From Leptolyngbyaceae cyanobacterium JSC-12 (lineage in GTDB: Bacteria > Cyanobacteriota > Cyanobacteriia > Leptolyngbyales > Leptolyngbyaceae): DNA of 64,000 nt. The notes beneath the pieces were generated by a model. It saw nothing but the letters and a program-made list of their open reading frames with translations. It made no database searches and had not been told where the DNA came from. Positions 1 to 64,000 of this stretch are shown piece after piece; within the stretch, counting starts at the first letter, position 1; every line of letters starts with the position of its first letter. The stretch covers positions 518,723 through 582,722 of the forward strand of contig CM001633.1 of NCBI GenBank assembly GCA_000309945.1. Reading direction: 5' to 3'. The translations under genes were made by a program, and so were the position numbers.

Positions 1-303
1 TGCGAGGTCTTTCATGAGGTGAGCAAACAGCACACCGGGCTAGAGTCGGCTCAGGTGCGGAACGAGGAAGCGGTCAACCGTCACTTCCGTCTTAGTTGCG
101 TGGCGCAGTCGATTCTGCAACGGACTGCCTGTTCTGGCGCACAATCTGAACGATTTGAGTTTGCTCAAGGCAAGCAAACGGTGGGACAGAAGCTCTATAC
201 CCTCACTCGTCAAGCCTTTGATGATTTGCTGCAATTCATTGTGACGCGATGTTCTCACGGACATACAAATGAACAGATTTTACAAGCTCTCCTCCCCAGT
301 TGA
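1..303 (+). CDS. transposase, C-terminal fragment (cut by window edge)
   Basis: The reading frame is open from base 1 and stops at 301-303, so the gene begins outside the window. The visible residues carry a V-F-H-E-V-S-K-Q-H-T-G-L-E stretch, then RLSCVAQSILQRT and a QGKQTVGQKLYTLTR stretch. This resembles the end of DDE transposases of the IS4/IS701 type, where the catalytic Glu lies in a 'VEVFHxxxKQ..GLE' segment. A GTG at 19 could be taken for a start, but it lies inside the conserved part and is not the true one. No terminal inverted repeat is recognisable downstream. Whether the upstream part is intact cannot be seen. The element sits next to decayed genes, which fits an unstable region. 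Confidence 0.6.
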   Translation, partial: CEVFHEVSKQHTGLESAQVRNEEAVNRHFRLSCVAQSILQRTACSGAQSERFEFAQGKQTVGQKLYTLTRQAFDDLLQFIVTRCSHGHTNEQILQALLPS

Positions 304-319
304 TTGGCGATCGTTTTTT

Positions 320-616
320 CTACTTCGGTAACTTGCCAAGTTGTGTAAAGCGTACCATCGGCCGTGATTCGGTAGCATAGTGAGCTGCTGCTGCCTCAAT
401 CCGGGCAAGTTGTTTTAAGTCCATACTGCAAGGCATTCCATATTTTGCTTAAACACGATCGCTGGCAATTTGCAGAGCTGTCCGCGATCGCTGTAAAAAA
501 TCATCGAGGGAATAGTTACTGTTGGGCGTGAAATAATCTTTCACCACCAGTGAAGGTGAATAACAAATTTCTTGCGCGCCATTGGGCTATTGAATTTGGA
601 AGTTAATTTCAGGCAT
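320..616 (-). pseudogene. broken MSMEG_0570-family (nit1 cluster) protein gene
   Basis: Reading the minus strand from an ATG at 614-616 gives a 98-codon frame with two in-frame stops: TAG at codon 10 (587-589) and TAA at codon 56 (449-451). Between them the translation is coherent: MPEINFQIQ-stop-PNGAQEI, CYSPSLVVKDYF, YSLDDFLQRSRTAL, IASDRV-stop-AKYG, then a K-Q-L-A-R-I-E segment. This is the pattern I know from the MSMEG_0570 family of nitrogen-starvation response proteins, about 95 residues long, where the first stop replaces the Trp of a 'WPDG' motif. The family is encoded in the conserved nit1 (nitrilase) cluster. The product cannot be made from this copy. The C-terminal third may carry a further frameshift. 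The family assignment is from memory of the motif, not from a search. Confidence 0.68.
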
Positions 617-803
617 GAGTTTTTAAGAGTTGCTGATAATGGTATAGACAAAGCTGAGCCAAAGTTTCCAGGCATAGTTTGGCAAAATCTCTTGAGTATT
701 CTGGATCAAGTCTGAATCAAGGCGTCAGAAAGTTCAGATTGGCAACTATAAACCATCACTGGTGCAACTTCAGCCGGAGAGTGTTGCAGATTCAAGCCAT
801 TGC

Positions 804-930
804 TCACCCGCGCTTCCTAGTATCATATTGCTGCCAGAGTTCAGTATGGAAAGTTACCAGCGCCTTTCCTACCAGGACAAGCTTTCACATCGGGAAGCAC
901 TTCTTCCTCGTAATCCACGAAGAAGTCGAT
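804..930 (-). pseudogene. remnant, possibly MSMEG_0572/Sll0783-family N-terminus
   Basis: On the minus strand a frame from about 930 reads IDFFVDYEEEVLPDVKA and then needs a one-base shift near 866-870 to continue as ALVTFHT. After that it becomes ELWQQYD and ends at a TGA at 804-806. The segment 'FFVDYEEKVFPD...ALVTFHT' is how I remember the start of MSMEG_0572/Sll0783-type nitrogen-starvation proteins, another nit1-cluster member. It lies directly upstream of, and on the same strand as, the broken MSMEG_0570-like gene. Only about 40 residues are recognisable and no start codon is left. The 617-803 stretch between the two remnants holds nothing I can identify. Confidence 0.4.
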
Positions 931-950
931 AGTTTAATGCGTTGCAGAAT

Positions 951-1622
951 TCAATAGGCTCCATTTTTGGTAAGTAGCACCAGAAGCGTTCTGAATATCA
1001 AAACCAGATCATAAAAGGGATGCCATTGAGCTTGATAACGCAAATCAAGTTGAACAATATCTTCAAAATCTCTAATCAGCGATCGCCCGCTTACCTGCCA
1101 CTCTCCTGTGATGCCAGGCTTGACATTCAGCCGTCGCCAGTGATGTTCTCGATACAGAGCAATTTCGTCAGCAGTGGGTGGACGAGTTCCCACCAGACTC
1201 ATTTCGCCCTTCAAGACATTCCAGAACTGAGGAAATTCATCTAGACTGGTTTTCCGCAGGAAACGCCCGACTCGGGTGATTCGAGGGTCATTGGAGTTTT
1301 TGAAAATCAGCCCTTTTGCTTCGTTTTCAACCTGGGATTTCAACTGGTCTGCATTCACAACCATGGAGCGAAACTTATAAATTCGAAATGGCTTTCCTAG
1401 TAGCCCATAGCGCTGTTGAGAATAAAGAATAGGTCCAGGGCTATCCAGCTTAATCGCAATCGCGATCGGAACAAAAATGATCGCCAGTACCAGCAGCCCA
1501 ATACAACTCCCCAGGATATCAATCAAGCGTTTGAATAGGGAAAACACGGAAGGGTGCGGATCTGCATTCTCTGATCGAATTAATTCAGGCGATGCGACCT
1601 CTGCATTAGTTGCCAATCTCAT
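951..1622 (-). CDS. polyprenyl-phosphate sugar-1-phosphate transferase
   Basis: A WcaJ/CpsE-type bacterial sugar transferase that would start exopolysaccharide repeat-unit assembly by moving a sugar phosphate onto undecaprenyl phosphate at the cytoplasmic membrane. Visible features are one long hydrophobic helix (around IGLLVLAIIFVPIAIAI), then the family's SPGPILYSQQRYG, FRIYKFRSM, LRKTSLDEFPQ, MSLVGTRPP and KPGITGEWQVSGR segments. The size, about 224 residues, fits the short catalytic form without the extra N-terminal membrane and Rossmann parts. I chose the ATG at 1622. A TTG at 1652 with a GAGG upstream would add ten residues and cannot be excluded. It stands alone here and may serve the polysaccharide cluster 24 kb away. 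Confidence 0.85.
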   Translation of the reverse strand: MRLATNAEVASPELIRSENADPHPSVFSLFKRLIDILGSCIGLLVLAIIFVPIAIAIKLDSPGPILYSQQRYGLLGKPFRIYKFRSMVVNADQLKSQVENEAKGLIFKNSNDPRITRVGRFLRKTSLDEFPQFWNVLKGEMSLVGTRPPTADEIALYREHHWRRLNVKPGITGEWQVSGRSLIRDFEDIVQLDLRYQAQWHPFYDLVLIFRTLLVLLTKNGAY

Positions 1623-1795
1623 AACGTTTTGCAAATGAAAGAGTACGTACAATCACTTACGACCTCACGAGATAATATTAAGGCGATCCCTATAAACCCG
1701 GATGTGTCCAATCCGAACACTCAGTGAATCTTCTTAGAAACTTCATAAAGTTCTTTAAATTTGAATTTCTTGCAAAGAAAATTTACCTAGTGGGC

Positions 1796-2371
1796 TTACA
1801 GGTGAATAAGCTGAGGCAAAAGAGCCTGGAAAGCTTTACCCCGATGGCTTACAGCATTTTTAAGAGTAACTGGCATTTCGGCGAAGGTCATTTGGTGTTC
1901 TGGCATGTAGAAGACGGGGTCATACCCAAATCCACTTTCCCCCCGTGGAGCTGTCAAAATCTCACCAGAACACACTCCTTCCGATTGCAATGCAATGGTT
2001 CCGTCGGGTCGTGCAATCGCGATCGCGCATACAAATCGGGCTGCGCGGTTAGCCTGTCCTGCCAGGTTATTAAGCAAGTATTGAGTCCGTTCGGCATCAG
2101 AGTTGCAATTGCCGTATCGAGCCGAGTAAACACCTGGTTCACCATTTAGAGCATCTACCTCTAACCCCGAATCATCTGCGATCGCCCATTCTCCCATTGC
2201 CTGCGCCACCTGAGATGCCTTAAGACAAGCATTCTCCATAAATGTTTGCCCCGTTTCTTCAACCTCCAGATTATTCGGCTTTAAGCGCAGTTCCCAGTTC
2301 AAATCTGCAAGGTATGCCTGCATTTCCTTTAATTTACCTGGGTTTCCAGTAGCAACAATCAAAACTGACAT
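1796..2371 (-). CDS. rdgB: XTP/dITP diphosphatase (RdgB/HAM1)
   Basis: Hydrolyses dITP, XTP and related damaged purine nucleotides to monophosphates, keeping them out of DNA and RNA in the cytoplasm. The N-terminus VLIVATGNPGKLKEM is the family's substrate-binding signature. It is followed by EETGQTFMENACLKA, then ADDSGLEVDALNGEPG with the metal-binding Asp pair, then YSARYG. Near the C-terminus are GFGYDPVF and SHRGKA. The length of 191 residues is normal. It is transcribed in the same direction as its neighbours, but gaps of more than 130 bases on both sides suggest independent expression. Confidence 0.95.
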   Translation of the reverse strand: MSVLIVATGNPGKLKEMQAYLADLNWELRLKPNNLEVEETGQTFMENACLKASQVAQAMGEWAIADDSGLEVDALNGEPGVYSARYGNCNSDAERTQYLLNNLAGQANRAARFVCAIAIARPDGTIALQSEGVCSGEILTAPRGESGFGYDPVFYMPEHQMTFAEMPVTLKNAVSHRGKAFQALLPQLIHL

Positions 2372-2506
2372 TCCACGTCCTCAACAAAAATTCTCCAGGT
2401 TTCACGTAGATCGTGATTCCACCATGCAACAACAAGTGCAGCCAGATCATAGCTGCCCTCAGTTCAACTAAGCCTCAGTTCAACAAGCGTTTTCAGGCTC
2501 GTTTAA

Positions 2507-3208
2507 TCAAGCTTGAGTTGTTGATACTCGTTCAACAAAGGGATACCAACTCAAAATATCGTCTAGCAATGATTGATAGCCTGCGACATTGGGATGCAAT
2601 CCATCCTCAATCATGCGCTCCTGGCACCAGGTTTCACCGCGTTCCATCCAGCGTGAAAAAATATCTAAATAGGGAATCTGCCGCTGCTCACACGCAACTC
2701 GGGTTGCTTCTTTATACCGGAACTGGTCACTATGACTGTAATAGAGGCAGTCCAGGAATGGCATTTTAGACTCGTCTACTGGAACCATCCCCACAAACAA
2801 AACCGGGCAGAGGCGCTGTGCTTGCTCTAGCAAAGCTTCTATCTGCTCCTGAAAAGTCACAAACTCTGTAAAGTTTCGCCCGTCTGGTCTAGCAATCCGA
2901 GCCGAATCGTTAACTCCGACAGATAGGATCATCAGGTCGGGAACTCGGTTGCGCAACTCTCCTCGATGACGAAACTCGCTCTCTAGCCGTTTAGCAACCT
3001 GCTTTACTCCATCACCCCGGATGCCCAGGTTATAAAATGCATGTCCCAAACTGTTGGGTGCCATCCAGCTTCGACGTAGACGTTCAACCCATCCGCCCCC
3101 TACCGGGTCACCAAATCCATAGATGATGCTATCTCCTAGGGCAACGATTTTGAGCGGGTGAACACTGTGGGCAAAACGCGATCGCGACGCAACTGCAGCT
3201 ATTTGCAT
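2507..3208 (-). CDS. SGNH/GDSL-family lipase or esterase
   Basis: An SGNH hydrolase, probably acting on ester bonds. The substrate cannot be read from the sequence. Block I is VALGDSIIYGFGD, holding the nucleophile Ser. Block III is SVGVNDSARI, with Asn in the oxyanion hole. Block V is DGLHPN, with the catalytic Asp and His. The Gly of block II is likely in LGIRGDG. The set of catalytic residues is complete. No convincing signal peptide is seen. I prefer the ATG at 3208. A TTG at 3250 gives 14 extra residues without a better ribosome site. Confidence 0.85.
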   Translation of the reverse strand: MQIAAVASRSRFAHSVHPLKIVALGDSIIYGFGDPVGGGWVERLRRSWMAPNSLGHAFYNLGIRGDGVKQVAKRLESEFRHRGELRNRVPDLMILSVGVNDSARIARPDGRNFTEFVTFQEQIEALLEQAQRLCPVLFVGMVPVDESKMPFLDCLYYSHSDQFRYKEATRVACEQRQIPYLDIFSRWMERGETWCQERMIEDGLHPNVAGYQSLLDDILSWYPFVERVSTTQA

Positions 3209-3337
3209 AGACGACTCGAAATTGGGACAAACCCAAGAGAGAAAATTCAACAGGTCAGATTGAACTTTACCATTTAAGTAAAAAATTTGTAAATCTTGAC
3301 ACTCTCAGGTTCGCCGAAACTTCATGCAGTCCAACGG

Positions 3338-4270
3338 TCACGTAAGCGTCGAAAGAATCCAGTGAACGCCATTGATTAGATAAAACGACCCCGTCAATAA
3401 AAGTACAACACTGGCAATACGCACAATGGTGCTGGAATAGGTTAGTAAAGAACGAGTCTGTTTTACCAAGCCAGTAAACAAACTTGCCAGAAAGATAATT
3501 GCAGTGTAGCCCAACGCATAACTAACCATGGCTAGAGTGCTTTGTAGCTGAGATCCTGTAGCCGTTGCGGCTGTTAGCACTGATACCATCACTGGACTGG
3601 TGCAGGGAGAACTAACCAGGGCAAAGGTAAGTCCAACACTATAAGGACCGAGGCATTGAGTCTGGAGGGTATTTCTCCAATGGGATTTAGGAGATGGGGC
3701 CAGAGACGATTGGTTCAGCACAGTCAGCCATCGATTTTGGGGTAGGGGAATGCAGATCACATCTGCAAGTGTCAGTCCCATCAGGACGATGACGATGCCA
3801 ACAGCAACATGAAAGTATCCCCGAAATTGCACGAAGACAAAGCCCGCAAACGAGGAGAAAAGTCCTAAGAGGCTAAGAACGGTAACAACTCCGCAGACGA
3901 AGGAAAATGCTTTGACGAACGCATCTCTGCGAGAATAAATTTCTTGTGTCCCAATATAGCTGAGGTTAATGGGAAGTAGAGAAAGGATACAGGGTGAAAT
4001 ACTAGCAACTAGTCCACCCAGAAACGCCAGACTAATGAGAAGTAATGGGTTGCTGGTAGATTGTTGCGTAAACCAGCGATCATAGGTTTCGCCTGTGAAA
4101 AAGGCGAGTTCTTCTATGGAGCGATATAGGTCACTGCGAAGGAACTGTTCAACACCCCAACCTAAGAGGATTGCACCTAAAAACAGAGCAAACAACCAGA
4201 ATAGTTTGTGTGGAGGTCGAGTTGGCTGCGATCGCAAAAGCGCAAGTGGAAACCGTTTAACTCGTGTCAT
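3338..4270 (-). CDS. CcdA/DsbD-like thiol-disulfide transmembrane protein
   Basis: A polytopic membrane protein of the CcdA/DsbD transmembrane family, which carries reducing power from cytoplasmic thioredoxin across the membrane. Two Pro-Cys motifs characteristic of the family are visible: SISPCILSLLPINL in the first core helix and VSSPCTSPVMVSV in the fourth. About seven hydrophobic stretches follow an N-terminal anchor near WLFALFLGAILLGWG. It lies 20 bases downstream of a thioredoxin-like lipoprotein gene on the same strand, so the two probably form an operon and a redox relay. I use the ATG at 4270 rather than a TTG at 4300 that would overlap the neighbour. A second cyanobacterial CcdA serving cytochrome c maturation is usual, so the exact target is open. 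Confidence 0.75.
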   Translation of the reverse strand: MTRVKRFPLALLRSQPTRPPHKLFWLFALFLGAILLGWGVEQFLRSDLYRSIEELAFFTGETYDRWFTQQSTSNPLLLISLAFLGGLVASISPCILSLLPINLSYIGTQEIYSRRDAFVKAFSFVCGVVTVLSLLGLFSSFAGFVFVQFRGYFHVAVGIVIVLMGLTLADVICIPLPQNRWLTVLNQSSLAPSPKSHWRNTLQTQCLGPYSVGLTFALVSSPCTSPVMVSVLTAATATGSQLQSTLAMVSYALGYTAIIFLASLFTGLVKQTRSLLTYSSTIVRIASVVLLLTGSFYLINGVHWILSTLT

Positions 4271-4289
4271 GATTACGTCTCGCGAACGC

Positions 4290-4730
4290 TTATTGATCAA
4301 AATTCATAGAGCCTTGATAGCCGGAAAGTACTGCTAATTCTTCCAGCGATCGCATCCCACGATACATCTTTCCATTAATTTCCCAGGTGGGATAACTGCT
4401 GACTTTAGCAGCATTACACAACTGTGGCTGCGCATTTTCCCCTTTAGGATCACATTCAACGACCTGAACTTTGGTGATCGCATCTTTGAATAGTTCTTCC
4501 TGCCGATTGCAATACGGACACCAGTACGTTCCATAGAGTTTCGCCCCAGTTTTGGTCAAATGTTCGGCAAGCGCCGTTGTTGCAGGAGACGCGGGGGGTG
4601 TACTTTTGATCACTTTGGCACAGCCTGAAATCGTTAGTGCGATCGCGATGGTGCCACCAAGCAAAAACCCTGGCGATCGCATAACTGAACCAACAAGCTT
4701 AAGGAGTAAACGAGGTTGCTGACAGGACAT
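4290..4730 (-). CDS. thioredoxin-like lipoprotein with WCPYC motif
   Basis: A 146-residue exported redox protein. A hydrophobic N-terminus ends in a lipobox (LTISGC, Cys37), so it should be lipid-anchored outside the cytoplasmic membrane. The mature part holds KLYGTYWCPYC with a CxxC pair at Cys71/Cys74, two further Cys in VECDPKGE and PQLCNAA, and the cis-Pro segment SSYPTWEINGK. This matches the thioredoxin-like domain fused to VKOR in cyanobacteria, here as a stand-alone protein. Its neighbour immediately downstream is a CcdA-like electron carrier, which may reduce it. An alternative ATG at 4682 would still keep the signal sequence. Confidence 0.75.
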   Translation of the reverse strand: MSCQQPRLLLKLVGSVMRSPGFLLGGTIAIALTISGCAKVIKSTPPASPATTALAEHLTKTGAKLYGTYWCPYCNRQEELFKDAITKVQVVECDPKGENAQPQLCNAAKVSSYPTWEINGKMYRGMRSLEELAVLSGYQGSMNFDQ

Positions 4731-5011
4731 AGGTGGAATTGAGTAACGAGTTGGAACGGAAAACGCACCAGGAAAAAGTCTTCCCTTGTTCTAAGGTGCC
4801 CTAATGATGACAGCTAATCTCAAGCGGTAATGACCTAGAGCTTAATGATTGTCAGGTTGATCATTCAAGACAGGTAATCATTTAAGACAGTATTCTTTGA
4901 AAGAATGCCCCAAACCGTTGCAACAATTTTGAAATTCATTGAGCCAACTGGGATTCTCTGAAATACACTGCTGGATTATAAGCCTTGCTTTAGAGATTCA
5001 GGAGTTAAGAG

Positions 5012-5608
5012 ATGGCTAAATCAATCTTGATGTTAGTGGGTGACTTTGTGGAAGATTACGAAGCCATGGTGCCATTTCAGGCATTACTGATGGTGGGGCA
5101 TACGGTTCATGCTGTGTGCCCAAACAAGAAAGCGGGGGAGACAGTTCGGACGGCGGTTCACGATTTTGAAGGAGATCAAACCTATAGTGAAAAACCAGGA
5201 CATCACTTCACCCTCAACGCCACGTTTGCTGAAATTCAACCACAAACTTACGATGGTCTGGTGATTCCTGGAGGACGAGCACCCGAATACATTCGGCTCA
5301 ACCCAGATGTTATCAAGATTGTGCAGCATTTCGCCAATATGAATAAGCCGATCGCGGCAATTTGTCATGGCGCACAACTGCTAGTAGCGGCTGATGTGCT
5401 TACTGGAAAACGCTGCTCTGCCTATCCCGCATGTGCACCAGAGGTAACCCGTGCGGGTGGTCAATATGCTGATATTCCTGTTGATCAAGCAGTTGTCGAT
5501 GGCAACTTGGTCACGGCTCCTGCATGGCCCGCCCATCCTCGCTGGTTGGCAGAGTTTTTGAAACTACTAGGTACTCGCATTGAACATGCTGAATTAGCAC
5601 AGGTGTAG
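5012..5608 (+). CDS. DJ-1/PfpI-family protein (class I amidotransferase fold)
   Basis: A DJ-1/PfpI superfamily member of 198 residues. Members of this fold act as deglycases, proteases or chaperones, and the role here cannot be fixed. The catalytic elbow is [10 protein letters not shown], with the Cys-His pair typical of the group. The start [14 protein letters not shown] carries the Glu of the usual triad, and the [12 protein letters not shown] loop is also present. The start ATG has a GGAGTTAAGAG upstream. A 27-base gap separates it from the caspase-like gene on the same strand, so co-transcription is plausible, although a link in function is only inferred from position. Confidence 0.88.
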
Positions 5609-5635
5609 CTCAAACGTTAATTAGCTCAAACGTTA

Positions 5636-6616
5636 ATGGATAAGTATGCGCTACTGGTTGGGGTGAGCCAATGTGAGGAGGAGAATCTGCCGACCTTACG
5701 CAAAGCTCGTACCAATGTGGAAGTGTTGAAGCGATCGCTCCAGTCCACCAACTCTGGCTTTGAGGTGCAAGTTTTACAAGATGCCCCACAGTTAGAAATC
5801 ATGGAAACCATTGAGCGAGTATTTCGACATCGAGATGCAGATGACCAGGTTCTCTTTTTGTTTTCTGGCTATGGCATCAAGGATGTGGATGATCAGCTTT
5901 ATTTAGCAACTCCCACCACTGTCATTGATGATTGGGGACAATTAGTGCGAGCCAGAACAATCCCAGCTAGTTTTTTGCTCAATGTGATGAATAGCAGCCC
6001 TGTCTGGCAGCAGGTGGTGATCTTTGACTGTTGCTTCCGCTTAACAAACGGAATTTTGCCGGATGAGCCAGAAGTCCTCATTGAAGATATCTTTAATCAG
6101 ATGATTGGCGATCGCCGCGTCATCCTTACAGCGAACACCTATACACAACACGAACCCGAACCTGAAGAGTTAGACACTTGGACCTACACCCGCTATCTGG
6201 CAGAAGGAGCTGCTACTGGAGCGGCTGATACCGATTGTGATGGTAGTTTAACCGTAGAGGAGTTGCACTACTACGCGCAACGCAAGCTGCAAATTGCTGC
6301 GCCCAGTCAGCATCCCCAGTTTTATGCCCCAGATGCCCCTGTAGAACGCATGGTGTTACAGGTTCCCAGTCAGGTACCAACGGTGCAGTACCGTCAGTAT
6401 TTAGAGAAACTGGCTCAAAGTAGCGAGATTGATACATCTGAGTTTCGCATTCTCACTGGGCGCAATCGACTAAATACACTTCGGCAACATCTGGGATTAT
6501 CGCTGCAAGAAGCCGCTGAAATTGAAGCGGAAGTATTAAGACCCGTGCGAGAACGACAACTGCGGGTACAGTTGTATCAAGAAGTGTTCACTAAGTTGAC
6601 GCAGGGGACGGCATGA
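5636..6616 (+). CDS. caspase-like (C14) protein with His-to-Tyr change, EF-hand loop and helical module
   Basis: A 326-residue caspase-fold protein of the cyanobacterial orthocaspase type. The start DKYALLVGVSQCEEENLPTL and the two core strands FLFSGYG (77-80) and VVIFDCC (131-133) place the catalytic dyad. The second Cys of DCC fits the nucleophile, but the usual His of SGHG is Tyr79, so normal proteolysis is doubtful. Residues 198-210, DTDCDGSLTVEEL, match an EF-hand calcium loop (Asp at 1, 3, 5 and Glu at 12). Residues 251-320 form a helical region with LGLSLQEAAEIEAEVL. A similar pattern opens the next gene, which starts inside this one (ATGA overlap, 6613-6616). The start follows shortly after the DJ-1 gene without a clear ribosome site. 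Confidence 0.82.
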   Translation: MDKYALLVGVSQCEEENLPTLRKARTNVEVLKRSLQSTNSGFEVQVLQDAPQLEIMETIERVFRHRDADDQVLFLFSGYGIKDVDDQLYLATPTTVIDDWGQLVRARTIPASFLLNVMNSSPVWQQVVIFDCCFRLTNGILPDEPEVLIEDIFNQMIGDRRVILTANTYTQHEPEPEELDTWTYTRYLAEGAATGAADTDCDGSLTVEELHYYAQRKLQIAAPSQHPQFYAPDAPVERMVLQVPSQVPTVQYRQYLEKLAQSSEIDTSEFRILTGRNRLNTLRQHLGLSLQEAAEIEAEVLRPVRERQLRVQLYQEVFTKLTQGTA

Positions 6617-8289
6617 ATCCCAATGAAAATGCCTATCGACAACTGAAGCAGTGGCAGAAAGCGCTAGGTTTAACCAATAGCGATACAGGTCTGGCAAATG
6701 TTCAGCCAGATTTAACTGATCCAAATCAGCCAAAACCTGAAGACCTAGAACTTTATGAAGAGATGTTTCGAGAGGCGGCGGAGCGGCAAATTCCTATTCA
6801 AGAGCGCGATCGCAGAGAGTTGGAGTATCTCCAACAGATTTTTCATTTGCGCGAGGAAGATATTGTTGAAATTGAGCAACGAGTTCTGGCAGAGATAGAA
6901 ATCCCCGGCAATATTGGCTCAGACGCTTATCCAGATACACAGGAAGACAGAGCGAACTTTGCGCCCCAATCCTTCCGCCGCTCTTCCCCACCCATTGACT
7001 CTTCTGGCGAAGGTTCTACCGAGCCAACGCTCCTCAATCAAACGGCTTCACCAAATCGCGCCGCTATGCAAGATTTGCTTAGCAAACGCATGAGCGATCG
7101 CATCTCGATGAATCCTGGGCCAACCCAACCTCCAAACGAATTCGCAGCCCGCTCCGCTCCTGTAACTGACCCAGCGATCACTTCCCCTGAAACTGCACCA
7201 GCCAGTTCTACTCCTGCCCCACCCCCATCAGTTCCCACAGCACAGAAACCCGTCGCGCCACCCGTCACGGCTCAAGCCCAGCCGCCGGAGACAGTTATGC
7301 AAACAAGTGGACAGCCTGGCGTGGTGAGTTCTACTCAAGTCCAGCCAGCTCAACCCATAGCGCCCTTGCCTTCTACCCCGGTTGCTATTCCGGATGCTGC
7401 CACCAAACCACCAACTCTCTCCAAACGCATCATTCCATTCGATAAGCCCTCACTGATCATATTTTTTGCATTTCTAGCAGCGCTAACCAGCTTAGGTGTT
7501 ATCTGGTGGATGGTTCGTCCATACCTACAATCCACTACTACCGATCCCCAAGCAGCACAGCAGTTTATGCAACAGGGAACGCAAAACAATCAAGCCAGTA
7601 ACTATCAGGCAGCGATCGCCGATTTTAATGAGGCAATTCGGCTGAACCGAAACGACGTCAATGCCTACATTAACCGGGGATTTGCGCACCATCGCTTGAG
7701 AAATCTGAATGCTGCTGCCGATGACTACACTAAAGCCATTGAACTAAACAAAAACTCTGCCGAAGCCCACAGCAATCTCAGCCATGTTCGTTTTGATCAG
7801 GGGAATTTTAGCGAGGCAGCAAAGTTGGCTCAACGAGCACTTGAACTCAAACCCAATTTTCCTGAAGCCCACCTCAATCTGGGCAATGCCATGCAAGCTG
7901 AAAATAACCTCGAACGTGCAACAGCAGAATTTCAAAAAGTTCTCCAACTCCCTGCCAGCAACATCACAAAAGCTAGAGCACACAACAATCGCGGCAATAT
8001 CTTTTTTATTCGAAAGAACTTTTCAGAAGCAGGCAAAGAGTACGACCAGGCGATTCAGCTTGATCCAAGCTATGCGGATGCCTTTTTTAATCGCGGACTT
8101 GTCAATGAGCGCAGCGGCAACCCGCAGGCTGCCATTCGAGACTTTACAGATGCTGCCAGACTATATAGAGAGCAGAAAAACGATCGCAGAAGCCAAGAAG
8201 CCCAACGTCGAGCAGAGCAATTGCAGCAGGCAAATCCCACCACCAGCCCTCCACCCACTCAAACCCCAAATACAACGGAATCGATCTAA
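6613..8289 (+). CDS. membrane TPR protein with N-terminal helical module
   Basis: A 558-residue protein with four parts: a charged helical region (about 1-97) including LYEEMFREAAERQ and LREEDIVEIEQRVLAEI; a Pro/Ser/Thr/Ala-rich linker (about 100-275); one membrane helix around 282-302 (FFAFLAALTSLGVIWWM); and at least five TPR repeats (about 315-545) such as YQAAIADFNEAIRLN and YTKAIELNKNSAEAH. TPRs usually bind other proteins. With one helix, the module and the TPRs lie on opposite sides of the membrane. Translation is coupled to the caspase-like gene by a 4-base overlap. The N-terminal pattern resembles the C-terminus of that partner, which suggests homotypic contact. No enzymatic domain is seen. 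Confidence 0.8.
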   Translation: MNPNENAYRQLKQWQKALGLTNSDTGLANVQPDLTDPNQPKPEDLELYEEMFREAAERQIPIQERDRRELEYLQQIFHLREEDIVEIEQRVLAEIEIPGNIGSDAYPDTQEDRANFAPQSFRRSSPPIDSSGEGSTEPTLLNQTASPNRAAMQDLLSKRMSDRISMNPGPTQPPNEFAARSAPVTDPAITSPETAPASSTPAPPPSVPTAQKPVAPPVTAQAQPPETVMQTSGQPGVVSSTQVQPAQPIAPLPSTPVAIPDAATKPPTLSKRIIPFDKPSLIIFFAFLAALTSLGVIWWMVRPYLQSTTTDPQAAQQFMQQGTQNNQASNYQAAIADFNEAIRLNRNDVNAYINRGFAHHRLRNLNAAADDYTKAIELNKNSAEAHSNLSHVRFDQGNFSEAAKLAQRALELKPNFPEAHLNLGNAMQAENNLERATAEFQKVLQLPASNITKARAHNNRGNIFFIRKNFSEAGKEYDQAIQLDPSYADAFFNRGLVNERSGNPQAAIRDFTDAARLYREQKNDRRSQEAQRRAEQLQQANPTTSPPPTQTPNTTESI

Positions 8290-8343
8290 ACGAAATCAGC
8301 CGAAAATCCAGGAATTCTCTACAGGAGAAGGTCAACCTTCTAC

Positions 8344-8862
8344 TTACCGATACGGCCACGTAAACACAAGAAATACAACCACTGTGGCAAAAGCAAGAAT
8401 GCCTTGAATAATGTTGCCAACAACAGTTCCAACGACAATTCCCAGAGCGGCTTTGAGTGCGATGCGGAGATCTCGGCGGTACAACAGTTCACCCACGATC
8501 GCCCCCAGCACCGACCCTAACAAAATTCCCAGCAGTGGTCCTAGCGGTCCACCAAACGGCAATACAGGCAAAAAGCCAAACATGCCCAGAATTAACCCAA
8601 CAAATGCCCCAATCTGCCCCCATTTACTAGCCCCAGCCTGCTTTGCGCCCAGATAGCCAGCTAAAAAATCAATCCCAATGCTCAACAGCAAGATGACTAT
8701 CGTCACTACCATTGGAATCAGAGCATTTTGGGGAAACCCTGTGGCGATCGCCCATATCACCGCTGAGCCTGTAATCAAACTAATCCCGGGGATTGCGGGA
8801 ACCACAGCACCAATAATGCCAACAATCATCACGACAACAAGAATCCAATAAAGGATGAGCAT
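8344..8862 (-). CDS. DUF456 membrane protein
   Basis: A 172-residue very hydrophobic protein of the DUF456 family, of unknown function. Four to five membrane helices are rich in Gly, with GFLPVLPFGGPLGPLLG and LLGSVLGAIVGELLYRRD typical of the family. The PAIPG motif after the first helix is also characteristic. It converges with the TPR gene, the two ending 55 bases apart. A purine-rich stretch lies directly upstream of the start. Confidence 0.85.
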   Translation of the reverse strand: MLILYWILVVVMIVGIIGAVVPAIPGISLITGSAVIWAIATGFPQNALIPMVVTIVILLLSIGIDFLAGYLGAKQAGASKWGQIGAFVGLILGMFGFLPVLPFGGPLGPLLGILLGSVLGAIVGELLYRRDLRIALKAALGIVVGTVVGNIIQGILAFATVVVFLVFTWPYR

Positions 8863-8974
8863 AGGAGGTTAGGGGAGAGGGGATGGAAAAAATGGAGAAG
8901 GTGAAAAGGTTGGGAGCGCGAAGTAAAAGTCATGGGATGATGAGATGGAATGCTTTGTCTGCTTTCTGATTCCC

Positions 8975-9649
8975 TCATTCTTTTACGTTCCATATCTCCT
9001 GAATGCTGGCTGGCTGGTTCAAGGTATAGTCTAGCTTTTCTGCGATCGCCCGAATCCATTGCTCATCCTGACGAGTATAACTGCGGGGGGCATTAGCACC
9101 TAAAATCAGTGCACCGTTCTTGCCAATCGGCTGACAAATGACTCCTTGAGTATTTTCAGGCAAATAGTCAAATTCCACCCGCCCTGGATAAACTTTGAGG
9201 GCAACGAGGTAAACAGGTTTTTGTTGGGTCAATACGCGCTGCAAAATTGGACCTGGAGTAATCTCTCGCTTGGCGGGTAGAATGCCGCGTCGCAGCAAAA
9301 CCCGATCTTTATACCAGATGACCAGCGATCGCGTAACAGTATTTGTCAACAACAAGTGGGATGCCCAGGCAAGTTCAGCTTTCACAGCTTCGGGCAAATC
9401 TGGCTGTAGTTCAAACTGTTCTTCACCGACTAGCTCCACACTTTCGGGTAACCGGGGCTGAATTTGCTGCCAGAGTAACCCTGTAAGGATTAAAATCGCA
9501 CAGGCAATGATGCCAAGCGCGTCGGAACGGGCTTGAAAATCAGTCAGGTTAGGCGTTAAGAGCCGATTAATAAATAACAACGTGCCAGCGATCGCTCCAA
9601 CTGCGATCGGCAGCAATCTCAACACCCGATTTGAATCCGATTTAGCCAT
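8975..9649 (-). CDS. cofactor assembly of complex C subunit B (CCB2/CCB4-like)
   Basis: A 224-residue protein resembling the CCB2/CCB4 family. In chloroplasts these proteins take part in covalent attachment of heme ci to cytochrome b6 of the b6f complex. Two membrane helices lie near the N-terminus (LLPIAVGAIAGTLLFI and ALGIIACAILILTGLLW). A soluble GAF-like part follows, with SHLLLTNTVTRSLVIWYKD and a C-terminal LILGANAPRSYTRQDE that fits GAF-type folds. The cyanobacterial members are conserved but less well studied than the plant ones. The gene stands apart from its neighbours and its start is divergent from the DD-carboxypeptidase gene. Confidence 0.75.
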   Translation of the reverse strand: MAKSDSNRVLRLLPIAVGAIAGTLLFINRLLTPNLTDFQARSDALGIIACAILILTGLLWQQIQPRLPESVELVGEEQFELQPDLPEAVKAELAWASHLLLTNTVTRSLVIWYKDRVLLRRGILPAKREITPGPILQRVLTQQKPVYLVALKVYPGRVEFDYLPENTQGVICQPIGKNGALILGANAPRSYTRQDEQWIRAIAEKLDYTLNQPASIQEIWNVKE

Positions 9650-9715
9650 TCCAAATTTTTAGGACACACTATACTGAACTCTAGCAATTTTGGTATCCCG
9701 ATTGAGGTCGTTGCT

Positions 9716-11068
9716 GTGCTGGATTTTGTAACTTCAGGGTTGGTGTCTGTCTGGTTATCAACGGCAAAAACACCCGAGACACTTGCCTCAACTGTCACAA
9801 CATTGCAAAATACGCCCTGGCTAGTTGATACAGGCGATTCGGATGTAACAACCCAGTCTATTATGCGGCAGTATCTTAAAGGGCTAGAAAGTAAAGGATT
9901 TGCTACAACTGGGCAAGGCATTTGGTTACAGGCAGGACCAGCAGTACTCTCTACCCATCTAGGCACAACGCCCCTGCCTGCCGCTTCTCTCACCAAAGTC
10001 GCAACGACGCTGGTTGCACTGGATACCTGGGGAACTGATCACCGCTTTGAAACACTGATCAGCACAACTGGACAAATTAAACAGGGCGTTTTGTTGGGTG
10101 ATTTGATTATTCAAGGTGGAGGCGATCCGCTGTTTGTTTGGGAAGAAGGCTTTGCTTTGGGGAATACGCTGACTCAAATGGGTATTCGCAAAGTTGCGGG
10201 CAACCTGGTGATTGTGGGCAATTTTCAAATGAACTTTGAGGTAGATCCCAACAAGTCTGGTGAACTGCTAAAGCAGGCACTGAATTCTGAAATTTGGGAA
10301 GAAGATGCTGCCTATCATTACTCACAGTTGCCACCGGGCGCGATCGCTAAACCGACTGTGAAAATCGCGGGGTCAATTCAGGTGCTTCCAACTCCTGCTT
10401 TGATGCCTGCATCCACATTGCTGGTGCGCCACTACTCTCTGCCAATGACACAAATCCTGAAGCAGATGAATGTCTATAGCAACAACGTGATTTCTGAGAC
10501 GCTGGCAGTAATGGCAGGTGGAGCACAGGCGGTTGCCCAAAAAGCAGCAGCTTTGGCAGGAATTCCTCAAACTGAAATTTTGCTGGTCAATGGCTCGGGC
10601 TTGGGAGTTGAAAATCGGATTTCCCCTAGAGCCGTTTGCGCCATGTATGCTGCGCTCCAGCGTTATTTGGAATCAAAAAGTTTGACGATCGCAGACTTAT
10701 TTCCAATTTCTGGCGTGGATTTAGGCACTATTGACTATCGCAACATTCCTACTAATGCAGTTGTGAAAACGGGAACTCTAAATGATGTGAGCGCCTTAGC
10801 AGGTGTGTTACCAACCCGCGATCGCGGCTTAATCTGGTTTTCCATCATCAATCGCGGGAGCGACCTGGAGGAGTTGCGGCAACAACAGGATGTATTGCTG
10901 CAGCAACTCACGAAGCAATGGGGGGCTGTGAAACCAACCCCAACTGCTATTACGCCCAAAATTCCGGTTCAAACAGCGATGCTATTAGGAGCCAGCAACC
11001 GCAACATAGTTGTTTACAAACCAACCGTAGAGGTACAAAGCACCCAAATACCTATCCCACAGAACTGA
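9716..11068 (+). CDS. dacB: D-alanyl-D-alanine carboxypeptidase (PBP4/S13 type)
   Basis: A peptidoglycan-trimming DD-peptidase of the S13 family. The three active-site motifs are visible: SLTK (Ser91, Lys94), YSNN (SxN, around residue 254) and VKTGTLND (KTG, around 349). The family's RFET motif is also there (HRFETLISTTG). It starts with GTG; the frame stays open upstream, so a slightly longer form is possible, but LDFVTSGLVSVWLS looks like the normal hydrophobic N-terminus. At 450 residues it is within the family range, with a shortened second domain. It is divergent from the CCB-like gene and probably has its own promoter in the 66-base gap. Confidence 0.88.
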   Translation: MLDFVTSGLVSVWLSTAKTPETLASTVTTLQNTPWLVDTGDSDVTTQSIMRQYLKGLESKGFATTGQGIWLQAGPAVLSTHLGTTPLPAASLTKVATTLVALDTWGTDHRFETLISTTGQIKQGVLLGDLIIQGGGDPLFVWEEGFALGNTLTQMGIRKVAGNLVIVGNFQMNFEVDPNKSGELLKQALNSEIWEEDAAYHYSQLPPGAIAKPTVKIAGSIQVLPTPALMPASTLLVRHYSLPMTQILKQMNVYSNNVISETLAVMAGGAQAVAQKAAALAGIPQTEILLVNGSGLGVENRISPRAVCAMYAALQRYLESKSLTIADLFPISGVDLGTIDYRNIPTNAVVKTGTLNDVSALAGVLPTRDRGLIWFSIINRGSDLEELRQQQDVLLQQLTKQWGAVKPTPTAITPKIPVQTAMLLGASNRNIVVYKPTVEVQSTQIPIPQN

Positions 11069-11112
11069 GCAGGTTGTTGACTGTGAGTGCTCGGCTTTGG
11101 TGGTTTTTTGCT

Positions 11113-11514
11113 CTAGATTCCAGTTGTTCTAGCACCTGGTTCCCGGAGACGGCGAACTTCTTTAATTTCGGCAATCGAACCAAAACTAGGTTGCCCTTTA
11201 AGTTGTTGATAAACCCGTTCAGCAACGCCGTGGTCGAGCAATAAACACCATACTTGGGGTCTGCCGTAGTATTGGCAACGCTCGCCAACTTTGGTTCGTG
11301 GCAGATTCGCAGTCTGCAAATAGCGTTGAAAGGCGTTGCGTTGAGACGCGGAGAGTTGAGCTTGATCAACCATCACCATTTTCAGCGTGCCATTTTCCGG
11401 TCTGGTTTGGGTCTGGGCATGTATTGCGGTTGATTCAGACTGCACAAGAGATGGAAGAACGGTTCCAAGAGCGATCGCCCCAATTGAGAAAATGGCAGAA
11501 ATGATTCGATTCAT
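11113..11514 (-). CDS. hypothetical secreted protein
   Basis: I do not recognise this protein. From the ATG at 11514 (preceded by AAGGAA) it has 133 residues, with a clear signal peptide (IISAIFSIGAIALGTVLPSL, probable cleavage after a later Ala-x-Ala-like IHAQ). The mature part has two Cys (ERCQYYGRPQVWC) that could form a disulfide, and the basic stretch EVRRLREPGARTTGI at the end. A longer form beginning at 11565 lacks a proper start. It converges with the dacB gene, ending 44 bases from it. Confidence 0.6.
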   Translation of the reverse strand: MNRIISAIFSIGAIALGTVLPSLVQSESTAIHAQTQTRPENGTLKMVMVDQAQLSASQRNAFQRYLQTANLPRTKVGERCQYYGRPQVWCLLLDHGVAERVYQQLKGQPSFGSIAEIKEVRRLREPGARTTGI

Positions 11515-11839
11515 GGTTACTGTTCCTTGTTTGTCTAGGACAATTAGCATGACGGGATCATGCATTCACTTCCCTTTCGCAAGTCTGCTATATCCCTCCG
11601 GAGGCACAGAAAAATGTCAATTCTACTGCGAGATTTGAAGCAGACCATCACAACCCTTTGGAAAGAATAGATCATTTGTACTTATTTTAGCAACCCTAAT
11701 GTTGCAACGTTGTTATAGTCAACGTCGTCCTAGTCAAGATGAAGTCATCAAAATGTTAACTATTGCTGCGATCGCTAGGTTAAAGGCTACAAGTCTTAAG
11801 AAAATGTCGGGTTAAGTTCGAGATAAAGGAGAGAGTCAA
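11515..11839. other. gene-free stretch upstream of psaK
   Basis: This 325-base gap separates two divergent genes. It contains a perfect 10-base palindrome, CCTCCGGAGG at 11595-11604. I see no convincing -35/-10 pair for psaK and no clear RpaB (HLR1) repeat, though the psaK promoter must lie here. No small reading frame looks coding. Confidence 0.4.
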
Positions 11840-12088
11840 TTGCTTAATTCACTCGTATTGGCTGTTGCTTACAGAACCTCCGACTGGAGCCCATCGGTTG
11901 CAGTTATCATGATTTTGGCAAATGTGCTTGCGATCGCGATCGGCAAGTTTACAATTCAACGTCCTGATGTTGGACCAGAAGTTCCTGGCTTGGGATTGAG
12001 CGTTCCTGCTCTCATTGGGTCGGCAGCACTGGGGCATATCCTAGGGGCTGGTGCCATCTTAGGGTTAACCAACACTGGCGCGCTATGA
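11840..12088 (+). CDS. psaK: photosystem I subunit PsaK
   Basis: A small two-helix subunit at the edge of photosystem I in the thylakoid membrane. It helps trimer organisation and antenna coupling. The first helix is VAVIMILANVLAIAIGKFTI and the second lies in ALIGSAALGHILGAGAILGL, both characteristic. The start is a TTG, supported by a strong AAAGGAGAG ribosome site nine bases upstream and by the absence of any in-frame ATG before the first helix. The length of 82 residues is normal. It is monocistronic: 28 bases after the stop begins a terminator hairpin. Confidence 0.95.
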   Translation: MLNSLVLAVAYRTSDWSPSVAVIMILANVLAIAIGKFTIQRPDVGPEVPGLGLSVPALIGSAALGHILGAGAILGLTNTGAL

Positions 12089-12116
12089 CCAGCGCTAGAT
12101 AGATCCAGTTGCAAAA

Positions 12117-12144
12117 AAGCCAGGAGTTCTTTCCTGGCTTCTTT
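12117..12144 (+). terminator. psaK terminator
   Basis: AAGCCAGGA at 12117-12125 pairs with TCCTGGCTT at 12132-12140 around a six-base loop, followed by CTTT. It lies 29 bases behind the psaK stop codon. The stem is perfect, while the T-tract is short. Confidence 0.75.
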
Positions 12145-12200
12145 CATCACAGCCGCCACCTTTGGTAGAACAACAACTTTGATAGAACAACAACTGTCCG

Positions 12201-12611
12201 TTAGCAGCTAGCAAGTTGGGCAGCAAGTTCAAATTCCAGAAGTTTTTTACCCTGCAATTGTGCCAGGCGAGCTTCCTCGTGCGATTGCTTGCCGCCACCA
12301 ATGCGAATCAACCAATCCACTGAATTGAGGAATGTCTGACTTTCGTCGCCCCAATCGTCTCCTACAATAATTGTTTCATCGACCGGAAAACACTCATACT
12401 CAAACGCTTTAGAACAGGCAATGCCAACTGTTTTCCATCCACGCTTTACAGCTTCTTCGTAAGCAATCGCAGGAATTCCTAGCCGTGTCAATCCCGACAC
12501 AATTTCAATCGTTTTACATTTGGGAAGTGCATCAAATGCCTGGCAAACCAACACTCGCCCCATGTCGTGATCGAACTCTTGACCTGAATAACCAACGATA
12601 CCTACACGCAT
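12201..12611 (-). CDS. conserved hypothetical, Rossmann-like
   Basis: I do not recognise a named family. The 136 residues begin MRVGIVGYSGQEFDH, a beta strand and glycine loop like those of Rossmann or SLOG/LOG-type nucleotide-binding folds. Later come VGDDWGDESQTFL and WLIRIGGGKQSHEEA, the last again a glycine-rich loop as in LOG-like proteins (GGG). I chose the second ATG (12611), because GAGG lies six bases upstream of it and is directly adjacent to the first ATG at 12617. It is convergent with psaK. Confidence 0.6.
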   Translation of the reverse strand: MRVGIVGYSGQEFDHDMGRVLVCQAFDALPKCKTIEIVSGLTRLGIPAIAYEEAVKRGWKTVGIACSKAFEYECFPVDETIIVGDDWGDESQTFLNSVDWLIRIGGGKQSHEEARLAQLQGKKLLEFELAAQLASC

Positions 12612-12775
12612 ACCCATCCTCGTTTGCAGTGACCACTCTCTGCTTTAACGCAATGAAACAGAGAAACTATGCAAATACTTCTTGAAACTCATCTAAAAGA
12701 GCGATGAGAAAGAGTGAGATTGCTGGACTTATAGCTGGACTTACAGTAGACTGCTCAACCGATGATTAACCTAAC

Positions 12776-12907
12776 TTAGTCGCAGAAATAGCAGAGAGTA
12801 AACCGGGCAATTGCGTAGGGATCAGCATTAATTTCAAAATCCTGCTGCTGGGAGTCAGGTATCCAAGCTTTTGCTCAATGGAGCGATCGCCAACGCTCGT
12901 AATCTAA
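12776..12907 (-). pseudogene. possible gene remnant with in-frame stop
   Basis: In the 345-base gap between two minus-strand genes, one minus frame reads GLDYERWRSLH, a TGA stop, AKAWIPDSQQQ, DFEINADPYAIARF, TLCYFCD and then TAA at 12776-12778. The composition and amino acid order look coding-like, but there is no start codon and one internal stop. I do not recognise the protein. It may be the decayed end of a gene. The rest of the gap (12618-12775 and 12908-12956) shows nothing. Confidence 0.3.
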
Positions 12908-12956
12908 ACCTTCTCACTCAAGAGGATCACAGAAATCAATAAATTTACCTACTAAC

Positions 12957-13379
12957 CTACTCCTGATTAAACAATTCCAACACCTGCTGCAAAAACACTT
13001 TGAGCTTATCTGCAACTTCGGGAGCAGGAGTAGTCTCTCCCTCAAAAGTCCACTCGAGTACCGTTGATAGCCACCATTGTTTGCCACGATGGTTGAAGCC
13101 TGCCACTTCCGCCCCGATCGCGCGGCGATCACCAGTCAAAGCATCTTCATGAAACCGAATTTGTAGCAAGATACTGCGGCTTTGGAACAGTCGGGAAAAA
13201 CCAGGCAGATGAAACCCAATATCAATCGACTCCGGATCAACCAGTTCTTGCGTATCTGGATCGTTTGCCCAGGGTTTCAGATCAGCCCTGGCATCTGGAA
13301 ATTCAGACTTAAATAGGTTGACCACAGAGGCAATTTTGCTAGCAGTTTTCAGGCTTTTCGCCTGCTCGGCTGCGTTCAC
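12957..13379 (-). CDS. conserved hypothetical cyanobacterial protein
   Basis: An unrecognised soluble protein of 140 residues without membrane segments or signal peptide. It is acidic to neutral, with DIGFHLPGFSRLFQSR, LLQIRFHE and WWLSTVLEWTFEG as its most distinctive parts and a helical C-terminus. I place the start at the GTG at 13379, because AAGGAG lies six bases upstream of it. A TTG at 13385 sits too close to that site. No function can be inferred from its position. Confidence 0.6.
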   Translation of the reverse strand: MNAAEQAKSLKTASKIASVVNLFKSEFPDARADLKPWANDPDTQELVDPESIDIGFHLPGFSRLFQSRSILLQIRFHEDALTGDRRAIGAEVAGFNHRGKQWWLSTVLEWTFEGETTPAPEVADKLKVFLQQVLELFNQE

Positions 13380-13536
13380 TCGCAACTCCTTTTGGGCGTT
13401 CAGTGGATGGGCAGATTAACGCAGGGTTATGATGACAAATTAGTTAACGATAATTTACACCACTTGAGCAAATTCAGCAGCATTCCCTGAGAAAAGATTG
13501 GTTAAAAAAAGCTAAAGCCAGGAGGTAAAAATCAGG

Positions 13537-13612
13537 AAGATTGGAGATTGCTGATTCAGCCAGCCTATCAATCGCCTAATTTCCAATCTTTTATCTTCAA
13601 TCTTTTATCTTC
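13537..13612. repeat. inverted repeat and tandem 14-mer in intergenic gap
   Basis: AAGATTGGA at 13537-13545 is the inverse of TCCAATCTT at 13582-13590. The right arm runs into two perfect tandem copies of AATCTTTTATCTTC (13585-13598 and 13599-13612). They lie in the gene-free stretch 13380-13720, which turns from purine-rich to pyrimidine-rich. The rest of this gap holds no visible gene. Confidence 0.7.
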
Positions 13613-13720
13613 AACTCCTCCCTATCCCCTTATCCTCTACTGCCTTTTCCCGGAGTTGAGGAAATGTTGCTTGTAGAGCTAGCTTAGGAGTAGTTTAGCC
13701 AGTTATTCTCACGCCAATTG

Positions 13721-15244
13721 ATGAATTCCATCCAGCAGTATTACGAAATCCTGGGGTTGCAGCCCGGAGCTTCTCAAGCCAAAGTGAAACAAGCCTACCG
13801 GGCATTAGCAAAAACCTGGCACCCAGATCGCTTTAGCCATGATCCCATTTTGAAGCGGCAGGCAGAAGAAAAACTCAAGGATATCAATCAAGCGTATCAG
13901 CAATTAAAAAACTACCAGCCTGCTAAGAAATCACTCGAAACTCCACCACCCCCCTCTGCATCGTCATCCTTACGTACAAGCGTTTCTACCAAGCCTACGA
14001 ATGCGGAGTTTTGGTATAACCGGGGAGCCGAAAACGCTCAGCAGGGACGCTACAAGGAAGCTCTAGATGATTTCAGTATGGCGATTCGGATGAATCCAAC
14101 CTATGTGGAAGCTTACCGTTATCGAGGATTTGCCTACTCCATGCTGGGATTTGAATTGGGGGCAGAATCAGATTTGACCAAGGCGAAGGCACTGGAACGG
14201 GAGCGGCAACAAGCGGCAGAAACGGTACGCTCGCATACTGATCGCCCCTCTGCCAATCCCACTTCTAAAAACAGTTGGGGCTGGAACTGGGGTAAATCTG
14301 CCCGTAAACCTTCGCCTCAAACACCACTTCCTCAACCTGCTGTCTGGAATGATGACCAAACGTTTCGGGATCATCACGACGAGATCACTGCGATCGCGAT
14401 GAGTCGGAATGGCAAGTTTTTGGTCAGCGGCAGCCGAGATGCCACAGTCAAATTTTGGAATCTACTGACGGGGGATCTGTTTCACACTCTGTCCAAACAC
14501 GATCTGCCAATTACAGCGATCGCTCTAAGTCTGGATGGGCAGTTGTTAGCCACAGGTAGCGAAGACAAGACGATTAAACTTTGGGATTTGAGACAGGGAA
14601 CTATGCTGCGTGCTCTAACTGGGCATTTCAGCACAATTAGCACGCTTGCTTTTAGCCCTGATCATCGTATCTTGATCAGCGGTGGGCAGGATGGACAGGT
14701 TGGCTTCTGGAATCTGAAAACTAGCCGGATTACGCCAATCTTTCAACAGCAAGGCTCCCCAATTTTGGCAGTAGCGCTCAGTCCCGATGGGCAACTTGCG
14801 ATTACTGGCAGCGTTAACCACATCCTGACTCTGTACCAGGTGAGAACAGGTGAGTTGCTGCGATCGCTGCTGGCTCATGCGGCTGGCATCAGCAGCATTG
14901 CCTTCAGTCCCGATAGTCGGTTATTTGCTACTGGTGGAGAAAACGGCACAATTCAAGTTTGGGCAGAATCGGCAATTGTCACCGACCAGTCAGAGCGATC
15001 GCTGGCAGGACATTCTGGTGCAGTGAAATCGCTTGCCTTCAGCCCAGATGGTCGGATATTAGCAAGTGCTGGCAGAGATAGCACGATTCAGTTATGGAAT
15101 CCCCTAAATGGCGATCGGCTTGCCATCCTGGCTGGACACACAAATAGCGTCAACTCCATTGTCTTTAGCCCCGATGGTCACAGCCTATTCAGTGGCAGCA
15201 CCGACAACACCATCAAGCGCTGGCGTTCTTTACCAGTGTCCTAG
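13721..15244 (+). CDS. J-domain, TPR and WD40 repeat protein
   Basis: A three-part chimera of 507 residues. The J domain (about 4-66) has the HPD tripeptide in TWHPDRF and would stimulate an Hsp70 ATPase. Two TPR-like repeats follow around 93-155 (FWYNRGAENAQQGRYKEALDDF). From about 212 to the end lie seven WD40 repeats, for example MSRNGKFLVSGSRDATVKFW and FSPDGHSLFSGSTDNTIKRW, likely forming one beta-propeller. The linker is rich in Pro and Ser. It may be a co-chaperone that brings propeller-bound clients to DnaK. The ATG at 13721 is used; a TTG lies just before it. The WD40 kinase gene follows 121 bases downstream on the same strand. Confidence 0.88.
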   Translation: MNSIQQYYEILGLQPGASQAKVKQAYRALAKTWHPDRFSHDPILKRQAEEKLKDINQAYQQLKNYQPAKKSLETPPPPSASSSLRTSVSTKPTNAEFWYNRGAENAQQGRYKEALDDFSMAIRMNPTYVEAYRYRGFAYSMLGFELGAESDLTKAKALERERQQAAETVRSHTDRPSANPTSKNSWGWNWGKSARKPSPQTPLPQPAVWNDDQTFRDHHDEITAIAMSRNGKFLVSGSRDATVKFWNLLTGDLFHTLSKHDLPITAIALSLDGQLLATGSEDKTIKLWDLRQGTMLRALTGHFSTISTLAFSPDHRILISGGQDGQVGFWNLKTSRITPIFQQQGSPILAVALSPDGQLAITGSVNHILTLYQVRTGELLRSLLAHAAGISSIAFSPDSRLFATGGENGTIQVWAESAIVTDQSERSLAGHSGAVKSLAFSPDGRILASAGRDSTIQLWNPLNGDRLAILAGHTNSVNSIVFSPDGHSLFSGSTDNTIKRWRSLPVS

Positions 15245-15365
15245 AATAGGGTTTGGGAAGAAAACAATATTCAGGCTTTAGCTCTGCGCGTCATTGCCGA
15301 CAAAATTGAACATGGCGAGATGCCACTGGGGCTATTATTAGGTTTCACCTGGCGCATCTTTGGCT

Positions 15366-17702
15366 ATGACCTATTGCCTCAATCCTGATTGCCCCAAGCC
15401 GCGCAATCCTGACAGCGCAAAAACCTGTCGCAGTTGTGGAGCAAAGTTGCTCTTGAAAGATCGGTATCGGGCGATCGCCACAATTGGGCAAGGCGGATTT
15501 GGAAGAACCTTTTTAGCCGTGGATGAAGACAAACCTTCCAAACCACGATGCGTGATTAAGCAATTTCTCCCAGTTGCCCAAAATCCCCGCAACCTTAAAA
15601 AAGCCTTGTCCTTGTTTGAGCAAGAAGCTGTGCGGTTGGAAGAATTAGGGCACCATCCCCAAATTCCAGAACTACTGGCCTATTTCAATCAGGAAGGAAA
15701 CCAATACCTGATTCAAGAATTTATTCATGGTAAAAACCTGGCAGATGCCCTGGCAGAGCAGGGAGTGTTTTGGGAAACACAGGTGCGGGAAGTGTTGGCA
15801 AAGCTTCTCCCCGTATTGGATTTTGTCCACTCTCACAATGTGATTCACCGCGACATTAAACCTGGCAATGTCATCATTACGGGCAGTCAGTTGGGCATGA
15901 GCCTGCCGCGATCAGGACAGTTAGACTGGGCATTACTTCAACAGGCGTTGGCGATCGAATCAAATCAGGGATTCCGCAATTTTGTGAGTCCGTCTTACCG
16001 ATTCAATGAACTACTGGGATTCAGCCTCTCCCAACCTTCTAAAGATTTGCCCACTGCGTTCTACACTCGTTGTCAACAATTGGCAGTGCAATGTATGCGC
16101 TACCCCACGTTGCCCATTGCACAACGGCAATACATTGTTGCGGATGCCAGTCGGTTGTTGTATGAAATTCAGCAATTGCACGAAACTCGCAGTGGCACTC
16201 TCTCAATTGGTCGCCTGGTGCTGGTTGATTTTGGAGCGGCAAAATCGCTTAAGGGCTTAGCAGCGATGCAAACTGGTACCACTATTGGCAGTCCGGAGTA
16301 TGTCGCGCCAGAACAGGCACGCGGAAAAGCGGTATTTGCCAGTGATTTATACAGTCTGGGTGTAACCTGTGTGCATTTGTTGACCAAGATTTCACCCTAC
16401 GACTTGTTTGATCCAGCAACAGATACCTGGGTCTGGCGCAAGTACTTGACGGCTCCGATTAGCGAGCAATTAAGCTCTATTTTGGATCGGCTATTGGAAC
16501 GGGCGATCGCCCGACGCTATCAATCGGCAGCAGAAGTATTGCAAGACCTGGAAGGTTCTTCCATTGCTCCTATCCCCCCATCGGTTCCCATTCCACCCCT
16601 CCCATTACAACCCGCTAAACTGCCTCAACCAACCAATCAATCAGCATTACAATTTCCAGTTACAGCTTCTCAACCACTTGTTCAGCCGTCTCTGCAACCA
16701 TCCTTTCGGATTGCGCGCCGTCCCAGAGTGGGAATGCCTGCGATTCCAAAAGTACCCACCCTTCAACTGGAAGAACCAGAACCAGAGGTAAAATCACGGC
16801 GGCGATCGCAACCCAATTGGCGTTGTGTGCAAACCTTTGAGAGTCCAGCACGAATTTATGCGCTGGCACTTAGCCCTACTGAGCCAATCCTCGCCAGCAC
16901 CAGTGGTAACACCATCAAACTCTGGGATATTGAACAACTCAAACCCATTCGCACCCTGACTGGACATCTGGATATCATTCCTGCGATCGCCATTACCCCC
17001 GATGGTAAACATCTGCTCAGTGGTAGCGCCGATAAAACCATCGGCATTTGGGAACTTAGCACTGGACGGCAACTTTCAAAACTGGCTCTGCATTCTGATA
17101 CAGTACTTGCTTTGGCACTTTCTTCAGATGGTCAAACCCTTGCTAGTAGCAGCTTCTATGACCCTATTACGCTTTGGGATTTGGAGGCTGGCTACAAACG
17201 ATATGGCTTGATGGGACACTCTGCACGGATTGATGCTTTAGCCTTTCGTCCCTCACTAGGCAAGGAAAAACTTGGAGAAATGCTTGCCAGTGGCAGTAGT
17301 GATCTCACCATCAAACTGTGGGATGTTGATCGCGGTGAGGAACTTCGCACGCTGGAAGGACATACTCACCACATTTCAGCACTCGCTTTTAACTCTGACG
17401 GTACAACCCTTGCCAGTGCCAGTTGGGATGGAACAGTAAAGCTGTGGAATCTCAAATCTCGTCGCCACCGCACTTTAGAAGTGGAGTCGGGGCGAATCAA
17501 TGGAATTGCCTTTAGTTTAGATGGGAAAAAGCTCGCGATCGCGAGTGACACTCTACAACTCTGGACAGTACCTTCAGGGAAAAAAATCACGTTGGCACCG
17601 GGACACACTGATCCGGTTTGTGCTGTGCTATTCGGTCGGACTGATCAGATGCTCATTAGTGCTGGGTTTGATCGCACTATCAAACTATGGCAATGGGAAT
17701 AA
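15366..17702 (+). CDS. Ser/Thr protein kinase with zinc-ribbon and WD40 propeller
   Basis: A cytoplasmic Hanks-type kinase of 778 residues. The N-terminus has a four-Cys zinc-ribbon (YCLNPDC and CRSCG). The kinase follows with the glycine loop GQGGFGRTF, the Lys in CVIKQF, HRDIKPGN around 159-167, VDFGAAKS around 285 and YVAPEQARG. The gap between HRDIKPGN and DFG is about 115 residues instead of the usual 12-20. This insertion (about 170-280) contains RFNELLGFSLSQPSKDLP and is mostly helical. A Pro-rich linker leads to seven WD40 repeats (about 483-778). All catalytic residues are present. I use the ATG at 15366. It probably acts with, or recognises targets like, the J-domain WD40 protein upstream. 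Confidence 0.9.
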   Translation: MTYCLNPDCPKPRNPDSAKTCRSCGAKLLLKDRYRAIATIGQGGFGRTFLAVDEDKPSKPRCVIKQFLPVAQNPRNLKKALSLFEQEAVRLEELGHHPQIPELLAYFNQEGNQYLIQEFIHGKNLADALAEQGVFWETQVREVLAKLLPVLDFVHSHNVIHRDIKPGNVIITGSQLGMSLPRSGQLDWALLQQALAIESNQGFRNFVSPSYRFNELLGFSLSQPSKDLPTAFYTRCQQLAVQCMRYPTLPIAQRQYIVADASRLLYEIQQLHETRSGTLSIGRLVLVDFGAAKSLKGLAAMQTGTTIGSPEYVAPEQARGKAVFASDLYSLGVTCVHLLTKISPYDLFDPATDTWVWRKYLTAPISEQLSSILDRLLERAIARRYQSAAEVLQDLEGSSIAPIPPSVPIPPLPLQPAKLPQPTNQSALQFPVTASQPLVQPSLQPSFRIARRPRVGMPAIPKVPTLQLEEPEPEVKSRRRSQPNWRCVQTFESPARIYALALSPTEPILASTSGNTIKLWDIEQLKPIRTLTGHLDIIPAIAITPDGKHLLSGSADKTIGIWELSTGRQLSKLALHSDTVLALALSSDGQTLASSSFYDPITLWDLEAGYKRYGLMGHSARIDALAFRPSLGKEKLGEMLASGSSDLTIKLWDVDRGEELRTLEGHTHHISALAFNSDGTTLASASWDGTVKLWNLKSRRHRTLEVESGRINGIAFSLDGKKLAIASDTLQLWTVPSGKKITLAPGHTDPVCAVLFGRTDQMLISAGFDRTIKLWQWE

Positions 17703-17812
17703 TAACCAACCTTCTTCTCACAACCACTTATTGACAGTGCTGATTTTAGGTACGAAAAAGATGCTGTATGCTCGAAACTTATTTCAATTCATATTGCTTC
17801 AGCAACGCCTAC

Positions 17813-18340
17813 CTATCTTGCTTCCTTCCCATCTGGCATTCTTGCCCCCTTAAGCAGTGCTCCTTCAATTTTGGCTCCTCGCATTTTAGCTTTTAGCAGA
17901 TTTGCCTTCTGCAAGTTGGCATTCGTTAAATCGGCTCCCCGGAGGTTAGCTCCCTCCAATGATGCCCCTTGCAAGTTTGCACCCGACAGGTTAGCACCTT
18001 CTAAATCAGCTCCAAGCAAACTTGCGCCAGCTAAGTTAGCCCCTTGTAAATCAGCAAATTTTAGTCGGGTTAATCCTAAATTTGCCTTTTCCAACACACT
18101 GTTAGAAAGGTTGGCATAATTCATCATCGAGCCTTGCAACACGGCAGCAACAAGGCTTGCTCCTCTCAGGTTGGCACCTTCCAGGTTGTAACTGTAAAGT
18201 GTCACTCCATCCAGTTTGCAACCTTCACACTGACGCTGGTTAATCAATTGTTGAAGCTGGTTAGGATTCGCAGTTAGCGGGGCAGTCATCATCGTGAATC
18301 CAGTAGCAGCAATTAAAAACACAAGGGTGGAGCGTTTCAT
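17813..18340 (-). CDS. secreted pentapeptide-repeat protein
   Basis: A 175-residue protein with a signal peptide (LVFLIAATGFTMMTAPLTA), so probably periplasmic or in the thylakoid lumen. After a two-Cys segment (QCEGCKLDGV) it consists of A(D/N)LxG-type pentapeptide repeats such as ANLAGASLLGADLEGANLSG. These repeats build a right-handed quadrilateral beta-helix of about four to five turns. The function is unknown, as for most lumenal pentapeptide proteins of cyanobacteria. It converges with the kinase gene. Confidence 0.85.
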   Translation of the reverse strand: MKRSTLVFLIAATGFTMMTAPLTANPNQLQQLINQRQCEGCKLDGVTLYSYNLEGANLRGASLVAAVLQGSMMNYANLSNSVLEKANLGLTRLKFADLQGANLAGASLLGADLEGANLSGANLQGASLEGANLRGADLTNANLQKANLLKAKMRGAKIEGALLKGARMPDGKEAR

Positions 18341-18414
18341 GCTCAGGAAACTCCTTATTACAGGACAGAGAGGTCTTAGAGGATGTTTTAAAGGCCCGGT
18401 TTCTAGTGATTTGG

Positions 18415-18499
18415 ACGACTAAAGTCGTGACTACAAACAGAAAGAGCATGGATGAATGCGGCTGTTTTTTTGGGGTTTGTCATGATGGTTTTAACCATC
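18415..18499. repeat. two small palindromes
   Basis: ACGACT-AA-AGTCGT (18415-18428), followed by GACTACAAAC, resembles dispersed small palindromes seen in cyanobacterial intergenic DNA. A second perfect hairpin, GATGGTT-TT-AACCATC, lies at 18484-18499. The hairpin stands about 30 bases beyond the end of the alpha/beta hydrolase gene and lacks a T-tract. Confidence 0.5.
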
Positions 18500-18528
18500 C
18501 CTACCCTTTTCAAACCCCCTCTTAAATA

Positions 18529-19434
18529 TCAAGAAAGAAATTTTCGCAGAAATGGCAAAACCCCATCCATAAATTCAGCAGGATATTCTTCATGAAGCCC
18601 AAGAGCACCTGGCATTCGATAAATTTGAACACTGGTGAAATGCACGACAAATTCCATTTCCTCACGAGATTTAGGCGGAGTTTGTTCCCCAATGACGATC
18701 GCGGTTGGAATAGGTAGGGGCTGAAAATAATCCATAAATTCCTTACGGCTGCGAATAGGGTCAAGCCCGCCCGTCACAAATGCTACAGAAGCAAATCTAG
18801 CTCGTTGGTGTTTGGTGGTGCGATGTTTTTGGCTGATGAGTTGACGGCTGACATGCCTGCGATCGCCAAAGACATGCCGACCATACATCCAGCGTAGAAA
18901 CCAGGGTAAGGTATTCAACCAGTATAAAAGTTGCCCTAGAATCGGCAACCCAACCAGTTGTCGCACAAATTTGAAGAACCAGCGGCGTTCGCCCATCATG
19001 GTTGGCAACGGACCACGCCAAGTGGGAGCTGCCAGCACAACATAAATAAATGCATCAGGCTGTTGCTGCACCAGTTGCATTAGATAAGTTGCCGTGTGCC
19101 CCGCTGCAATCGCTACAATTGGCTGCGAAAAAATGGATTGCACAAAATCTCGCAGAAAGGCATGGTACAGTGCTGGGCGATAGTCTAGTTTAGGGCGATC
19201 CGACTGACCAAAGCCTGGTAAATCCACCGCAAACACTTGAAAGCAGTCTGCTAAACGCTCGGCGATTCCCTGCATCTCTATGCGACTGGAAATAGAACTG
19301 AGGGCAGGTAACAGCAAAACTGGAGTTCCCTCGCCCAACACTTCATACGCTACGTTAATCGGCGTTCCTTTCCAACTCCAGCGGAATTCTCTAATTTCAC
19401 CGCCGATACCAGGGATGACAGGCGATCGCGACAT
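18529..19434 (-). CDS. alpha/beta hydrolase with GHT instead of GxS at the nucleophile elbow
   Basis: An alpha/beta-fold hydrolase of about 301 residues. The oxyanion region VLLLPALSSISSR and the strand VDLPGFGQSDRP fit the family. The nucleophile elbow, normally GxSxG, reads IAAGHTATYL, so Thr takes the place of Ser. A cap region follows. FVTGGLDPIRSRKEF and the C-terminal LGLHEEYP supply likely acid and His residues. Activity with Thr is possible but unusual, and the protein may not be a hydrolase in the usual sense. The ATG at 19434 is used; a GTG at 19455 would add seven residues. Confidence 0.78.
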   Translation of the reverse strand: MSRSPVIPGIGGEIREFRWSWKGTPINVAYEVLGEGTPVLLLPALSSISSRIEMQGIAERLADCFQVFAVDLPGFGQSDRPKLDYRPALYHAFLRDFVQSIFSQPIVAIAAGHTATYLMQLVQQQPDAFIYVVLAAPTWRGPLPTMMGERRWFFKFVRQLVGLPILGQLLYWLNTLPWFLRWMYGRHVFGDRRHVSRQLISQKHRTTKHQRARFASVAFVTGGLDPIRSRKEFMDYFQPLPIPTAIVIGEQTPPKSREEMEFVVHFTSVQIYRMPGALGLHEEYPAEFMDGVLPFLRKFLS

Positions 19435-19513
19435 GATGAATGGAGTGGCAGACACACAATTACCACAATTACTGCGATTCTAATCTACCGCTGTTGTGGC
19501 ACGAAATATAGCC

Positions 19514-20932
19514 CTAAATCCATGACTCGTCCTCCTCTGTTTCTAGGCGATCGCTACGGGACGTAGTTGCTTCGGGCGAAGACTGAATCGTCGCATCCTC
19601 TGCGCTGTTTGCCAATCCATCCTCTACAAACGCATTGTCTTGCGGCTGATCGTCCATAAACCCACTGTCTACAGGTTGGAGTGGTTCTGTTAGAGATTTG
19701 GGAACCGTGGGAATAGGAGGTTCTGTAATGTCCCAGGGATCGTCCTCAATATCCCAGTCATCTTCATTGTTGGGAGGAGTAAACACCGCTTGAGGATTCC
19801 AACCTGCTTGCTTGAGGGTTAGATTCTCATCAATCACCCAAAAATCCTCCTCATCCTCGTTATCATTAAGCTTGGCATTCTTCATTTCTGAAGCAGGCTC
19901 AGGTGGGGACGAGGTTGCTCTTTCTGCTTGAGTTGATCCAGTTTCAATCGATTTTGTCAGTGGATTTGGAACGGGTTGGGGGTTGGATGGAGTTGTGCAA
20001 CTATCTTCGTCCTCGTCAAACAAGAAGTCTATGTCATCCCATTCAAGGTCGCTTTCTTCTTTATCTTTAACTTCATCTGGTTCGAAGACTTCCCGCGCCT
20101 GTACCGTCAATGTTTGAGTGGTGTCTTTTAACTGTTCACTCCACTCGTGAGTGGTGTCTTGCACACGTTCAACCAGCATTTCCCCTGTTTCCAGCGCTTT
20201 TTCCGCCAGGGTTTGAGCACTCTCAAGTAATTGCTCGTTCAACTCCTGAGCTGTTTCCCGCGCTTGTTCTGCCAGAAGTTTGGCACGTTCTTTAGCCTGT
20301 TCTGCCAGCGTCTTGATATGGAAGGTTGTGGTTTGGGCGCGTTTTGTTAACAATCGCAGCTCTTGTGTAACGTCTTCGTATTCATCTTTTAGAGCAGTGG
20401 TTGCTTTTATGAGCTTCTCCTGGATTCCTTCTCGATAGGTACCAAGCTGATGAATATTCGTTTCTGCCACTAGGACTCGTTCCCGGCCTAAACTGACAAT
20501 CTTGGCAGGGGGTAATCGGTAGATGCTGCCTGTCAAAGTACTAAAGCGATCGCCCACCACCAGATAGTCAGCGATCGTCCCACTCCGCAAATTAAATACA
20601 CAATCAACAATCTTGCCCAGCTTTTGCCCAGCATTGCTCCAAACTTCGCAGTAGATGAGGGATTCCAACTGGCTCACGTGCTCTGCATCGGTTTCATCCG
20701 GTGGAGAATGGGTCAAAACTCCGTTAGCTCCGATCGCATCCACCTGCGACAGCTTAAACGCCAACTTCTTTCTTCCCAAAAACCCTGCCTTGCATACAAA
20801 TCCCAACACCCGATGCGCAGGTGGATACATCCACAACACTTCAATCCGCCCAAGTTCTTCCATCGTGTTGCGATCAAGAACAAGTTGGTTGAGAAGTTCA
20901 CTTTGCCTGACAATGTCGGGAAGATCTGCCAT
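19514..20932 (-). CDS. PRC-barrel protein with coiled coil and acidic tail
   Basis: A 472-residue soluble protein. The N-terminal 170 residues contain two PRC-barrel-like units: ELGRIEVLWMYPPAHRVLGF, then LIYCEVWSNAGQKLGKIVDC followed by GTIADYLVVGDRF. Residues about 170-290 form a long alpha-helical repeat region rich in Glu, Ala and Gln (LAEQAKERAK, LAEQARETAQELNEQ) that looks like a coiled coil or apolipoprotein-like helix. The last 180 residues are disordered, strongly acidic and Pro/Ser-rich. PRC-barrels often mediate protein contacts, as in RimM and photosynthetic reaction centres. The role here is unknown. Confidence 0.75.
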   Translation of the reverse strand: MADLPDIVRQSELLNQLVLDRNTMEELGRIEVLWMYPPAHRVLGFVCKAGFLGRKKLAFKLSQVDAIGANGVLTHSPPDETDAEHVSQLESLIYCEVWSNAGQKLGKIVDCVFNLRSGTIADYLVVGDRFSTLTGSIYRLPPAKIVSLGRERVLVAETNIHQLGTYREGIQEKLIKATTALKDEYEDVTQELRLLTKRAQTTTFHIKTLAEQAKERAKLLAEQARETAQELNEQLLESAQTLAEKALETGEMLVERVQDTTHEWSEQLKDTTQTLTVQAREVFEPDEVKDKEESDLEWDDIDFLFDEDEDSCTTPSNPQPVPNPLTKSIETGSTQAERATSSPPEPASEMKNAKLNDNEDEEDFWVIDENLTLKQAGWNPQAVFTPPNNEDDWDIEDDPWDITEPPIPTVPKSLTEPLQPVDSGFMDDQPQDNAFVEDGLANSAEDATIQSSPEATTSRSDRLETEEDESWI

Positions 20933-21083
20933 ACCACACCTGAAACGAACAATAAGCGAGCAGCCATAGCAGGCAAGATGTGCACCTCTGCTGCTATGCC
21001 TACTTTCTATTATTCATCCCAGTTCAATCAGTCGTCATGATTGCATCAGGATACTGAGACTGAAGAGATTGCGCCTGGTGTTG

Positions 21084-21512
21084 TTAACGAAACTGCTGGC
21101 GGCGCTGTTGCATCCCCTGCCGCTGCTGTTCAAGAATGGCACGTTGCTCCGGAGTTAGGATTGACTGCATCGATTGTTTGGCATTTTCCCGAATCTGGCG
21201 AATTTGCTGTTTTTGCGCTTCGGAGAGATTTAAGGATTGCATCCTTCCTGGCTTTTTCCCACCATTTTGTTTCATCGATTGCCATTGAGCCTTTTGCTCA
21301 GGGGTCAAAATTTGTTCAATTTGCGCCTGGGTCTGTTCCCGCATTTGCTTCATCTGGGCTTTCTGCGCATCAGTTAGATTAAGCTTGTTCCAGCCGCGCT
21401 GGTTTTGCATCATCGGAGCATTTTCAAGTTGGGCTGCAACAGGGGAAACGGGTAAAACTGAGAGGCTTAGTGCGATCGCACCCGGTACCAGCAAAAGGGT
21501 CTTGATGTTCAT
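21084..21512 (-). CDS. Spy/CpxP-like periplasmic protein
   Basis: A 142-residue exported protein. The signal peptide ends near VSPVAAQ. The mature part is helical, basic and rich in Gln and Met, with two copies of a motif: LNLTDAQKAQMKQMR then ILTPEQKAQW, and LNLSEAQKQQIRQIR then ILTPEQRAIL. The LTPEQ motif is the LTxxQ signature of Spy/CpxP-type periplasmic chaperones and metal or stress sensors. It is probably an envelope stress protein. The N-terminal processing site and the repeated architecture make the assignment reasonable. Confidence 0.75.
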   Translation of the reverse strand: MNIKTLLLVPGAIALSLSVLPVSPVAAQLENAPMMQNQRGWNKLNLTDAQKAQMKQMREQTQAQIEQILTPEQKAQWQSMKQNGGKKPGRMQSLNLSEAQKQQIRQIRENAKQSMQSILTPEQRAILEQQRQGMQQRRQQFR

Positions 21513-21614
21513 AGGTCAGAGTAAACCTGTCTAAAGGACGTTTACAACCAACTCTTGAGTAAGTTGTATACCGTTAGACAAATACTGCCTGGAAAAGGTT
21601 CAATCAGTAGCCTG

Positions 21615-22028
21615 TTACTCTTGCACGGTTTCATAAACCTGGAACTGGCGAAATGCACCGACTGCCTCAACGCGATAGCTAGGCAGAAATGAGGCAACCG
21701 CAAGCCGAGTAGTATAAATACTGAAAAACAGAAAATCACGTCGCTCGGTGCCATCGGCAATGAATTCTCGAATCCTTGAACGATTTGCTTGCAGCAGACT
21801 CTTACAATCATTCCGCAGTCCAAATGATGTGGGAGCTTCTGCACAAATGTTGCGATCAAGCAAGGCTACTAGCTTTTGAGTAGCATAGGCTTCATAGGCA
21901 GCCTGACTGGGGTTGGTCACCGCCATAACAGTTCCCAAAGCCGTAACAGCGGCAATTCCAAGCCCGATTAAAACACTTCTGGAGGAAATCTCTGTTCCGT
22001 GATGCTTAACCCAACCCGAATCCATCAT
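21615..22028 (-). CDS. DUF4359 protein
   Basis: A 137-residue protein with one N-terminal membrane helix (VLIGLGIAAVTALGTVMAVT), followed by the family segment TNPSQAAYEAYATQKL, two Cys (NICAEAP and NDCKSLL) that may form a disulfide, and RRDFLFFSIYTT near the end. These fit the cyanobacterial DUF4359 family, whose function is unknown. It is probably anchored with the C-terminal domain outside. It is on the same strand as the Spy-like gene, but 100 bases apart. Confidence 0.8.
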   Translation of the reverse strand: MMDSGWVKHHGTEISSRSVLIGLGIAAVTALGTVMAVTNPSQAAYEAYATQKLVALLDRNICAEAPTSFGLRNDCKSLLQANRSRIREFIADGTERRDFLFFSIYTTRLAVASFLPSYRVEAVGAFRQFQVYETVQE

Positions 22029-22167
22029 TGCTTTTGACCAACAGACACTCTTGAGCTAGATTTAAGCATGAAGTTTTACTGATGAACCACATTTCGGAAA
22101 TAATTCATAGAGAATTTCTGCGCTACTTTTCTATAAAGTAGAAGTGCTATAATGACAGATGCAAATG

Positions 22168-22240
22168 GCGAGCGTAGCCAAGTGGTTAAGGCAGCGGATT
22201 GTGGTTCCGCCATTCGTGGGTTCGAGTCCCATCGTTCGCC
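22168..22240 (+). tRNA. tRNA-His (anticodon GTG)
   Basis: The sequence folds as a full cloverleaf: acceptor GCGAGCG with CGTTCGC, D-arm GCCAAGTGGTTAAGGC, anticodon loop TTGTGGT with GTG, and T-arm GTGGGTTCGAGTCCCAT. Base 22167 is the G-1 typical of tRNA-His, and it pairs with the discriminator C at 22240. CCA is not encoded. It is an isolated gene without an rRNA context. Confidence 0.97.
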
Positions 22241-22288
22241 CTGAAAATACCCAATCAGCTTGGTAAGAAAGAGTTTCATGAAAACACG

Positions 22289-22314
22289 CAAGGGCGTTTG
22301 AATAGCCGCCCTTG
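22289..22314 (-). terminator. hairpin behind the FKBP gene
   Basis: CAAGGGCG (22289-22296) pairs perfectly with CGCCCTTG (22307-22314). In the minus direction it stands 45 bases beyond the FKBP stop and is followed by a moderately T-rich stretch (GTTTTC). It also lies 48 bases behind the tRNA-His on the plus strand, so it could serve both directions. Confidence 0.5.
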
Positions 22315-22358
22315 GTTGTCGCTCCCATATGCAATTTCTACGCAGCCTTTTAGTTAGC

Positions 22359-22784
22359 TCAGGTAATCTCGACTAATTCAATATCGAATGTCAGATCTTC
22401 GCCAGCCAGGGGATGGTTGGCATCCAGGGTAACGGTACCTTGAGAAACATCAGTCACAACAACTGGAATCACACCACCTGTGGGATGTTGAAGCTGAAGC
22501 TGTTGTCCAATTTCGGGTTCAATCTCCAATGGCATTTGTTGACGATCAATCGTCAAGACCATCTCTTCTAAGTAGGGACCATAAGCATTTTCGGTGGGGA
22601 TGACTTCAGTTTTTGATTCCCCTGGCATCATGCCAATGACAGCTTGCTCAAAACCCGGAATAATGGTTCCTGAGCCGATTGTGAATTCTAAGGGATCGCG
22701 TTCGGCGGAAGAGTCGAACACGGTGCCATCGTCTAGTTTGCCAGTGTAGTGAACTTTTACCGTATCACCGTGTTTAGCGGACAT
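22359..22784 (-). CDS. FKBP-type peptidyl-prolyl isomerase (SlyD-like)
   Basis: A 141-residue prolyl isomerase of the SlyD type. The FKBP part reads DTVKVHYTGKLDDGTVFDSS and DPLEFTIGSGTIIPGFEQAVIGM. The inserted flap domain and C-terminal half contain PLEIEPEIGQQLQLQ and DANHPLAGEDLTFDIELVEI, the SlyD signature. Unlike E. coli SlyD it has no His-rich nickel-binding tail. The start at 22784 is supported by AAGGAGA eight bases upstream. Longer frames reaching 23003 would overlap the divergent oxidoreductase gene and lack homology. Confidence 0.92.
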   Translation of the reverse strand: MSAKHGDTVKVHYTGKLDDGTVFDSSAERDPLEFTIGSGTIIPGFEQAVIGMMPGESKTEVIPTENAYGPYLEEMVLTIDRQQMPLEIEPEIGQQLQLQHPTGGVIPVVVTDVSQGTVTLDANHPLAGEDLTFDIELVEIT

Positions 22785-22920
22785 ACCCAAGTCTCCTTGA
22801 ACGAATTCGTTTTCTGTTATGGTGCGATCGCTCGTCCCATCTATGCCCATTTCATCCAAGTAATTTAAGGAATCTAATTTCCTTGAATATTGTGCATCTT
22901 GTTCCAGTTTTTTATGCCTC

Positions 22921-24483
22921 ATGAGAAAATCAATTGCCCAAACACGTCCTGATACCAGACTGCCGACCATTGATGCAGATGCGATCGTGATCGGTAGTGG
23001 CATTGGCGGATTGGTTGCTGGTGCGCTCCTGGCACGCTACGGCAAACAAGTCGTGATTTGTGAAAGTCACACAATTCCGGGAGGCGCAGCACACAGTTTC
23101 ACTCGACGAGGGTTTCATTTCGATTCTGGACCCTCATTTTTTTGTGGATTAAGTGATCCCACGTCTCTTAATCCGCTCCGGCAAGTCCTGGAGGTATTGG
23201 GTGAATCAGTGCCAGCAATCGCTTACGACCCCCTGGGGCACTACCATTTTCCAGAAGTGACGTTTCCGATTTACGGCAATCTGGATCGCTACCGGGCAAC
23301 TCTGGCAACCCTTACGCCTCAAGGGGCAGCAGAATTAAAACGACTGGAGCGGCGGTTTCTCAACCTTTATGAAGCACTGGGAGATATTCCACCGCTGGCA
23401 TTAAGGGCAGATTTTAGCTTGCTGCCAGTGCTAGTCAGTCAGTACCTGCCAGCCATGGTGAAATTGCTTTTTCAACTGCCAGCTATCCAGCAATCCGTTG
23501 CAGATTTAATGACCGACATTCACGATCCTTGGCTGCGGCGGTTGATAGATTTGGAGTGCTTTTTGCTGTCTGGTCTCAAGGCAGATGGTACTGTAGCTCC
23601 AGAGGTAGCATTTATGTTCGGAGAGCGATCGCGCTCAGTTATCGACTATCCCCTGGGCGGCAGCGGTGCGATCGTCAAGGCACTGGTACGAGGGCTAGAA
23701 CGCTGGGGCGGGAGCTTGCGGTTGGGTGCTCATGTTGAACAAATTCTCGTGAATACTGGCAAAGTCACTGGCATCCGCCTCCGCAACGGCGAAACACTCT
23801 ATGCTCCAGTCGTTATTTCCAATGCTTCGGTTTGGGACACTTACACTCAGTTGCTCAAACCTGATGAGTTACCTGCAACCTTTCGCCGGAAAGCACTTGA
23901 AACGCCCGCCGTTGATAGCTTTATGCATCTGCATCTAGGCATCCGCGCCGATGGCTTGGAAGGCTTAACTGGTCATCATGTGGTAGTTCACAATTCTGAT
24001 ATTGACATTACTGTTCCAGGAAACACCTGCATGATTTCGATTCCCTCAGTTTGGGATGTTAGCCTTGCGCCTCCTGGGCATCACACAGTTCACGCTTACA
24101 CTCTGGAACCTTATGCAGGCTGGGTAAAAGACAATGCCTATGAAATTCGAAAGGGCGATCGCGCCCAGCCTTTGTTTCGTGCCCTGGAGCAAATCATTCC
24201 AGATCTGCGATCGCGCATTGTTTTAGAACTGATTGGCACGCCACTAACCCATGCGCATTACCTGCGACGACATCAAGGTACTTACGGTCCAGCGATCGCA
24301 GCAGGACAAGGGATGTTTCCAGGATGCCAGACTCCCATTTCTGGGCTATATCGGGTTGGAGATAGCACAATGCCAGGAATTGGTGTGCCAGCCGTAGCAG
24401 CGTCAGGCATTCTTTGTGCCAATACACTTGTGAACCCACAACAAACAAGAGAATTAGTGCGAATGTTAGGGAATAGAGAATAA
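22921..24483 (+). CDS. FAD-dependent CrtISO/phytoene-desaturase-like oxidoreductase
   Basis: A 520-residue flavoprotein of the carotene isomerase/phytoene desaturase superfamily. The N-terminal dinucleotide motif is DAIVIGSGIGGLVAGALLARYG followed by GGAAHSFTRRGFHFDSGPSFF. The C-terminal FAD motif is GLYRVGDSTMPGIGVPAVAASG. Its size and the spread of motifs resemble CrtISO (prolycopene isomerase), but the paralogues in cyanobacteria include retinol-saturase-like enzymes, so the substrate is uncertain. It is divergent from the FKBP gene and followed after 17 bases by a transporter gene on the same strand. Confidence 0.8.
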   Translation: MRKSIAQTRPDTRLPTIDADAIVIGSGIGGLVAGALLARYGKQVVICESHTIPGGAAHSFTRRGFHFDSGPSFFCGLSDPTSLNPLRQVLEVLGESVPAIAYDPLGHYHFPEVTFPIYGNLDRYRATLATLTPQGAAELKRLERRFLNLYEALGDIPPLALRADFSLLPVLVSQYLPAMVKLLFQLPAIQQSVADLMTDIHDPWLRRLIDLECFLLSGLKADGTVAPEVAFMFGERSRSVIDYPLGGSGAIVKALVRGLERWGGSLRLGAHVEQILVNTGKVTGIRLRNGETLYAPVVISNASVWDTYTQLLKPDELPATFRRKALETPAVDSFMHLHLGIRADGLEGLTGHHVVVHNSDIDITVPGNTCMISIPSVWDVSLAPPGHHTVHAYTLEPYAGWVKDNAYEIRKGDRAQPLFRALEQIIPDLRSRIVLELIGTPLTHAHYLRRHQGTYGPAIAAGQGMFPGCQTPISGLYRVGDSTMPGIGVPAVAASGILCANTLVNPQQTRELVRMLGNRE

Positions 24484-24500
24484 CGAATGGGGAATAAGGA

Positions 24501-25409
24501 ATGGGAGTTGCGCTGTTGAGTCATTATCGGGGTGAACTGGCGGCGCTAAGTGCAGCGTTGATTTGGGCGATCGCATCCATCGTATATACGAGTGTGGGGC
24601 GTGTTCTCTCGCCATTAATGCTGAATCTTGTAAAAGGACTGATAGCGATCTCCCTTCTGATTGTGACGCTATTGCTAGTTGGGAATCTAGTGCCGAATGT
24701 TAGCCCTCAGGCAATCTGGCTACTGTTGCTGAGTGGTGTTCTGGGAATTGGACTGGGAGATACTGCTTATTTTGAAGCATTGAATTGTTTGGGTCCTCGG
24801 CGATCGCTGATCTTAGAATCCCTCGCCCCTCCGATCGCAGCTATCTTGGCGCTCATTTTCCTGCAAGAGCAACTGCCTCTGCGGGGTTGGGCTGGGATTT
24901 TACTTACTGTGTTGGGGGTAACCTGGGTAGTGCTGGAGCGCACGTCTGCTCTCCCCAATTTTCAGCCCCATCTGATGCGGGGCATTCTTTGTGGGGTGTT
25001 TGCCGCGATCGCTCAGGCAGGAGGCGCTGTTTTATCCAGAGCCGCTTTAGTTGGGACAGAGATTAGCCCACTTTGGAGCACATTTGTGCGCTTAGCAGCT
25101 GGCATCCTAATCTTGCTAATCTGGCTGATAGCCCAACAACACACCGTCCAAGAACTGAAACCATTAAGATCCTGGCGACTTTTAGTCATTATCGCTGCCA
25201 CCGCCTTTGCTAGCACCTATTTAGGAATCTGGTTGCAGCAACTATCGTTAAAGTACGCCCCAACCGGGATTGCTCAGGCGCTGAGTGCCACCAGCCCTAT
25301 TTTTGTGATTCCCATTGCCGCGATCACGCTCAAAGAACACATTAGCATTCAGGCAATTTTAGGAACTTGCATGGCGCTTGCAGGTGTTTGGTTACTGTTT
25401 AGTCGTTAA
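24501..25409 (+). CDS. EamA/DMT-family transporter
   Basis: A 302-residue inner-membrane protein with about ten helices in two EamA repeats. The first repeat contains GELAALSAALIWAIASI and ends near WAGILLTVLGVTWVVLE. The second begins around LMRGILCGVFAAIAQAGGAV and ends with AILGTCMALAGVWLLFS. The helix motif GDTAYFEALNCLGPRR is typical of the drug/metabolite transporters. The substrate cannot be predicted. The short gap after the oxidoreductase gene suggests a two-gene transcript. The start is near an AAGGA that is almost adjacent to the ATG, so the exact start is uncertain. Confidence 0.85.
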   Translation: MGVALLSHYRGELAALSAALIWAIASIVYTSVGRVLSPLMLNLVKGLIAISLLIVTLLLVGNLVPNVSPQAIWLLLLSGVLGIGLGDTAYFEALNCLGPRRSLILESLAPPIAAILALIFLQEQLPLRGWAGILLTVLGVTWVVLERTSALPNFQPHLMRGILCGVFAAIAQAGGAVLSRAALVGTEISPLWSTFVRLAAGILILLIWLIAQQHTVQELKPLRSWRLLVIIAATAFASTYLGIWLQQLSLKYAPTGIAQALSATSPIFVIPIAAITLKEHISIQAILGTCMALAGVWLLFSR

Positions 25410-25433
25410 ACCAACATTTGCTTTCACCACAAT

Positions 25434-26807
25434 TTATATACCAGCCAACTGCCGCACCGGACGCTGCATTTGAGCAGTTGCGACTCGTTTAGATTGCAAC
25501 GCAATACTTGCCAACCCGCCACCTGCCAACATAAAAATTGGGTTGACCATTGCATTTAGCACACAGTCCAGCATGTATAGCACAATACAAACCGCCAGTG
25601 CCGCCGCCGGAGCCACATTCGGATTGTTCCATAACCGCGCCGGATAGCGCACGAGAAAGCCCATCGGAGGAAACAAAATTGACGCTGTCATAGTTGCCAA
25701 ACCAAATACCCCGTTAATTCCAAACGCAATAATCCATAAACTATCGGTGACCGTAGTATCCTCACCCATCTCGTCAAACACTCGGTTTCGACCAAACCCC
25801 CCCCAACCGAACAATATGCGTTGGCGTGCTTTTGCCCCCAAAATTTCCTCATTATCAAATCGGAACTGGAGAGAACCAACCCGATCAGCATCAAACACCT
25901 GGGACAGCGATGCAATAATTTGCTTACTTGGAAAAGTGCCAGACGCCCCCAGATAAAGGTAATAGCAAATGGCTGCAATCAGTAACCAAATAAGCCATGC
26001 ATTACGAAAACGCCAGGCAACAAACAGGATGAGTGCTCCAAATAAAAACAGCGCATAAGCACCCGTTGAGCGAGCTGCAACAAATGTCAACAGCAAGATT
26101 GCCATTAACAATCCAATTGGAATATTCCAGAAGCGCTTCACCAGTCCGGTTTTCCACAGCACCATGCCCATCAAACAGGCTGTCATCAGCCAAACCCCCA
26201 GCATCAGCCCGTGTTCCATGAATACTTGTGGTCGGTATCCTCCATAGCGAATGGATTGAGCTGCGTCGCGTCCAGTGTTAACTCCATATACTAAAACATG
26301 CAAGCTGGAAAATGTTCGGCTCTCGTACCAACAAAGCGGAACATACACTAGGGCACCTGCAAAAATCCCAATCGCTAGGTGCTTCATACTATCTAAAGTG
26401 CCTAAATACAGTCGCCCCAAAAAGTAAGGAGTTCCCCAGGTGACAGTTGAATTCAAAGCAGACGAAAACCCATCATAAGCCCCCAAATCGTTAGTAATAG
26501 AAGACATGAAGGGAGATACTACACACCATAGGATGATTGGAATGTCAATCCAGCTAAATCTGAAATTACTGAAGCGCTGCGAGTCATACACAGCAGTCGC
26601 CAGCAAAATTCCATAGCTTGTGGCAGACATTTTGGTGTAGTCTGGAATGCCAGAAAACTCAATCGTCGCAACAGGAAGAAACAGCGTTGCCAGAATGAAG
26701 CAAATAATTACAGCGCGCTGAGCAGGATATCGCAGATAAATGAAGAACACGATTGGAATCCAGCTGTACATGATCAGCGGCACAAGAGGATTTCCGGCAG
26801 GAATCAT
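25434..26807 (-). CDS. O-antigen ligase/polymerase-like membrane protein
   Basis: A 457-residue polytopic membrane protein with about 11-12 helices, most likely a Wzy/WaaL-type polysaccharide polymerase or ligase. Large extracytoplasmic loops, one with GVNTGRDAAQSIRYGGYRPQ and one with RFDNEEILGAKARQRILFGWGG, carry the Arg and His/Gly residues expected in this superfamily. FMEHGLMLG follows the first. The gene lies next to a flippase and Wza/Wzc genes, which supports the assignment. It starts with ATG behind AAGGA. The overall resemblance is in topology more than in strict motifs. Confidence 0.7.
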   Translation of the reverse strand: MIPAGNPLVPLIMYSWIPIVFFIYLRYPAQRAVIICFILATLFLPVATIEFSGIPDYTKMSATSYGILLATAVYDSQRFSNFRFSWIDIPIILWCVVSPFMSSITNDLGAYDGFSSALNSTVTWGTPYFLGRLYLGTLDSMKHLAIGIFAGALVYVPLCWYESRTFSSLHVLVYGVNTGRDAAQSIRYGGYRPQVFMEHGLMLGVWLMTACLMGMVLWKTGLVKRFWNIPIGLLMAILLLTFVAARSTGAYALFLFGALILFVAWRFRNAWLIWLLIAAICYYLYLGASGTFPSKQIIASLSQVFDADRVGSLQFRFDNEEILGAKARQRILFGWGGFGRNRVFDEMGEDTTVTDSLWIIAFGINGVFGLATMTASILFPPMGFLVRYPARLWNNPNVAPAAALAVCIVLYMLDCVLNAMVNPIFMLAGGGLASIALQSKRVATAQMQRPVRQLAGI

Positions 26808-27001
26808 AAATTATCCTTCTACAGGCTAGATATTTAATCGCTGTCGAGGCTTTCTTGGGGAATAAATAATTGGCAATTCTAGTGAAGCTTTCCCATGAAG
26901 TAGATGTTCCCAACAAGTAGATGTTCCCCACAAGTAAGTTGGAATAAACAAATCCAACCTAACGCATCTAAGTTAAAAGGCAAAAAATGTTAAAAGGTGA
27001 G

Positions 27002-28360
27002 TTAAAAGGTGAAAAACAGTGCGATCGCCCCCATGGCTACTGCCAGAAAAGGCAAATCCACTTCTGGCTGCCAGAGAGAGAGACGTTGATAGCAAATCGC
27101 CTGAGCAGGATAAAAAAACAAACTGCTCATCACAATTCCAACGATAAGACCATACTCACCACCAATGACATACCCAATAAACATGCCTCCTAATTTCAAC
27201 AACACTTGCAATCCCTGAAGTACCATCATCTCAAATGTATTGCCCCTTGCCAGCAGTACATTGCCGTAACTACTCCCAATCGATTCCACTAGTAGCCCAA
27301 TCGCCAAAAGTTGCAACATCCAACCCGCATCAACATAGCGGTTATCGTACAGCAACACAATTAACTGTTGCCCAAACAAAATGAAGAAAAAGGCGGCTGC
27401 CCAGTTGATCACCACCATAAACAAGCGAGCCTTCTTCAAGACTGGATAAAGCCGCTCCGGGCGCTCTCGAACCAATTCAGCATAGGACGGAAACAGGACA
27501 CGAGACCCTAACATATTCAGCACATCAGACATGACGCGAGAAAACGTAAAAGCAACCGTATAAATTCCCAGAAAGGAAACCCCTGCCAGTCGCGGCACTA
27601 TGAGGCGATCGCTTTGAAAAGCCAGAAACGTCAAGATCGTACTAATAAAAACCCACTGACCAAAGCGTTGAAGTTCTCGCAGGGCAGTCTTATCCCATGC
27701 AAAACGATTATTTGTTCCTTCAAAAAGCGTATGACTCAGAATCAGTTCTAAAGCGGCTGCTACCAGTGCCCCTACCACCAGCGCCCAAACCGATTTATAA
27801 AGCCACGCGCCAACAATAATCGTAATCAACCCTACGACCTGAGTACTCAAATCAAGCAAAGTCAGGCGTCCCAGCGCTAATTGACGGTTGGCAATTGTCA
27901 TCTTAGTCGAGTAAAAACCCGCAAACAACGGTTGCAACCCCACAACAGGCAAGAGGTGGGCAAGCATAGGTTCTTGATAAAACGCAGCAGCAGGTTGAGC
28001 TAACAAACACGCAAAAAGCCACAGCAGCCCTCCCCGAATAACTTGAACAGTCCAACCTGTATTTAGATAAACAGGATCATTCCCGCGCTTATTCTGCACA
28101 ATACTTGCATGAACCCCAGTATCCGAAAACATTTCCAAGCCAGAAATGAAAGTGTAGACCAGCGCCATTAACCCAAATGCTTCAGGATAAAGCAAACGAG
28201 TCAAAATCAGGTTGCTGCCAAACCTCAACCCCTGACTGAGAATGTGACCCCCTAGAGTCCAAAGCGTTCCTCGAAATATTCGATGCCTTAGGGTTAAAGG
28301 TTGATGAGTTTCTCTGTGTTTATCAGAGCGTAAAGTTTCAACTACTCGCTCTTTAGCCAT
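27002..28360 (-). CDS. Wzx-type polysaccharide flippase
   Basis: A 452-residue MOP-superfamily transporter with about 12-14 membrane helices, expected to flip lipid-linked repeat units across the cytoplasmic membrane. The family start is visible in GTLWTLGGHILSQGLRFGSNLILTR followed by LYPEAFGLMAL. QRFGQWVFISTILTFLAFQSDRLI marks the start of the second half. It is on the same strand as the polymerase-like gene and divergent from the Wza-like exporter gene. Confidence 0.85.
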   Translation of the reverse strand: MAKERVVETLRSDKHRETHQPLTLRHRIFRGTLWTLGGHILSQGLRFGSNLILTRLLYPEAFGLMALVYTFISGLEMFSDTGVHASIVQNKRGNDPVYLNTGWTVQVIRGGLLWLFACLLAQPAAAFYQEPMLAHLLPVVGLQPLFAGFYSTKMTIANRQLALGRLTLLDLSTQVVGLITIIVGAWLYKSVWALVVGALVAAALELILSHTLFEGTNNRFAWDKTALRELQRFGQWVFISTILTFLAFQSDRLIVPRLAGVSFLGIYTVAFTFSRVMSDVLNMLGSRVLFPSYAELVRERPERLYPVLKKARLFMVVINWAAAFFFILFGQQLIVLLYDNRYVDAGWMLQLLAIGLLVESIGSSYGNVLLARGNTFEMMVLQGLQVLLKLGGMFIGYVIGGEYGLIVGIVMSSLFFYPAQAICYQRLSLWQPEVDLPFLAVAMGAIALFFTF

Positions 28361-28828
28361 TTATGGTTAATCATTTATCGTTTCCAGAGTTGAAGGATTG
28401 ATGGCAGGAGTGAGAAACAGCATGACCAGCAAACCTGCGGCACTGAACAAATCCATCGCAAGAGTAGAAGTTGATCGCAAGAAAGTAATGGCATCCCCGC
28501 GACATCCTTTTCAAGAATGGTTTGATGAGATTTGAAAAATTCATCCTAATCAGTGTAATCTTCTGTAAACCTACGCATCAATTCCGTTCACCGTCATGGT
28601 AATAGGATCTTTATTCTCCTTGGAATTCTTCGAAAATCTTCACCCATTCTTTTAGATAGCTGTTACCCAATCGTGAAGTTGTAAATCTTAGGTGAAGCAC
28701 CCTTTCAATAAATGGGTGGGAATGAAGACAACATTCCATAATGGCTGGGTACCCTAGTATAGGTGCAGGTACCACTTGGATCCGAATTGTATTTCCTGTT
28801 CTGATAGTTCTCGCTCTGAAAAGACCCA
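28361..28828. other. gene-free divergent promoter region of the polysaccharide cluster
   Basis: 468 bases between the flippase gene (minus) and the exporter gene (plus). No reading frame looks coding. The right half has GGGTACCCTAGTATAGGTGCAGGTACC at 28747-28773, which contains two GGTACC sites 15 bases apart and an extended -10-like TAGTAT. This could belong to the promoter of the export operon, but there is no clear -35. Nothing else is recognised. Confidence 0.4.
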
Positions 28829-30001
28829 ATGATTAGGAAAACCCCCAAATCAGCCGCAGGTCTGGCGTTAATCCTGGTTGTTAGCGCAAACTCTTCGCTA
28901 CCTGTCTTTGCCCAACAGATACCTGCGCAGCTACCTGTTCAGGCTCCTTTTCCTCCATCGAATCAGGCACCTGCTTACTCCCCCCCTGCAATCAGCCAAC
29001 CTGGAACTCTAGAAGGAGAAGCTTACACCTTGGGGGCTGGTGATATTGTTCGGGTTGATATTTTTGATATTGCGCCAGAGCTTGCTTTAGAGCAGCGCTA
29101 CACAATTTTGACCGACGGAACAGTCAACCTTCCCTGGGTTGGAAGTGTGCCAGTTGCTGGATTGTCTTTGAGGCAGGCGGCAGATGTTTTATCTCAACGG
29201 TTCAGCCGCTTCATCCGAAATCCCGTTGTAACTGTTAGCTTGCTTGCTCCTAGACCGCTGAAGGTTGGGGTGATTGGAGAAGTCAATCGTCCAGGCTCTT
29301 ATATCATTAGTGTCATCAGTAACGAAGTCACTCAAACAAGTCTCAACCAACGAACTGCGTCTGAAGGAGGGAATCAATGGCCCCGTGTGAGTCAGGCGAT
29401 TCAAACAGCGGGTGGGATTACTGGACTCGCAAATTTACGGGAAGTGAAAATTCGTCGTCCTAAAGTGAGCGGTGGAGAAGAGCTGATTGCGATCGATCTC
29501 TGGCGTTTTTTGAAAGAAGGAGACCTTAATCAAGATATTCTGCTACGAGATGGGGATACAATTATTATCTCAAAAGCAACAATTCAGGATTCAGAAGAAG
29601 CGACTCAGATTGCAACCAGCAACTTTTCACCAGCCACAATCAGTGTAAGTGTTGTAGGGGAAGTTGGGAATCCTGGAACTTTACAAGTTAAGCCGACTAC
29701 TACACTAAACCAGGCTATTATGGCAGCGGGTGGGTTTAGAGGTGGCAGAGCCAGCCGTAAGAATGTTGACCTGATTCGGTTGAATCCAAATGGAACTGTT
29801 ACAAGGCGTCGCATGTCAATTGATCTGGATCAAAATATGAACGAGGATCGAAACCCTCGTCTTTTCAACAATGACATTGTGGTTGTAAACAGAACGTTCA
29901 TTGCAGGTGTCAATGACTTCCTGATTAACGCGATCGGCGTTCCTCTAACGATTTTTAGTGGTATTTCAGGCTTCAGAGGATTGGTTCGTCCAAACAATTA
30001 G
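28829..30001 (+). CDS. polysaccharide export protein (Wza-like, SLBB)
   Basis: A 390-residue outer-membrane polysaccharide exporter of the OPX/Wza type. The signal peptide is LALILVVSANSSLPVFAQ. The polysaccharide export domain begins at YTLGAGDIVRVDIFD and continues with YTILTDGTVNLPWVGSVPVAGLS. Two SLBB domains follow, around PLKVGVIGEVNRPGSYI and ISVSVVGEVGNPGTLQV. There is no lipobox Cys at the end of the signal peptide, as in other cyanobacterial members. It lies 72 bases upstream of the Wzc-like gene on the same strand. Confidence 0.9.
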   Translation: MIRKTPKSAAGLALILVVSANSSLPVFAQQIPAQLPVQAPFPPSNQAPAYSPPAISQPGTLEGEAYTLGAGDIVRVDIFDIAPELALEQRYTILTDGTVNLPWVGSVPVAGLSLRQAADVLSQRFSRFIRNPVVTVSLLAPRPLKVGVIGEVNRPGSYIISVISNEVTQTSLNQRTASEGGNQWPRVSQAIQTAGGITGLANLREVKIRRPKVSGGEELIAIDLWRFLKEGDLNQDILLRDGDTIIISKATIQDSEEATQIATSNFSPATISVSVVGEVGNPGTLQVKPTTTLNQAIMAAGGFRGGRASRKNVDLIRLNPNGTVTRRRMSIDLDQNMNEDRNPRLFNNDIVVVNRTFIAGVNDFLINAIGVPLTIFSGISGFRGLVRPNN

Positions 30002-30073
30002 TTATTATTTGAGTCTGATCAATTATCGGGCGCATCTAGACAGGACGAGGTAAATGCAGTAGATGAGGTTAAT

Positions 30074-32440
30074 ATGCAAGCTGGACAGAATCTTCAGGGT
30101 TTGCCCTTGAATGGTTATAACCATTTAGACAGTTCTTCATTCGCATCAGGTGATCCTGGCACAGAGGCTGCAGAGGGCAAGCCCAAAGGTGGATTCAAAC
30201 TACGTCCGCTCTTGGCAATTCTCTGGCGCAATGCATTCTTAATTGGCGGCATCACTGCGGTTGCTGGTGGCTTAGGTTGCTGGAGTTATCTCAAAACACC
30301 TAGAGTATATGAAGGTAATTTTACAATTCTGGTTGAGCCAATTACCTCGCAGGGACGTGCTACCGACCCAACTGCCATTTCTCGTGCTCAAGTCACCCAG
30401 GATAACAGTTCCATTGACTACCCTACCTTGCTAGAGGTTCTGCAAAGCCCTGAGCTATTGTCTAAAATTGCTGCTCAAATTCAAACTCGTTATCCTGAGG
30501 TGTCTTCCAGTACCCTGGCACGTGATCTGAACAATCAAAACTTTACAGTCATTCGTAAAGGAACCAACTTATTAGATTCAACTAGAACCATTGACGTTAC
30601 TTATCGAGGAACGGATCCACAAGCCGTTCAGTTCATCTTAGACAAACTGGCTGAAGGATATTTGCGGTTTAGTCTTGAGGATCGAAAAACTCGAATTGGT
30701 GGTGGTGTTGAGTTTATTGAAGACCAGCTACCAGCGCTGCAACAGCGAGTTAACAATTTAGAGTCACAAATCCAGGCAATCCGGCAGCGGTATCGTTTCA
30801 ATGATCCTAACCTTGAGAATCAGGAAGTGGCTGACCAACTCCGGGAAGTACAGGAAAAAAGACTGGATGCTGAGACCTTACTAAGAGAACAGACGACGCT
30901 ATACGGCAACCTGCAAAATCAACTGCGATTAACCCCCGAACAAGGTCTGGCTGCAAGCGCACTTAGCCAAAACCCTCGTTACCAAGATTTATTAGCGCAG
31001 CTAAAACGGGTTGAAAGCCAAATTGCTGTGAGTCTTGCGCGTTTTAACGAAGAAAGTCCAATTGTTCAACGGTTGCGTGAACAGGAAAGAAATCTCAATC
31101 GTTTGATTTTGAAGGAAACAAATCAAATTTTAGGGCAAAGCTCGCCGGGTGTACCTGGAAGCAGCCAGGTCGTTTCTTTCCAGGATGCCCTGCGGGTAAG
31201 TCTAATTGGGCAACTTGTAACCTCATCAAACCAAGCCAAAGCGTTGCAGGCAAGAATTAGCCAAATTGTGGCAAAGGAAAATGAATTGAATCGGCGTTTA
31301 ACAGAACTACCTGCGCTTACGCGCCAGTACAACACCTTACAACAACAACTTGATATTGCAACCAAAACTTTAAACCAGTTCCTTTTGCAACGGGAGACGT
31401 TACGGGTGGAGGCCGCCCAGAAGGAGGTTCCTTGGGAAATTATTTCTAAACCCAAGTTAGCCACCAATATTCTCACGGGTGCCCCGATCGCGAGAAGAAG
31501 TAAGAAAGCCTTGCAAATGGTGATTGCTGGATTTGGTGCAGGTTTAATGCTCGGTGTTTTGGCTGCATTGCTCAGAGAACGGGTAAGAAATGTTTTTGTG
31601 ACTGCAAATGACTTGCAAGATGCTGTATCTCTACCTTTTCTGGGCGTAATTCCTTCTGCTAGCAATCGAGTGAGTGGTTACTCGAATGGTAAAGGGATTC
31701 GAGTAGCTGATCCATTTATAGGTGCTTTCAGTTCGCTTTACGCGAATCTACGGTTTCTGAATCCGAGTTCCTCCATTCGCTCTCTTGCGATTGGTTCAGT
31801 TGAACCAGGGGATGGAAAAACAACAGTTGCTCTCAACCTGGCTCAAATGGCAGCATCAATGGGGCAGCGAGTCTTATTGGTTGATGCTAATTTTTATGCT
31901 CCGCAAATTCACACCTTGTTAGACCTATCAAATCAACGAGGGTTAACTGATATTCTTCGGCAAAAAGTTGATTTAGAAGATGTCCTTCAGAGATCTTCTT
32001 TAGATGGCAACCTCTCTGTGCTAGTAGCCGGACCAGTTCAGCCAGATGCAACTAAGCTGTTTGCATCTAATGAGATGCGCAGTTTGGCAGGGCAGATCCA
32101 AGAGATGTTTGATCTGGTCATTTACGATACTCCAGCACTTGATGGCTTGACCGATGTCAATTTCTTGACCGCCCAAACTGACGGGATGGTGATGGTGGTT
32201 GGTGTGAACAAAACCAAGCGTTCCAAATTTAATCAAATATTGGAAGGTCTGAAGAAGTATCGCTTACCGGTCGCTGGAATAGTCGCCAACCATACTGTTC
32301 GAGGACAGGCTTACTACCCGATCTCACCTCAGGAGAGTTTACCAGATGGGATGCCTTCTGCCTTCTTAGGCAAGCTCAAGGAACCGAGCGATGCTGCTGT
32401 TCGGTCAGCTTCAATTGTTGAGAACTTTCAGGACGGTTGA
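30074..32440 (+). CDS. Wzc-like polysaccharide co-polymerase with BY-kinase domain
   Basis: A 788-residue inner-membrane protein controlling polysaccharide polymerisation and export. The first helix is near LIGGITAVAGGLGCW, followed by a Wzz-type domain and a coiled-coil part (about 220-470). The second helix is near 478-500 (MVIAGFGAGLMLGVLAALL). The BY-kinase domain has Walker A GSVEPGDGKTT (around 574), Walker A' VLLVDANFY and Walker B LVIYDTPAL. The C-terminus has only YYP and no Tyr cluster, so autophosphorylation of a Tyr tail as in E. coli Wzc is not evident. It is expressed with the Wza-like gene. Confidence 0.9.
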   Translation: MQAGQNLQGLPLNGYNHLDSSSFASGDPGTEAAEGKPKGGFKLRPLLAILWRNAFLIGGITAVAGGLGCWSYLKTPRVYEGNFTILVEPITSQGRATDPTAISRAQVTQDNSSIDYPTLLEVLQSPELLSKIAAQIQTRYPEVSSSTLARDLNNQNFTVIRKGTNLLDSTRTIDVTYRGTDPQAVQFILDKLAEGYLRFSLEDRKTRIGGGVEFIEDQLPALQQRVNNLESQIQAIRQRYRFNDPNLENQEVADQLREVQEKRLDAETLLREQTTLYGNLQNQLRLTPEQGLAASALSQNPRYQDLLAQLKRVESQIAVSLARFNEESPIVQRLREQERNLNRLILKETNQILGQSSPGVPGSSQVVSFQDALRVSLIGQLVTSSNQAKALQARISQIVAKENELNRRLTELPALTRQYNTLQQQLDIATKTLNQFLLQRETLRVEAAQKEVPWEIISKPKLATNILTGAPIARRSKKALQMVIAGFGAGLMLGVLAALLRERVRNVFVTANDLQDAVSLPFLGVIPSASNRVSGYSNGKGIRVADPFIGAFSSLYANLRFLNPSSSIRSLAIGSVEPGDGKTTVALNLAQMAASMGQRVLLVDANFYAPQIHTLLDLSNQRGLTDILRQKVDLEDVLQRSSLDGNLSVLVAGPVQPDATKLFASNEMRSLAGQIQEMFDLVIYDTPALDGLTDVNFLTAQTDGMVMVVGVNKTKRSKFNQILEGLKKYRLPVAGIVANHTVRGQAYYPISPQESLPDGMPSAFLGKLKEPSDAAVRSASIVENFQDG

Positions 32441-32566
32441 TAGTCTCAGAAATGCTTGGGGATTACTAGCTAGTAGTAAATCTTTCACAGAAAATGGGCT
32501 GCTATTTAAGAAGTAAGCGATGGCAATGTCCTCTCACCCCTACTAACTAGTAAAGGAATCTAGACT

Positions 32567-33784
32567 TTGACACCTGCTGAACTATTAATCATGGCAACAA
32601 ACGGCGTTCTAATCGCGATCGCTGTGCTGCTGCTGGTTCCAATCTCCATGCTCTTCATTGAGTGCGTAGCTGCGCTGTTCCCAAGCCGTTCGTATTTCAA
32701 ACTGATTGACCATCGCCCAAGCATTGCGGTTCTGATTCCAGCCCATAATGAAGAGGTTGGGATTGGCTCAACAGTAGTTCCACTGCTCGACCAATTAACC
32801 GCTCGTGATCGCCTGATCGTGGTTGCCGATAACTGTAGCGACCATACAGCATCCATTGCTCGCGAATTAGGCGCAACCGTGATTGAACGTCAAGATGCTG
32901 AACATCGAGGCAAAGGGTATGCTCTGGATTTTGGAGTGCGCTTTATGGCAGCCGATCCACCAGATGTAGTGGTGATTGTTGATGCAGATTGTAGAGTAAC
33001 ACCTGGCAGCATTGAACGCCTTGCCCAACTGGCTGCTGCTCATAACTGCCCTGTTCAGGCAACGTATTTATTTGAACAGTCTGCCAATCCATCGGCCAAA
33101 AATGCGGTTTCAACACTGGCGATTATTGTGAAAAACTGGGTGCGCCTTGCCGGATTGAACAATTTGGGAATGCCCTGTTTATTGACTGGAACCGGAATGG
33201 CAATGCCATGGGACATTATCCAAAACGCACCCTTGGCAAGTGGCAACATCGTTGAAGATATGAATCTGGGCATAGATCTGGCGATCGCTGGGCATAGTCC
33301 CATCTTCTGCCCTGAAGCACGAGTCACCAGTGTACTCCCCCAAAAAGACCAGGCAGCTAAGAGCCAACGAACCCGCTGGGAGCATGGTCACCTACAAACC
33401 ATCAAAACTCAAGTCCCTCGTTTGCTGAAAGTGTCCTTACAAACCATGCGACTTGATTTGTTGGTGCTTGCATGGGATCTGTCAATTCCGCCTTTGTCCC
33501 TGCTCGTCATGCTCTGGTTAGCGGCGACAGTAGCCTCGCTATTGAGTCTCTGGCTGGGGGCTTCTCAGATTCCAGCAATGCTGCTGGGAGTGAGCGGAGG
33601 TTTGCTCATCAGTGCAATTCTGCTTGCCTGGGCTAAATATGCCCGTGCCTATTTGCCTGCTAAAACCCTGATAGCGATTCCGTTATACCTCTTGTGGAAG
33701 ATTCCGGTTTATTTTGCCTTTTTATTCAAACCACAGAAAGCCTGGGTGCGTACAGAGCGGGACGTTCCCTCAAACTTGCCTTGA
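32567..33784 (+). CDS. family-2 glycosyltransferase, membrane-bound
   Basis: A 405-residue processive-type GT2 enzyme. An N-terminal helix (IAIAVLLLVPISMLFIE) is followed by the GT-A core: SIAVLIPAHNEE, LIVVADNCSDHT, the DxD-type VIVDADCRV, and QRTRWEHGH, which fits the QxxRW motif. Two or three helices close the protein. It probably adds sugars at the cytoplasmic face for the exopolysaccharide. The start is taken as TTG (32567) with AAAGGA upstream. An ATG at 32591 would remove eight residues. Confidence 0.85.
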   Translation: MTPAELLIMATNGVLIAIAVLLLVPISMLFIECVAALFPSRSYFKLIDHRPSIAVLIPAHNEEVGIGSTVVPLLDQLTARDRLIVVADNCSDHTASIARELGATVIERQDAEHRGKGYALDFGVRFMAADPPDVVVIVDADCRVTPGSIERLAQLAAAHNCPVQATYLFEQSANPSAKNAVSTLAIIVKNWVRLAGLNNLGMPCLLTGTGMAMPWDIIQNAPLASGNIVEDMNLGIDLAIAGHSPIFCPEARVTSVLPQKDQAAKSQRTRWEHGHLQTIKTQVPRLLKVSLQTMRLDLLVLAWDLSIPPLSLLVMLWLAATVASLLSLWLGASQIPAMLLGVSGGLLISAILLAWAKYARAYLPAKTLIAIPLYLLWKIPVYFAFLFKPQKAWVRTERDVPSNLP

Positions 33785-33816
33785 TAAATCAAACAATCCA
33801 GCCAATGTAAGGATGT

Positions 33817-35040
33817 ATGAAAGTTGCCTATTTAATGAATCAGCACCCCTATTCGAGTTGTACGTTTATTCGGCGAGAAATTGTTGGGGTTGAGGCGTGT
33901 GGATTTGAAGTTTCGCGATTTTCAATTCGTGCGCCCGAAACAAAACTGGTCGATGAAGCCGATATTCAAGAAGTAAATCAAACCCGCTACATTTTGGGAG
34001 TGGGTAGTGTTGGTTTGATGGTTGGAGTGTTGCGTACCGCACTGACAAAACCAAGCCGGTTTCTTAAGGCTCTGAAACGAACCCTCAAGATGGGACGAGT
34101 CAGCGATCGCGGCATGATGATCAACCTGGCATATCTTGCGGAAGCCTGTGTATTACTGAAATGGCTGCAAGATGACCAAATTGAGCATGTTCACGCCCAT
34201 TTTGCCACCAACTCAACCGCTGTTGCCCTTCTATGCCATGAAATGGGTGGTCCTTCCTACAGTTTTACAGTTCACGGTCCACACGAATTTGACAAACCCG
34301 AAGCCCTTTCCCTGACCGACAAAATTGAACAATCTGCCTTTGTGGCAACGATTAGTTCTTTTAGCAAAAGCCAGTTGTTCCGTTGGTGCGGCTATAAGCA
34401 GTGGGCAAAGATTCAGATTATTCGTTGTGGCGTAGACGACATGTTTCTAACACATCCGCACGTTCCCCTACCGCAGCAACTCCGATTTGTCTGTGTTGGT
34501 CGCCTGAGTGAACAAAAAGGACATTTGCTACTCATCGAAGCGGTTAGTCAACTAGCAGCGGAAGGGTTGGAGTTCAAAGTTGTGCTGGTTGGCGATGGTC
34601 CGCTACGCAGCCAAATCGAAACGATGATCACTCAATTGAATTTGCGGAATCACGTCGAAATTACCGGATGGGCAAGCAATGCGGAAGTTCGGCAGCAGAT
34701 TTTGGAATCTCAAATCATGGTAGCTCCCAGCTTTGCTGAAGGGCTGCCTGTTGTGATTATGGAATCTCTGGCGTTGTCACGTCCTGTCATCAGCACCTAC
34801 ATTGCAGGCACACCGGAACTTGTTCAACCTGGCAAATGTGGTTGGCTGATTCCGGCTGGCTCCGTAGAAGCACTGGCAGATGCCATGCGATCAGCGATGC
34901 AAACGCCTTTGCCAGAACTTGAGCAAATGGGCAAAACAGGTGCTGCCCTAGTTGTGCAAAATCACAATGCAGCCCACGAAGCAAGCCGATTAGCTGACCT
35001 GTTTCGGAAATACGCCGCTGAAAAAGCCAGCAACTCTTAA
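33817..35040 (+). CDS. family-4 glycosyltransferase (WcaL-like)
   Basis: A 407-residue GT-B glycosyltransferase of family GT4. The N-terminal half has HPYSSCTFIRREI and HVHAHFATNSTAVA, both typical of colanic-acid WcaL-like enzymes. The C-terminal half has FVCVGRLSEQKGHLLLIEA, VGDGPLR and the donor-binding EGLPVVIMESLA, where the Glu residues of the E-x7-E motif are conserved. It follows the GT2 gene after 32 bases and is probably the last gene of this plus-strand transcript. The sugar specificity is unknown. Confidence 0.9.
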   Translation: MKVAYLMNQHPYSSCTFIRREIVGVEACGFEVSRFSIRAPETKLVDEADIQEVNQTRYILGVGSVGLMVGVLRTALTKPSRFLKALKRTLKMGRVSDRGMMINLAYLAEACVLLKWLQDDQIEHVHAHFATNSTAVALLCHEMGGPSYSFTVHGPHEFDKPEALSLTDKIEQSAFVATISSFSKSQLFRWCGYKQWAKIQIIRCGVDDMFLTHPHVPLPQQLRFVCVGRLSEQKGHLLLIEAVSQLAAEGLEFKVVLVGDGPLRSQIETMITQLNLRNHVEITGWASNAEVRQQILESQIMVAPSFAEGLPVVIMESLALSRPVISTYIAGTPELVQPGKCGWLIPAGSVEALADAMRSAMQTPLPELEQMGKTGAALVVQNHNAAHEASRLADLFRKYAAEKASNS

Positions 35041-35105
35041 ACTGCTTTCAAGGAGGTTTTACGAAACGTCCCTATATAAGGCAATGTTATTCTCAGATGT
35101 TAGGC

Positions 35106-36203
35106 TTAGTCTTGCGGATATTTCACGCCCCATTGTTGGCGCATAGTATCCATTGCCTGCATAATTTGTAGAGTTTCGTCGAGTGGCATGATTTTACTCT
35201 CTAATTCACCCGCTTGCAAACACCGAACGACTTCTGCAGCTTCGTAGTTGTAGCCATTACCATCTAGCAATTGAAGATTGCTTTTAGCAGACTTTAGCAT
35301 TGGCTCTAATTGGTAATACAGCCGCTGAACTAGTGAGTTTTGCTTGATAGCAGCCGTAAGCTTTTGTTTGAATCCAGATGAAGATGGGGCTTTAGACGAG
35401 GTAACCAGGGGAAATTTGGTAACAGTGGATAATTTGTGCGGACGGTAGAAAGGTTCATGAATGCGAATTCTGCCGCGATCGCCCATAATCAAGGCTTCGT
35501 TGGGTGAGTAGGTGCGGAAGCTAGCAGAGAGAATAGCAAGTTGCCCAGTTGGATAGCTCAAAATCATGGCAGCTTGCTCATCCACCCCAGTGGCACCAAC
35601 AGTAGCTTGGCTCACGATTTGAGCGGGTTGTCCCAGCAGTTGAAACGCAAGGGACAAAGCGTATATGCCGCGATCAAGGAGTACACCACCGCCTAATTCA
35701 GGATCGTAATATCGATTTTTGGGATTAAATTCAGTCGGAACACTGAAGTCGGCAGTGAACATACAAACATTGCCGATCGCTCCCTGCGCGATCGCCCGCT
35801 GAACCTGCTGAATCAAGGGCATGAAGCGCATCCACATTGCCTCCATGCAAAACAACTGCTTACTTCGCGCCAGTTCAATCACTTCCTGCGCTTCCTGCGC
35901 ATTGACGGTAAACGGCTTTTCACACAAAACCGCTTTGTTGGCATTCAAGCAAAGGATGCAGTCATCTCGATGCCGTCCCGCTGGAGTTGCAACGTACATC
36001 ACATCCACATCACTCTGGGCAACTTCCTCGTAGCTACCAAATGCTTGTGGAACATTGAACTGACGCGCAAAAGCTTGAGCCGAACTAAGGTTGCGAGAAC
36101 CAACGGCAACCAGTTGAGTATTAGGAACGAACTGCAGCCCTTTGGCAAATTCTCCAGCAATATAGCCGGTTCCTAAAATGCCCCAGCGAATTGTTTTTGG
36201 CAT
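35106..36203 (-). CDS. Gfo/Idh/MocA-family oxidoreductase
   Basis: An NAD(P)-dependent sugar or polyol dehydrogenase of 365 residues. The Rossmann start IRWGILGTGYIAGEFAKGL, the motif VLCEKPFTVNAQEA (the EKP lysine) and DVMYVATPAGRH are typical. DRGIYALSLAFQLLG carries the family's Asp-x-Gly-x-Tyr-like site in place of the usual Gly-x-His. It probably prepares or modifies a nucleotide sugar for the cell-surface polysaccharide. I use the ATG at 36203; the longer frame from 36251 adds no homologous sequence. Confidence 0.85.
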   Translation of the reverse strand: MPKTIRWGILGTGYIAGEFAKGLQFVPNTQLVAVGSRNLSSAQAFARQFNVPQAFGSYEEVAQSDVDVMYVATPAGRHRDDCILCLNANKAVLCEKPFTVNAQEAQEVIELARSKQLFCMEAMWMRFMPLIQQVQRAIAQGAIGNVCMFTADFSVPTEFNPKNRYYDPELGGGVLLDRGIYALSLAFQLLGQPAQIVSQATVGATGVDEQAAMILSYPTGQLAILSASFRTYSPNEALIMGDRGRIRIHEPFYRPHKLSTVTKFPLVTSSKAPSSSGFKQKLTAAIKQNSLVQRLYYQLEPMLKSAKSNLQLLDGNGYNYEAAEVVRCLQAGELESKIMPLDETLQIMQAMDTMRQQWGVKYPQD

Positions 36204-36261
36204 GGCAATGTTGAGGGTTATAGAGTGAAAAATGGTTGCATCATAGTGCAAATTGAGTTAG

Positions 36262-37428
36262 CTATTTTGCCCAGGGCATTGGCTCAATTGGGTCAAAGGT
36301 TGATTTCACTTTGTAGGTGCAACTATGTTCCAAAGCATTTTGAATGGCTAAAACAATTTCATTCACATGCAGGGAGTATTGAGCCGAGAGCCGACAGGAA
36401 CGATTTTCTGCGATCGCCTGTGCCATCTCAGCTACACCCCGGCTGAAGTCCATCTGCTGCGACCCTTTGTACTTAAACTTGGAGGGATAGTTACTCTTCA
36501 CTAATGGATACTTCTTCCCAAACGGACTCATGAACGTTTTTCGCCGAATTCGCATCATACGTTTGATGAATACAGGCGATTTGTAATACCAACTGTCATG
36601 CGTACACAACATGCCGTCGTCGCCAACAATGCGCAGGGTGTGATCATGTGGTGCAATAATGCCACAAGTAAGCCGAGCTACAACCCCAGAGGCAAACTGA
36701 ATACATGCCACGGAAAAATCGGGAGCATTCACATCCAGCGGCACATCAGTTTCTTTATCTGGAATCAAGCAGGATGAAAACGCTGTAACACTGGTTGCAG
36801 GTCCAAAAAAGGCCACTAACCAGGCAACGTAATAACCTGCATGTTCTAGAGTGCAACCCACTTCAAATTCATCTTTATAAGGCCAGGGCGTGCCTGATTC
36901 ACTTACCCACTGTTTGTAGGGCATTTTGTGCACCAGACCGTCATCCATCTCAGCGTAAACAACTCGTACTTTGCCAACTTGATTCTCGCGCAGAGCCTTC
37001 CACAAGGTTTGAGCCGTTTCTCCTAGTAAGCTACAGGGTGCCGACGAAATTTGTAATCCTCGTGCTTCTGCCAGCTTGACCAATTCTTCTGCTTCGAAGA
37101 AGTCCATTGCAAGTGGCTTTTCTGAATAAACGTGTTTACCTGCCAACAAACAGGCTTTCGATACTTCGTAGTGGCTTCGGGGATTGGTAAGGTTTAAGAC
37201 AATATCGACGCGATCATCTTTCAATAACTCGTCAAACGATTTGTAAGCAGGAACCGAGTGATACGCAGAGAACTTGTCAGCTCGTTCCTGAATACGATCC
37301 ATAACGCCAACCAGTTCTAGCTGGGGATGACCGGGTAAGGTTTTGACGTAGTAGTCAGCGACAAAGCCACATCCCACGATCGCAATACGAGTCTTTTGCA
37401 TCAGATTACTCACTGTAGCCATTAGCAT
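36262..37428 (-). CDS. Gfo/Idh/MocA-family oxidoreductase
   Basis: A second Gfo/Idh/MocA dehydrogenase of 388 residues, clearly different from its neighbour. It has RIAIVGCGFVADYYVKTLPG, IVLNLTNPRSHYEVSK and VYSEKPLAMDFFEAEEL with the conserved EKP. TLEHAGYYVAWLVAFFG provides the expected His in the active site. It lies 58 bases upstream of the previous gene on the same strand, so the two may act in sequence. The start is uncertain: ATGs at 37428, 37422 and 37401 are all possible, and the last is closest to the family's usual N-terminus. Confidence 0.85.
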   Translation of the reverse strand: MLMATVSNLMQKTRIAIVGCGFVADYYVKTLPGHPQLELVGVMDRIQERADKFSAYHSVPAYKSFDELLKDDRVDIVLNLTNPRSHYEVSKACLLAGKHVYSEKPLAMDFFEAEELVKLAEARGLQISSAPCSLLGETAQTLWKALRENQVGKVRVVYAEMDDGLVHKMPYKQWVSESGTPWPYKDEFEVGCTLEHAGYYVAWLVAFFGPATSVTAFSSCLIPDKETDVPLDVNAPDFSVACIQFASGVVARLTCGIIAPHDHTLRIVGDDGMLCTHDSWYYKSPVFIKRMMRIRRKTFMSPFGKKYPLVKSNYPSKFKYKGSQQMDFSRGVAEMAQAIAENRSCRLSAQYSLHVNEIVLAIQNALEHSCTYKVKSTFDPIEPMPWAK

Positions 37429-37610
37429 TCGCCCAACTTTCTAACAGTTTTCCCATCTATGCAGCAAGCTTAACGGTCAAAATATCTTCAAAATATCCTG
37501 TTTAAGCGAGGCATAGCCCGTTAAAGCTGAGGAATCGGGGATAGGAAATTGGGTGTCGTCAGGGGAAACCATTGAAAGTTTGTAGGAGCACTTTAATTTG
37601 TAAAAGCACT

Positions 37611-39761
37611 TTAAGTATTGTGAGTTGTGGGGATAATGTGAGCAGTAACTTGTACTTTGCTGAGATGGCGGACTAATCGCTGTGCCTGATGTTTGTACAG
37701 TGGGATGGGAAGTTGGGCGGGGAGGCTTGCCATTAGCTGTCGGGCGACGCTCAAACTACAGCCTGAAATTCGGGTGATTTCGTTAGCTCCTTCAAAGATG
37801 GCATCTCGTGTCAGTGCTTTTTCCACCTGCACCTGCCAGCATTTGGGCGATCGCTCACCTCGCTCAATGCGCTGCAAGCTTTCGCTGGTAGCAAGCACCA
37901 CCAAGCGATCGCCTGGTTCCAGACAAATGTCATCTGACGGTAAAAAACTAAGCGATTGACGAGCATTGCGTTGGTGCAATACCGGGACAACCCCATAACC
38001 GTAGGCAATTTCGGCAAGCAAAAATCCATTCAGCGTATCATCCCGACTGACTTGATACTCAGTTACCAGAACAGTTTGGCTACCTAAATGAAACAAACTC
38101 AACACATTTTCACCAAACGCTGCGGCAGCAAACACCTCAGCAGATACAGCGGGCGCACATAACACCTGAGCATAGGGAAACAATTGCGCCACATTATTGC
38201 TAAACAGTTGATCTTGCGTACGAAGTACCAACTGCGTAGAAGGATTCGCTGCATGCACCATTAACCCAATCTCCAGGTTTTCCAGGTCATCATCCAGTAC
38301 CACAATGGTTGTTTTCGCCTGCGATAAGTTCACTTTGGTCAGAGCCTCTGCAATCTGACCTACGACCAGAGGCATTTGCGGCAATACACTAGGTTCGATC
38401 GCACTATTGCTAACCCCCACAATCGGCTGTTTCAACTCTTGCAACATGGCAACAATGCGTTGTCCCAGTTTGTTTAACCCAATTAACACCACATGCTGCT
38501 GGTCTGGAACCGGGGGACGATTTTTGAAAAATTGAAACTTTGAGGTTAAGAGCGCTTCCGTAAGCAGCGCATACAATACACCCACAAATGCGGTACCTGC
38601 TAGCGTTAGAACCACGCCTAAAAGTTGCGAGGTACCAGATACCTGGGAATCATCCGAATTTAGTCCACCAAAAATATCGGAGTAACCACCCAGCAAAAGC
38701 GAAAACGAGGCAGACAGGGCTTCTCGAAAGCTGACATCGGGATACTCCAGATGTAAAAATACTGTCCCAATCGTTAACAGGAACAGGGTTAACAGTCCAC
38801 AAATTGTTGCAACTCGATGTGCCCGATAATGCTCTGTAGAGTGCCAAAAGCGAATAACCTGTCGCTTCAGGTAAGGATAGGAGAGGGATTGTAATCCCAA
38901 TTTCCAGAGATGGGGTTTCTTCTTGGCAGATTGTTCCAGCAGTTTTGCTCGCTGGGCTGAGCGGCTGAGCGGGGTGTGAGCACTAAACATTAACCGATCA
39001 GTGATTTCAACATAGACGAGAGTGTCCCCTGCTTTCACAATCTCGTTGCCGTCCCAGTCATAAAATTGATCGATTAATAGTTCACCTGCGACATGGCACA
39101 AAACTCGACGGGATGACGTATTTAGTTCTCTAACCTGCCAGCGATCGCACCAAAAATCCCCCGCCTGGATTTGATACTTTACGATTCGCAAGAGCCGATC
39201 ATCCAGCTTGAAATATCCTGGAATTTCTGACCCTAGCGCTGCGAAAGCAAATGCTGAGGCAGACAGGTCGGTAGGTTCAAAGGCGATAAAGTTACCCAGG
39301 CTAGTTTCCAAAAAATGGTTCAGATTATGTTTGGAAGAACGCACAATGAGCCGGGCTGCTGGATTCAGCAGTCGAGCTGCAAAAGCTGCTTCCGTATTAA
39401 CTCGTTCATCATTCGTGAGGAGAAGAACCGCTCGACAATCCCGAATTCCTGCTTGTTCTAGAATCTCTGGCTTGCGACAATCACCAATTAACAGGTTAGC
39501 GATCGCCTCTGGCAGGATTGGGACTTCCCAATCACTCACGGGAGCAACTTCAACCGCGTTAACCTTAACTCCATATTCCTTTAAGACAGCCACGCAGTTT
39601 TGCCCAATACTGCCTAAGCCACATACTAGAAATAGCGATGAGCCAGACTGGGGATTTACCTCTGGTTGAGAGGTTGTTGCAACCTCCTGATGAGGCACTA
39701 CCCAGGTGCTATTGCCAGCAGTGCCATTGCCAGCGACACGGTTTTTGGGTGAGGAAACCAT
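37611..39761 (-). CDS. membrane protein with two NAD-binding RCK-like domains and a degenerate K-channel pore
   Basis: A 716-residue protein with the order RCK-like domain, membrane part, RCK-like domain. The first NAD site is LFLVCGLGSIGQNCVAVL and the second is HVVLIGLNKLGQRIVAML. Between them are two helices (ICGLLTLFLLTIGTVFL and LLGVVLTLAGTAFVGVLYAL) flanking a pore-loop-like segment SFSLLLGGYSDIFGG near residues 350-360. The selectivity filter of potassium channels, TVGYGD, is replaced by LGGYSD. The arrangement suggests a gated cation channel whose selectivity may differ from that of potassium channels. It stands alone between the polysaccharide cluster and narB. Confidence 0.75.
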   Translation of the reverse strand: MVSSPKNRVAGNGTAGNSTWVVPHQEVATTSQPEVNPQSGSSLFLVCGLGSIGQNCVAVLKEYGVKVNAVEVAPVSDWEVPILPEAIANLLIGDCRKPEILEQAGIRDCRAVLLLTNDERVNTEAAFAARLLNPAARLIVRSSKHNLNHFLETSLGNFIAFEPTDLSASAFAFAALGSEIPGYFKLDDRLLRIVKYQIQAGDFWCDRWQVRELNTSSRRVLCHVAGELLIDQFYDWDGNEIVKAGDTLVYVEITDRLMFSAHTPLSRSAQRAKLLEQSAKKKPHLWKLGLQSLSYPYLKRQVIRFWHSTEHYRAHRVATICGLLTLFLLTIGTVFLHLEYPDVSFREALSASFSLLLGGYSDIFGGLNSDDSQVSGTSQLLGVVLTLAGTAFVGVLYALLTEALLTSKFQFFKNRPPVPDQQHVVLIGLNKLGQRIVAMLQELKQPIVGVSNSAIEPSVLPQMPLVVGQIAEALTKVNLSQAKTTIVVLDDDLENLEIGLMVHAANPSTQLVLRTQDQLFSNNVAQLFPYAQVLCAPAVSAEVFAAAAFGENVLSLFHLGSQTVLVTEYQVSRDDTLNGFLLAEIAYGYGVVPVLHQRNARQSLSFLPSDDICLEPGDRLVVLATSESLQRIERGERSPKCWQVQVEKALTRDAIFEGANEITRISGCSLSVARQLMASLPAQLPIPLYKHQAQRLVRHLSKVQVTAHIIPTTHNT

Positions 39762-39849
39762 TCAACACCTCAGCAGCGTCTGCTCTTTGAGCGTATCATT
39801 TGTCCTCAAAACTAGGCAGTCATCGTTATACATCAAGCAGTGAGAAAGT

Positions 39850-42066
39850 CTAGAGATTAGAGGAGGAAGCTTCCAGCGATCGCGAATCACACTCTCTAAG
39901 TAAATTTTCCTTGGGCAATGGAATTACTTGCACTGCACAGGCTTTCAATTCTGGCTGCTTTGAATCTGGACAAGATTCGGGATGGGTGAGGGCGTTAGCT
40001 TCTGCCTGGTCTGCCCAGAGTGCACCCCAATGCATGGGCACAAACACCGTCCCCGCAGCAATAAAGCGAGTCAAGGTGACTGGGAAACGAGCCACACCTC
40101 GGCGCGATCGCACTTCTACCCAATCATTCGCTTGCACACCAATATTCTCAGCATCGCGTGGGTTCATCTCAATAAATGGACTGGGATGCATTTGGCGAAT
40201 TTTTTCAATTCTGCCCGTCCGGGTTTGAGTATGCCAGTGACCATATAGCCTGCCTGTCGTCAACACGAAAGGGTAAGCAGGATCAGGGGGTTCCGCTAAA
40301 CCATAGGAGTGATATGCTCCAAACCGGGCACGTCCATCGAGTGTGGGAAAGTGCCAATCGGTGTATAGCCGTTTGGCAGAAGTAAAACCGGAAGATGCCT
40401 GATTGCTATCTGCAGAAAGTGGCCACTGTAGCGGACCTTCCTGACATAAGCGATCGTGACTCATGCCGCTCATGTCACAGAGGCGTCCACGGGTAAGCTC
40501 TACATACTCAGCAAACACCTCCGCCGAACTGGTAAACCGAAATTTATCCGCAAACCCAAGCCGTTTCCCTACTTCTGCAATAATTGCCCAATCAGGACGG
40601 GCTTCGCCAGGCGGTTCCCGAAAAGCCTGACATAGGGTCACAACCCGCTCAGAATTAGTCATAGTGCCTGTTTTTTCGCCCCATTGCGCCGCAGGTAATA
40701 ACAAATGGGCGTACTCTGCCGTTTCGGTGGGATAGTAGGCATCCTGGCAAATTGTAAAGGGCGATCGCACTAATGCCTGTTTCACTCGTTCGAGATCCGG
40801 CAGGCTTACCACCGGGTTCGTTGCCACCACCCATAGCAAACCAACTTCGCCTGTTTCCAACCCTGTGATCATTTCCCAGGCAGTCCGCCCCCAACTTCCA
40901 GAAATCTGTCCGGGGGGCAACCCCCAAAACTGCTCAACCTCCGCCCGATGCTCAGAAAACATCACATGACGATACCCAGGCAATAAATTGCACAAGCCCC
41001 CCACTTCCCGTCCACCCATGGCATTGGGTTGCCCCGTAAGGGAGAACGGACCTGAACCCAGTTTGCCAATTTGCCCGGTCATCAAGTGCAAATTGATGAT
41101 GCAGCGGACTTTAGCCGTCCCTTGGCTAGATTGGTTAACACCCATCGACCAAAGAGACAGGACACGCTCAGACGTGCCCCACCAGCGAGCAGCCGTTTCC
41201 AAATCGTGAACAGAAATGCCACATCGTTGAGCCACCACCTCTGATGAATAGTGACGGATTGTTTCGGAAAATTCTGCAAAACCAGACGTGTGATTTTCAA
41301 CAAAGGCGCGATCTAGATATCCCCACTGCAACAGTAGATAGGCAATCCCGTTAAGCAAATCAACATCCGTTCCAGGCTGAATTGCTAGGTGTAAATCGGC
41401 GTCTTCTGCGGTTTGGGTGCATCGCGGATCTACTACGATGATTTTTACAGCGGGATTTTTCTTGTGATGCTTTTGCAAGCGGTTGTAGGCGATGGGATGG
41501 CATTCGGCCGGGTTGGCACCGATGATAAACGCGCAATCAGTTTGTTCCAAATCGTCGTAGCAGCAGGGTGGGCCATCTGAACCCAGGCTTTGCACATAGC
41601 CAGAGACAGCGGAGGACATGCAAAGGCGCGAGTTGGAGTCAAAGTTATTGGTGCCTAAACAACCTTTGAGTAGCTTTTGGGCAACGTAGTAATCTTCAGT
41701 CTGCATCTGACCAGACCCATACATGCAGATTCCGTCCGCCCCCTGCTCATTGAGAACGGTTCGAATTTGATTAACGATATGATTAAGCGCTTCATCCCAT
41801 GTAATACGCTGGAATGGTTGATCCAATCGTTCTCGCCACATGGGACAAAGTAACCGACTTTTATCTAATGCTTCGGCAACGGTTGCACCTTTGACACATA
41901 CCATGCCCTGATTGGAGGGGTGAGCGCGATCGCCCCGCACTTTCCATGCTGTGTTTCTCTGGCTGTTTTGACCATTTGCATCAGCAGGCTGTGCTGAGGA
42001 CACTACTTCCAAGCCACAACCAACTCCGCAATACGGGCAAAGGGTTTTTGCCGAAGTCGTCGTCAT
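39850..42066 (-). CDS. narB: ferredoxin-nitrate reductase
   Basis: Reduces nitrate to nitrite with electrons from ferredoxin. The 738-residue length is normal. The N-terminal [4Fe-4S] site is [13 protein letters not shown], closed by MVCVKG. The molybdenum ligand Cys lies in [32 protein letters not shown] and the C-terminal [19 protein letters not shown] bind the bis-MGD cofactor. The ATG overlaps the stop of the DUF1830 gene by four bases, so it is translationally coupled as the last gene of the operon. It sits in the cytoplasm and feeds NirA. Confidence 0.97.
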
Positions 42067-42392
42067 TCTTCTACTAAATTTGGTTGCTCAACAGGTTCAA
42101 AGCCACTCGGCGCGAGTGGTGGTTTAAGGAGGCTAATTTCATTTACTCGCAAACGCAGACATGGAATTTGATTCAGAAGGGTTTCACCCAACGTTGAACA
42201 CGCATGAATTTCCAAAAGCGCATCGGGGATAGCTTCAAACAAAAGTCGTTGCTTGGGAAAGATAATTCGCTCAAACAACCAGTTGGGAATGTTTGTAATG
42301 CGTGCTCTTTGGATCTGGTTGGTGGTGTTGATGTAGTAACAAAGGATGCGATCAGACAAGTCGGATGGAAGAGGGGAAAAGGTTGAAATCAC
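42063..42392 (-). CDS. DUF1830 protein inside the nitrate operon
   Basis: A 109-residue soluble protein of the cyanobacterial DUF1830 family. Its motifs are [37 protein letters not shown] and a C-terminal IPCLRLRV. It starts with GTG, with AAGGAG seven bases upstream. Its stop overlaps the narB ATG (ATGA), so it is co-translated with narB. DUF1830 members occur elsewhere in cyanobacteria. Here the location suggests a role in nitrate reductase maturation or regulation, which is inference only. Confidence 0.82.
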
Positions 42393-42444
42393 CGCAACAC
42401 TCCTTTAAGTAATCGTCACCATTTACACCAACCTGGTCCAGCAC

Positions 42445-43305
42445 TTAATCTTCGGGATGCGCGTAACGCCCAAACAGAAAGTCGAGTGCTTGGTTCCGCA
42501 GAGTGTAATAGTCTGGGTCTTCCATCATTTGTGTACGGTTGCGCGGATGGGGAAAATGAACCTCCATAATTTCACCAATTTTGGCAGCAGGTCCGTTGGT
42601 CATCATAACAATGCGATCTGCCAGGAACAGGGCTTCATCGATGTCGTGGGTGACCATCATGACGGTGATGCGATGCTCTTCCCAAATTTTCACGAGTTCA
42701 TCTTGCAGTTCTTCGCGGGTAATTGCATCCAAGGCTCCAAACGGTTCATCCAGGATCAGAATTTCGGGATAGATGGAGAGAGCACGGGCGATCGAGACGC
42801 GCTGCTTCATGCCACCAGAAAGTTGCCCTGGCTTTTTATGGGCAGCCTCTTCTAAACCCACCATTGCCAAGTGTTCTCGAACGATGTCAGTTTTCTCTTG
42901 CTTGCTTTTCTGGGGGTAAACTGCATTAACGGCTAGGTAGATGTTTTCGTAAGCAGTTTTCCAGGGCAGCAGGGAGTAATTTTGAAACACAACCATGCGA
43001 TCTGGACCAGGACGGTTGATTTTGTTGCCTTTCAAACGCACTTCGCCGCTGGTAGGCTGGTTGAAGCCAGCAATCATATTCAAAAGGGTTGATTTACCAC
43101 AACCGGAATGCCCAATCACGCAGACAAATTCACCTTCCTGCACGGAAAGATTAACACCATCTAGAACGGTACAGTCGCCCTGCGGAGATGGATAGACTTT
43201 AGAAACGTTATCCACTTCCAGAAAGGCTGGTTGTTTTTGGGTCAGTGTGGGTGTTTGTGGACTGGTGAGGGTTTGCATGGGAGTTGTATGAATGTTGGGT
43301 CGCAT
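42445..43305 (-). CDS. nrtD: nitrate ABC transporter ATPase NrtD
   Basis: The second ATPase of the nitrate/nitrite transporter at the cytoplasmic membrane. Walker A is GHSGCGKST, the ABC signature is LSGGMKQRVS, Walker B is ILILDEPFGALD, and the H-loop is MVTHDIDEA. The C-terminal HFPHPRNR and YYTLRNQALDFLF are typical of NrtD. It is 286 residues long with a variable N-terminus; a start at the internal ATG 27 bases downstream (43278) is also possible. It follows nrtC by 84 bases. Confidence 0.95.
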   Translation of the reverse strand: MRPNIHTTPMQTLTSPQTPTLTQKQPAFLEVDNVSKVYPSPQGDCTVLDGVNLSVQEGEFVCVIGHSGCGKSTLLNMIAGFNQPTSGEVRLKGNKINRPGPDRMVVFQNYSLLPWKTAYENIYLAVNAVYPQKSKQEKTDIVREHLAMVGLEEAAHKKPGQLSGGMKQRVSIARALSIYPEILILDEPFGALDAITREELQDELVKIWEEHRITVMMVTHDIDEALFLADRIVMMTNGPAAKIGEIMEVHFPHPRNRTQMMEDPDYYTLRNQALDFLFGRYAHPED

Positions 43306-43389
43306 GGATGAGTTAGAAAAAGGGAGAGGGAAGGGAATGTGTACGATCGCATCTTTATTGTTGTACTTTCCTCATCTCTGTAGCTTTGT

Positions 43390-45396
43390 CTAAGCAGCTA
43401 CTGTTGTGATGTCATCTAAACGAATTTCTTCAATGCGAATGTTGCTGTGAATCGCGAAGCTATTCAGATAGCCAATTGGATCATCCGGGTTGAAAACCAC
43501 TTCATCAAACAATTGGAAGGGTTTACGGTTCGGTTCGCTAGGCGGTAGCCCAACTGCTTGAGCGGCTTCTCGGTAAACATCTAAGCGGTGAGTGCGTTGT
43601 AATATCTCCACCCAGTTTTTAGGAAAAGGTGTGATACCCCAGCGTGCTAATTGGGTCAAAATCCAGAGACTTTCAGAAGGTTGAGGATAGTTACTAGCAT
43701 CTACATAAAACTGGTTAAACCGGAGCAAATTATAGGGTTCTTCACCCATGCCATAGTTGTAGGGATCGATGAATCCAGGACGAGTGTATTCAGGTGCAGA
43801 CCCAACATACTCAGGCTTGCAGAGTAGCTCTAAGATTTCTTCGCGGTTGCGGCGATCGTCACAATATTCGCAAGCTTCGATTAGGGCTTTGACCAGAGCC
43901 AGGTAAGTTTGGGGATGTTGATTTGCCCATTCTTCCTGCACACCCAACACTTTCTCTGGATGCCCTGCCCAAATATCCAGGTCAGTTGCAACAATAATTC
44001 CATGTCCTTCATAGACTGCGCGAGAATTCCAGGGTTCTCCAGCGCAGTACCCGTCAATGTTGTTGGCAATCAAGTTAGATAACATCTGTGCTGGTGGGAT
44101 GACCGCCAGGTTAACTTCCTGGTCAGGATCAATACCACCTGAAGCCAACCAGTATCGCAACATCAGGTTGTGCATGGAGGTGGGATGCACAATGCCTAGA
44201 GTCCGGGATGTTTCGAGGGTTTGCTTGACATGATGCGCAAGGTCTTCCAGCGATCGCACACCTTGATCAAACAAATCCTTGTCTAAGGTAATGGCATTGC
44301 CATTACGGCTTAGCACCAGGGAAGTCACCATAGGTAAGGGGGCTTTGCCACCAAATCCAAGGGTCATGGCAAAAGGCATTCCGGCAACCATTTGAGCAGC
44401 ATCCAACCGTTTTGATGCCATACCTTCTGAAATGGCTTTCCAACTTGGCTCCCGCGACAGGGTAACTTCTTCTAGCCCATGTTTAGTGAAAAAGCCCTTT
44501 TCCTTCGCCACAACTAACGGTGCACAGTCTGTTAAAGGCACAAAGCCAATGTCCAGATTGACTTTCTCTAACCCATGCCGTGCGATCGCCACTGCTTTCT
44601 TTGCCTTGCGTTTCTTATCGCGCTTTTGCTGATTCAAGAAATAGACAATCTCATTCCGCAACGCATAGTAGCTGGGATGGTTGACTACTTCTAGGCGATG
44701 GCGCGGATGAGGGAAAGGCACATCTAGAATCTGCCCAATTTGCGCTTCAGGTCCGTTGGTCATCATGACAATCCGGTCTGAGAGCAGCAGTGCTTCATCC
44801 ACGTCATGGGTAACCATAACGCAGGTAATCTGGCTTTCTTCACAAATGCGCATTAGCTGTTCTTGTAGATTGCCCCGCGTCAGCGCATCCAACGCTCCCA
44901 GCGGTTCATCGAGTAATAACAGTTTGGGACGGATTGCCAGCGCACGAGCGATCGCCACCCGTTGCTTCATCCCACCAGACAGTTCTTTGGGCTTCTTATG
45001 TACCGCATGGCGCAATCCCACCAGGTTAATATGATGTTCCACAATACTGTCACGTTCGGCTTTTGGCAGGTTTTTCATCACCTTGTTGACTGCTAGTTCA
45101 ATATTTTGTTGAACCGTGAGCCAGGGCAACAGTGAATAGTTTTGGAATACAACCATGCGATCAGGTCCAGGTTGGGTAACCTCCCGCCCTTCCAACACAA
45201 CCCCACCATTAGTGGGACGATCCAAGCCAGCCAGGATGTTGAGCAGGGTAGATTTGCCACAGCCAGAGTGACCAATCAGCGACACAAATTCACCCTGCCG
45301 AATCTTCAAATCAATATTTTTGAGCGCAATGTACTGTCCGCCGTTGGGCAGGTCGAAGACGCGATCGATGTGGTCAACTTCTACAAAGAAAGACAT
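43390..45396 (-). CDS. nrtC: nitrate ABC transporter ATPase with binding-protein-like domain NrtC
   Basis: A 668-residue fusion. Residues about 1-255 are an ABC ATPase (Walker A GHSGCGKST, signature LSGGMKQRV, Walker B LLLLDEPLGALD). Residues about 280-660 resemble NrtA (LDIGFVPLTDCAPLVVAKEKG and EPWNSRAVYEGHG). In Synechococcus the C-terminal domain senses nitrogen status and lets ammonium inhibit nitrate uptake. The linker is rich in Lys. The gene begins after a 214-base gap behind nrtB that contains a repeat-like filler. Confidence 0.97.
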   Translation of the reverse strand: MSFFVEVDHIDRVFDLPNGGQYIALKNIDLKIRQGEFVSLIGHSGCGKSTLLNILAGLDRPTNGGVVLEGREVTQPGPDRMVVFQNYSLLPWLTVQQNIELAVNKVMKNLPKAERDSIVEHHINLVGLRHAVHKKPKELSGGMKQRVAIARALAIRPKLLLLDEPLGALDALTRGNLQEQLMRICEESQITCVMVTHDVDEALLLSDRIVMMTNGPEAQIGQILDVPFPHPRHRLEVVNHPSYYALRNEIVYFLNQQKRDKKRKAKKAVAIARHGLEKVNLDIGFVPLTDCAPLVVAKEKGFFTKHGLEEVTLSREPSWKAISEGMASKRLDAAQMVAGMPFAMTLGFGGKAPLPMVTSLVLSRNGNAITLDKDLFDQGVRSLEDLAHHVKQTLETSRTLGIVHPTSMHNLMLRYWLASGGIDPDQEVNLAVIPPAQMLSNLIANNIDGYCAGEPWNSRAVYEGHGIIVATDLDIWAGHPEKVLGVQEEWANQHPQTYLALVKALIEACEYCDDRRNREEILELLCKPEYVGSAPEYTRPGFIDPYNYGMGEEPYNLLRFNQFYVDASNYPQPSESLWILTQLARWGITPFPKNWVEILQRTHRLDVYREAAQAVGLPPSEPNRKPFQLFDEVVFNPDDPIGYLNSFAIHSNIRIEEIRLDDITTVAA

Positions 45397-45610
45397 AAAT
45401 CAAAGAGGAATTAAGGGGAATGGGGAATGGGAAGAGGATAGGAAAAAGAGGGAAAGGATGAGGAAGAAGGGGAGAGTGTGGTGGAGAAGTAGACAGGTGA
45501 ATAGGTGTAGATAGAACCTTGCTTGCTCCCTCCCTTCCTATCTCCCTAACCCCCGACTCCTCTACCTCTCTCGCCTCCTGACTTTTGGCTTCTGAACCGC
45601 CTATTTATCT
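45397..45610. repeat. purine-to-pyrimidine filler inside the nitrate operon
   Basis: The gap between nrtB and nrtC. On the plus strand its lower half (about 45410-45505) consists almost only of A and G with G-runs such as GGGGAATGGGAAGAGG. Its upper half (about 45525-45600) is rich in C and T with CTCCCTCCCTTCC and CCTCCTGACTTTT. It has no gene. Similar sequence occurs at about 8865-8960, 13525-13650 and 52484-52700. If the arms pair they could form a long imperfect hairpin in the nirA-operon mRNA. Confidence 0.6.
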
Positions 45611-46441
45611 CTATTTATCTGAACTCACTAACGTCGCCAGAAAGCCAACCAACTTATCAAGCAAGAAGCCCACAATACCGATGTAAATCAGTGCCAGGAT
45701 TACTTCGCTAATTGCGCCACCGTTGTAAGAGTTCCAGATGAAGAAGCCAATTCCGGTGTCTCCCCGCAACATTTCGGCAGCGACAATTGCCAACCATGCC
45801 AACCCAATTCCTAGCTTTAACCCCGTGAACATATAAGGCACGATGGATGGCAACAAAATATCAAAGAAGTATTCGCGGCTGGATAAACGCAGCACCTTTG
45901 CAACGTTTTTGTAGTCTTGCGGCATTTGTTGTACACCAACCGCTGTGTTGTAGATGATGGGCCAGATGGCAGTGACAAAGATAATGAAGATCCCAGCAGG
46001 ACCGGAATTCTTGAAAATAGCAAGGGCGATTGGTAACCAAGCAAGCGGTGGAACTGTCCGAAGCACCTGAAACATGGGATCAACGGCTTCATAAAGAACA
46101 GGAATTGCTCCGATTAGTACTCCGACCAAAATTCCAACTATGGCTGCCAGTGAATAACCAACGGCAACCCGCTGAAGGCTTGCCAAAGTTTGCCAGCCTA
46201 ATCCTTTATCATCCCCTTCCATGTAGAATGGGTTGATGATAAGAGGATCCCAGGTGTCTTGAACAACCTGAATTGGACCGGGTAGGGTTTGGGTTAATTG
46301 AGCAAACATTTGCCACAGTGCCAAGGCGATAACTAGCGCAATCACTGGAGCCAATAGCTGACGGGCATTTTTCTGAAAATAAGCGGGTAAATTGGAAAAG
46401 AACGTGGCTGGAAAACTACTGATGTCTGCGCGTGTTGCCAT
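45611..46441 (-). CDS. nrtB: nitrate ABC transporter permease NrtB
   Basis: The membrane-spanning subunit of the nitrate transporter, about 276 residues from the ATG at 46441. It has about six helices. The binding-protein-dependent permease motif that contacts the ATPases is DYKNVAKVLRLSSREYFFDILLPSIVPYMFTG. AWLAIVAAEMLRGDTGIGFFIWNSYN is characteristic of NrtB/CmpB. A longer frame from 46516 adds 25 residues that are not family-like. It lies 108 bases downstream of nrtA. Confidence 0.95.
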   Translation of the reverse strand: MATRADISSFPATFFSNLPAYFQKNARQLLAPVIALVIALALWQMFAQLTQTLPGPIQVVQDTWDPLIINPFYMEGDDKGLGWQTLASLQRVAVGYSLAAIVGILVGVLIGAIPVLYEAVDPMFQVLRTVPPLAWLPIALAIFKNSGPAGIFIIFVTAIWPIIYNTAVGVQQMPQDYKNVAKVLRLSSREYFFDILLPSIVPYMFTGLKLGIGLAWLAIVAAEMLRGDTGIGFFIWNSYNGGAISEVILALIYIGIVGFLLDKLVGFLATLVSSDK

Positions 46442-46549
46442 GATACGTGTCGAAGGTTCTTTGAGGAGTTGAGTAGTTGAAACCTTGGAGCGGAGCGTAG
46501 AGTATTGAGTTGACAAAATCAGTCAAACCCAATACTCATCAATCAACAA

Positions 46550-47893
46550 TTAAGCTTTGAGATCTTTGATTTTGAGGCTCTTGAGGTAAGCCTCAGGATC
46601 TTCTGGATCGAATTTGACTCCATCAAAAAAGGTCTCGACCCCGCGAGAAGTAGTCTTAGGAATATCCGCTGCTGCCACACTTAAGCTCTTAGCTGCTTCG
46701 CGCCATATGTCTTCTCGATTTACTTTTTTCACCAATGCTTTCGCATCTAGGTCGCCTGGCAAATAGCCCCAACGCTTTTCTTCTGTGATAAACCACAGGT
46801 CATGACTCTGATAAGGATAGGAGGCGCTGTTTTCGCCATCCTTCCAAAACTTCATCAAGTGAGGGCTATTTTCAACCACTTTGCCGTTGCCATAGTCAAA
46901 TTTACCCTTGGCGCGATCGACGATGTCTTTAGCGGGTGCTTTGAAGTACTCGCGCTTGGAACAGATTTCTGCCATCTCTTCCTTGTTTTCCATCTTGTCG
47001 CACCACTGTTGTGCTTCCATTACCGCCATTAACAAAGCTTTTGCGGCTTTAGGATTCTTATCAACCCAATCTGCCCGTAAGGTGAAGGCTTTTTCAGGAT
47101 GTCCGTTCCAGAATTCACCCGTAGTGATAGCAGTGTAGCCAATCCCTTGATTCACGAGTTGGGCGTTCCAGGGTTCGCCTACGCAGAAGGCCTCCATTTG
47201 CCCCTCTTTCATATTGGAAACCATTTGGGGTGGCGGAATCACAATCAGAGAAGTATCTTTGCCAGGGGTAATCCCACCAGCAGAAAGCCAGTAACGCATC
47301 CACAGATCATGGGTGCCACCGGGGAAGGTAACAGCGCATTTCACTTCTTTACCACTGGACTTTGCTTTAGCGAATGCTTCTTTCAAGGCATTGCTTTCAA
47401 CACCAACCTTTAAATCCTTGTAAGTCTTAGATACTGAGATGCCTTGCCCATCCAGGTTGATGCGTGCCAGGACGTACATAGGGACAGGCTTGCCATCGGT
47501 GATTTTTCCGGTAGTCATCAAGTAGGGCATAGGAGACAAGATGTGTGCTCCATCAATCCCCCCACCTTGAGAACCAGTGACCAGGTTATCACGAGTGGCT
47601 GCCCAGGAAGTTTGCTTCACCAACTTGACATCTTTCATACCGTACTTGGCGAACATGCCTTTCTCTAAAGCAATAATCAGGGGTGCAGAGTCGGTGAGGG
47701 CAATGAAACCCAGGCTGGCATTGGTAACTTCGGGAGCATCGGCAGCACTGACGTTAACCGCGGGAGCCGCACTGGGAGAACTGCTGGTGGAAGAAGCAGT
47801 ATTAGAACCGGAACTGCAACCGTGAATGATCATGCTGCCTGCAGCAGTTGCTCCAGCGGTGATCAGAAATTTGCGTCTGGACAAATTTGACAT
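46550..47893 (-). CDS. nrtA: nitrate-binding lipoprotein NrtA
   Basis: The periplasmic substrate-binding subunit of the nitrate/nitrite transporter, anchored to the cytoplasmic membrane. From the ATG at 47893 (447 residues) it begins with SRRKFLITAGATAAGSM, a twin-arginine signal, ending in the lipobox IIHGC. LGFIALTDSAPLIIALEKG and CVGEPWNAQLVNQGIG are typical of the nitrate/bicarbonate-binding family, and a Ser/Ala-rich spacer follows the Cys. The ATG chosen avoids 15 residues without homology in the longer frame. Confidence 0.96.
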   Translation of the reverse strand: MSNLSRRKFLITAGATAAGSMIIHGCSSGSNTASSTSSSPSAAPAVNVSAADAPEVTNASLGFIALTDSAPLIIALEKGMFAKYGMKDVKLVKQTSWAATRDNLVTGSQGGGIDGAHILSPMPYLMTTGKITDGKPVPMYVLARINLDGQGISVSKTYKDLKVGVESNALKEAFAKAKSSGKEVKCAVTFPGGTHDLWMRYWLSAGGITPGKDTSLIVIPPPQMVSNMKEGQMEAFCVGEPWNAQLVNQGIGYTAITTGEFWNGHPEKAFTLRADWVDKNPKAAKALLMAVMEAQQWCDKMENKEEMAEICSKREYFKAPAKDIVDRAKGKFDYGNGKVVENSPHLMKFWKDGENSASYPYQSHDLWFITEEKRWGYLPGDLDAKALVKKVNREDIWREAAKSLSVAAADIPKTTSRGVETFFDGVKFDPEDPEAYLKSLKIKDLKA

Positions 47894-48041
47894 AGCGTAT
47901 GGAATCCTCAATTTTAATGATGGGAATGTCTTACGCAACGTGAGATGTTGCGGTGATTTGGAGCGACAAAACTAAACCTTGTGTCGGTTCGAATTCGGAG
48001 CCTTTCCTCAGGAAACTTTTCAGGTTTCAAGTTGGAGGCGG

Positions 48042-49622
48042 TTAGGGGTTATCTGAGGTAATATCCAGACTGGATGCGATCGCACCTGCTGGACGGGCTT
48101 GTGCACCAAAGTTTTGAATCAACAAGTCTCGCAAAACGGGTTTAAGGTCTTCACAGGGAATGCCTTTGCGGACACATTCGCCCAATTCAGCTTCCTTGCC
48201 AACTTTTCCACCCATATAGAGGTCAACACCATCAACGGCTTTGCCATCTTTACGGGTTTTGGTACCCATCAAGCCAATGTCTGCCACCTGAGGTTGTCCA
48301 CAGGAGTTTGGGCAACCTGTCCAATGAATCCGCACCGGTCGAGGGCAGTAAAGTTCTTGATCTAGCTCTCTTGCCATTGCCAGTGCTCGATTCTTGGTTT
48401 CAATCAAAGCGAAATTGCAAAACTGAGCACCCGTGCAGGAAACCAGCGACCGTACCAGTGGGGTTGGGTTAATCAAAAAGCGACTTAGCAACGGCTCATT
48501 CAGCAGAGGAGCCAGGCGTGAGTCGGGCACATTGGGAATAATGATGTTTTGCTCAACGGTGAGGCGGAGTTCTCCACTGCCATATACCTCTGCAATCCGA
48601 GCCAAGTCAAACATATCGGGGGCGTACAATCGTCCAACAGGAACGTGCAATCCCACATAGTTCAACCCTGGTTGCTTTTGGGCATGAATGCCAATATGGT
48701 CGCGCTTATCCCAAACAATTTCGTCTTTAGGAGCAGCTGTTTGCAAGGTGTAGCCTAATTGCTGCTCTACTTCTCGGCGAAAACGCTCCACCCCCCATTC
48801 ATCAATCAACCACATTAAACGGGCTTTTTGACGGTTAGCACGTAAGCCATGGTTGCGGTACACAATCAAAATCGCTTCGCATAAGGCTACCACATCCCGT
48901 GGATCAACCCAGACATTCATGGGAATGGCAGCAGCACAGCGCTTAGCGGAGAAGAATCCACCCACCAGTACATTGAACCCAAGGAGACCATTTTTGTAAG
49001 CAGGAACAAAGGCAATGTCGTTGATTTCGGCATGAACAGAATTATCTCGGCAGCCTGCGATCGCAATATTGAACTTGCGTGGCAGGTTTGTAAACGATGG
49101 GTTACCCTCACCGTTGTTCGTAATCATGTCTTGCACCTTGCGGCACAATCCTCGTGTATCAATCAACTCATCCGCATCAATTCCTGCAACAGGGGAACCC
49201 GTAATATTGCGCACATTGTCCATACCAGACTGAACACTGGTTAGCCCCGCTTCCTCAAATTGCTTAAAAATGTCTGGAACATCTTCAATCCGAATTCCAC
49301 GAAGTTGAATGTTCTGACGAGTAGTAACATCGGCATTGCCATCCTCGCCGTAGCGCTGTACAACTCCTGCCAATACCCGCATTTGCCCACTGGTGATCAC
49401 ACCGTTTGGGATTCGCATCCGAAGCATAAATTTGCCAGGAGTCACCGGGCGAAAGAATACACCAACCCATTTCAATCGATGGTCGCGATCGGTTTCATCC
49501 ATCGCCTCCCATCCGATTTGGGCAAAGTGCTCCAATTCTGATTTAATTGCCAACCCATCCTTCTCAGCCTTAAATTTTTCAAACTTATTCAGACTCGCTG
49601 CTGCTGGAACAGTGCTTGTCAT
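48042..49622 (-). CDS. nirA: ferredoxin-nitrite reductase
   Basis: Reduces nitrite to ammonium with six electrons from ferredoxin, using siroheme and a [4Fe-4S] cluster. The cluster Cys lie in CTGAQFCNFALIETK and HWTGCPNSCGQPQ. RYGEDGNADVTTRQNIQLRG and RCAAAIPMNVWVDP are also typical. The length of 526 residues is in the family range. The ATG at 49622 has GAAGG upstream; a GTG at 49628 is the alternative. It is the first gene of the operon and lies about 170 bases from the predicted transcription start. Confidence 0.97.
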   Translation of the reverse strand: MTSTVPAAASLNKFEKFKAEKDGLAIKSELEHFAQIGWEAMDETDRDHRLKWVGVFFRPVTPGKFMLRMRIPNGVITSGQMRVLAGVVQRYGEDGNADVTTRQNIQLRGIRIEDVPDIFKQFEEAGLTSVQSGMDNVRNITGSPVAGIDADELIDTRGLCRKVQDMITNNGEGNPSFTNLPRKFNIAIAGCRDNSVHAEINDIAFVPAYKNGLLGFNVLVGGFFSAKRCAAAIPMNVWVDPRDVVALCEAILIVYRNHGLRANRQKARLMWLIDEWGVERFRREVEQQLGYTLQTAAPKDEIVWDKRDHIGIHAQKQPGLNYVGLHVPVGRLYAPDMFDLARIAEVYGSGELRLTVEQNIIIPNVPDSRLAPLLNEPLLSRFLINPTPLVRSLVSCTGAQFCNFALIETKNRALAMARELDQELYCPRPVRIHWTGCPNSCGQPQVADIGLMGTKTRKDGKAVDGVDLYMGGKVGKEAELGECVRKGIPCEDLKPVLRDLLIQNFGAQARPAGAIASSLDITSDNP

Positions 49623-49803
49623 GCTCACCTTCTCTATGAGGAAAACTTGGGAGTGAATTACTTAATCAAACAGCCAACAGAAACTAGCCAATTCCTTGAA
49701 ATCTGGCGCAACGAAAAACCTGTTTTGGTCTACTAAACAAACACTTAGCTAAGAGATTTGTAGAGTTTTGTTTTGGATATCCAGGTCATTCATTGTTAGG
49801 ACT

Positions 49804-49845
49804 ACGTTAGAAGCGAGAAAGAAAAAAAATCGTATAGATGGTTAC
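49804..49845 (-). promoter_or_regulatory. NtcA-activated promoter of the nirA operon
   Basis: The sequence GTATAGATGGTTAC (49832-49845) is a perfect GTA-N8-TAC NtcA box. Reading on the minus strand, 22 bases separate it from TAACGT (49804-49809), which fits the TAN3T -10 box. This is the class II NtcA arrangement (site centred near -41.5, no -35 box). The predicted transcription start is near 49797, leaving a leader of about 175 bases before nirA. Nitrogen limitation should switch the operon on. Confidence 0.88.
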
Positions 49846-50080
49846 AAAATGTTTCCGATCATGAAATTTATTCATGAGTGCTATGCGTTACTAGAATTTC
49901 GTGATTTATAGTGTCGAGATTATTTCCTACGTTAGGAATAATTTTCCGTATAAGCAAAAACTATGCTTTTACTCAGTCTTTTAAGAGGAAAATTCCCTGT
50001 TTTTAAGGCATCTTAAATTTTTAGAGAAGAAATTATTATAAGATATTTCTATATTTGTCCAACGTTTTAAATTTAATTTT

Positions 50081-50094
50081 GTAGTTTTTAATAC
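50081..50094 (+). promoter_or_regulatory. second NtcA box, near the gifA promoter
   Basis: GTAGTTTTTAATAC is another GTA-N8-TAC match. It lies 67 bases upstream of the gifA-like ATG. A -10-like TATATT follows at 50107-50112, only 12 bases downstream. If that is the -10 box, the NtcA site would overlap the -35 region, near -31, where the bound activator would block RNA polymerase. NtcA is known to repress gif genes in Synechocystis. A second -10 candidate is TAGACT at 50125-50130. The flanking 49846-50080 is AT-rich and holds no gene. Confidence 0.6.
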
Positions 50095-50160
50095 AGTTTT
50101 TTCTGATATATTGAAATTGCTATCTAGACTAATTATTTATCTACTACGGAGAGGCGGACT

Positions 50161-50355
50161 ATGGATACCCAGGCTCAGGCTCGTGCACTAATGATTCGTC
50201 ATCAACATCTGATCAAGAACCGTGAACAATGTTTGTTGAGCCGCGCAGCAAATGATGTCGGAATGCCTGCAGAAGCGGTGGCGCGGAGTATTGACCATGG
50301 AAAAACTCACCCTTATCGTCCTGCTTATGATCGCAGCAATGTGGGGCTGAGCTAA
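50161..50355 (+). CDS. gifA: glutamine synthetase inactivating factor IF7 (predicted)
   Basis: A 64-residue basic, probably disordered protein. It begins MDTQAQARALMIRHQH and continues LIKNREQCLLSRA. Arginines fall at positions 8, 21 and 28, which are the three residues reported as key for binding of IF7 to glutamine synthetase in Synechocystis. The length (IF7 is 65 residues) and the ending YDRSNVGLS also fit. IF7 binds and inactivates GlnA when ammonium is plentiful. The ribosome site is GGAGAGG. It is divergent from nirA, has an NtcA box upstream and a terminator after the stop, so it is monocistronic. Confidence 0.8.
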   Translation: MDTQAQARALMIRHQHLIKNREQCLLSRAANDVGMPAEAVARSIDHGKTHPYRPAYDRSNVGLS

Positions 50356-50403
50356 GAGTCAAGACGGTTGTGTGAATCCCTGAAACTCTGAAACCGTTAA
50401 CAG

Positions 50404-50446
50404 ATCGGCATCACAGGCAAATTTCAACTGGGATGCCGATTTTTCT
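50404..50446 (+). terminator. gifA terminator
   Basis: ATCGGCATC (50404-50412) pairs perfectly with GATGCCGAT (50432-50440), followed by TTTTCTT. The loop is 19 bases. It is 48 bases behind the gifA-like stop. It also lies close to the end of the convergent rlmD gene. Confidence 0.8.
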
Positions 50447-50468
50447 TAGCCGTTGCAACTCACAGAAA

Positions 50469-51884
50469 TTAGCAATCTCTGGCAAATGAAGTTCGTTCTA
50501 GAAAAGCAGCACACTCAACATGAGCCGTTTGTGGGAAAAAGTCGGCTGGCTGTACTCGAACAAGTTGATAATCACCGGATTGGCATAGTTCTCTTAAATC
50601 TCTGGCAAGCGTGGCAGGGTTGCAACTGATGTAAACAATTCGCTGGGATTGCTTCTGCAACAAGGTTTTGATGACTGCTTTGCTACACCCTTTGCGAGGA
50701 GGATCTAGCAGGATAATGTCAGGCTGCATGTCGATTGTGGGCAAGAGATTTTCCACAGTACCAGTGTGAAACGTGATGTGATGCAATCCACTGAGCATTG
50801 CATTTTGTTGTGCTTGTTGGATTGCTTCAGGTTGAATTTCAATTGCGATCGCCTGCTTCACGTGCTGTGCCAGAGGCAAAGTCATTGTTCCAATGCCGCA
50901 GTATGCATCTAACAAGGTTTCGCTACCTTGCAGATTCAAATAAGCAAGCACAACCTGCACCAGAGCTTCAGCCGCTTCTGTATTAACCTGAAAAAAGGTG
51001 TCTGGACGAATGTGAAAAGTCAATCCCGCAAAGAGTTCTTGTAAATAAGGTTGTCCAGCGATGCAGCGGGTTTCTGCACCAAAAATAGCATTGGTGCGAT
51101 CGCCATTCACGTTGAGCACCACCCCTACTAACCCCGGATAGCGTTTTAGCCAGGTGGCTGCCTGTTCTTCCAGCCCTAACAAGTGGGCATCTTTTACCAC
51201 CAGAGTCAGTAACATTTCACCTGTCCGTCGCCCAATCCGTAGACTGAGATAACGAATTTTGCCGCGATGTTTGGTTTCGTCATAAATCCCCCAGCCGCGT
51301 GTCTGGATATCTTGCTTGACCTCTGCCAGCAAGGGGTTAAGGCGATCATCCTGAATCGGGCACTGGTTCAGGTTAATCAGGTGATGGCTGCCTTTCTGAT
51401 AATAGCCTGCTTGCACTTGTCCGGTTTGCGATCGCCGCACTGGATACGTTGCTTTATTGCGGTAACCCAGTTCTGATGCCGCCGTTAAAACGGGATCAAC
51501 AATTGGTTGATTAAACCCACCAATTCTTTCCAGAGCCTGACTGATCTGATTTCGCTTGGCTTCTAGCTGGTAGCGATAGTCAACGTGTTGCCACTGGCAT
51601 CCGCCGCATTTATCTGCCACGATGCACTTGGGGCGCACTCGATGGGGCGAGGGTTCTAGCAGTTCTTGGAGCTTACCTTGAGCGTATTGGGGTTTAACAT
51701 GAACCAATCGTACCAAGGCGCGATCGCCCGTCACTGTATCAGGCACAAAAACAACTCGCTGTTCATACCGTCCAACCCCATCCCCACTATCGCTTAGGTC
51801 GGTAGTCTCTACCTCAATTAATTCCCCCTGTTGCCAGCGTTGCTGCGTCGAATCAGCCACTTGCGTCGAAATCAAACGTGTCAC
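50469..51884 (-). CDS. rlmD: 23S rRNA (uracil-C5)-methyltransferase RlmD/RumA family
   Basis: An SAM-dependent RNA uracil-C5 methyltransferase of about 471 residues. An N-terminal TRAM domain (IEVETTDLSDSGDGVGRYE) is followed by the iron-sulfur Cys motif (CIVADKCGGCQWQH). The methyltransferase has DAYCGIGTMTLPLA, ILLDPPRKGC and the catalytic Cys in VYISCNPATLARDL. Because GTG at 51884 has AAAGGA six bases upstream, and the ATG at 51917 would overlap the preceding gene, I use the GTG. RlmD and the related RlmCD cannot be told apart with confidence here. Confidence 0.9.
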   Translation of the reverse strand: MTRLISTQVADSTQQRWQQGELIEVETTDLSDSGDGVGRYEQRVVFVPDTVTGDRALVRLVHVKPQYAQGKLQELLEPSPHRVRPKCIVADKCGGCQWQHVDYRYQLEAKRNQISQALERIGGFNQPIVDPVLTAASELGYRNKATYPVRRSQTGQVQAGYYQKGSHHLINLNQCPIQDDRLNPLLAEVKQDIQTRGWGIYDETKHRGKIRYLSLRIGRRTGEMLLTLVVKDAHLLGLEEQAATWLKRYPGLVGVVLNVNGDRTNAIFGAETRCIAGQPYLQELFAGLTFHIRPDTFFQVNTEAAEALVQVVLAYLNLQGSETLLDAYCGIGTMTLPLAQHVKQAIAIEIQPEAIQQAQQNAMLSGLHHITFHTGTVENLLPTIDMQPDIILLDPPRKGCSKAVIKTLLQKQSQRIVYISCNPATLARDLRELCQSGDYQLVRVQPADFFPQTAHVECAAFLERTSFARDC

Positions 51885-51897
51885 AGGCTTTCCTTTG

Positions 51898-52404
51898 TTA
51901 TGAATGAACGGAGCCATCGGGTAAGGTTGCCCATCTGAAATCGGTTCCTTCCAAATTGGCTTTAGTCAAAATAGCGCGATAAAGCGTAGCTGAATTGAAG
52001 TTTGCACCATGTAGATTCGCTTCATGCAGGTTTGCCTCCAACAAATTGGCATGAATCAACCCTGCCCAGCTCAGGTCAGCAAACTCTAAATTCGCCTTAC
52101 GCAAATTTGCTTTATCCAGGTTGGCAACTTTGAGATTAGCTCGTGCTAAATTGGCACTGCTTAAATCGGCATGGCTCAAATTAGCGATATGTAAATTCGC
52201 TTGGTGCAAATTGGCGTGGCGCAGATCGGCCCTGCGGAAGTCTACTTTTTCCAGATTGGCATCGGACAAATCAACATTGCTGAGATGAACATAGCTTAAG
52301 TCAGCCTCGCGCAGATCAATTGGCACGTGACGATTGGCAAACCGCCACTGATTCCAGAGATCGCTCCCCTGCAACAGCAATGACAACTGCTCCTCGTTTG
52401 CCAA
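51898..52404 (-). CDS. pentapeptide-repeat protein
   Basis: A 168-residue cytoplasmic protein made of A(N/D)L-type pentapeptides from about residue 30 to 160 (ADLSYVHLSNVDLSDANL, ANLHQANLHIANLSHADL). It should fold into a right-handed beta-helix with about six turns. An N-terminal helix precedes the repeats (EEQLSLLLQGSDLWNQWR). The start is TTG, chosen because GGAGGG lies a few bases upstream. The stop lies 13 bases before the rlmD start on the same strand, so they are probably co-transcribed. The function is unknown. Confidence 0.85.
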   Translation of the reverse strand: MANEEQLSLLLQGSDLWNQWRFANRHVPIDLREADLSYVHLSNVDLSDANLEKVDFRRADLRHANLHQANLHIANLSHADLSSANLARANLKVANLDKANLRKANLEFADLSWAGLIHANLLEANLHEANLHGANFNSATLYRAILTKANLEGTDFRWATLPDGSVHS

Positions 52405-52483
52405 TCAATCCCTCCACTTCCAGATTGCTCTCTCTATTGTCGCAATTCAACCCAAATTCAGCCGGAAGCTTAATTAATTAATA

Positions 52484-52700
52484 AGTAGGGAGGAATGAGG
52501 AATGAGAGATAGGGAAGGTAGGGAGGGGAAGGTAGAGAAGTGATGGGAGGATGGGGCAACGGGAAAGGTAAAGCAGGGGAGAAAGACAGGGAAGCGAAGA
52601 GACTTTAATCTTCTCCATCTTCTCTATCTCCCTTACCTCCCTCATCACTCCTGACTTCTGATTTCTAATTCCTATCTCCTGTCTTTGCTTCCTCCTTTCT
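52484..52700. repeat. purine-to-pyrimidine intergenic filler
   Basis: In the 361-base gap between the pentapeptide and DUF2721 genes, about 52487-52600 is almost purely A and G (GGGAAGGTAGGGAGGGG). Then 52608-52700 is almost purely C and T (CTTCTCCATCTTCTC, ACTCCTGACTTCTGA). The two halves are an imperfect inverted repeat. It has no gene. It shares words such as CTCCTGACTT with the filler in the nitrate operon. Confidence 0.65.
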
Positions 52701-52765
52701 CATAAAACCAGAACTGCAATATGCGTCAATGTTGAACAGTGAAACTTGGTAGAACATTTTGATTT

Positions 52766-53260
52766 ATGACAACTGCGGTAATGAATGCAGAGAGCGTTGC
52801 CCGGACAATTCAGTTGATTATTGCACCAACGGTGTTGCTGTCGGTTTGTACGCTGATTCAGAACGGAATTTTGGGACGCTATACATCGGTGGGCGACCGC
52901 ATGAGAAAAATCGACCAGGATCGACTTCAGTTAATCCAAGACCGCAGTGCGGAGAATCGGGAGCAGCGGTTGGGATTATTGGATAAACAGATTCCAGTCT
53001 TTATTCGTCGGCACACGTTATTGCAAAAGGCGGCGTTAACTATCTATCTGTCTATGCTGACCTTGCTGATTTGCATGTTCGCGATCGCGGTTTGTGTCAT
53101 TTTGAGTTCAAACAGTTGGGCGATCGCGGCATTAGGATTGTTTCTGGTGGGTGCAGTCATTCTCGTCATTGGGGTCTCTCTCACAGCACTGGAAATTCGC
53201 ATTTCTCATCTAGCAATTTGCTACGAGCTGCGCCGTTTGTCGGTTTGGGAAGACCTTTGA
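52766..53260 (+). CDS. DUF2721 membrane protein
   Basis: A 164-residue membrane protein of the DUF2721 family. It has an N-terminal helix (TIQLIIAPTVLLSVCTLIQNGI) and two further helices (LSMLTLLICMFAIAVCVILSS and IAALGLFLVGAVILVIGVSLTALEI). Between them is a charged cytoplasmic loop with GRYTSVGDRMRKID and EQIPV-like LGLLDKQIPVFIRRHTLLQ. The family is common in cyanobacteria and of unknown function. It is followed by apcD, but 182 bases apart. Confidence 0.85.
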   Translation: MTTAVMNAESVARTIQLIIAPTVLLSVCTLIQNGILGRYTSVGDRMRKIDQDRLQLIQDRSAENREQRLGLLDKQIPVFIRRHTLLQKAALTIYLSMLTLLICMFAIAVCVILSSNSWAIAALGLFLVGAVILVIGVSLTALEIRISHLAICYELRRLSVWEDL

Positions 53261-53442
53261 TAAGGGTTTGAATTCTATGGGTACCCCTTAAATCTTTACA
53301 AAAGTTTTCGTTCTCTCATACAGTTCGCACGGTACTCTCTTGGTTGAATGGCGACATTTGCTGAAAAGCAATAAGGTGCCTTTATTTGCGTCCCCAAGAA
53401 TCGTTAAACTATCAATTGATACTCTGAAATACCGCGATAACC

Positions 53443-53928
53443 ATGAGCGTAGTTAGCCAAGTCATTCTTCAAGCCGACGACGAGCTTCGCTACCCCACCT
53501 ACGGCGAGCTTCAATCGATCCAAGACTTCTTTAAGACAGGTGAACAGCGGACTCGGATTGCCGAAACGCTGTCTACAAATGAGAAAAAAATCGTACAAGA
53601 AGCCAGCAAGCAGCTTTGGAGAAAGCGCCCAGACTTTATTGCTCCTGGCGGGAACGCCTATGGTGATAAACAGCGTGCTCTCTGCCTGCGTGATTACGGC
53701 TGGTACTTACGCCTGGTAACCTATGGTATTCTGGCAGGCGACAAAGAACCCATTGAAACGATTGGGATTGTGGGCGCACGGGAAATGTATAACGCTCTCG
53801 GCGTTCCGGTTCCTGGCATGGCAGAAGCAATTCGTTGCCTCAAGGATGCCTCTCTGGGCTTACTGAACGCAGAAGATGCGGCTGAAGCGGCTCCTTACTT
53901 TGATTTCATCATTCAGGCAATGTCGTAG
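53443..53928 (+). CDS. apcD: allophycocyanin-B alpha subunit
   Basis: A terminal emitter of the phycobilisome core that passes energy preferentially to photosystem I. The 161-residue globin-like protein has the chromophore-binding Cys81 in [49 protein letters not shown] and [18 protein letters not shown] distinguish ApcD from ApcA. It stands alone, away from the apcABC genes. Upstream, at 53295-53302, TTTACAAA resembles one half of an HLR1 (RpaB) site, but the second half is poor. Confidence 0.95.
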
Positions 53929-54353
53929 AGGCAGTTTCGCTGGCTCACCCCGTCCAAATTTCTCAAATTCCCCAAATTTCTCAAATTCCCATAGTTTGCG
54001 ATGGTTACTGGCTTCGTGCTAAAGCGATCGCCAACTGTGGGAATTGCTATATCAACCTACCCAAATTCACTCAAAATCATTAGGAAATCTCACAAACTGG
54101 GCTTGTAGGAACCAAAGGACGATCGCCGTGTTGTTTCAGGATTGCCCAACTCTTCGGGATAACCCAACTTTATGGCTTAAAGCAATTTGTCTTCAATCGA
54201 TGACATTTTGATTTTCTGGTTTGAGGATCCTACGGGTCTTAGGGCAAAGAACCGAAATGCCATTTTGGGACGGGAAAGTACCTCCGAAGAGACAGAGTTT
54301 CTGAAACAGACTGGTTCATCGTTTGAAAGCAACCTAGTCAAGAGAGCGTTTGC
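53929..54353. other. gene-free stretch with a direct repeat
   Basis: 425 bases between apcD and the hydrolase gene. It holds two perfect tandem copies of CAAATTTCTCAAATTCC (53955-53971 and 53973-53989), just behind apcD. No reading frame looks coding and no clear promoter stands out, though the hydrolase promoter should lie near the right end. Confidence 0.6.
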
Positions 54354-55529
54354 ATGAGTAGCCAAGTTTTTAGCCCCACGGCTGAGCAAATTGACCGCAC
54401 GAAGTTGGCGATCGCTGCCTACGTAGACCAGATTAGCCGCAACCCCGATCGACGCGAGGGAGCCTATCCCTATTATCTGTTTCACGAACCCGGACAGCCG
54501 ATTCGCGGTACCGTCATGATTTTCCACGGCTTCAGCGCCAGACCTCACCAAATGTGGCGATTAGCAGATTATCTTTTCCGCAATGGGTTTAATGTCTACC
54601 AACCCGCGATCGCGGGACATGTTTACATCAACCCTGCAAAAAACTGGCCCCAGGTAGATTTGAAACCAGAGATTGCAGAACCCTTGAAGGCAAAAGTGCA
54701 GGCAGATCCGGTTCTTGGCACCTACCTGAAAAATGTAATGGCAAATCCGGAGGGCTTTACTCGTCCAACTGGTATGCAACGTCTAGCGTTGACGGCTCGT
54801 TTGGTGGCGATTGAGCCTCGCTTACTCGATATCGTCAAAGCAGTGGAGAAACCAAACGATCCTGACTTTGATCGCTACTTCATCTCCTCTCATATGAACT
54901 ACCTCATAGATGCGGAAGCACGCCTAGCTGAACTAGACGCCATGCCTGGACCTGTTTACACTGTTGGGCTTTCGGTTGGGGGGGCTGTCGCCTTAGGGCT
55001 TGCCGCTGCCCACCCAGAGAGAGTGCAGCAGGTAGTTGCCTACGCACCATTGTTACGAATTTACGGAGAAGAACGTCGTCGCTACGTTAATCTGTCTGGT
55101 CCACTAGATATCACAGAATCAGGTTGGGACACCAATTTGCGGTTTCCCGTAGGTTGCTTGACAGCAGCAGATCGGTTCGGTTGCAGTTATGTGCTTGGTC
55201 AAAAGTCTCTGAAATCACTGCAACAAATTCCCGTCTTCTTAGTGCTGACAGAAAACGAAGATGCTGCCGATATTGCAACCAATACCACCTTATTCGACAA
55301 AATCGGTGGTAGCAAAAACAGCAACTACCTGCATCTGTACCCGACAAAAGATCTCGTCCCTCACCCCATGGTTGATCCTACCGAAGTCAGCCAGGGCATG
55401 AGTAACCGCTTCTGGCAGAGCCTTTATCAAGAAACATTCCGCTTTTTGACGACGGGCAAAGTGGATCTCACCAACATGAGCAGCCTAGATCAAAAGTCCG
55501 ATATGCCACCTGTACCACCCGTTAATTGA
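54354..55529 (+). CDS. alpha/beta hydrolase
   Basis: A 391-residue alpha/beta-fold hydrolase with the oxyanion segment TVMIFHGFSARPHQM and the nucleophile elbow TVGLSVGGAVALG (Ser in GLSVGG). The acid and His are probably in LVLTENEDAAD and DLVPHPMV. A cap region of about 110 residues lies between strands. There is no signal peptide. The substrate is unknown. The end overlaps the tail of the convergent DUF429 gene by 40 bases. Confidence 0.78.
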   Translation: MSSQVFSPTAEQIDRTKLAIAAYVDQISRNPDRREGAYPYYLFHEPGQPIRGTVMIFHGFSARPHQMWRLADYLFRNGFNVYQPAIAGHVYINPAKNWPQVDLKPEIAEPLKAKVQADPVLGTYLKNVMANPEGFTRPTGMQRLALTARLVAIEPRLLDIVKAVEKPNDPDFDRYFISSHMNYLIDAEARLAELDAMPGPVYTVGLSVGGAVALGLAAAHPERVQQVVAYAPLLRIYGEERRRYVNLSGPLDITESGWDTNLRFPVGCLTAADRFGCSYVLGQKSLKSLQQIPVFLVLTENEDAADIATNTTLFDKIGGSKNSNYLHLYPTKDLVPHPMVDPTEVSQGMSNRFWQSLYQETFRFLTTGKVDLTNMSSLDQKSDMPPVPPVN

Positions 55530-56260
55530 CCATCGGGAACTGGAACGACAATGTAGCCTTCAGTGCGATCGCCCAATACCAGATTGCGCTCTAACCCCCA
55601 GTACCACCAATGGGCAGCAATGTAGGCACAAATAAGACCGTCCAATTGATCCTCTACTGCTTTCAACTCCGTTCCACGGGTGGGAATCTCTGGGACGGAG
55701 ATTTTTGTGCTTGCCAGATTCAGCGACGGGACGCGAACAGGCAAAACCTCGAAGATATAGTCCCGTAACCGCACTAGTTCAGCACGGCGTTCTGCCAGTC
55801 GCCCTTTTTTGTATTTCAAAATTTGCGGTAACCCAAATAAATGCACAATCGCCGGATGGGGAAATGCCTCGATCTGAAACCGTCCAGCTTGTTTCGGTTC
55901 CAGGTTGGGGGCGTGCTGGAACCCCCGTGCCTCTAGACTTAAGCCAAATGCCACCGTCCGTGCGGCAAACACTGACCCTAAATTGGCTGGATAACACCCT
56001 GCATGGTAGCGACCAAAATGTTTGTGGGCAAGACGATCAGGCAACCGCATCCCGCTGGCATTGGGAATCAAAGTAGGCGCATCGACAGCAACCATGCCCA
56101 ATTCATCAGGAGCTAGCCAAGAGTCAAGCCAGGATAGGATGTCTGCGATCGCCTCATATCGCTGCAAATCTAGTAGTTCTAACTGATTGTTCTGCCATCC
56201 TAAACAACACAATCCACTCGCCCCAGAACTCCAACCAAAGTCTACTCCCAAAAACTTCAT
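55490..56260 (-). CDS. DUF429 protein (RNase H-like fold)
   Basis: A 256-residue protein of the DUF429 family, which is predicted to have an RNase H-like fold. The strand FLGVDFGWSSGASGL carries the first Asp and VAVDAPTLIP another acidic residue, as in the family. RFQIEAFPHPAIVHLFG and the C-terminal VEDQLDGLICAYIAAHW are further typical parts. The function is unknown, and nuclease activity is only inferred. It is convergent with the hydrolase gene. Confidence 0.82.
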   Translation of the reverse strand: MKFLGVDFGWSSGASGLCCLGWQNNQLELLDLQRYEAIADILSWLDSWLAPDELGMVAVDAPTLIPNASGMRLPDRLAHKHFGRYHAGCYPANLGSVFAARTVAFGLSLEARGFQHAPNLEPKQAGRFQIEAFPHPAIVHLFGLPQILKYKKGRLAERRAELVRLRDYIFEVLPVRVPSLNLASTKISVPEIPTRGTELKAVEDQLDGLICAYIAAHWWYWGLERNLVLGDRTEGYIVVPVPDGQLTGGTGGISDF

Positions 56261-56373
56261 CTTTCTGCCTTACAAAAATCATATCTGTTTCACTTTGCAA
56301 GCTTCAGGGAACTTTAGAATATGGGCAGCCTTTTCGCTGATCAACCTCCCCGCCAAACATTTAGGTTCTTCCC

Positions 56374-57102
56374 ATGAAAACTCTCGACTTCTTTCAACGT
56401 GCTTATATTATTAATCTGCCTGAGCGAAAAGACCGTCGAAAAGCAACTGAAAAAGAACTACAAAAAGTTGGGATGCAGATTGCTCCAGGTCGGTTAGAGT
56501 TTTTTTCAGCAATTCGCCCGGATCACCCAGACGGGTTTCCCAGCATTGGAGCACGTGGGTGCTTTTTGAGCCATCTACAAATCCTGAAACAAGCACGGGA
56601 CGCTGGATTAACTAATGTCCTTGTTATGGAAGATGATGTTTTCATGGATGACTCATTTCCAATATTTGAGGATGCTTTGATTGAGCAATTGCGCCAGGAA
56701 GCTTGGGGGTTTGCCTACTTTGGATACCCCACGATGCAACCATTGACCTCCCCTGTCAAATTTGTGCCCTTCTATGAATCCATGCTGACAACTCACTGCT
56801 ACGGGGTTAATGCCAGCATTCTCGATCGCCTCATCACGTTCCTTGAAGAGTTGCAACAACGTCCGCCAGGGCATCCCGATGGTGGACCGATGCACTTGGA
56901 CGGAGCTTACAATATGTTTCGTGAAAGGAATCCAGATATTCTCGCTTTGAGAACATCGTCGTGCCTGGTTGCCCAACGGTCTTCTCGTAGTGATGTTCAA
57001 CCAACTTCCTGGTATGAAAATTTTCCAGTCACTCGCCAACTGGTGGAAGTTGCCAGAGCAGGTAAAACCCTACTGCGATCACAACGATCAACCCTGGGAT
57101 AA
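56374..57102 (+). CDS. family-25 glycosyltransferase
   Basis: A 242-residue GT25-type protein, related to lipooligosaccharide galactosyltransferases. The start AYIINLPERKDRRKATEKEL and GARGCFLSHLQILKQARD are the family signatures, and the metal-binding site lies in VLVMEDDVFMDD. Members add a sugar to surface glycans or proteins. No other glycan gene lies directly nearby. The start ATG has no strong ribosome site. Confidence 0.85.
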   Translation: MKTLDFFQRAYIINLPERKDRRKATEKELQKVGMQIAPGRLEFFSAIRPDHPDGFPSIGARGCFLSHLQILKQARDAGLTNVLVMEDDVFMDDSFPIFEDALIEQLRQEAWGFAYFGYPTMQPLTSPVKFVPFYESMLTTHCYGVNASILDRLITFLEELQQRPPGHPDGGPMHLDGAYNMFRERNPDILALRTSSCLVAQRSSRSDVQPTSWYENFPVTRQLVEVARAGKTLLRSQRSTLG

Positions 57103-57205
57103 AGTTTCCATTTGTCTACTTGGTTGCTGCACTCGAGAGTTTCAATCATTCGCAAGTGACAAAACCGCTTTAGAATGCAGAAAAGCAGATGTCATTCGGT
57201 GAGCT

Positions 57206-57469
57206 ATGTCTATCAAACGCGGTGATTTCGTTCGAGCAATTCGAGAAAAGCTAGAAAACAGCCTGGAAGCCAAAGCCAGCGACGCTCGCTTTCCATCCTA
57301 TATTTTCGAGACCAAGGGAGAGGTGGTGGATCTCAGTGGAGATTATGCGCTGGTAAAATTTGGCATCACCCCAACTCCTAACATCTGGCTTCGGCAAGAC
57401 CAGTTGGAATCGGTTGAGAAAGTAGATGGAACAAATCCTTATTGGCTGATAGGTAAATCTCAAGCATAA
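57206..57469 (+). CDS. ndhO: NDH-1 subunit O
   Basis: An 87-residue small cytoplasmic-side subunit of the cyanobacterial NDH-1 complex in the thylakoid membrane. [39 protein letters not shown] and YALVKFG are the family's conserved blocks. The SH3-like fold is known from NDH-1 structures. The stop is only ten bases from the hairpin of the IS200-like element, which may have inserted into its 3' untranslated region. Confidence 0.95.
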
Positions 57470-57478
57470 GAAATGAAC

Positions 57479-57990
57479 TACCCCGCTGCAAGCAGACGGG
57501 GTATCAGAATCAAAAAAGAGTAAGCTGCTCATCTCGGTGTAGCTTGAGATATTCGTTACCCTGATTTTTGACGTAGTTCGCAATCATCCCTTCATCCCCG
57601 TGTTTCCCAACTGTACTTGCAAAATAGCCATCACTCCAAAACTCTCCACCCCATAGCTTTTGCTTCACCTGAGGACAACGCCGAAACACTTCCCTTGCGG
57701 TCAAACTCTTGATCATTTTGACCAATTTGGTCACGCTGTATGTCGGCACCGATTGGACTAAAAAGTGCACATGGTCTTTGTCTACACCGATTTCTATAAA
57801 TTTAATCTCGTAGCGTTTCTCAATCTCCAGGCAAACTTCTCGCAAAACTTCATCGACCTGTTCATCAAACACAGCCCGCCGATACTTTGCTGGAAACACA
57901 AGGTGGTATAGCAAAACCGTAACGTTATGACTTTTGTGGATGTACTCGCTCATCCCTGCATTTTACGCTGCAGAGCAGCGGGGAATTGAC
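57479..57990 (-). mobile_element. IS200-like element
   Basis: The tnpA gene is flanked by subterminal hairpins, as expected in the IS200/IS605 family. On the left, TACCCCG-TCTGC-type hairpin at 57479-57503 (CCCCG pairs with CGGGG). On the right, CGCTGC-AGA-GCAGCG at 57966-57980 followed by GGGGAATT. No terminal inverted repeats and no tnpB are present. The exact ends are approximate, because IS200 elements leave no target duplication. The transposase reads toward ndhO. Confidence 0.65.
57510..57953 (-). CDS. tnpA: IS200/IS605-family transposase TnpA
   Basis: A Y1 (HUH) single-strand transposase of 147 residues. The metal-binding HUH motif is DKDHVHFLVQS (His61, His63) and the nucleophile is Tyr127 in MIANYVKNQG. 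LLYHLVFPAKYRRAVF and WGGEFWSDGYFASTVG are also characteristic. The gene seems intact and complete. The element has no accompanying tnpB, so it belongs to the IS200 type. Confidence 0.93.
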   Translation of the reverse strand: MSEYIHKSHNVTVLLYHLVFPAKYRRAVFDEQVDEVLREVCLEIEKRYEIKFIEIGVDKDHVHFLVQSVPTYSVTKLVKMIKSLTAREVFRRCPQVKQKLWGGEFWSDGYFASTVGKHGDEGMIANYVKNQGNEYLKLHRDEQLTLF

Positions 57991-58272
57991 CCATAGAGAT
58001 TAAATAACCTTAAATAACCTCAACTTTTTCCATGACAAGGTGAAGGTTACGAAACCCAATCTTTACAAGAGCATTGGGTCTATGGTGTTTGCAAGGATAG
58101 GTTTTCACCTGATGATGCACTAAGACGTTGCTGCATTTTGGCAAGCACTCGAATTCTGTGAACAGATTGACACCGGAACATCCTGCTGTTGAGCCTGTCG
58201 TTATTGTGATAGAAGTACAGTGTTGTATAAGGACTTCTTCGGAGTGTTCAGTCATCTGAGGAGCGCGATCGC

Positions 58273-58932
58273 ATGTACGTCAGGCGGCATTACAAAACAT
58301 TGGGCTGGCTCGGGCTGTTTGCCGCTACTATAGCGATTGTTTGCCTGTTTAGCCCAGTCAGGTTACTGTTTGATGAAGCATTTTTAACATTCGAGTTTAA
58401 GCAACTGGGCAACTATGCGCCTTTACTGTTTGTTGCTGTTTTTACTGTAGCTCTAACTCTGGGGTTTCCGGGCAATGTGCTTGCAGTTGTGGGAGGTGCT
58501 GTTTTTGGACTAGTATGGGGAACCTTGTGGTCACTGTTGGGCAGCACGCTAGGAGCAGTTGGAGCTTTCTGGTTAGGACGCTACCTGCTTCATGACCATG
58601 TTGCACAACGATTTGGGCATCATCCTTTGCTCCAGCGACTAAATCGGGCGATCGCTCACTATCCTTTCACCTTTGTTGTGGCTGTTCGGTTTACGCCTTT
58701 GTCTCCATTCAGTCTAGTAAATTTTTTATTTGGTTTGACCCCCATTGATCTGAAGACTTATACCCTTGGAACGTTTTTAGGATTGATTCCATTAACTCTT
58801 GCGTACAGTTGGTTAGGAGTCTCAGGATATGAAGCGCTCAATGGGGGCGATCGCGTTCCTCTTTACTTAGCTTTTGGGATTCTTACTGTCTTGTCAGTCT
58901 TGCCCATAATGATTAAGAAACCTACCCAGTGA
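58273..58932 (+). CDS. TVP38/TMEM64-family (DedA-like) membrane protein
   Basis: A 219-residue protein with about six hydrophobic segments. The SNARE-associated core is GNVLAVVGGAVFGLVWGTLWSLLG and LGAVGAFWLGRYL, and FVVAVRFTPLSPFSLVNFLFG follows. These are characteristic of the TVP38/VTT domain, whose members help lipid movement between leaflets. The exact role is unknown. The start ATG at 58273 directly follows a HIP1 sequence and has a GAGG upstream. Confidence 0.88.
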   Translation: MYVRRHYKTLGWLGLFAATIAIVCLFSPVRLLFDEAFLTFEFKQLGNYAPLLFVAVFTVALTLGFPGNVLAVVGGAVFGLVWGTLWSLLGSTLGAVGAFWLGRYLLHDHVAQRFGHHPLLQRLNRAIAHYPFTFVVAVRFTPLSPFSLVNFLFGLTPIDLKTYTLGTFLGLIPLTLAYSWLGVSGYEALNGGDRVPLYLAFGILTVLSVLPIMIKKPTQ

Positions 58933-58953
58933 ATAATCAAGCAGCACTCTGTG

Positions 58954-59172
58954 TTAGTCAAGTGGCATTGGTTTTAGAAATAGCCAACTAACAAAGAAAA
59001 AAGAAGCCGTAAACAACTGAGTAATATCAATCGCAGAGAGATAACCATCAGCAAATGAAGCAAAACTTCTATCAGTAATGCCAAATAGCCAGGAAGAAAT
59101 TCCTAACAGCCAGATGCCCCATCTCAACTTCCCTAAAAGGGATTCTTTCTTGGGTAATTCGTTTTTGTTCAT
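58954..59172 (-). CDS. small membrane protein, hypothetical
   Basis: A 72-residue protein from the ATG at 59172 (a longer form from 59190 is possible). It has a charged N-terminus (NKNELPKKESLLGKL) and two hydrophobic helices, WGIWLLGISSWLFGI and ITQLFTASFFFVSWLFL. I do not recognise it. It converges with the TVP38 gene, with 21 bases between the stops. Confidence 0.5.
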   Translation of the reverse strand: MNKNELPKKESLLGKLRWGIWLLGISSWLFGITDRSFASFADGYLSAIDITQLFTASFFFVSWLFLKPMPLD

Positions 59173-59262
59173 TTCAGAGCTATTCAACACAGATTAGGGA
59201 CATGATCAACCTGATGAGGCATACGAACACGTGAGCGACTAGTTACACGTCTTAACAATCAT

Positions 59263-59324
59263 ATTAAAAAATATTTTTAATTCTTGCCATACATCCCAAG
59301 TAATAGTAGTACCGTATGTTACGG
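59263..59324. promoter_or_regulatory. two palindromes upstream of the permease operon
   Basis: ATTAAAAA-ATA-TTTTTAAT (59263-59281) is an AT-rich perfect inverted repeat. CCGTA-TGT-TACGG (59312-59324) is a second. Both lie in the 273-base gap before the permease gene and could be operators of a metal- or redox-responsive repressor. No regulator gene is nearby in the window. Confidence 0.4.
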
Positions 59325-59445
59325 AAGTAGAGACAAAGAAAGAACGTAGACACTTAAGTTGGGGATGAACACCTGTCCCTTTTTATCTTTGATTTCCCAC
59401 ATTTACAGTAGAATGTCTGGGTTATTGGGTTAGCTGTGAAAACGC

Positions 59446-60483
59446 ATGAATTGGACTCAGTTAAACAGTGCGTTTACCCTGTTTCTCAGCCTATTGGTAG
59501 AGGCGGTTCCCTTTCTTATGTTGGGGGTTCTGTTCTCTGGTGTGTTGCAGTTTTTTGTGGATGAGCGCAGGCTAGTGCGGATGATGCCGCGCAATGCTTT
59601 TCTGGGAGCGTTGTTTGGTAGTTGTATTGGCTTTCTGTTTCCAGTTTGCGAGTGTGGTAATGTGCCAGTGGCTCGACGATTGCTGATGCAGGGAGTGCCA
59701 TCATCGGTGGCGATTGGTTTTTTGTTAGCGGCTCCAACTATTAATCCAATCGTATTTTGGGCAACCTGGACAGCGTTTCGCGACCAACCAGAAATTGTTT
59801 TTCTACGCATTGGTTGTTCGCTGGTGATTGCGGTGTTGCTGGGTTGGGTGTTTAGTGTTCAAAACGATCTGCGCCCTATGTTGCAGCCTGCGGTGGCGCG
59901 TGCTGTGCCAGTGAAGCAGGGAAGTAAGGGTAGGGGATCAGGATCTCAAGAAAATAAGAATAGTTCGACCCTATTGCAATCTGGAACCTATTTTTTAGGA
60001 CGAGCAGATCAACCGATTGATTTCATAGAGTTCCAGACAGCAGCGATCGCAGCAACCAGCGCAGGTAAACCTTTTGCTTACAAACTGAGTCTAATGCTGG
60101 AAAGCATGATTCAGGAAATGCGAGAGTTGGGCGGAGTGTTGGTACTGGGAAGTGCGATTGCAGCAATGATTCAGGCGTTTGTGCCGCGAGAGGCAATTTT
60201 GGCACTGGGTCAAGGTCCAGTAACCTCAATTCTTGCCATGATGCTACTGGCTGCAGTTGTATCTATCTGTTCCACAGTTGATGCCTTTTTTGCCCTGTCC
60301 TTCTCCTCGTTGTTCACGACTGGGTCATTGCTGGCATTCCTGGTTTACGGTCCCATGATTGACCTGAAAGGAATTGGACTGATGATGACAATCTTTAAGC
60401 CGAGAGCTATCTTTTACCTTTTTGCTCTAGCTGGGCAACTCACGTTTTTGTTTGCACTTCTGGTTAATTTGTACGGCAGTTAA
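59446..60483 (+). CDS. ArsP/DUF318-type permease
   Basis: A 345-residue permease of the DUF318/ArsP superfamily with eight or more helices in two repeats. The first repeat ends in FPVCECGNVPVARRLLMQGVPSSVAIGF, where Cys residues precede the helix, and continues with LAAPTINPIVFWATWTAF. The second repeat has VVSICSTVDAFFALSF and VYGPMIDLKGIGLM. The Cys-Glu-Cys-Gly site is typical and may bind a metal. The linker contains a Ser/Gly-rich cytoplasmic loop. The downstream gene starts seven bases after its stop. Confidence 0.85.
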   Translation: MNWTQLNSAFTLFLSLLVEAVPFLMLGVLFSGVLQFFVDERRLVRMMPRNAFLGALFGSCIGFLFPVCECGNVPVARRLLMQGVPSSVAIGFLLAAPTINPIVFWATWTAFRDQPEIVFLRIGCSLVIAVLLGWVFSVQNDLRPMLQPAVARAVPVKQGSKGRGSGSQENKNSSTLLQSGTYFLGRADQPIDFIEFQTAAIAATSAGKPFAYKLSLMLESMIQEMRELGGVLVLGSAIAAMIQAFVPREAILALGQGPVTSILAMMLLAAVVSICSTVDAFFALSFSSLFTTGSLLAFLVYGPMIDLKGIGLMMTIFKPRAIFYLFALAGQLTFLFALLVNLYGS

Positions 60484-60489
60484 AACACT

Positions 60490-61242
60490 ATGGCTCGTTC
60501 CTCTCGTTTAATTAGTGCTTGGATCGATATAATCGCGATCGCAGCTTGGGGCGTGCTGTTTTTGAACTACTGGCTAACAGGCAAGTTGTATTTGCTAATC
60601 CACCCCAACTACATGTGGCTAACGGTTGCAGCAGGCATTGGCTTATTAGCATTGGCTACCTGGAAAGGAATTTTTCTAATCCAGCGCACCCGCACCCGCA
60701 ATGCTGCAAACCTGGAGCACATCACCCTGCTGCCTAATGGCTGGAGTAGTACGCTGCTACTCATAACTGCCATCCTTGGTTTGGTCATTACCCCTCGCGC
60801 CTTTGCCAGCCAAACAGCGATCCAACGAGGAGTCATTGATGCACCAATATTAACCCGGGTCAAACCGCAAACCTTCCGAGCCTCTTCCAACACAGAAGAC
60901 AAATCCATTATTGATTGGGTTAGAACCTTGACTGTGTATCCAGAGCCAGACGCTTATACTGGGCAAACCGCCAAAGTGCAGGGTTTCGTTATTTACCCCC
61001 CCGATTTACCAAACCAGTATCTCCTTATTTCCCGCTTTGTTCTTACCTGTTGTGCAGCAGATGCATATCCAGTTAGTCTGCCAGTCAAGCTAGCCACATC
61101 ACGTGATCAATACAAACCAGACACCTGGTTAGAAATTCAGGGACAAATGATGACAGAAACCCTGGCAGGTAAACGGCAATTGGTCATTCGTGCGACCGCT
61201 ATCAAACCCATTCAGGAGCCCAAAAATCCTTACGACTACTAA
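60490..61242 (+). CDS. TIGR03943-family permease partner
   Basis: A 250-residue membrane protein with about three N-terminal helices (WGVLFLNYWLTG, VAAGIGLLALATW, STLLLITAILGLVI), followed by an extracytoplasmic domain with RFVLTCCAADAYPVSLPVKL. The Cys-Cys-Ala-Ala-Asp site is the family's hallmark. TIGR03943 proteins occur next to DUF318 permeases in many bacteria and are predicted to form one transport complex. The transported substance is not established; a metal is plausible. Confidence 0.85.
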   Translation: MARSSRLISAWIDIIAIAAWGVLFLNYWLTGKLYLLIHPNYMWLTVAAGIGLLALATWKGIFLIQRTRTRNAANLEHITLLPNGWSSTLLLITAILGLVITPRAFASQTAIQRGVIDAPILTRVKPQTFRASSNTEDKSIIDWVRTLTVYPEPDAYTGQTAKVQGFVIYPPDLPNQYLLISRFVLTCCAADAYPVSLPVKLATSRDQYKPDTWLEIQGQMMTETLAGKRQLVIRATAIKPIQEPKNPYDY

Positions 61243-61458
61243 GGATTACCCTATTGGGTGAAGGTTGTAGTGCTAGCTTCGCGTCAGAATCGGCTCATTT
61301 GGAAAAAGTTTGATTAGAATGCTGTTGGTTAGAAGACCTTGATACTTTTTTATGCGCTCATACGTTTTGCAAACTGGGTTATGACCCAGTATTCTGCTAT
61401 AGGCTATGCCGATACGCATAGTTTGGGGACGATATCGTGAGAGGAGTGGTAGATACGC

Positions 61459-63597
61459 ATGAGACCATCTCGCCAATTTTTAGCTACTGGAGTGGGAGTA
61501 TTGGTTGCCCTGGGACAAGCGACATCAGGATTGTCACAAACTGTCCGGGAGGTACCCGTCTCAGCATCGGAGACAGTTCAACCATCCCAATCCTTTGAAC
61601 TGCCCAGCGAGACGAAAGCTGATGCAGCAGCAGACGCTCAGACAACGAGCAAGACCAACGCCCCTGCATCTGAAGAAAACGTTGAAAACCGCCAAGTGAA
61701 TGCCGAAAGGACTAAGCCAGCAGAGAAATCTGGCGACAAACCAGATTCAGGTAAAAACTCATCGGTCAATGGTGATGCCAAAAAGCCGTTAATCAACGGT
61801 AATGCTAAGAAGCCATTGATACAGAAAAAACCAGATAGAAAACAAGCAATCACCCAGCCCCCCAAAAAAACTAATCCCAGCAAGGCACCCAACCCAAAAC
61901 CTTCTATAACCAAATTTTCTACCCTCAAACCACCTACTACCAGGACCAATCTACCTCAAGAGAAAGCTGCCGCGCCTGCCATCCCAAGCATCAAACCCAT
62001 CGATCTATCAGATTTCAAAGCCCGGCAGTCCCAAACAACGCAAACGGCTTCTCCCTCCGTTACCACTCCTGCCCCAATTTCACCGATTCCAGGAACCCTT
62101 CTAGGGCAACAAACTCCCAACAGTTCTGTACCGACCGACGGTGGATTTACACCAACTCAGCCAATTGGCCCTGCTAAATCAGGCAATGCTCCTGACTATC
62201 TCAACCCCAACCCTAATCCGCTTTACTTCCCAACTCGCCCTGAAGATGTCAAGCCGCGCGGCATTCAACCCATCACCTTACAGCAGGCACTGGAGCTTGC
62301 CAAACGTAACAATCGCGATTTGCAGCGGGCACTAACTGATTTAGATCGGAGCCGGGCAGAACTGCGGGAAGCCCAAGCTGCTCTGTATCCGACCTTGAGT
62401 GGGCAACTTGGAATCACTCAGTCGCAATCTGCTGGTGGGCAGTTACAGGAAGAAGCTGCTAATCAGGCGCAATCCAACATTCCAAGACGATTTCGAACAG
62501 GAATTGACTCTGATCGCTCCAGTTTAGGGCTGAGTGGAACAGTTTCACTCAACTACAACATCTACACGTCAGGGTTGCGCCCTGCCCAAATTCGTGCGGC
62601 TGAGCAAACGGTGCGATCAAGTGAACTACAGGTGGAGGTTGTTGAACAAAACATTCGGCTGAATGTGGCAACGGCTTATTACAACCTTCAGCAGGCTGAT
62701 GAGAATGTACGCATTCAACAGTCTGCGGTTCGCAACGCCGAAGCCAGTCTGCGAGATACGCAAGCTCTGGAACGAGCAGGATTAGGCACCCGCTTCGATG
62801 TCTTACGGGCACAGGTACAACTGGCAAGAGCCAGACAGGATTTGACAACTGCTCTGCGAGATCAACAGGTTCGACGCAGTGAGTTAGCTCAACTGGTGGC
62901 AGCCCCGCCAACGATTGATCTGGCGGCAGCAGATCCGGTGCGAATTGCGGGCACTTGGGATCTGAGTTTGCCTCAGTCAATTGTTTTGGCTTTCAAGAAT
63001 CGAGCTGAGTTGGAGCAACTCCTGGCTCAACGAGAACGATTCATTCAGGCGCGCAAAGCTGTTCTCGCCACTGTCGGTCCAACCGTTAGCTTGCGGGTTG
63101 ATTATAATGTGCTCAACAACTTGCGCGACACGTTGGGCTTTGCCGATGGCTATTCTGTCTCTGCAAACCTCAACTGGAACTTTTTTGATGGGGGGGCAGC
63201 CAGAGCCAGAGCAAACCAACAGGATGCTAATCGAGCCAATGTTGAACTTCAATTTGCGCAACAACGAGAAGATATTCAACGCCGGGTTGAAGAGGCCTAT
63301 TTCACGTTGCAGTCTAGCTTTTTGAATATTGGAACAAACCGTCAAGCAGTCATTGAGGCACGGGAAGCGTTACGATTGGCAAGGTTGCGATTTCAGGCAG
63401 GGGTTGGTACCCAAACTGATGTGATTAACTCTGAGAATGACCTTACCCAAGCAGAAGGACGGTTGGTCAATGCCATTTTGGATTACAATCGCGCGATCGC
63501 CAGTTTGCAGCGGCAGGTAACAAATCTACCCATTACCACAGGCTCTACCACTCCGTCTATTCCGGCTCCAGTCCCAGCAACTCAACCTACGTTTTAA
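61459..63597 (+). CDS. TolC-family outer-membrane protein
   Basis: A 712-residue outer-membrane efflux/secretion channel. A signal peptide (ATGVGVLVALGQATSGLSQ) is followed by a low-complexity region rich in Lys, Pro, Thr and Ser (about 30-260) and then by the TolC repeats from about 275 to 690: ITLQQALELAKRNNRDLQRAL and SIVLAFKNRAELEQLLAQR open the two halves, and GVGTQTDVINSENDLTQAEG is the closing signature. In Anabaena the homologue HgdD exports proteins and glycolipids. The long N-terminal tail is typical for cyanobacteria. It is upstream of a secreted protein gene on the same strand. Confidence 0.93.
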   Translation: MRPSRQFLATGVGVLVALGQATSGLSQTVREVPVSASETVQPSQSFELPSETKADAAADAQTTSKTNAPASEENVENRQVNAERTKPAEKSGDKPDSGKNSSVNGDAKKPLINGNAKKPLIQKKPDRKQAITQPPKKTNPSKAPNPKPSITKFSTLKPPTTRTNLPQEKAAAPAIPSIKPIDLSDFKARQSQTTQTASPSVTTPAPISPIPGTLLGQQTPNSSVPTDGGFTPTQPIGPAKSGNAPDYLNPNPNPLYFPTRPEDVKPRGIQPITLQQALELAKRNNRDLQRALTDLDRSRAELREAQAALYPTLSGQLGITQSQSAGGQLQEEAANQAQSNIPRRFRTGIDSDRSSLGLSGTVSLNYNIYTSGLRPAQIRAAEQTVRSSELQVEVVEQNIRLNVATAYYNLQQADENVRIQQSAVRNAEASLRDTQALERAGLGTRFDVLRAQVQLARARQDLTTALRDQQVRRSELAQLVAAPPTIDLAAADPVRIAGTWDLSLPQSIVLAFKNRAELEQLLAQRERFIQARKAVLATVGPTVSLRVDYNVLNNLRDTLGFADGYSVSANLNWNFFDGGAARARANQQDANRANVELQFAQQREDIQRRVEEAYFTLQSSFLNIGTNRQAVIEAREALRLARLRFQAGVGTQTDVINSENDLTQAEGRLVNAILDYNRAIASLQRQVTNLPITTGSTTPSIPAPVPATQPTF

Positions 63598-63633
63598 GTT
63601 CATTTTTTGGTGTAAACCCGTTTTGGGAACTTG

Positions 63634-64000
63634 ATGATGAATTGGCAGATGAACCCCTCTACCCTTTTTTCAGGCAGACTGCGGCGATCGCTCCTGATCT
63701 CCAGTATCAGTCTGGCAAGTGTTTTGGGTGTCATGGGTAACAGGGTTCTCCTTGCTCAAACACCCAATATCATAGACGCCACTCCAATTGAGTCTGCTCC
63801 CATCGAGCCGGAGATCCCTGCGATCCCTGCAGCTCCTGAACCAGTTTATGTTCCTGCACCCATTGAAGTGGTGCCACCTGCGGCAAGTGCTCCATCCAAC
63901 GATGCTTACATCGACTCAACCGACTACAGTGTCGGAGCCACTCAGCGCACTCGCGATCTGTCAGCACCTTCAGTCAACATTGGTGGAATTCAACCCCCCT
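63634..64000 (+). CDS. secreted protein, 5' part (possibly M23 peptidase family)
   Basis: A frame opens at an ATG at 63634 (further ATGs at 63637 and 63649) and runs open to the window edge, 122 codons. The N-terminus is basic and hydrophobic (RRSLLISSISLASVLGVMG), ending near LLAQ, a signal peptide. The mature part is rich in Pro, Ala and Glu, and then reads YIDSTDYSVGATQRT. That last segment resembles the leader of cyanobacterial M23 peptidase/LysM-type cell-wall proteins, but the catalytic domain is outside the window, so the function is a guess. Confidence 0.6.
   Translation, partial: MMNWQMNPSTLFSGRLRRSLLISSISLASVLGVMGNRVLLAQTPNIIDATPIESAPIEPEIPAIPAAPEPVYVPAPIEVVPPAASAPSNDAYIDSTDYSVGATQRTRDLSAPSVNIGGIQPP

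Follow-up and report, generated by a model that had tools for sequence, protein, structure and literature searches.

Organization of the locus

The window, a stretch of 64,000 nucleotides, carries at 5636–8289 two overlapping genes, both on the forward strand, with the following features.

5636..6616, +: pseudo-orthocaspase gene, 326 aa, lacking a TM helix and proposed as the soluble subunit (ORF, Pfam, NCBIfam; one row per genome in a clade of 19 rows)
5642..6073, +: caspase (C14, p20-like) core, residues 3–146 (Pfam PF00656, NCBIfam NF047832)
5870..5872, +: Tyr79 at the catalytic-His position, FSGYG (alignments)
6032..6034, +: Cys133 at the nucleophile position (alignments; kept in 7/8 split genes and 0/11 fused clade members)
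6227..6262, +: EF-hand-type loop, residues 198–209 (ligand positions; a family feature in the alignments)
6383..6610, +: helical repeat 1, C-terminus of the pseudo-caspase (A7 profile, E 9.8e-15)
6613..8289, +: membrane TPR gene, 558 aa (ORF, Pfam)
6613..6616, +: ATGA stop-start overlap of 4 nt, the boundary between repeat 1 and the following repeats (ORFs, relatives)
6634..6894, +: further helical repeats, N-terminus of the TPR protein (A7 profile, E 4.5e-13; rep2 HMM 64.3 bits against 12.3 for the best of 8000 shuffles)
6904..7437, +: Pro/Ala-rich linker of low model confidence (sequence; pLDDT <50 for residues 54–277)
7450..7506, +: single transmembrane helix, residues 280–298, K/R richer on its N-terminal side (hydropathy, charge count)
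7600..8232, +: TPR domain, predicted to be extracytoplasmic (Pfam TPR; pLDDT mostly >90 at residues 331–540; side from charge bias)

Residues 3–146 of the first protein form a single C14 match (PF00656, 46.8 bits against a cut-off of 21.4), which places it in the C14 superfamily. Its sole NCBIfam match, NF047832 (caspase, EACC1-associated type), covers residues 4–219 with 103.9 bits, below the cut-off of 140. Alignments set Tyr79 opposite the catalytic His and the second Cys of the DCC motif (Cys133) opposite the nucleophile, confirming what a sequence-only reading of the locus had noticed; the SG that usually follows this Cys (DCCFSG) is gone, and the window protein reads DCCFR. A PDB search with the single window protein returned nothing at E 1, and the family profile A4 found as its top match the plant-type Metacaspase-4 (6w8s, E 2.2e-5). 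AlphaFold2 gave an unusable model of the pseudo-caspase (mean pLDDT 39.5). The second protein contains tandem TPR repeats (TPR_2, E 5.6e-35, six stretches); its AlphaFold2 model is good for the TPR domain only, the N-terminal repeats being of low confidence.

The 5.53-Mb genome holds five C14 matches, the window protein included. The motifs of the other four are SGHG and DCC in two, SGHG and DAC in one, and SGFG in one; the last of these (L002, G000:C1:4761360-4762145) is a second likely pseudo-caspase of the same genome.

Phylogeny, dyad loss and selection

Relatives were found at E 1e-20 in 44 of 386 cyanobacterial genomes, the window's own included, and at E 1e-12 in 37 of the 42 genomes of its family. 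The sample drawn from these searches comprised 65 places outside the own genome from the 386-genome search and 40 stretches for 74 places in the family; the window's own family is represented more densely than others. L036, which is 92% identical to the window, was counted as one with G397 (L150); it was left out of the tree together with the fragments L167, L169, L088, L090, L094, L098 and L101. In the resulting tree of 99 rows, built without columns 79 and 133, the window sits in a clade of 19 rows (support 100/100), one row per genome and all from its own family; the tool flagged long branches and odd composition in two of these rows (L178, L179). Because 40 stretches were taken for 74 places, the presence of the clade in 19 of the 42 family genomes is a lower bound.

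The His-Cys dyad is found in none of the 19 clade members, as against 72 of the 80 other rows. At positions 79 and 133 the clade instead shows Tyr-Cys (7 members), Tyr-Tyr (5), Tyr-Ile (2), His-Tyr (2), Tyr-Ser (1), Tyr-His (1) and Tyr-Gln (1), with Tyr79 in 17 of the 19, and the tree requires at least six changes of dyad state. By its substituted dyad the window protein belongs with the pseudo-orthocaspases and not with the active orthocaspases. The dN/dS of the pseudo-caspase gene is 0.035 between the window and G397 (dS 1.28) and 0.066 between G422 and G423 (dS 0.50); for the TPR gene the corresponding values are 0.086 (dS 2.28, near saturation) and 0.22, and more distant gene pairs had dS values that were saturated or above 2. 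By these estimates both genes are under purifying selection. A non-proteolytic role, as first proposed from the sequence, is well supported, since the dyad is gone in 19/19 clade members and dN/dS is 0.035.

A helical module on both sides of the gene boundary

The sequence-only reading had pointed to LGLSLQEAAEIEAEVL (residues 286–301 of the pseudo-caspase) and LREEDIVEIEQRVLAEI (residues 79–95 of the TPR protein) as signs of a helical interaction module shared by the two proteins. When the two regions of the window are compared directly by profile, the signal is weak on its own (hhalign 13%, against 0.1% for a TPR-domain control); the matter is settled by the relatives. A repeat profile of 50 rows, none of them from the window's clade (A7), had its two top matches in the whole 5.5-Mb genome on either side of the gene overlap (9.8e-15 and 4.5e-13), followed by matches of 0.003 and 0.004. 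An HMM of the second repeat (rep2), made from rows outside the clade, matches the N-terminus of the TPR protein in all eight split genomes (49.7–68.9 bits), against 12.3 bits for the best of 8000 shuffles and 4.1 bits for the TPR domain. The HMM of the first repeat (rep1) gave 11.2 bits on the window's TPR-protein N-terminus, a score that shuffled sequences exceeded (12.7 for the best of 8000). The two repeats are themselves related (hhalign 85%, E 6.6e-7; TPR control 0.1%); this is the second rep1–rep2 alignment, the top one (90%) merely mirroring overlapping extracts.

The similarity between the two proteins is thus real, with A7 matching both sides, and together with the rep2 HMM it supports a pseudo-caspase coupled to a membrane protein through this module. 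The cause is another than the one first supposed: a tandem repeat has been cut by the gene boundary, and the module is common to both proteins because a single-chain ancestor apparently split between its repeats. No Pfam family exceeded its cut-off in the repeat among the 75 module proteins scanned. The same repeat joins a kinase to FGE and a TIR to GUN4 in L201, L202, L207 and L208 (domains named by eye), and it therefore seems to be a general cyanobacterial linking module.

Probable gene fission

The relatives inspected are mostly single chains in which the caspase is followed by repeats 1 and 2, often by a TM helix, and then by varied distal domains, named by eye as PBP-like, FGE, GUN4, WD40 or TPR. 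The clade itself comprises 8 split pairs and 11 fused single chains, and one change between the two states is needed. According to A7, the caspase chain carries both repeats in all 11 fused members and in 74 of the 80 rows outside the clade, the latter count being partly by construction because A7 contains 50 of these 80 rows. In the split caspases A7 finds the first repeat alone in 7 of 8, the frame-broken G396 giving none. Since most relatives outside the clade and all the fused members have the two repeats on one chain with the caspase, fission is the simpler direction, and the pair is best read as the product of a gene fission between the repeats of a single-chain ancestor.

Comparison with the fused loci is consistent with this reading. 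Of nine fused loci compared, six show the match to the window's first protein followed directly by that to the beginning of its second, with 0–57 nt between them; in the other three the match to the second part is absent. The window's TPR domain matches 10 of the 11 fused members with 98–150 bits, the eleventh (G421, 610 aa, at a contig end) giving no TPR match. Outside the clade, 12 of the 80 rows match this domain as well at E <1e-5; because intact caspases are among them, the caspase–TPR fusion is not confined to pseudo-caspases. The group of eight split rows has a bootstrap of 95 and an SH-aLRT of 33, and support rises to 100/100 without G411, so two separate fissions are possible.

The two ORFs do share an ATGA (5636–6616 and 6613–8289), from which a fixed stoichiometry had been argued. 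This argument finds no support, as the overlap is 4, 11 or 14 nt long in the seven split pairs measured, the window's included; at most, the overlap points to translational coupling.

Other caspase–TPR proteins were seen among the relatives. L052 (G191:C1:3441200-3446600) combines an intact His-Cys caspase with a TPR domain closer to the window's (195 bits) than are those of the fused pseudo-caspases (98–150 bits). A separate group in the same family consists of eight caspase–TPR membrane proteins (L096, L099, L170, L171 and L173–L176), five of which keep His-Cys, two have Tyr79 and one has Asn79; their EF loop carries a four-residue insertion. Two further caspase–TPR relatives look broken, L088 (G060) by an internal stop and L157 (G396) by a frameshift in the assembly, through either decay or assembly error.

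Membrane topology

K/R residues are in excess on the N-terminal side of the TM helix in all seven split TPR proteins examined, the G396 fragment being left out. Among 87 relatives of at least 400 aa, 43 bear a TM helix, defined as a hydrophobic stretch above 1.6 beyond residue 300; the N-side excess holds in 32 of these, with equal counts in 6 and the opposite bias in 5. Because of this bias, taken from hydropathy and charge count, the arrangement suggests a cytoplasmic location for the caspase and repeats and exposure of the TPR domain to the periplasm or the thylakoid lumen.

The EF-hand-type loop

The complete EF-hand loop that had been reported at residues 198–210 is present, at 198–209, as a 12-residue loop with the ligands D198, D200, D202, G203 and E209. 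Defined as D198, D/N/S at 200 and 202, G203 and E/D209, a complete loop occurs in 6 of the 7 split rows with sequence there, 7 of 11 fused members, 51 of the 80 other rows and 48 of the 72 relatives with an intact dyad. By this distribution it is a feature of the family that is not tied to the loss of activity. Calcium sensing, which had been put forward as a special property of the pseudo-caspase, is not supported in that form, as the loop is common in intact relatives and has been lost in 5 of the 18 scorable clade members. An EF-hand motif has also been described in seven archaeal orthocaspases (PMC6426788, excerpted text).

The loop may instead bind no regulatory calcium at all and be a structural turn of the caspase domain, a reading to which we give close to an even chance. 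It lies within the stretch covered by NF047832 (4–219), its helix-loop-helix is not recognized by the Pfam EF-hand models (12.0–12.9 bits against cut-offs of 25–30), and it is incomplete in 29 of the 80 other rows as well as in those five clade members. Against a mere turn, 13 of the 18 scorable clade members satisfy the ligand rule, even though every member of the clade has lost the dyad.

Model of the pair and alternative explanations

The description that fits the pair best is that of a non-catalytic orthocaspase in two pieces, one of them a membrane TPR protein. The full mechanism that we favor, and consider probable from the gene arrangement and comparisons, is a two-subunit, receptor-like membrane complex whose single-chain orthocaspase ancestor underwent fission. 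From the first gene would come a pseudo-orthocaspase that is soluble in the cytoplasm and has helical repeat 1 at its C-terminal end; the product of the second would have further cytoplasmic repeats, cross the membrane once and display its TPR domain on the far side. Both chains would reassemble through the repeat contacts of the parent protein, with the gene overlap helping their joint production. Binding of a protein or peptide to the TPR domain could then alter the repeats, such that the dead caspase domain would hold or release a cytoplasmic target; more speculatively, the EF-type loop may tune this response with Ca2+. The sequences directly show two genes with a common repeat module, the lost dyad, the purifying selection and the order of the domains; the direction of the fission, the N-in topology, the reassembly, the binding of a ligand and a non-catalytic output are inferred.

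An alternative is that the pseudo-caspase acts as a decoy or dominant-negative, pairing with active orthocaspases of the same cell or shielding their substrates. The genome offers possible partners in its four other C14 proteins, with the motifs given above, pseudo-proteases have been discussed as scaffolds or competitors (PMC6426788, in part), and about 70% of effector-position caspase domains are reported as inactive in another system (PMC7159879, in part). The module, however, matches strongly in this pair alone within the genome, which leaves the active paralogues without the docking part, and we regard the decoy explanation as unlikely.

Still less probable, and in our view very unlikely, is that the protein remains a protease in which another His, such as His172, is paired with Cys133. 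In its favor, Cys133 is kept in 7/8 split genes, and His172 in 6/8 split and 3/11 fused rows at a position that is Tyr in 54 of the 80 other rows. Against it, Cys133 is found in 0/11 fused clade members, and in the window protein the SG after the Cys is gone. His211 occurs in all 18 clade rows with sequence there and is no replacement, because it is also present in 78 of the 80 other rows. The last explanation, that the gene is the chance survivor of a protease in decay or that a sequencing error created the split, could appeal to the lost catalytic residues and the frame-broken copy in G396, but it is already largely refuted by the dN/dS values of 0.035 and 0.066 and by the fact that seven genomes, that of the window among them, have clean gene overlaps (4, 11 or 14 nt), and is barely credible.

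Pseudo-orthocaspases are widespread in phototrophs; in the split, non-catalytic pair the dead caspase is parted from its membrane half at a repeat boundary. The pair thereby offers two proteins, one predicted interface and single-chain relatives with which to compare them.

Comparison with known systems

The window protein resembles the pseudo-orthocaspases (PMC6426788), including SyOC of Synechocystis (PMC7889975), in its p20-type C14 domain and a substituted dyad, often with Tyr for His, and these proteins are presumed to be non-proteolytic. According to the excerpted text of PMC6426788, such proteins are frequent in phototrophs, the dyads named are YS, YN, YG, YA, YY, FS, QC, HA and HG, and retention of the Cys is known, as Gln-Cys in Alphaproteobacteria, where the FS forms bear TPR. 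The same excerpts report the cyanobacterial YS and YN forms without an identified C-terminal domain. The split form described here differs in its Tyr-Cys dyad, its two genes, its C-terminal helical repeat and its membrane TPR partner. For SyOC, the available part of PMC7889975 describes a study of the survival of a deletion strain under oxidative stress.

TPR and TM elements have been found in orthocaspases before: the accessible portion of PMC8283722 lists TPR_1 and TPR_16, each in one pseudo-orthocaspase; of its 473 orthocaspases, 67 have TM helices, and 37 of these 67 are pseudo-orthocaspases. Unlike in these proteins, the TM helix and TPR domain of the window stand on a second gene, with an unnamed helical repeat bridging the two. 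A split pseudo-orthocaspase pair was absent from the titles and abstract openings found for orthocaspases with TPR, TM, EF-hand or Ca2+, a scope that leaves out most subscription papers.

The EACC1-caspase systems, as far as the excerpt of PMC7159879 goes, likewise have two genes, one with a TM helix, and a caspase followed by variable C-terminal domains. NF047832 matches all 19 rows of A4, and one relative (L038) passes its cut-off of 140 with 187.3 bits. In contrast to these systems, the window has the reversed gene order, a lost dyad and a TPR protein as the partner. An EACC1 gene (PF19953) was not found in the genome at E 0.1, in a search that lacked a strong positive control because control genomes gave sub-cut-off matches only.

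Resemblance of the module to Tic110

To our knowledge, Tic110 has no recognized cyanobacterial homologue. The best PDB match of the module, obtained with both A3 and A7, is Tic110 of C. merolae (4bm5), in its C-terminal repeats. The 25 rows of A3 gave E 4.2e-6 (next match 0.027; best single stretch 0.089) and the 50 other rows of A7 gave E 2.2e-7 (next 0.0097; best single stretch 0.0013), these scores being sums of weak stretches from two alignments whose rows are disjoint but kin, a few of them near-identical (L053/L054). The alignments of the window's own clade, A5 and A6, had no Tic110 match in the PDB at E 10. The Pfam Tic110 model matches 15 of 75 module members at E <=1 (6/25 and 9/50; best E 4.1e-5), none over its cut-off (best 22.8 of 27 bits), and is the most frequent family among them, others matching at most two. 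Searched over the 386 genomes, the same model has matches at E 0.01 in two genomes, the best of which falls in the module (G251, E 6.9e-4 for one genome, below cut-off). The other two matches, both in G016, look like Ala-rich chance matches.

Tic110 is a chloroplast inner-envelope protein whose crystal structure is HEAT-like and has been read as a scaffold (PMC3823011, in part); unlike the proteins described here, it carries neither caspase nor TPR. We tentatively suggest, while judging the chances to lie well against it, that the cyanobacterial module linking caspase, kinase and TIR to other domains could be the bacterial source of the Tic110 HEAT-like scaffold, part of the import apparatus having come from cyanobacterial membrane signaling hubs. 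The window's pair would then represent a two-chain cousin in a free-living cell, where it would form a non-catalytic scaffold on the cytoplasmic side of the membrane, with a TPR partner. The one paper found that joins Tic110, caspase and cyanobacteria deals with chloroplast import. Were the relation to hold, it would provide a cyanobacterial lead for a chloroplast import component.

Neighboring genes

A DJ-1/PfpI gene (5012–5608) lies 27 bp upstream of the pseudo-caspase. Near relatives carry it whole at G400 (196 aa, 85%), as a 54-aa match in G396 and as a 37-aa match beside the caspase start in G397/L036 (L036 4910–5020), and there was no match in the 10 kb around the G422 gene; as so inconstant a neighbor, it was ruled out as an obligatory member of the operon. 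Farther downstream, at 13718–17702, the window encodes two large proteins in which DnaJ and TPR, or a Ser/Thr kinase, occur with WD40 repeats (by eye).
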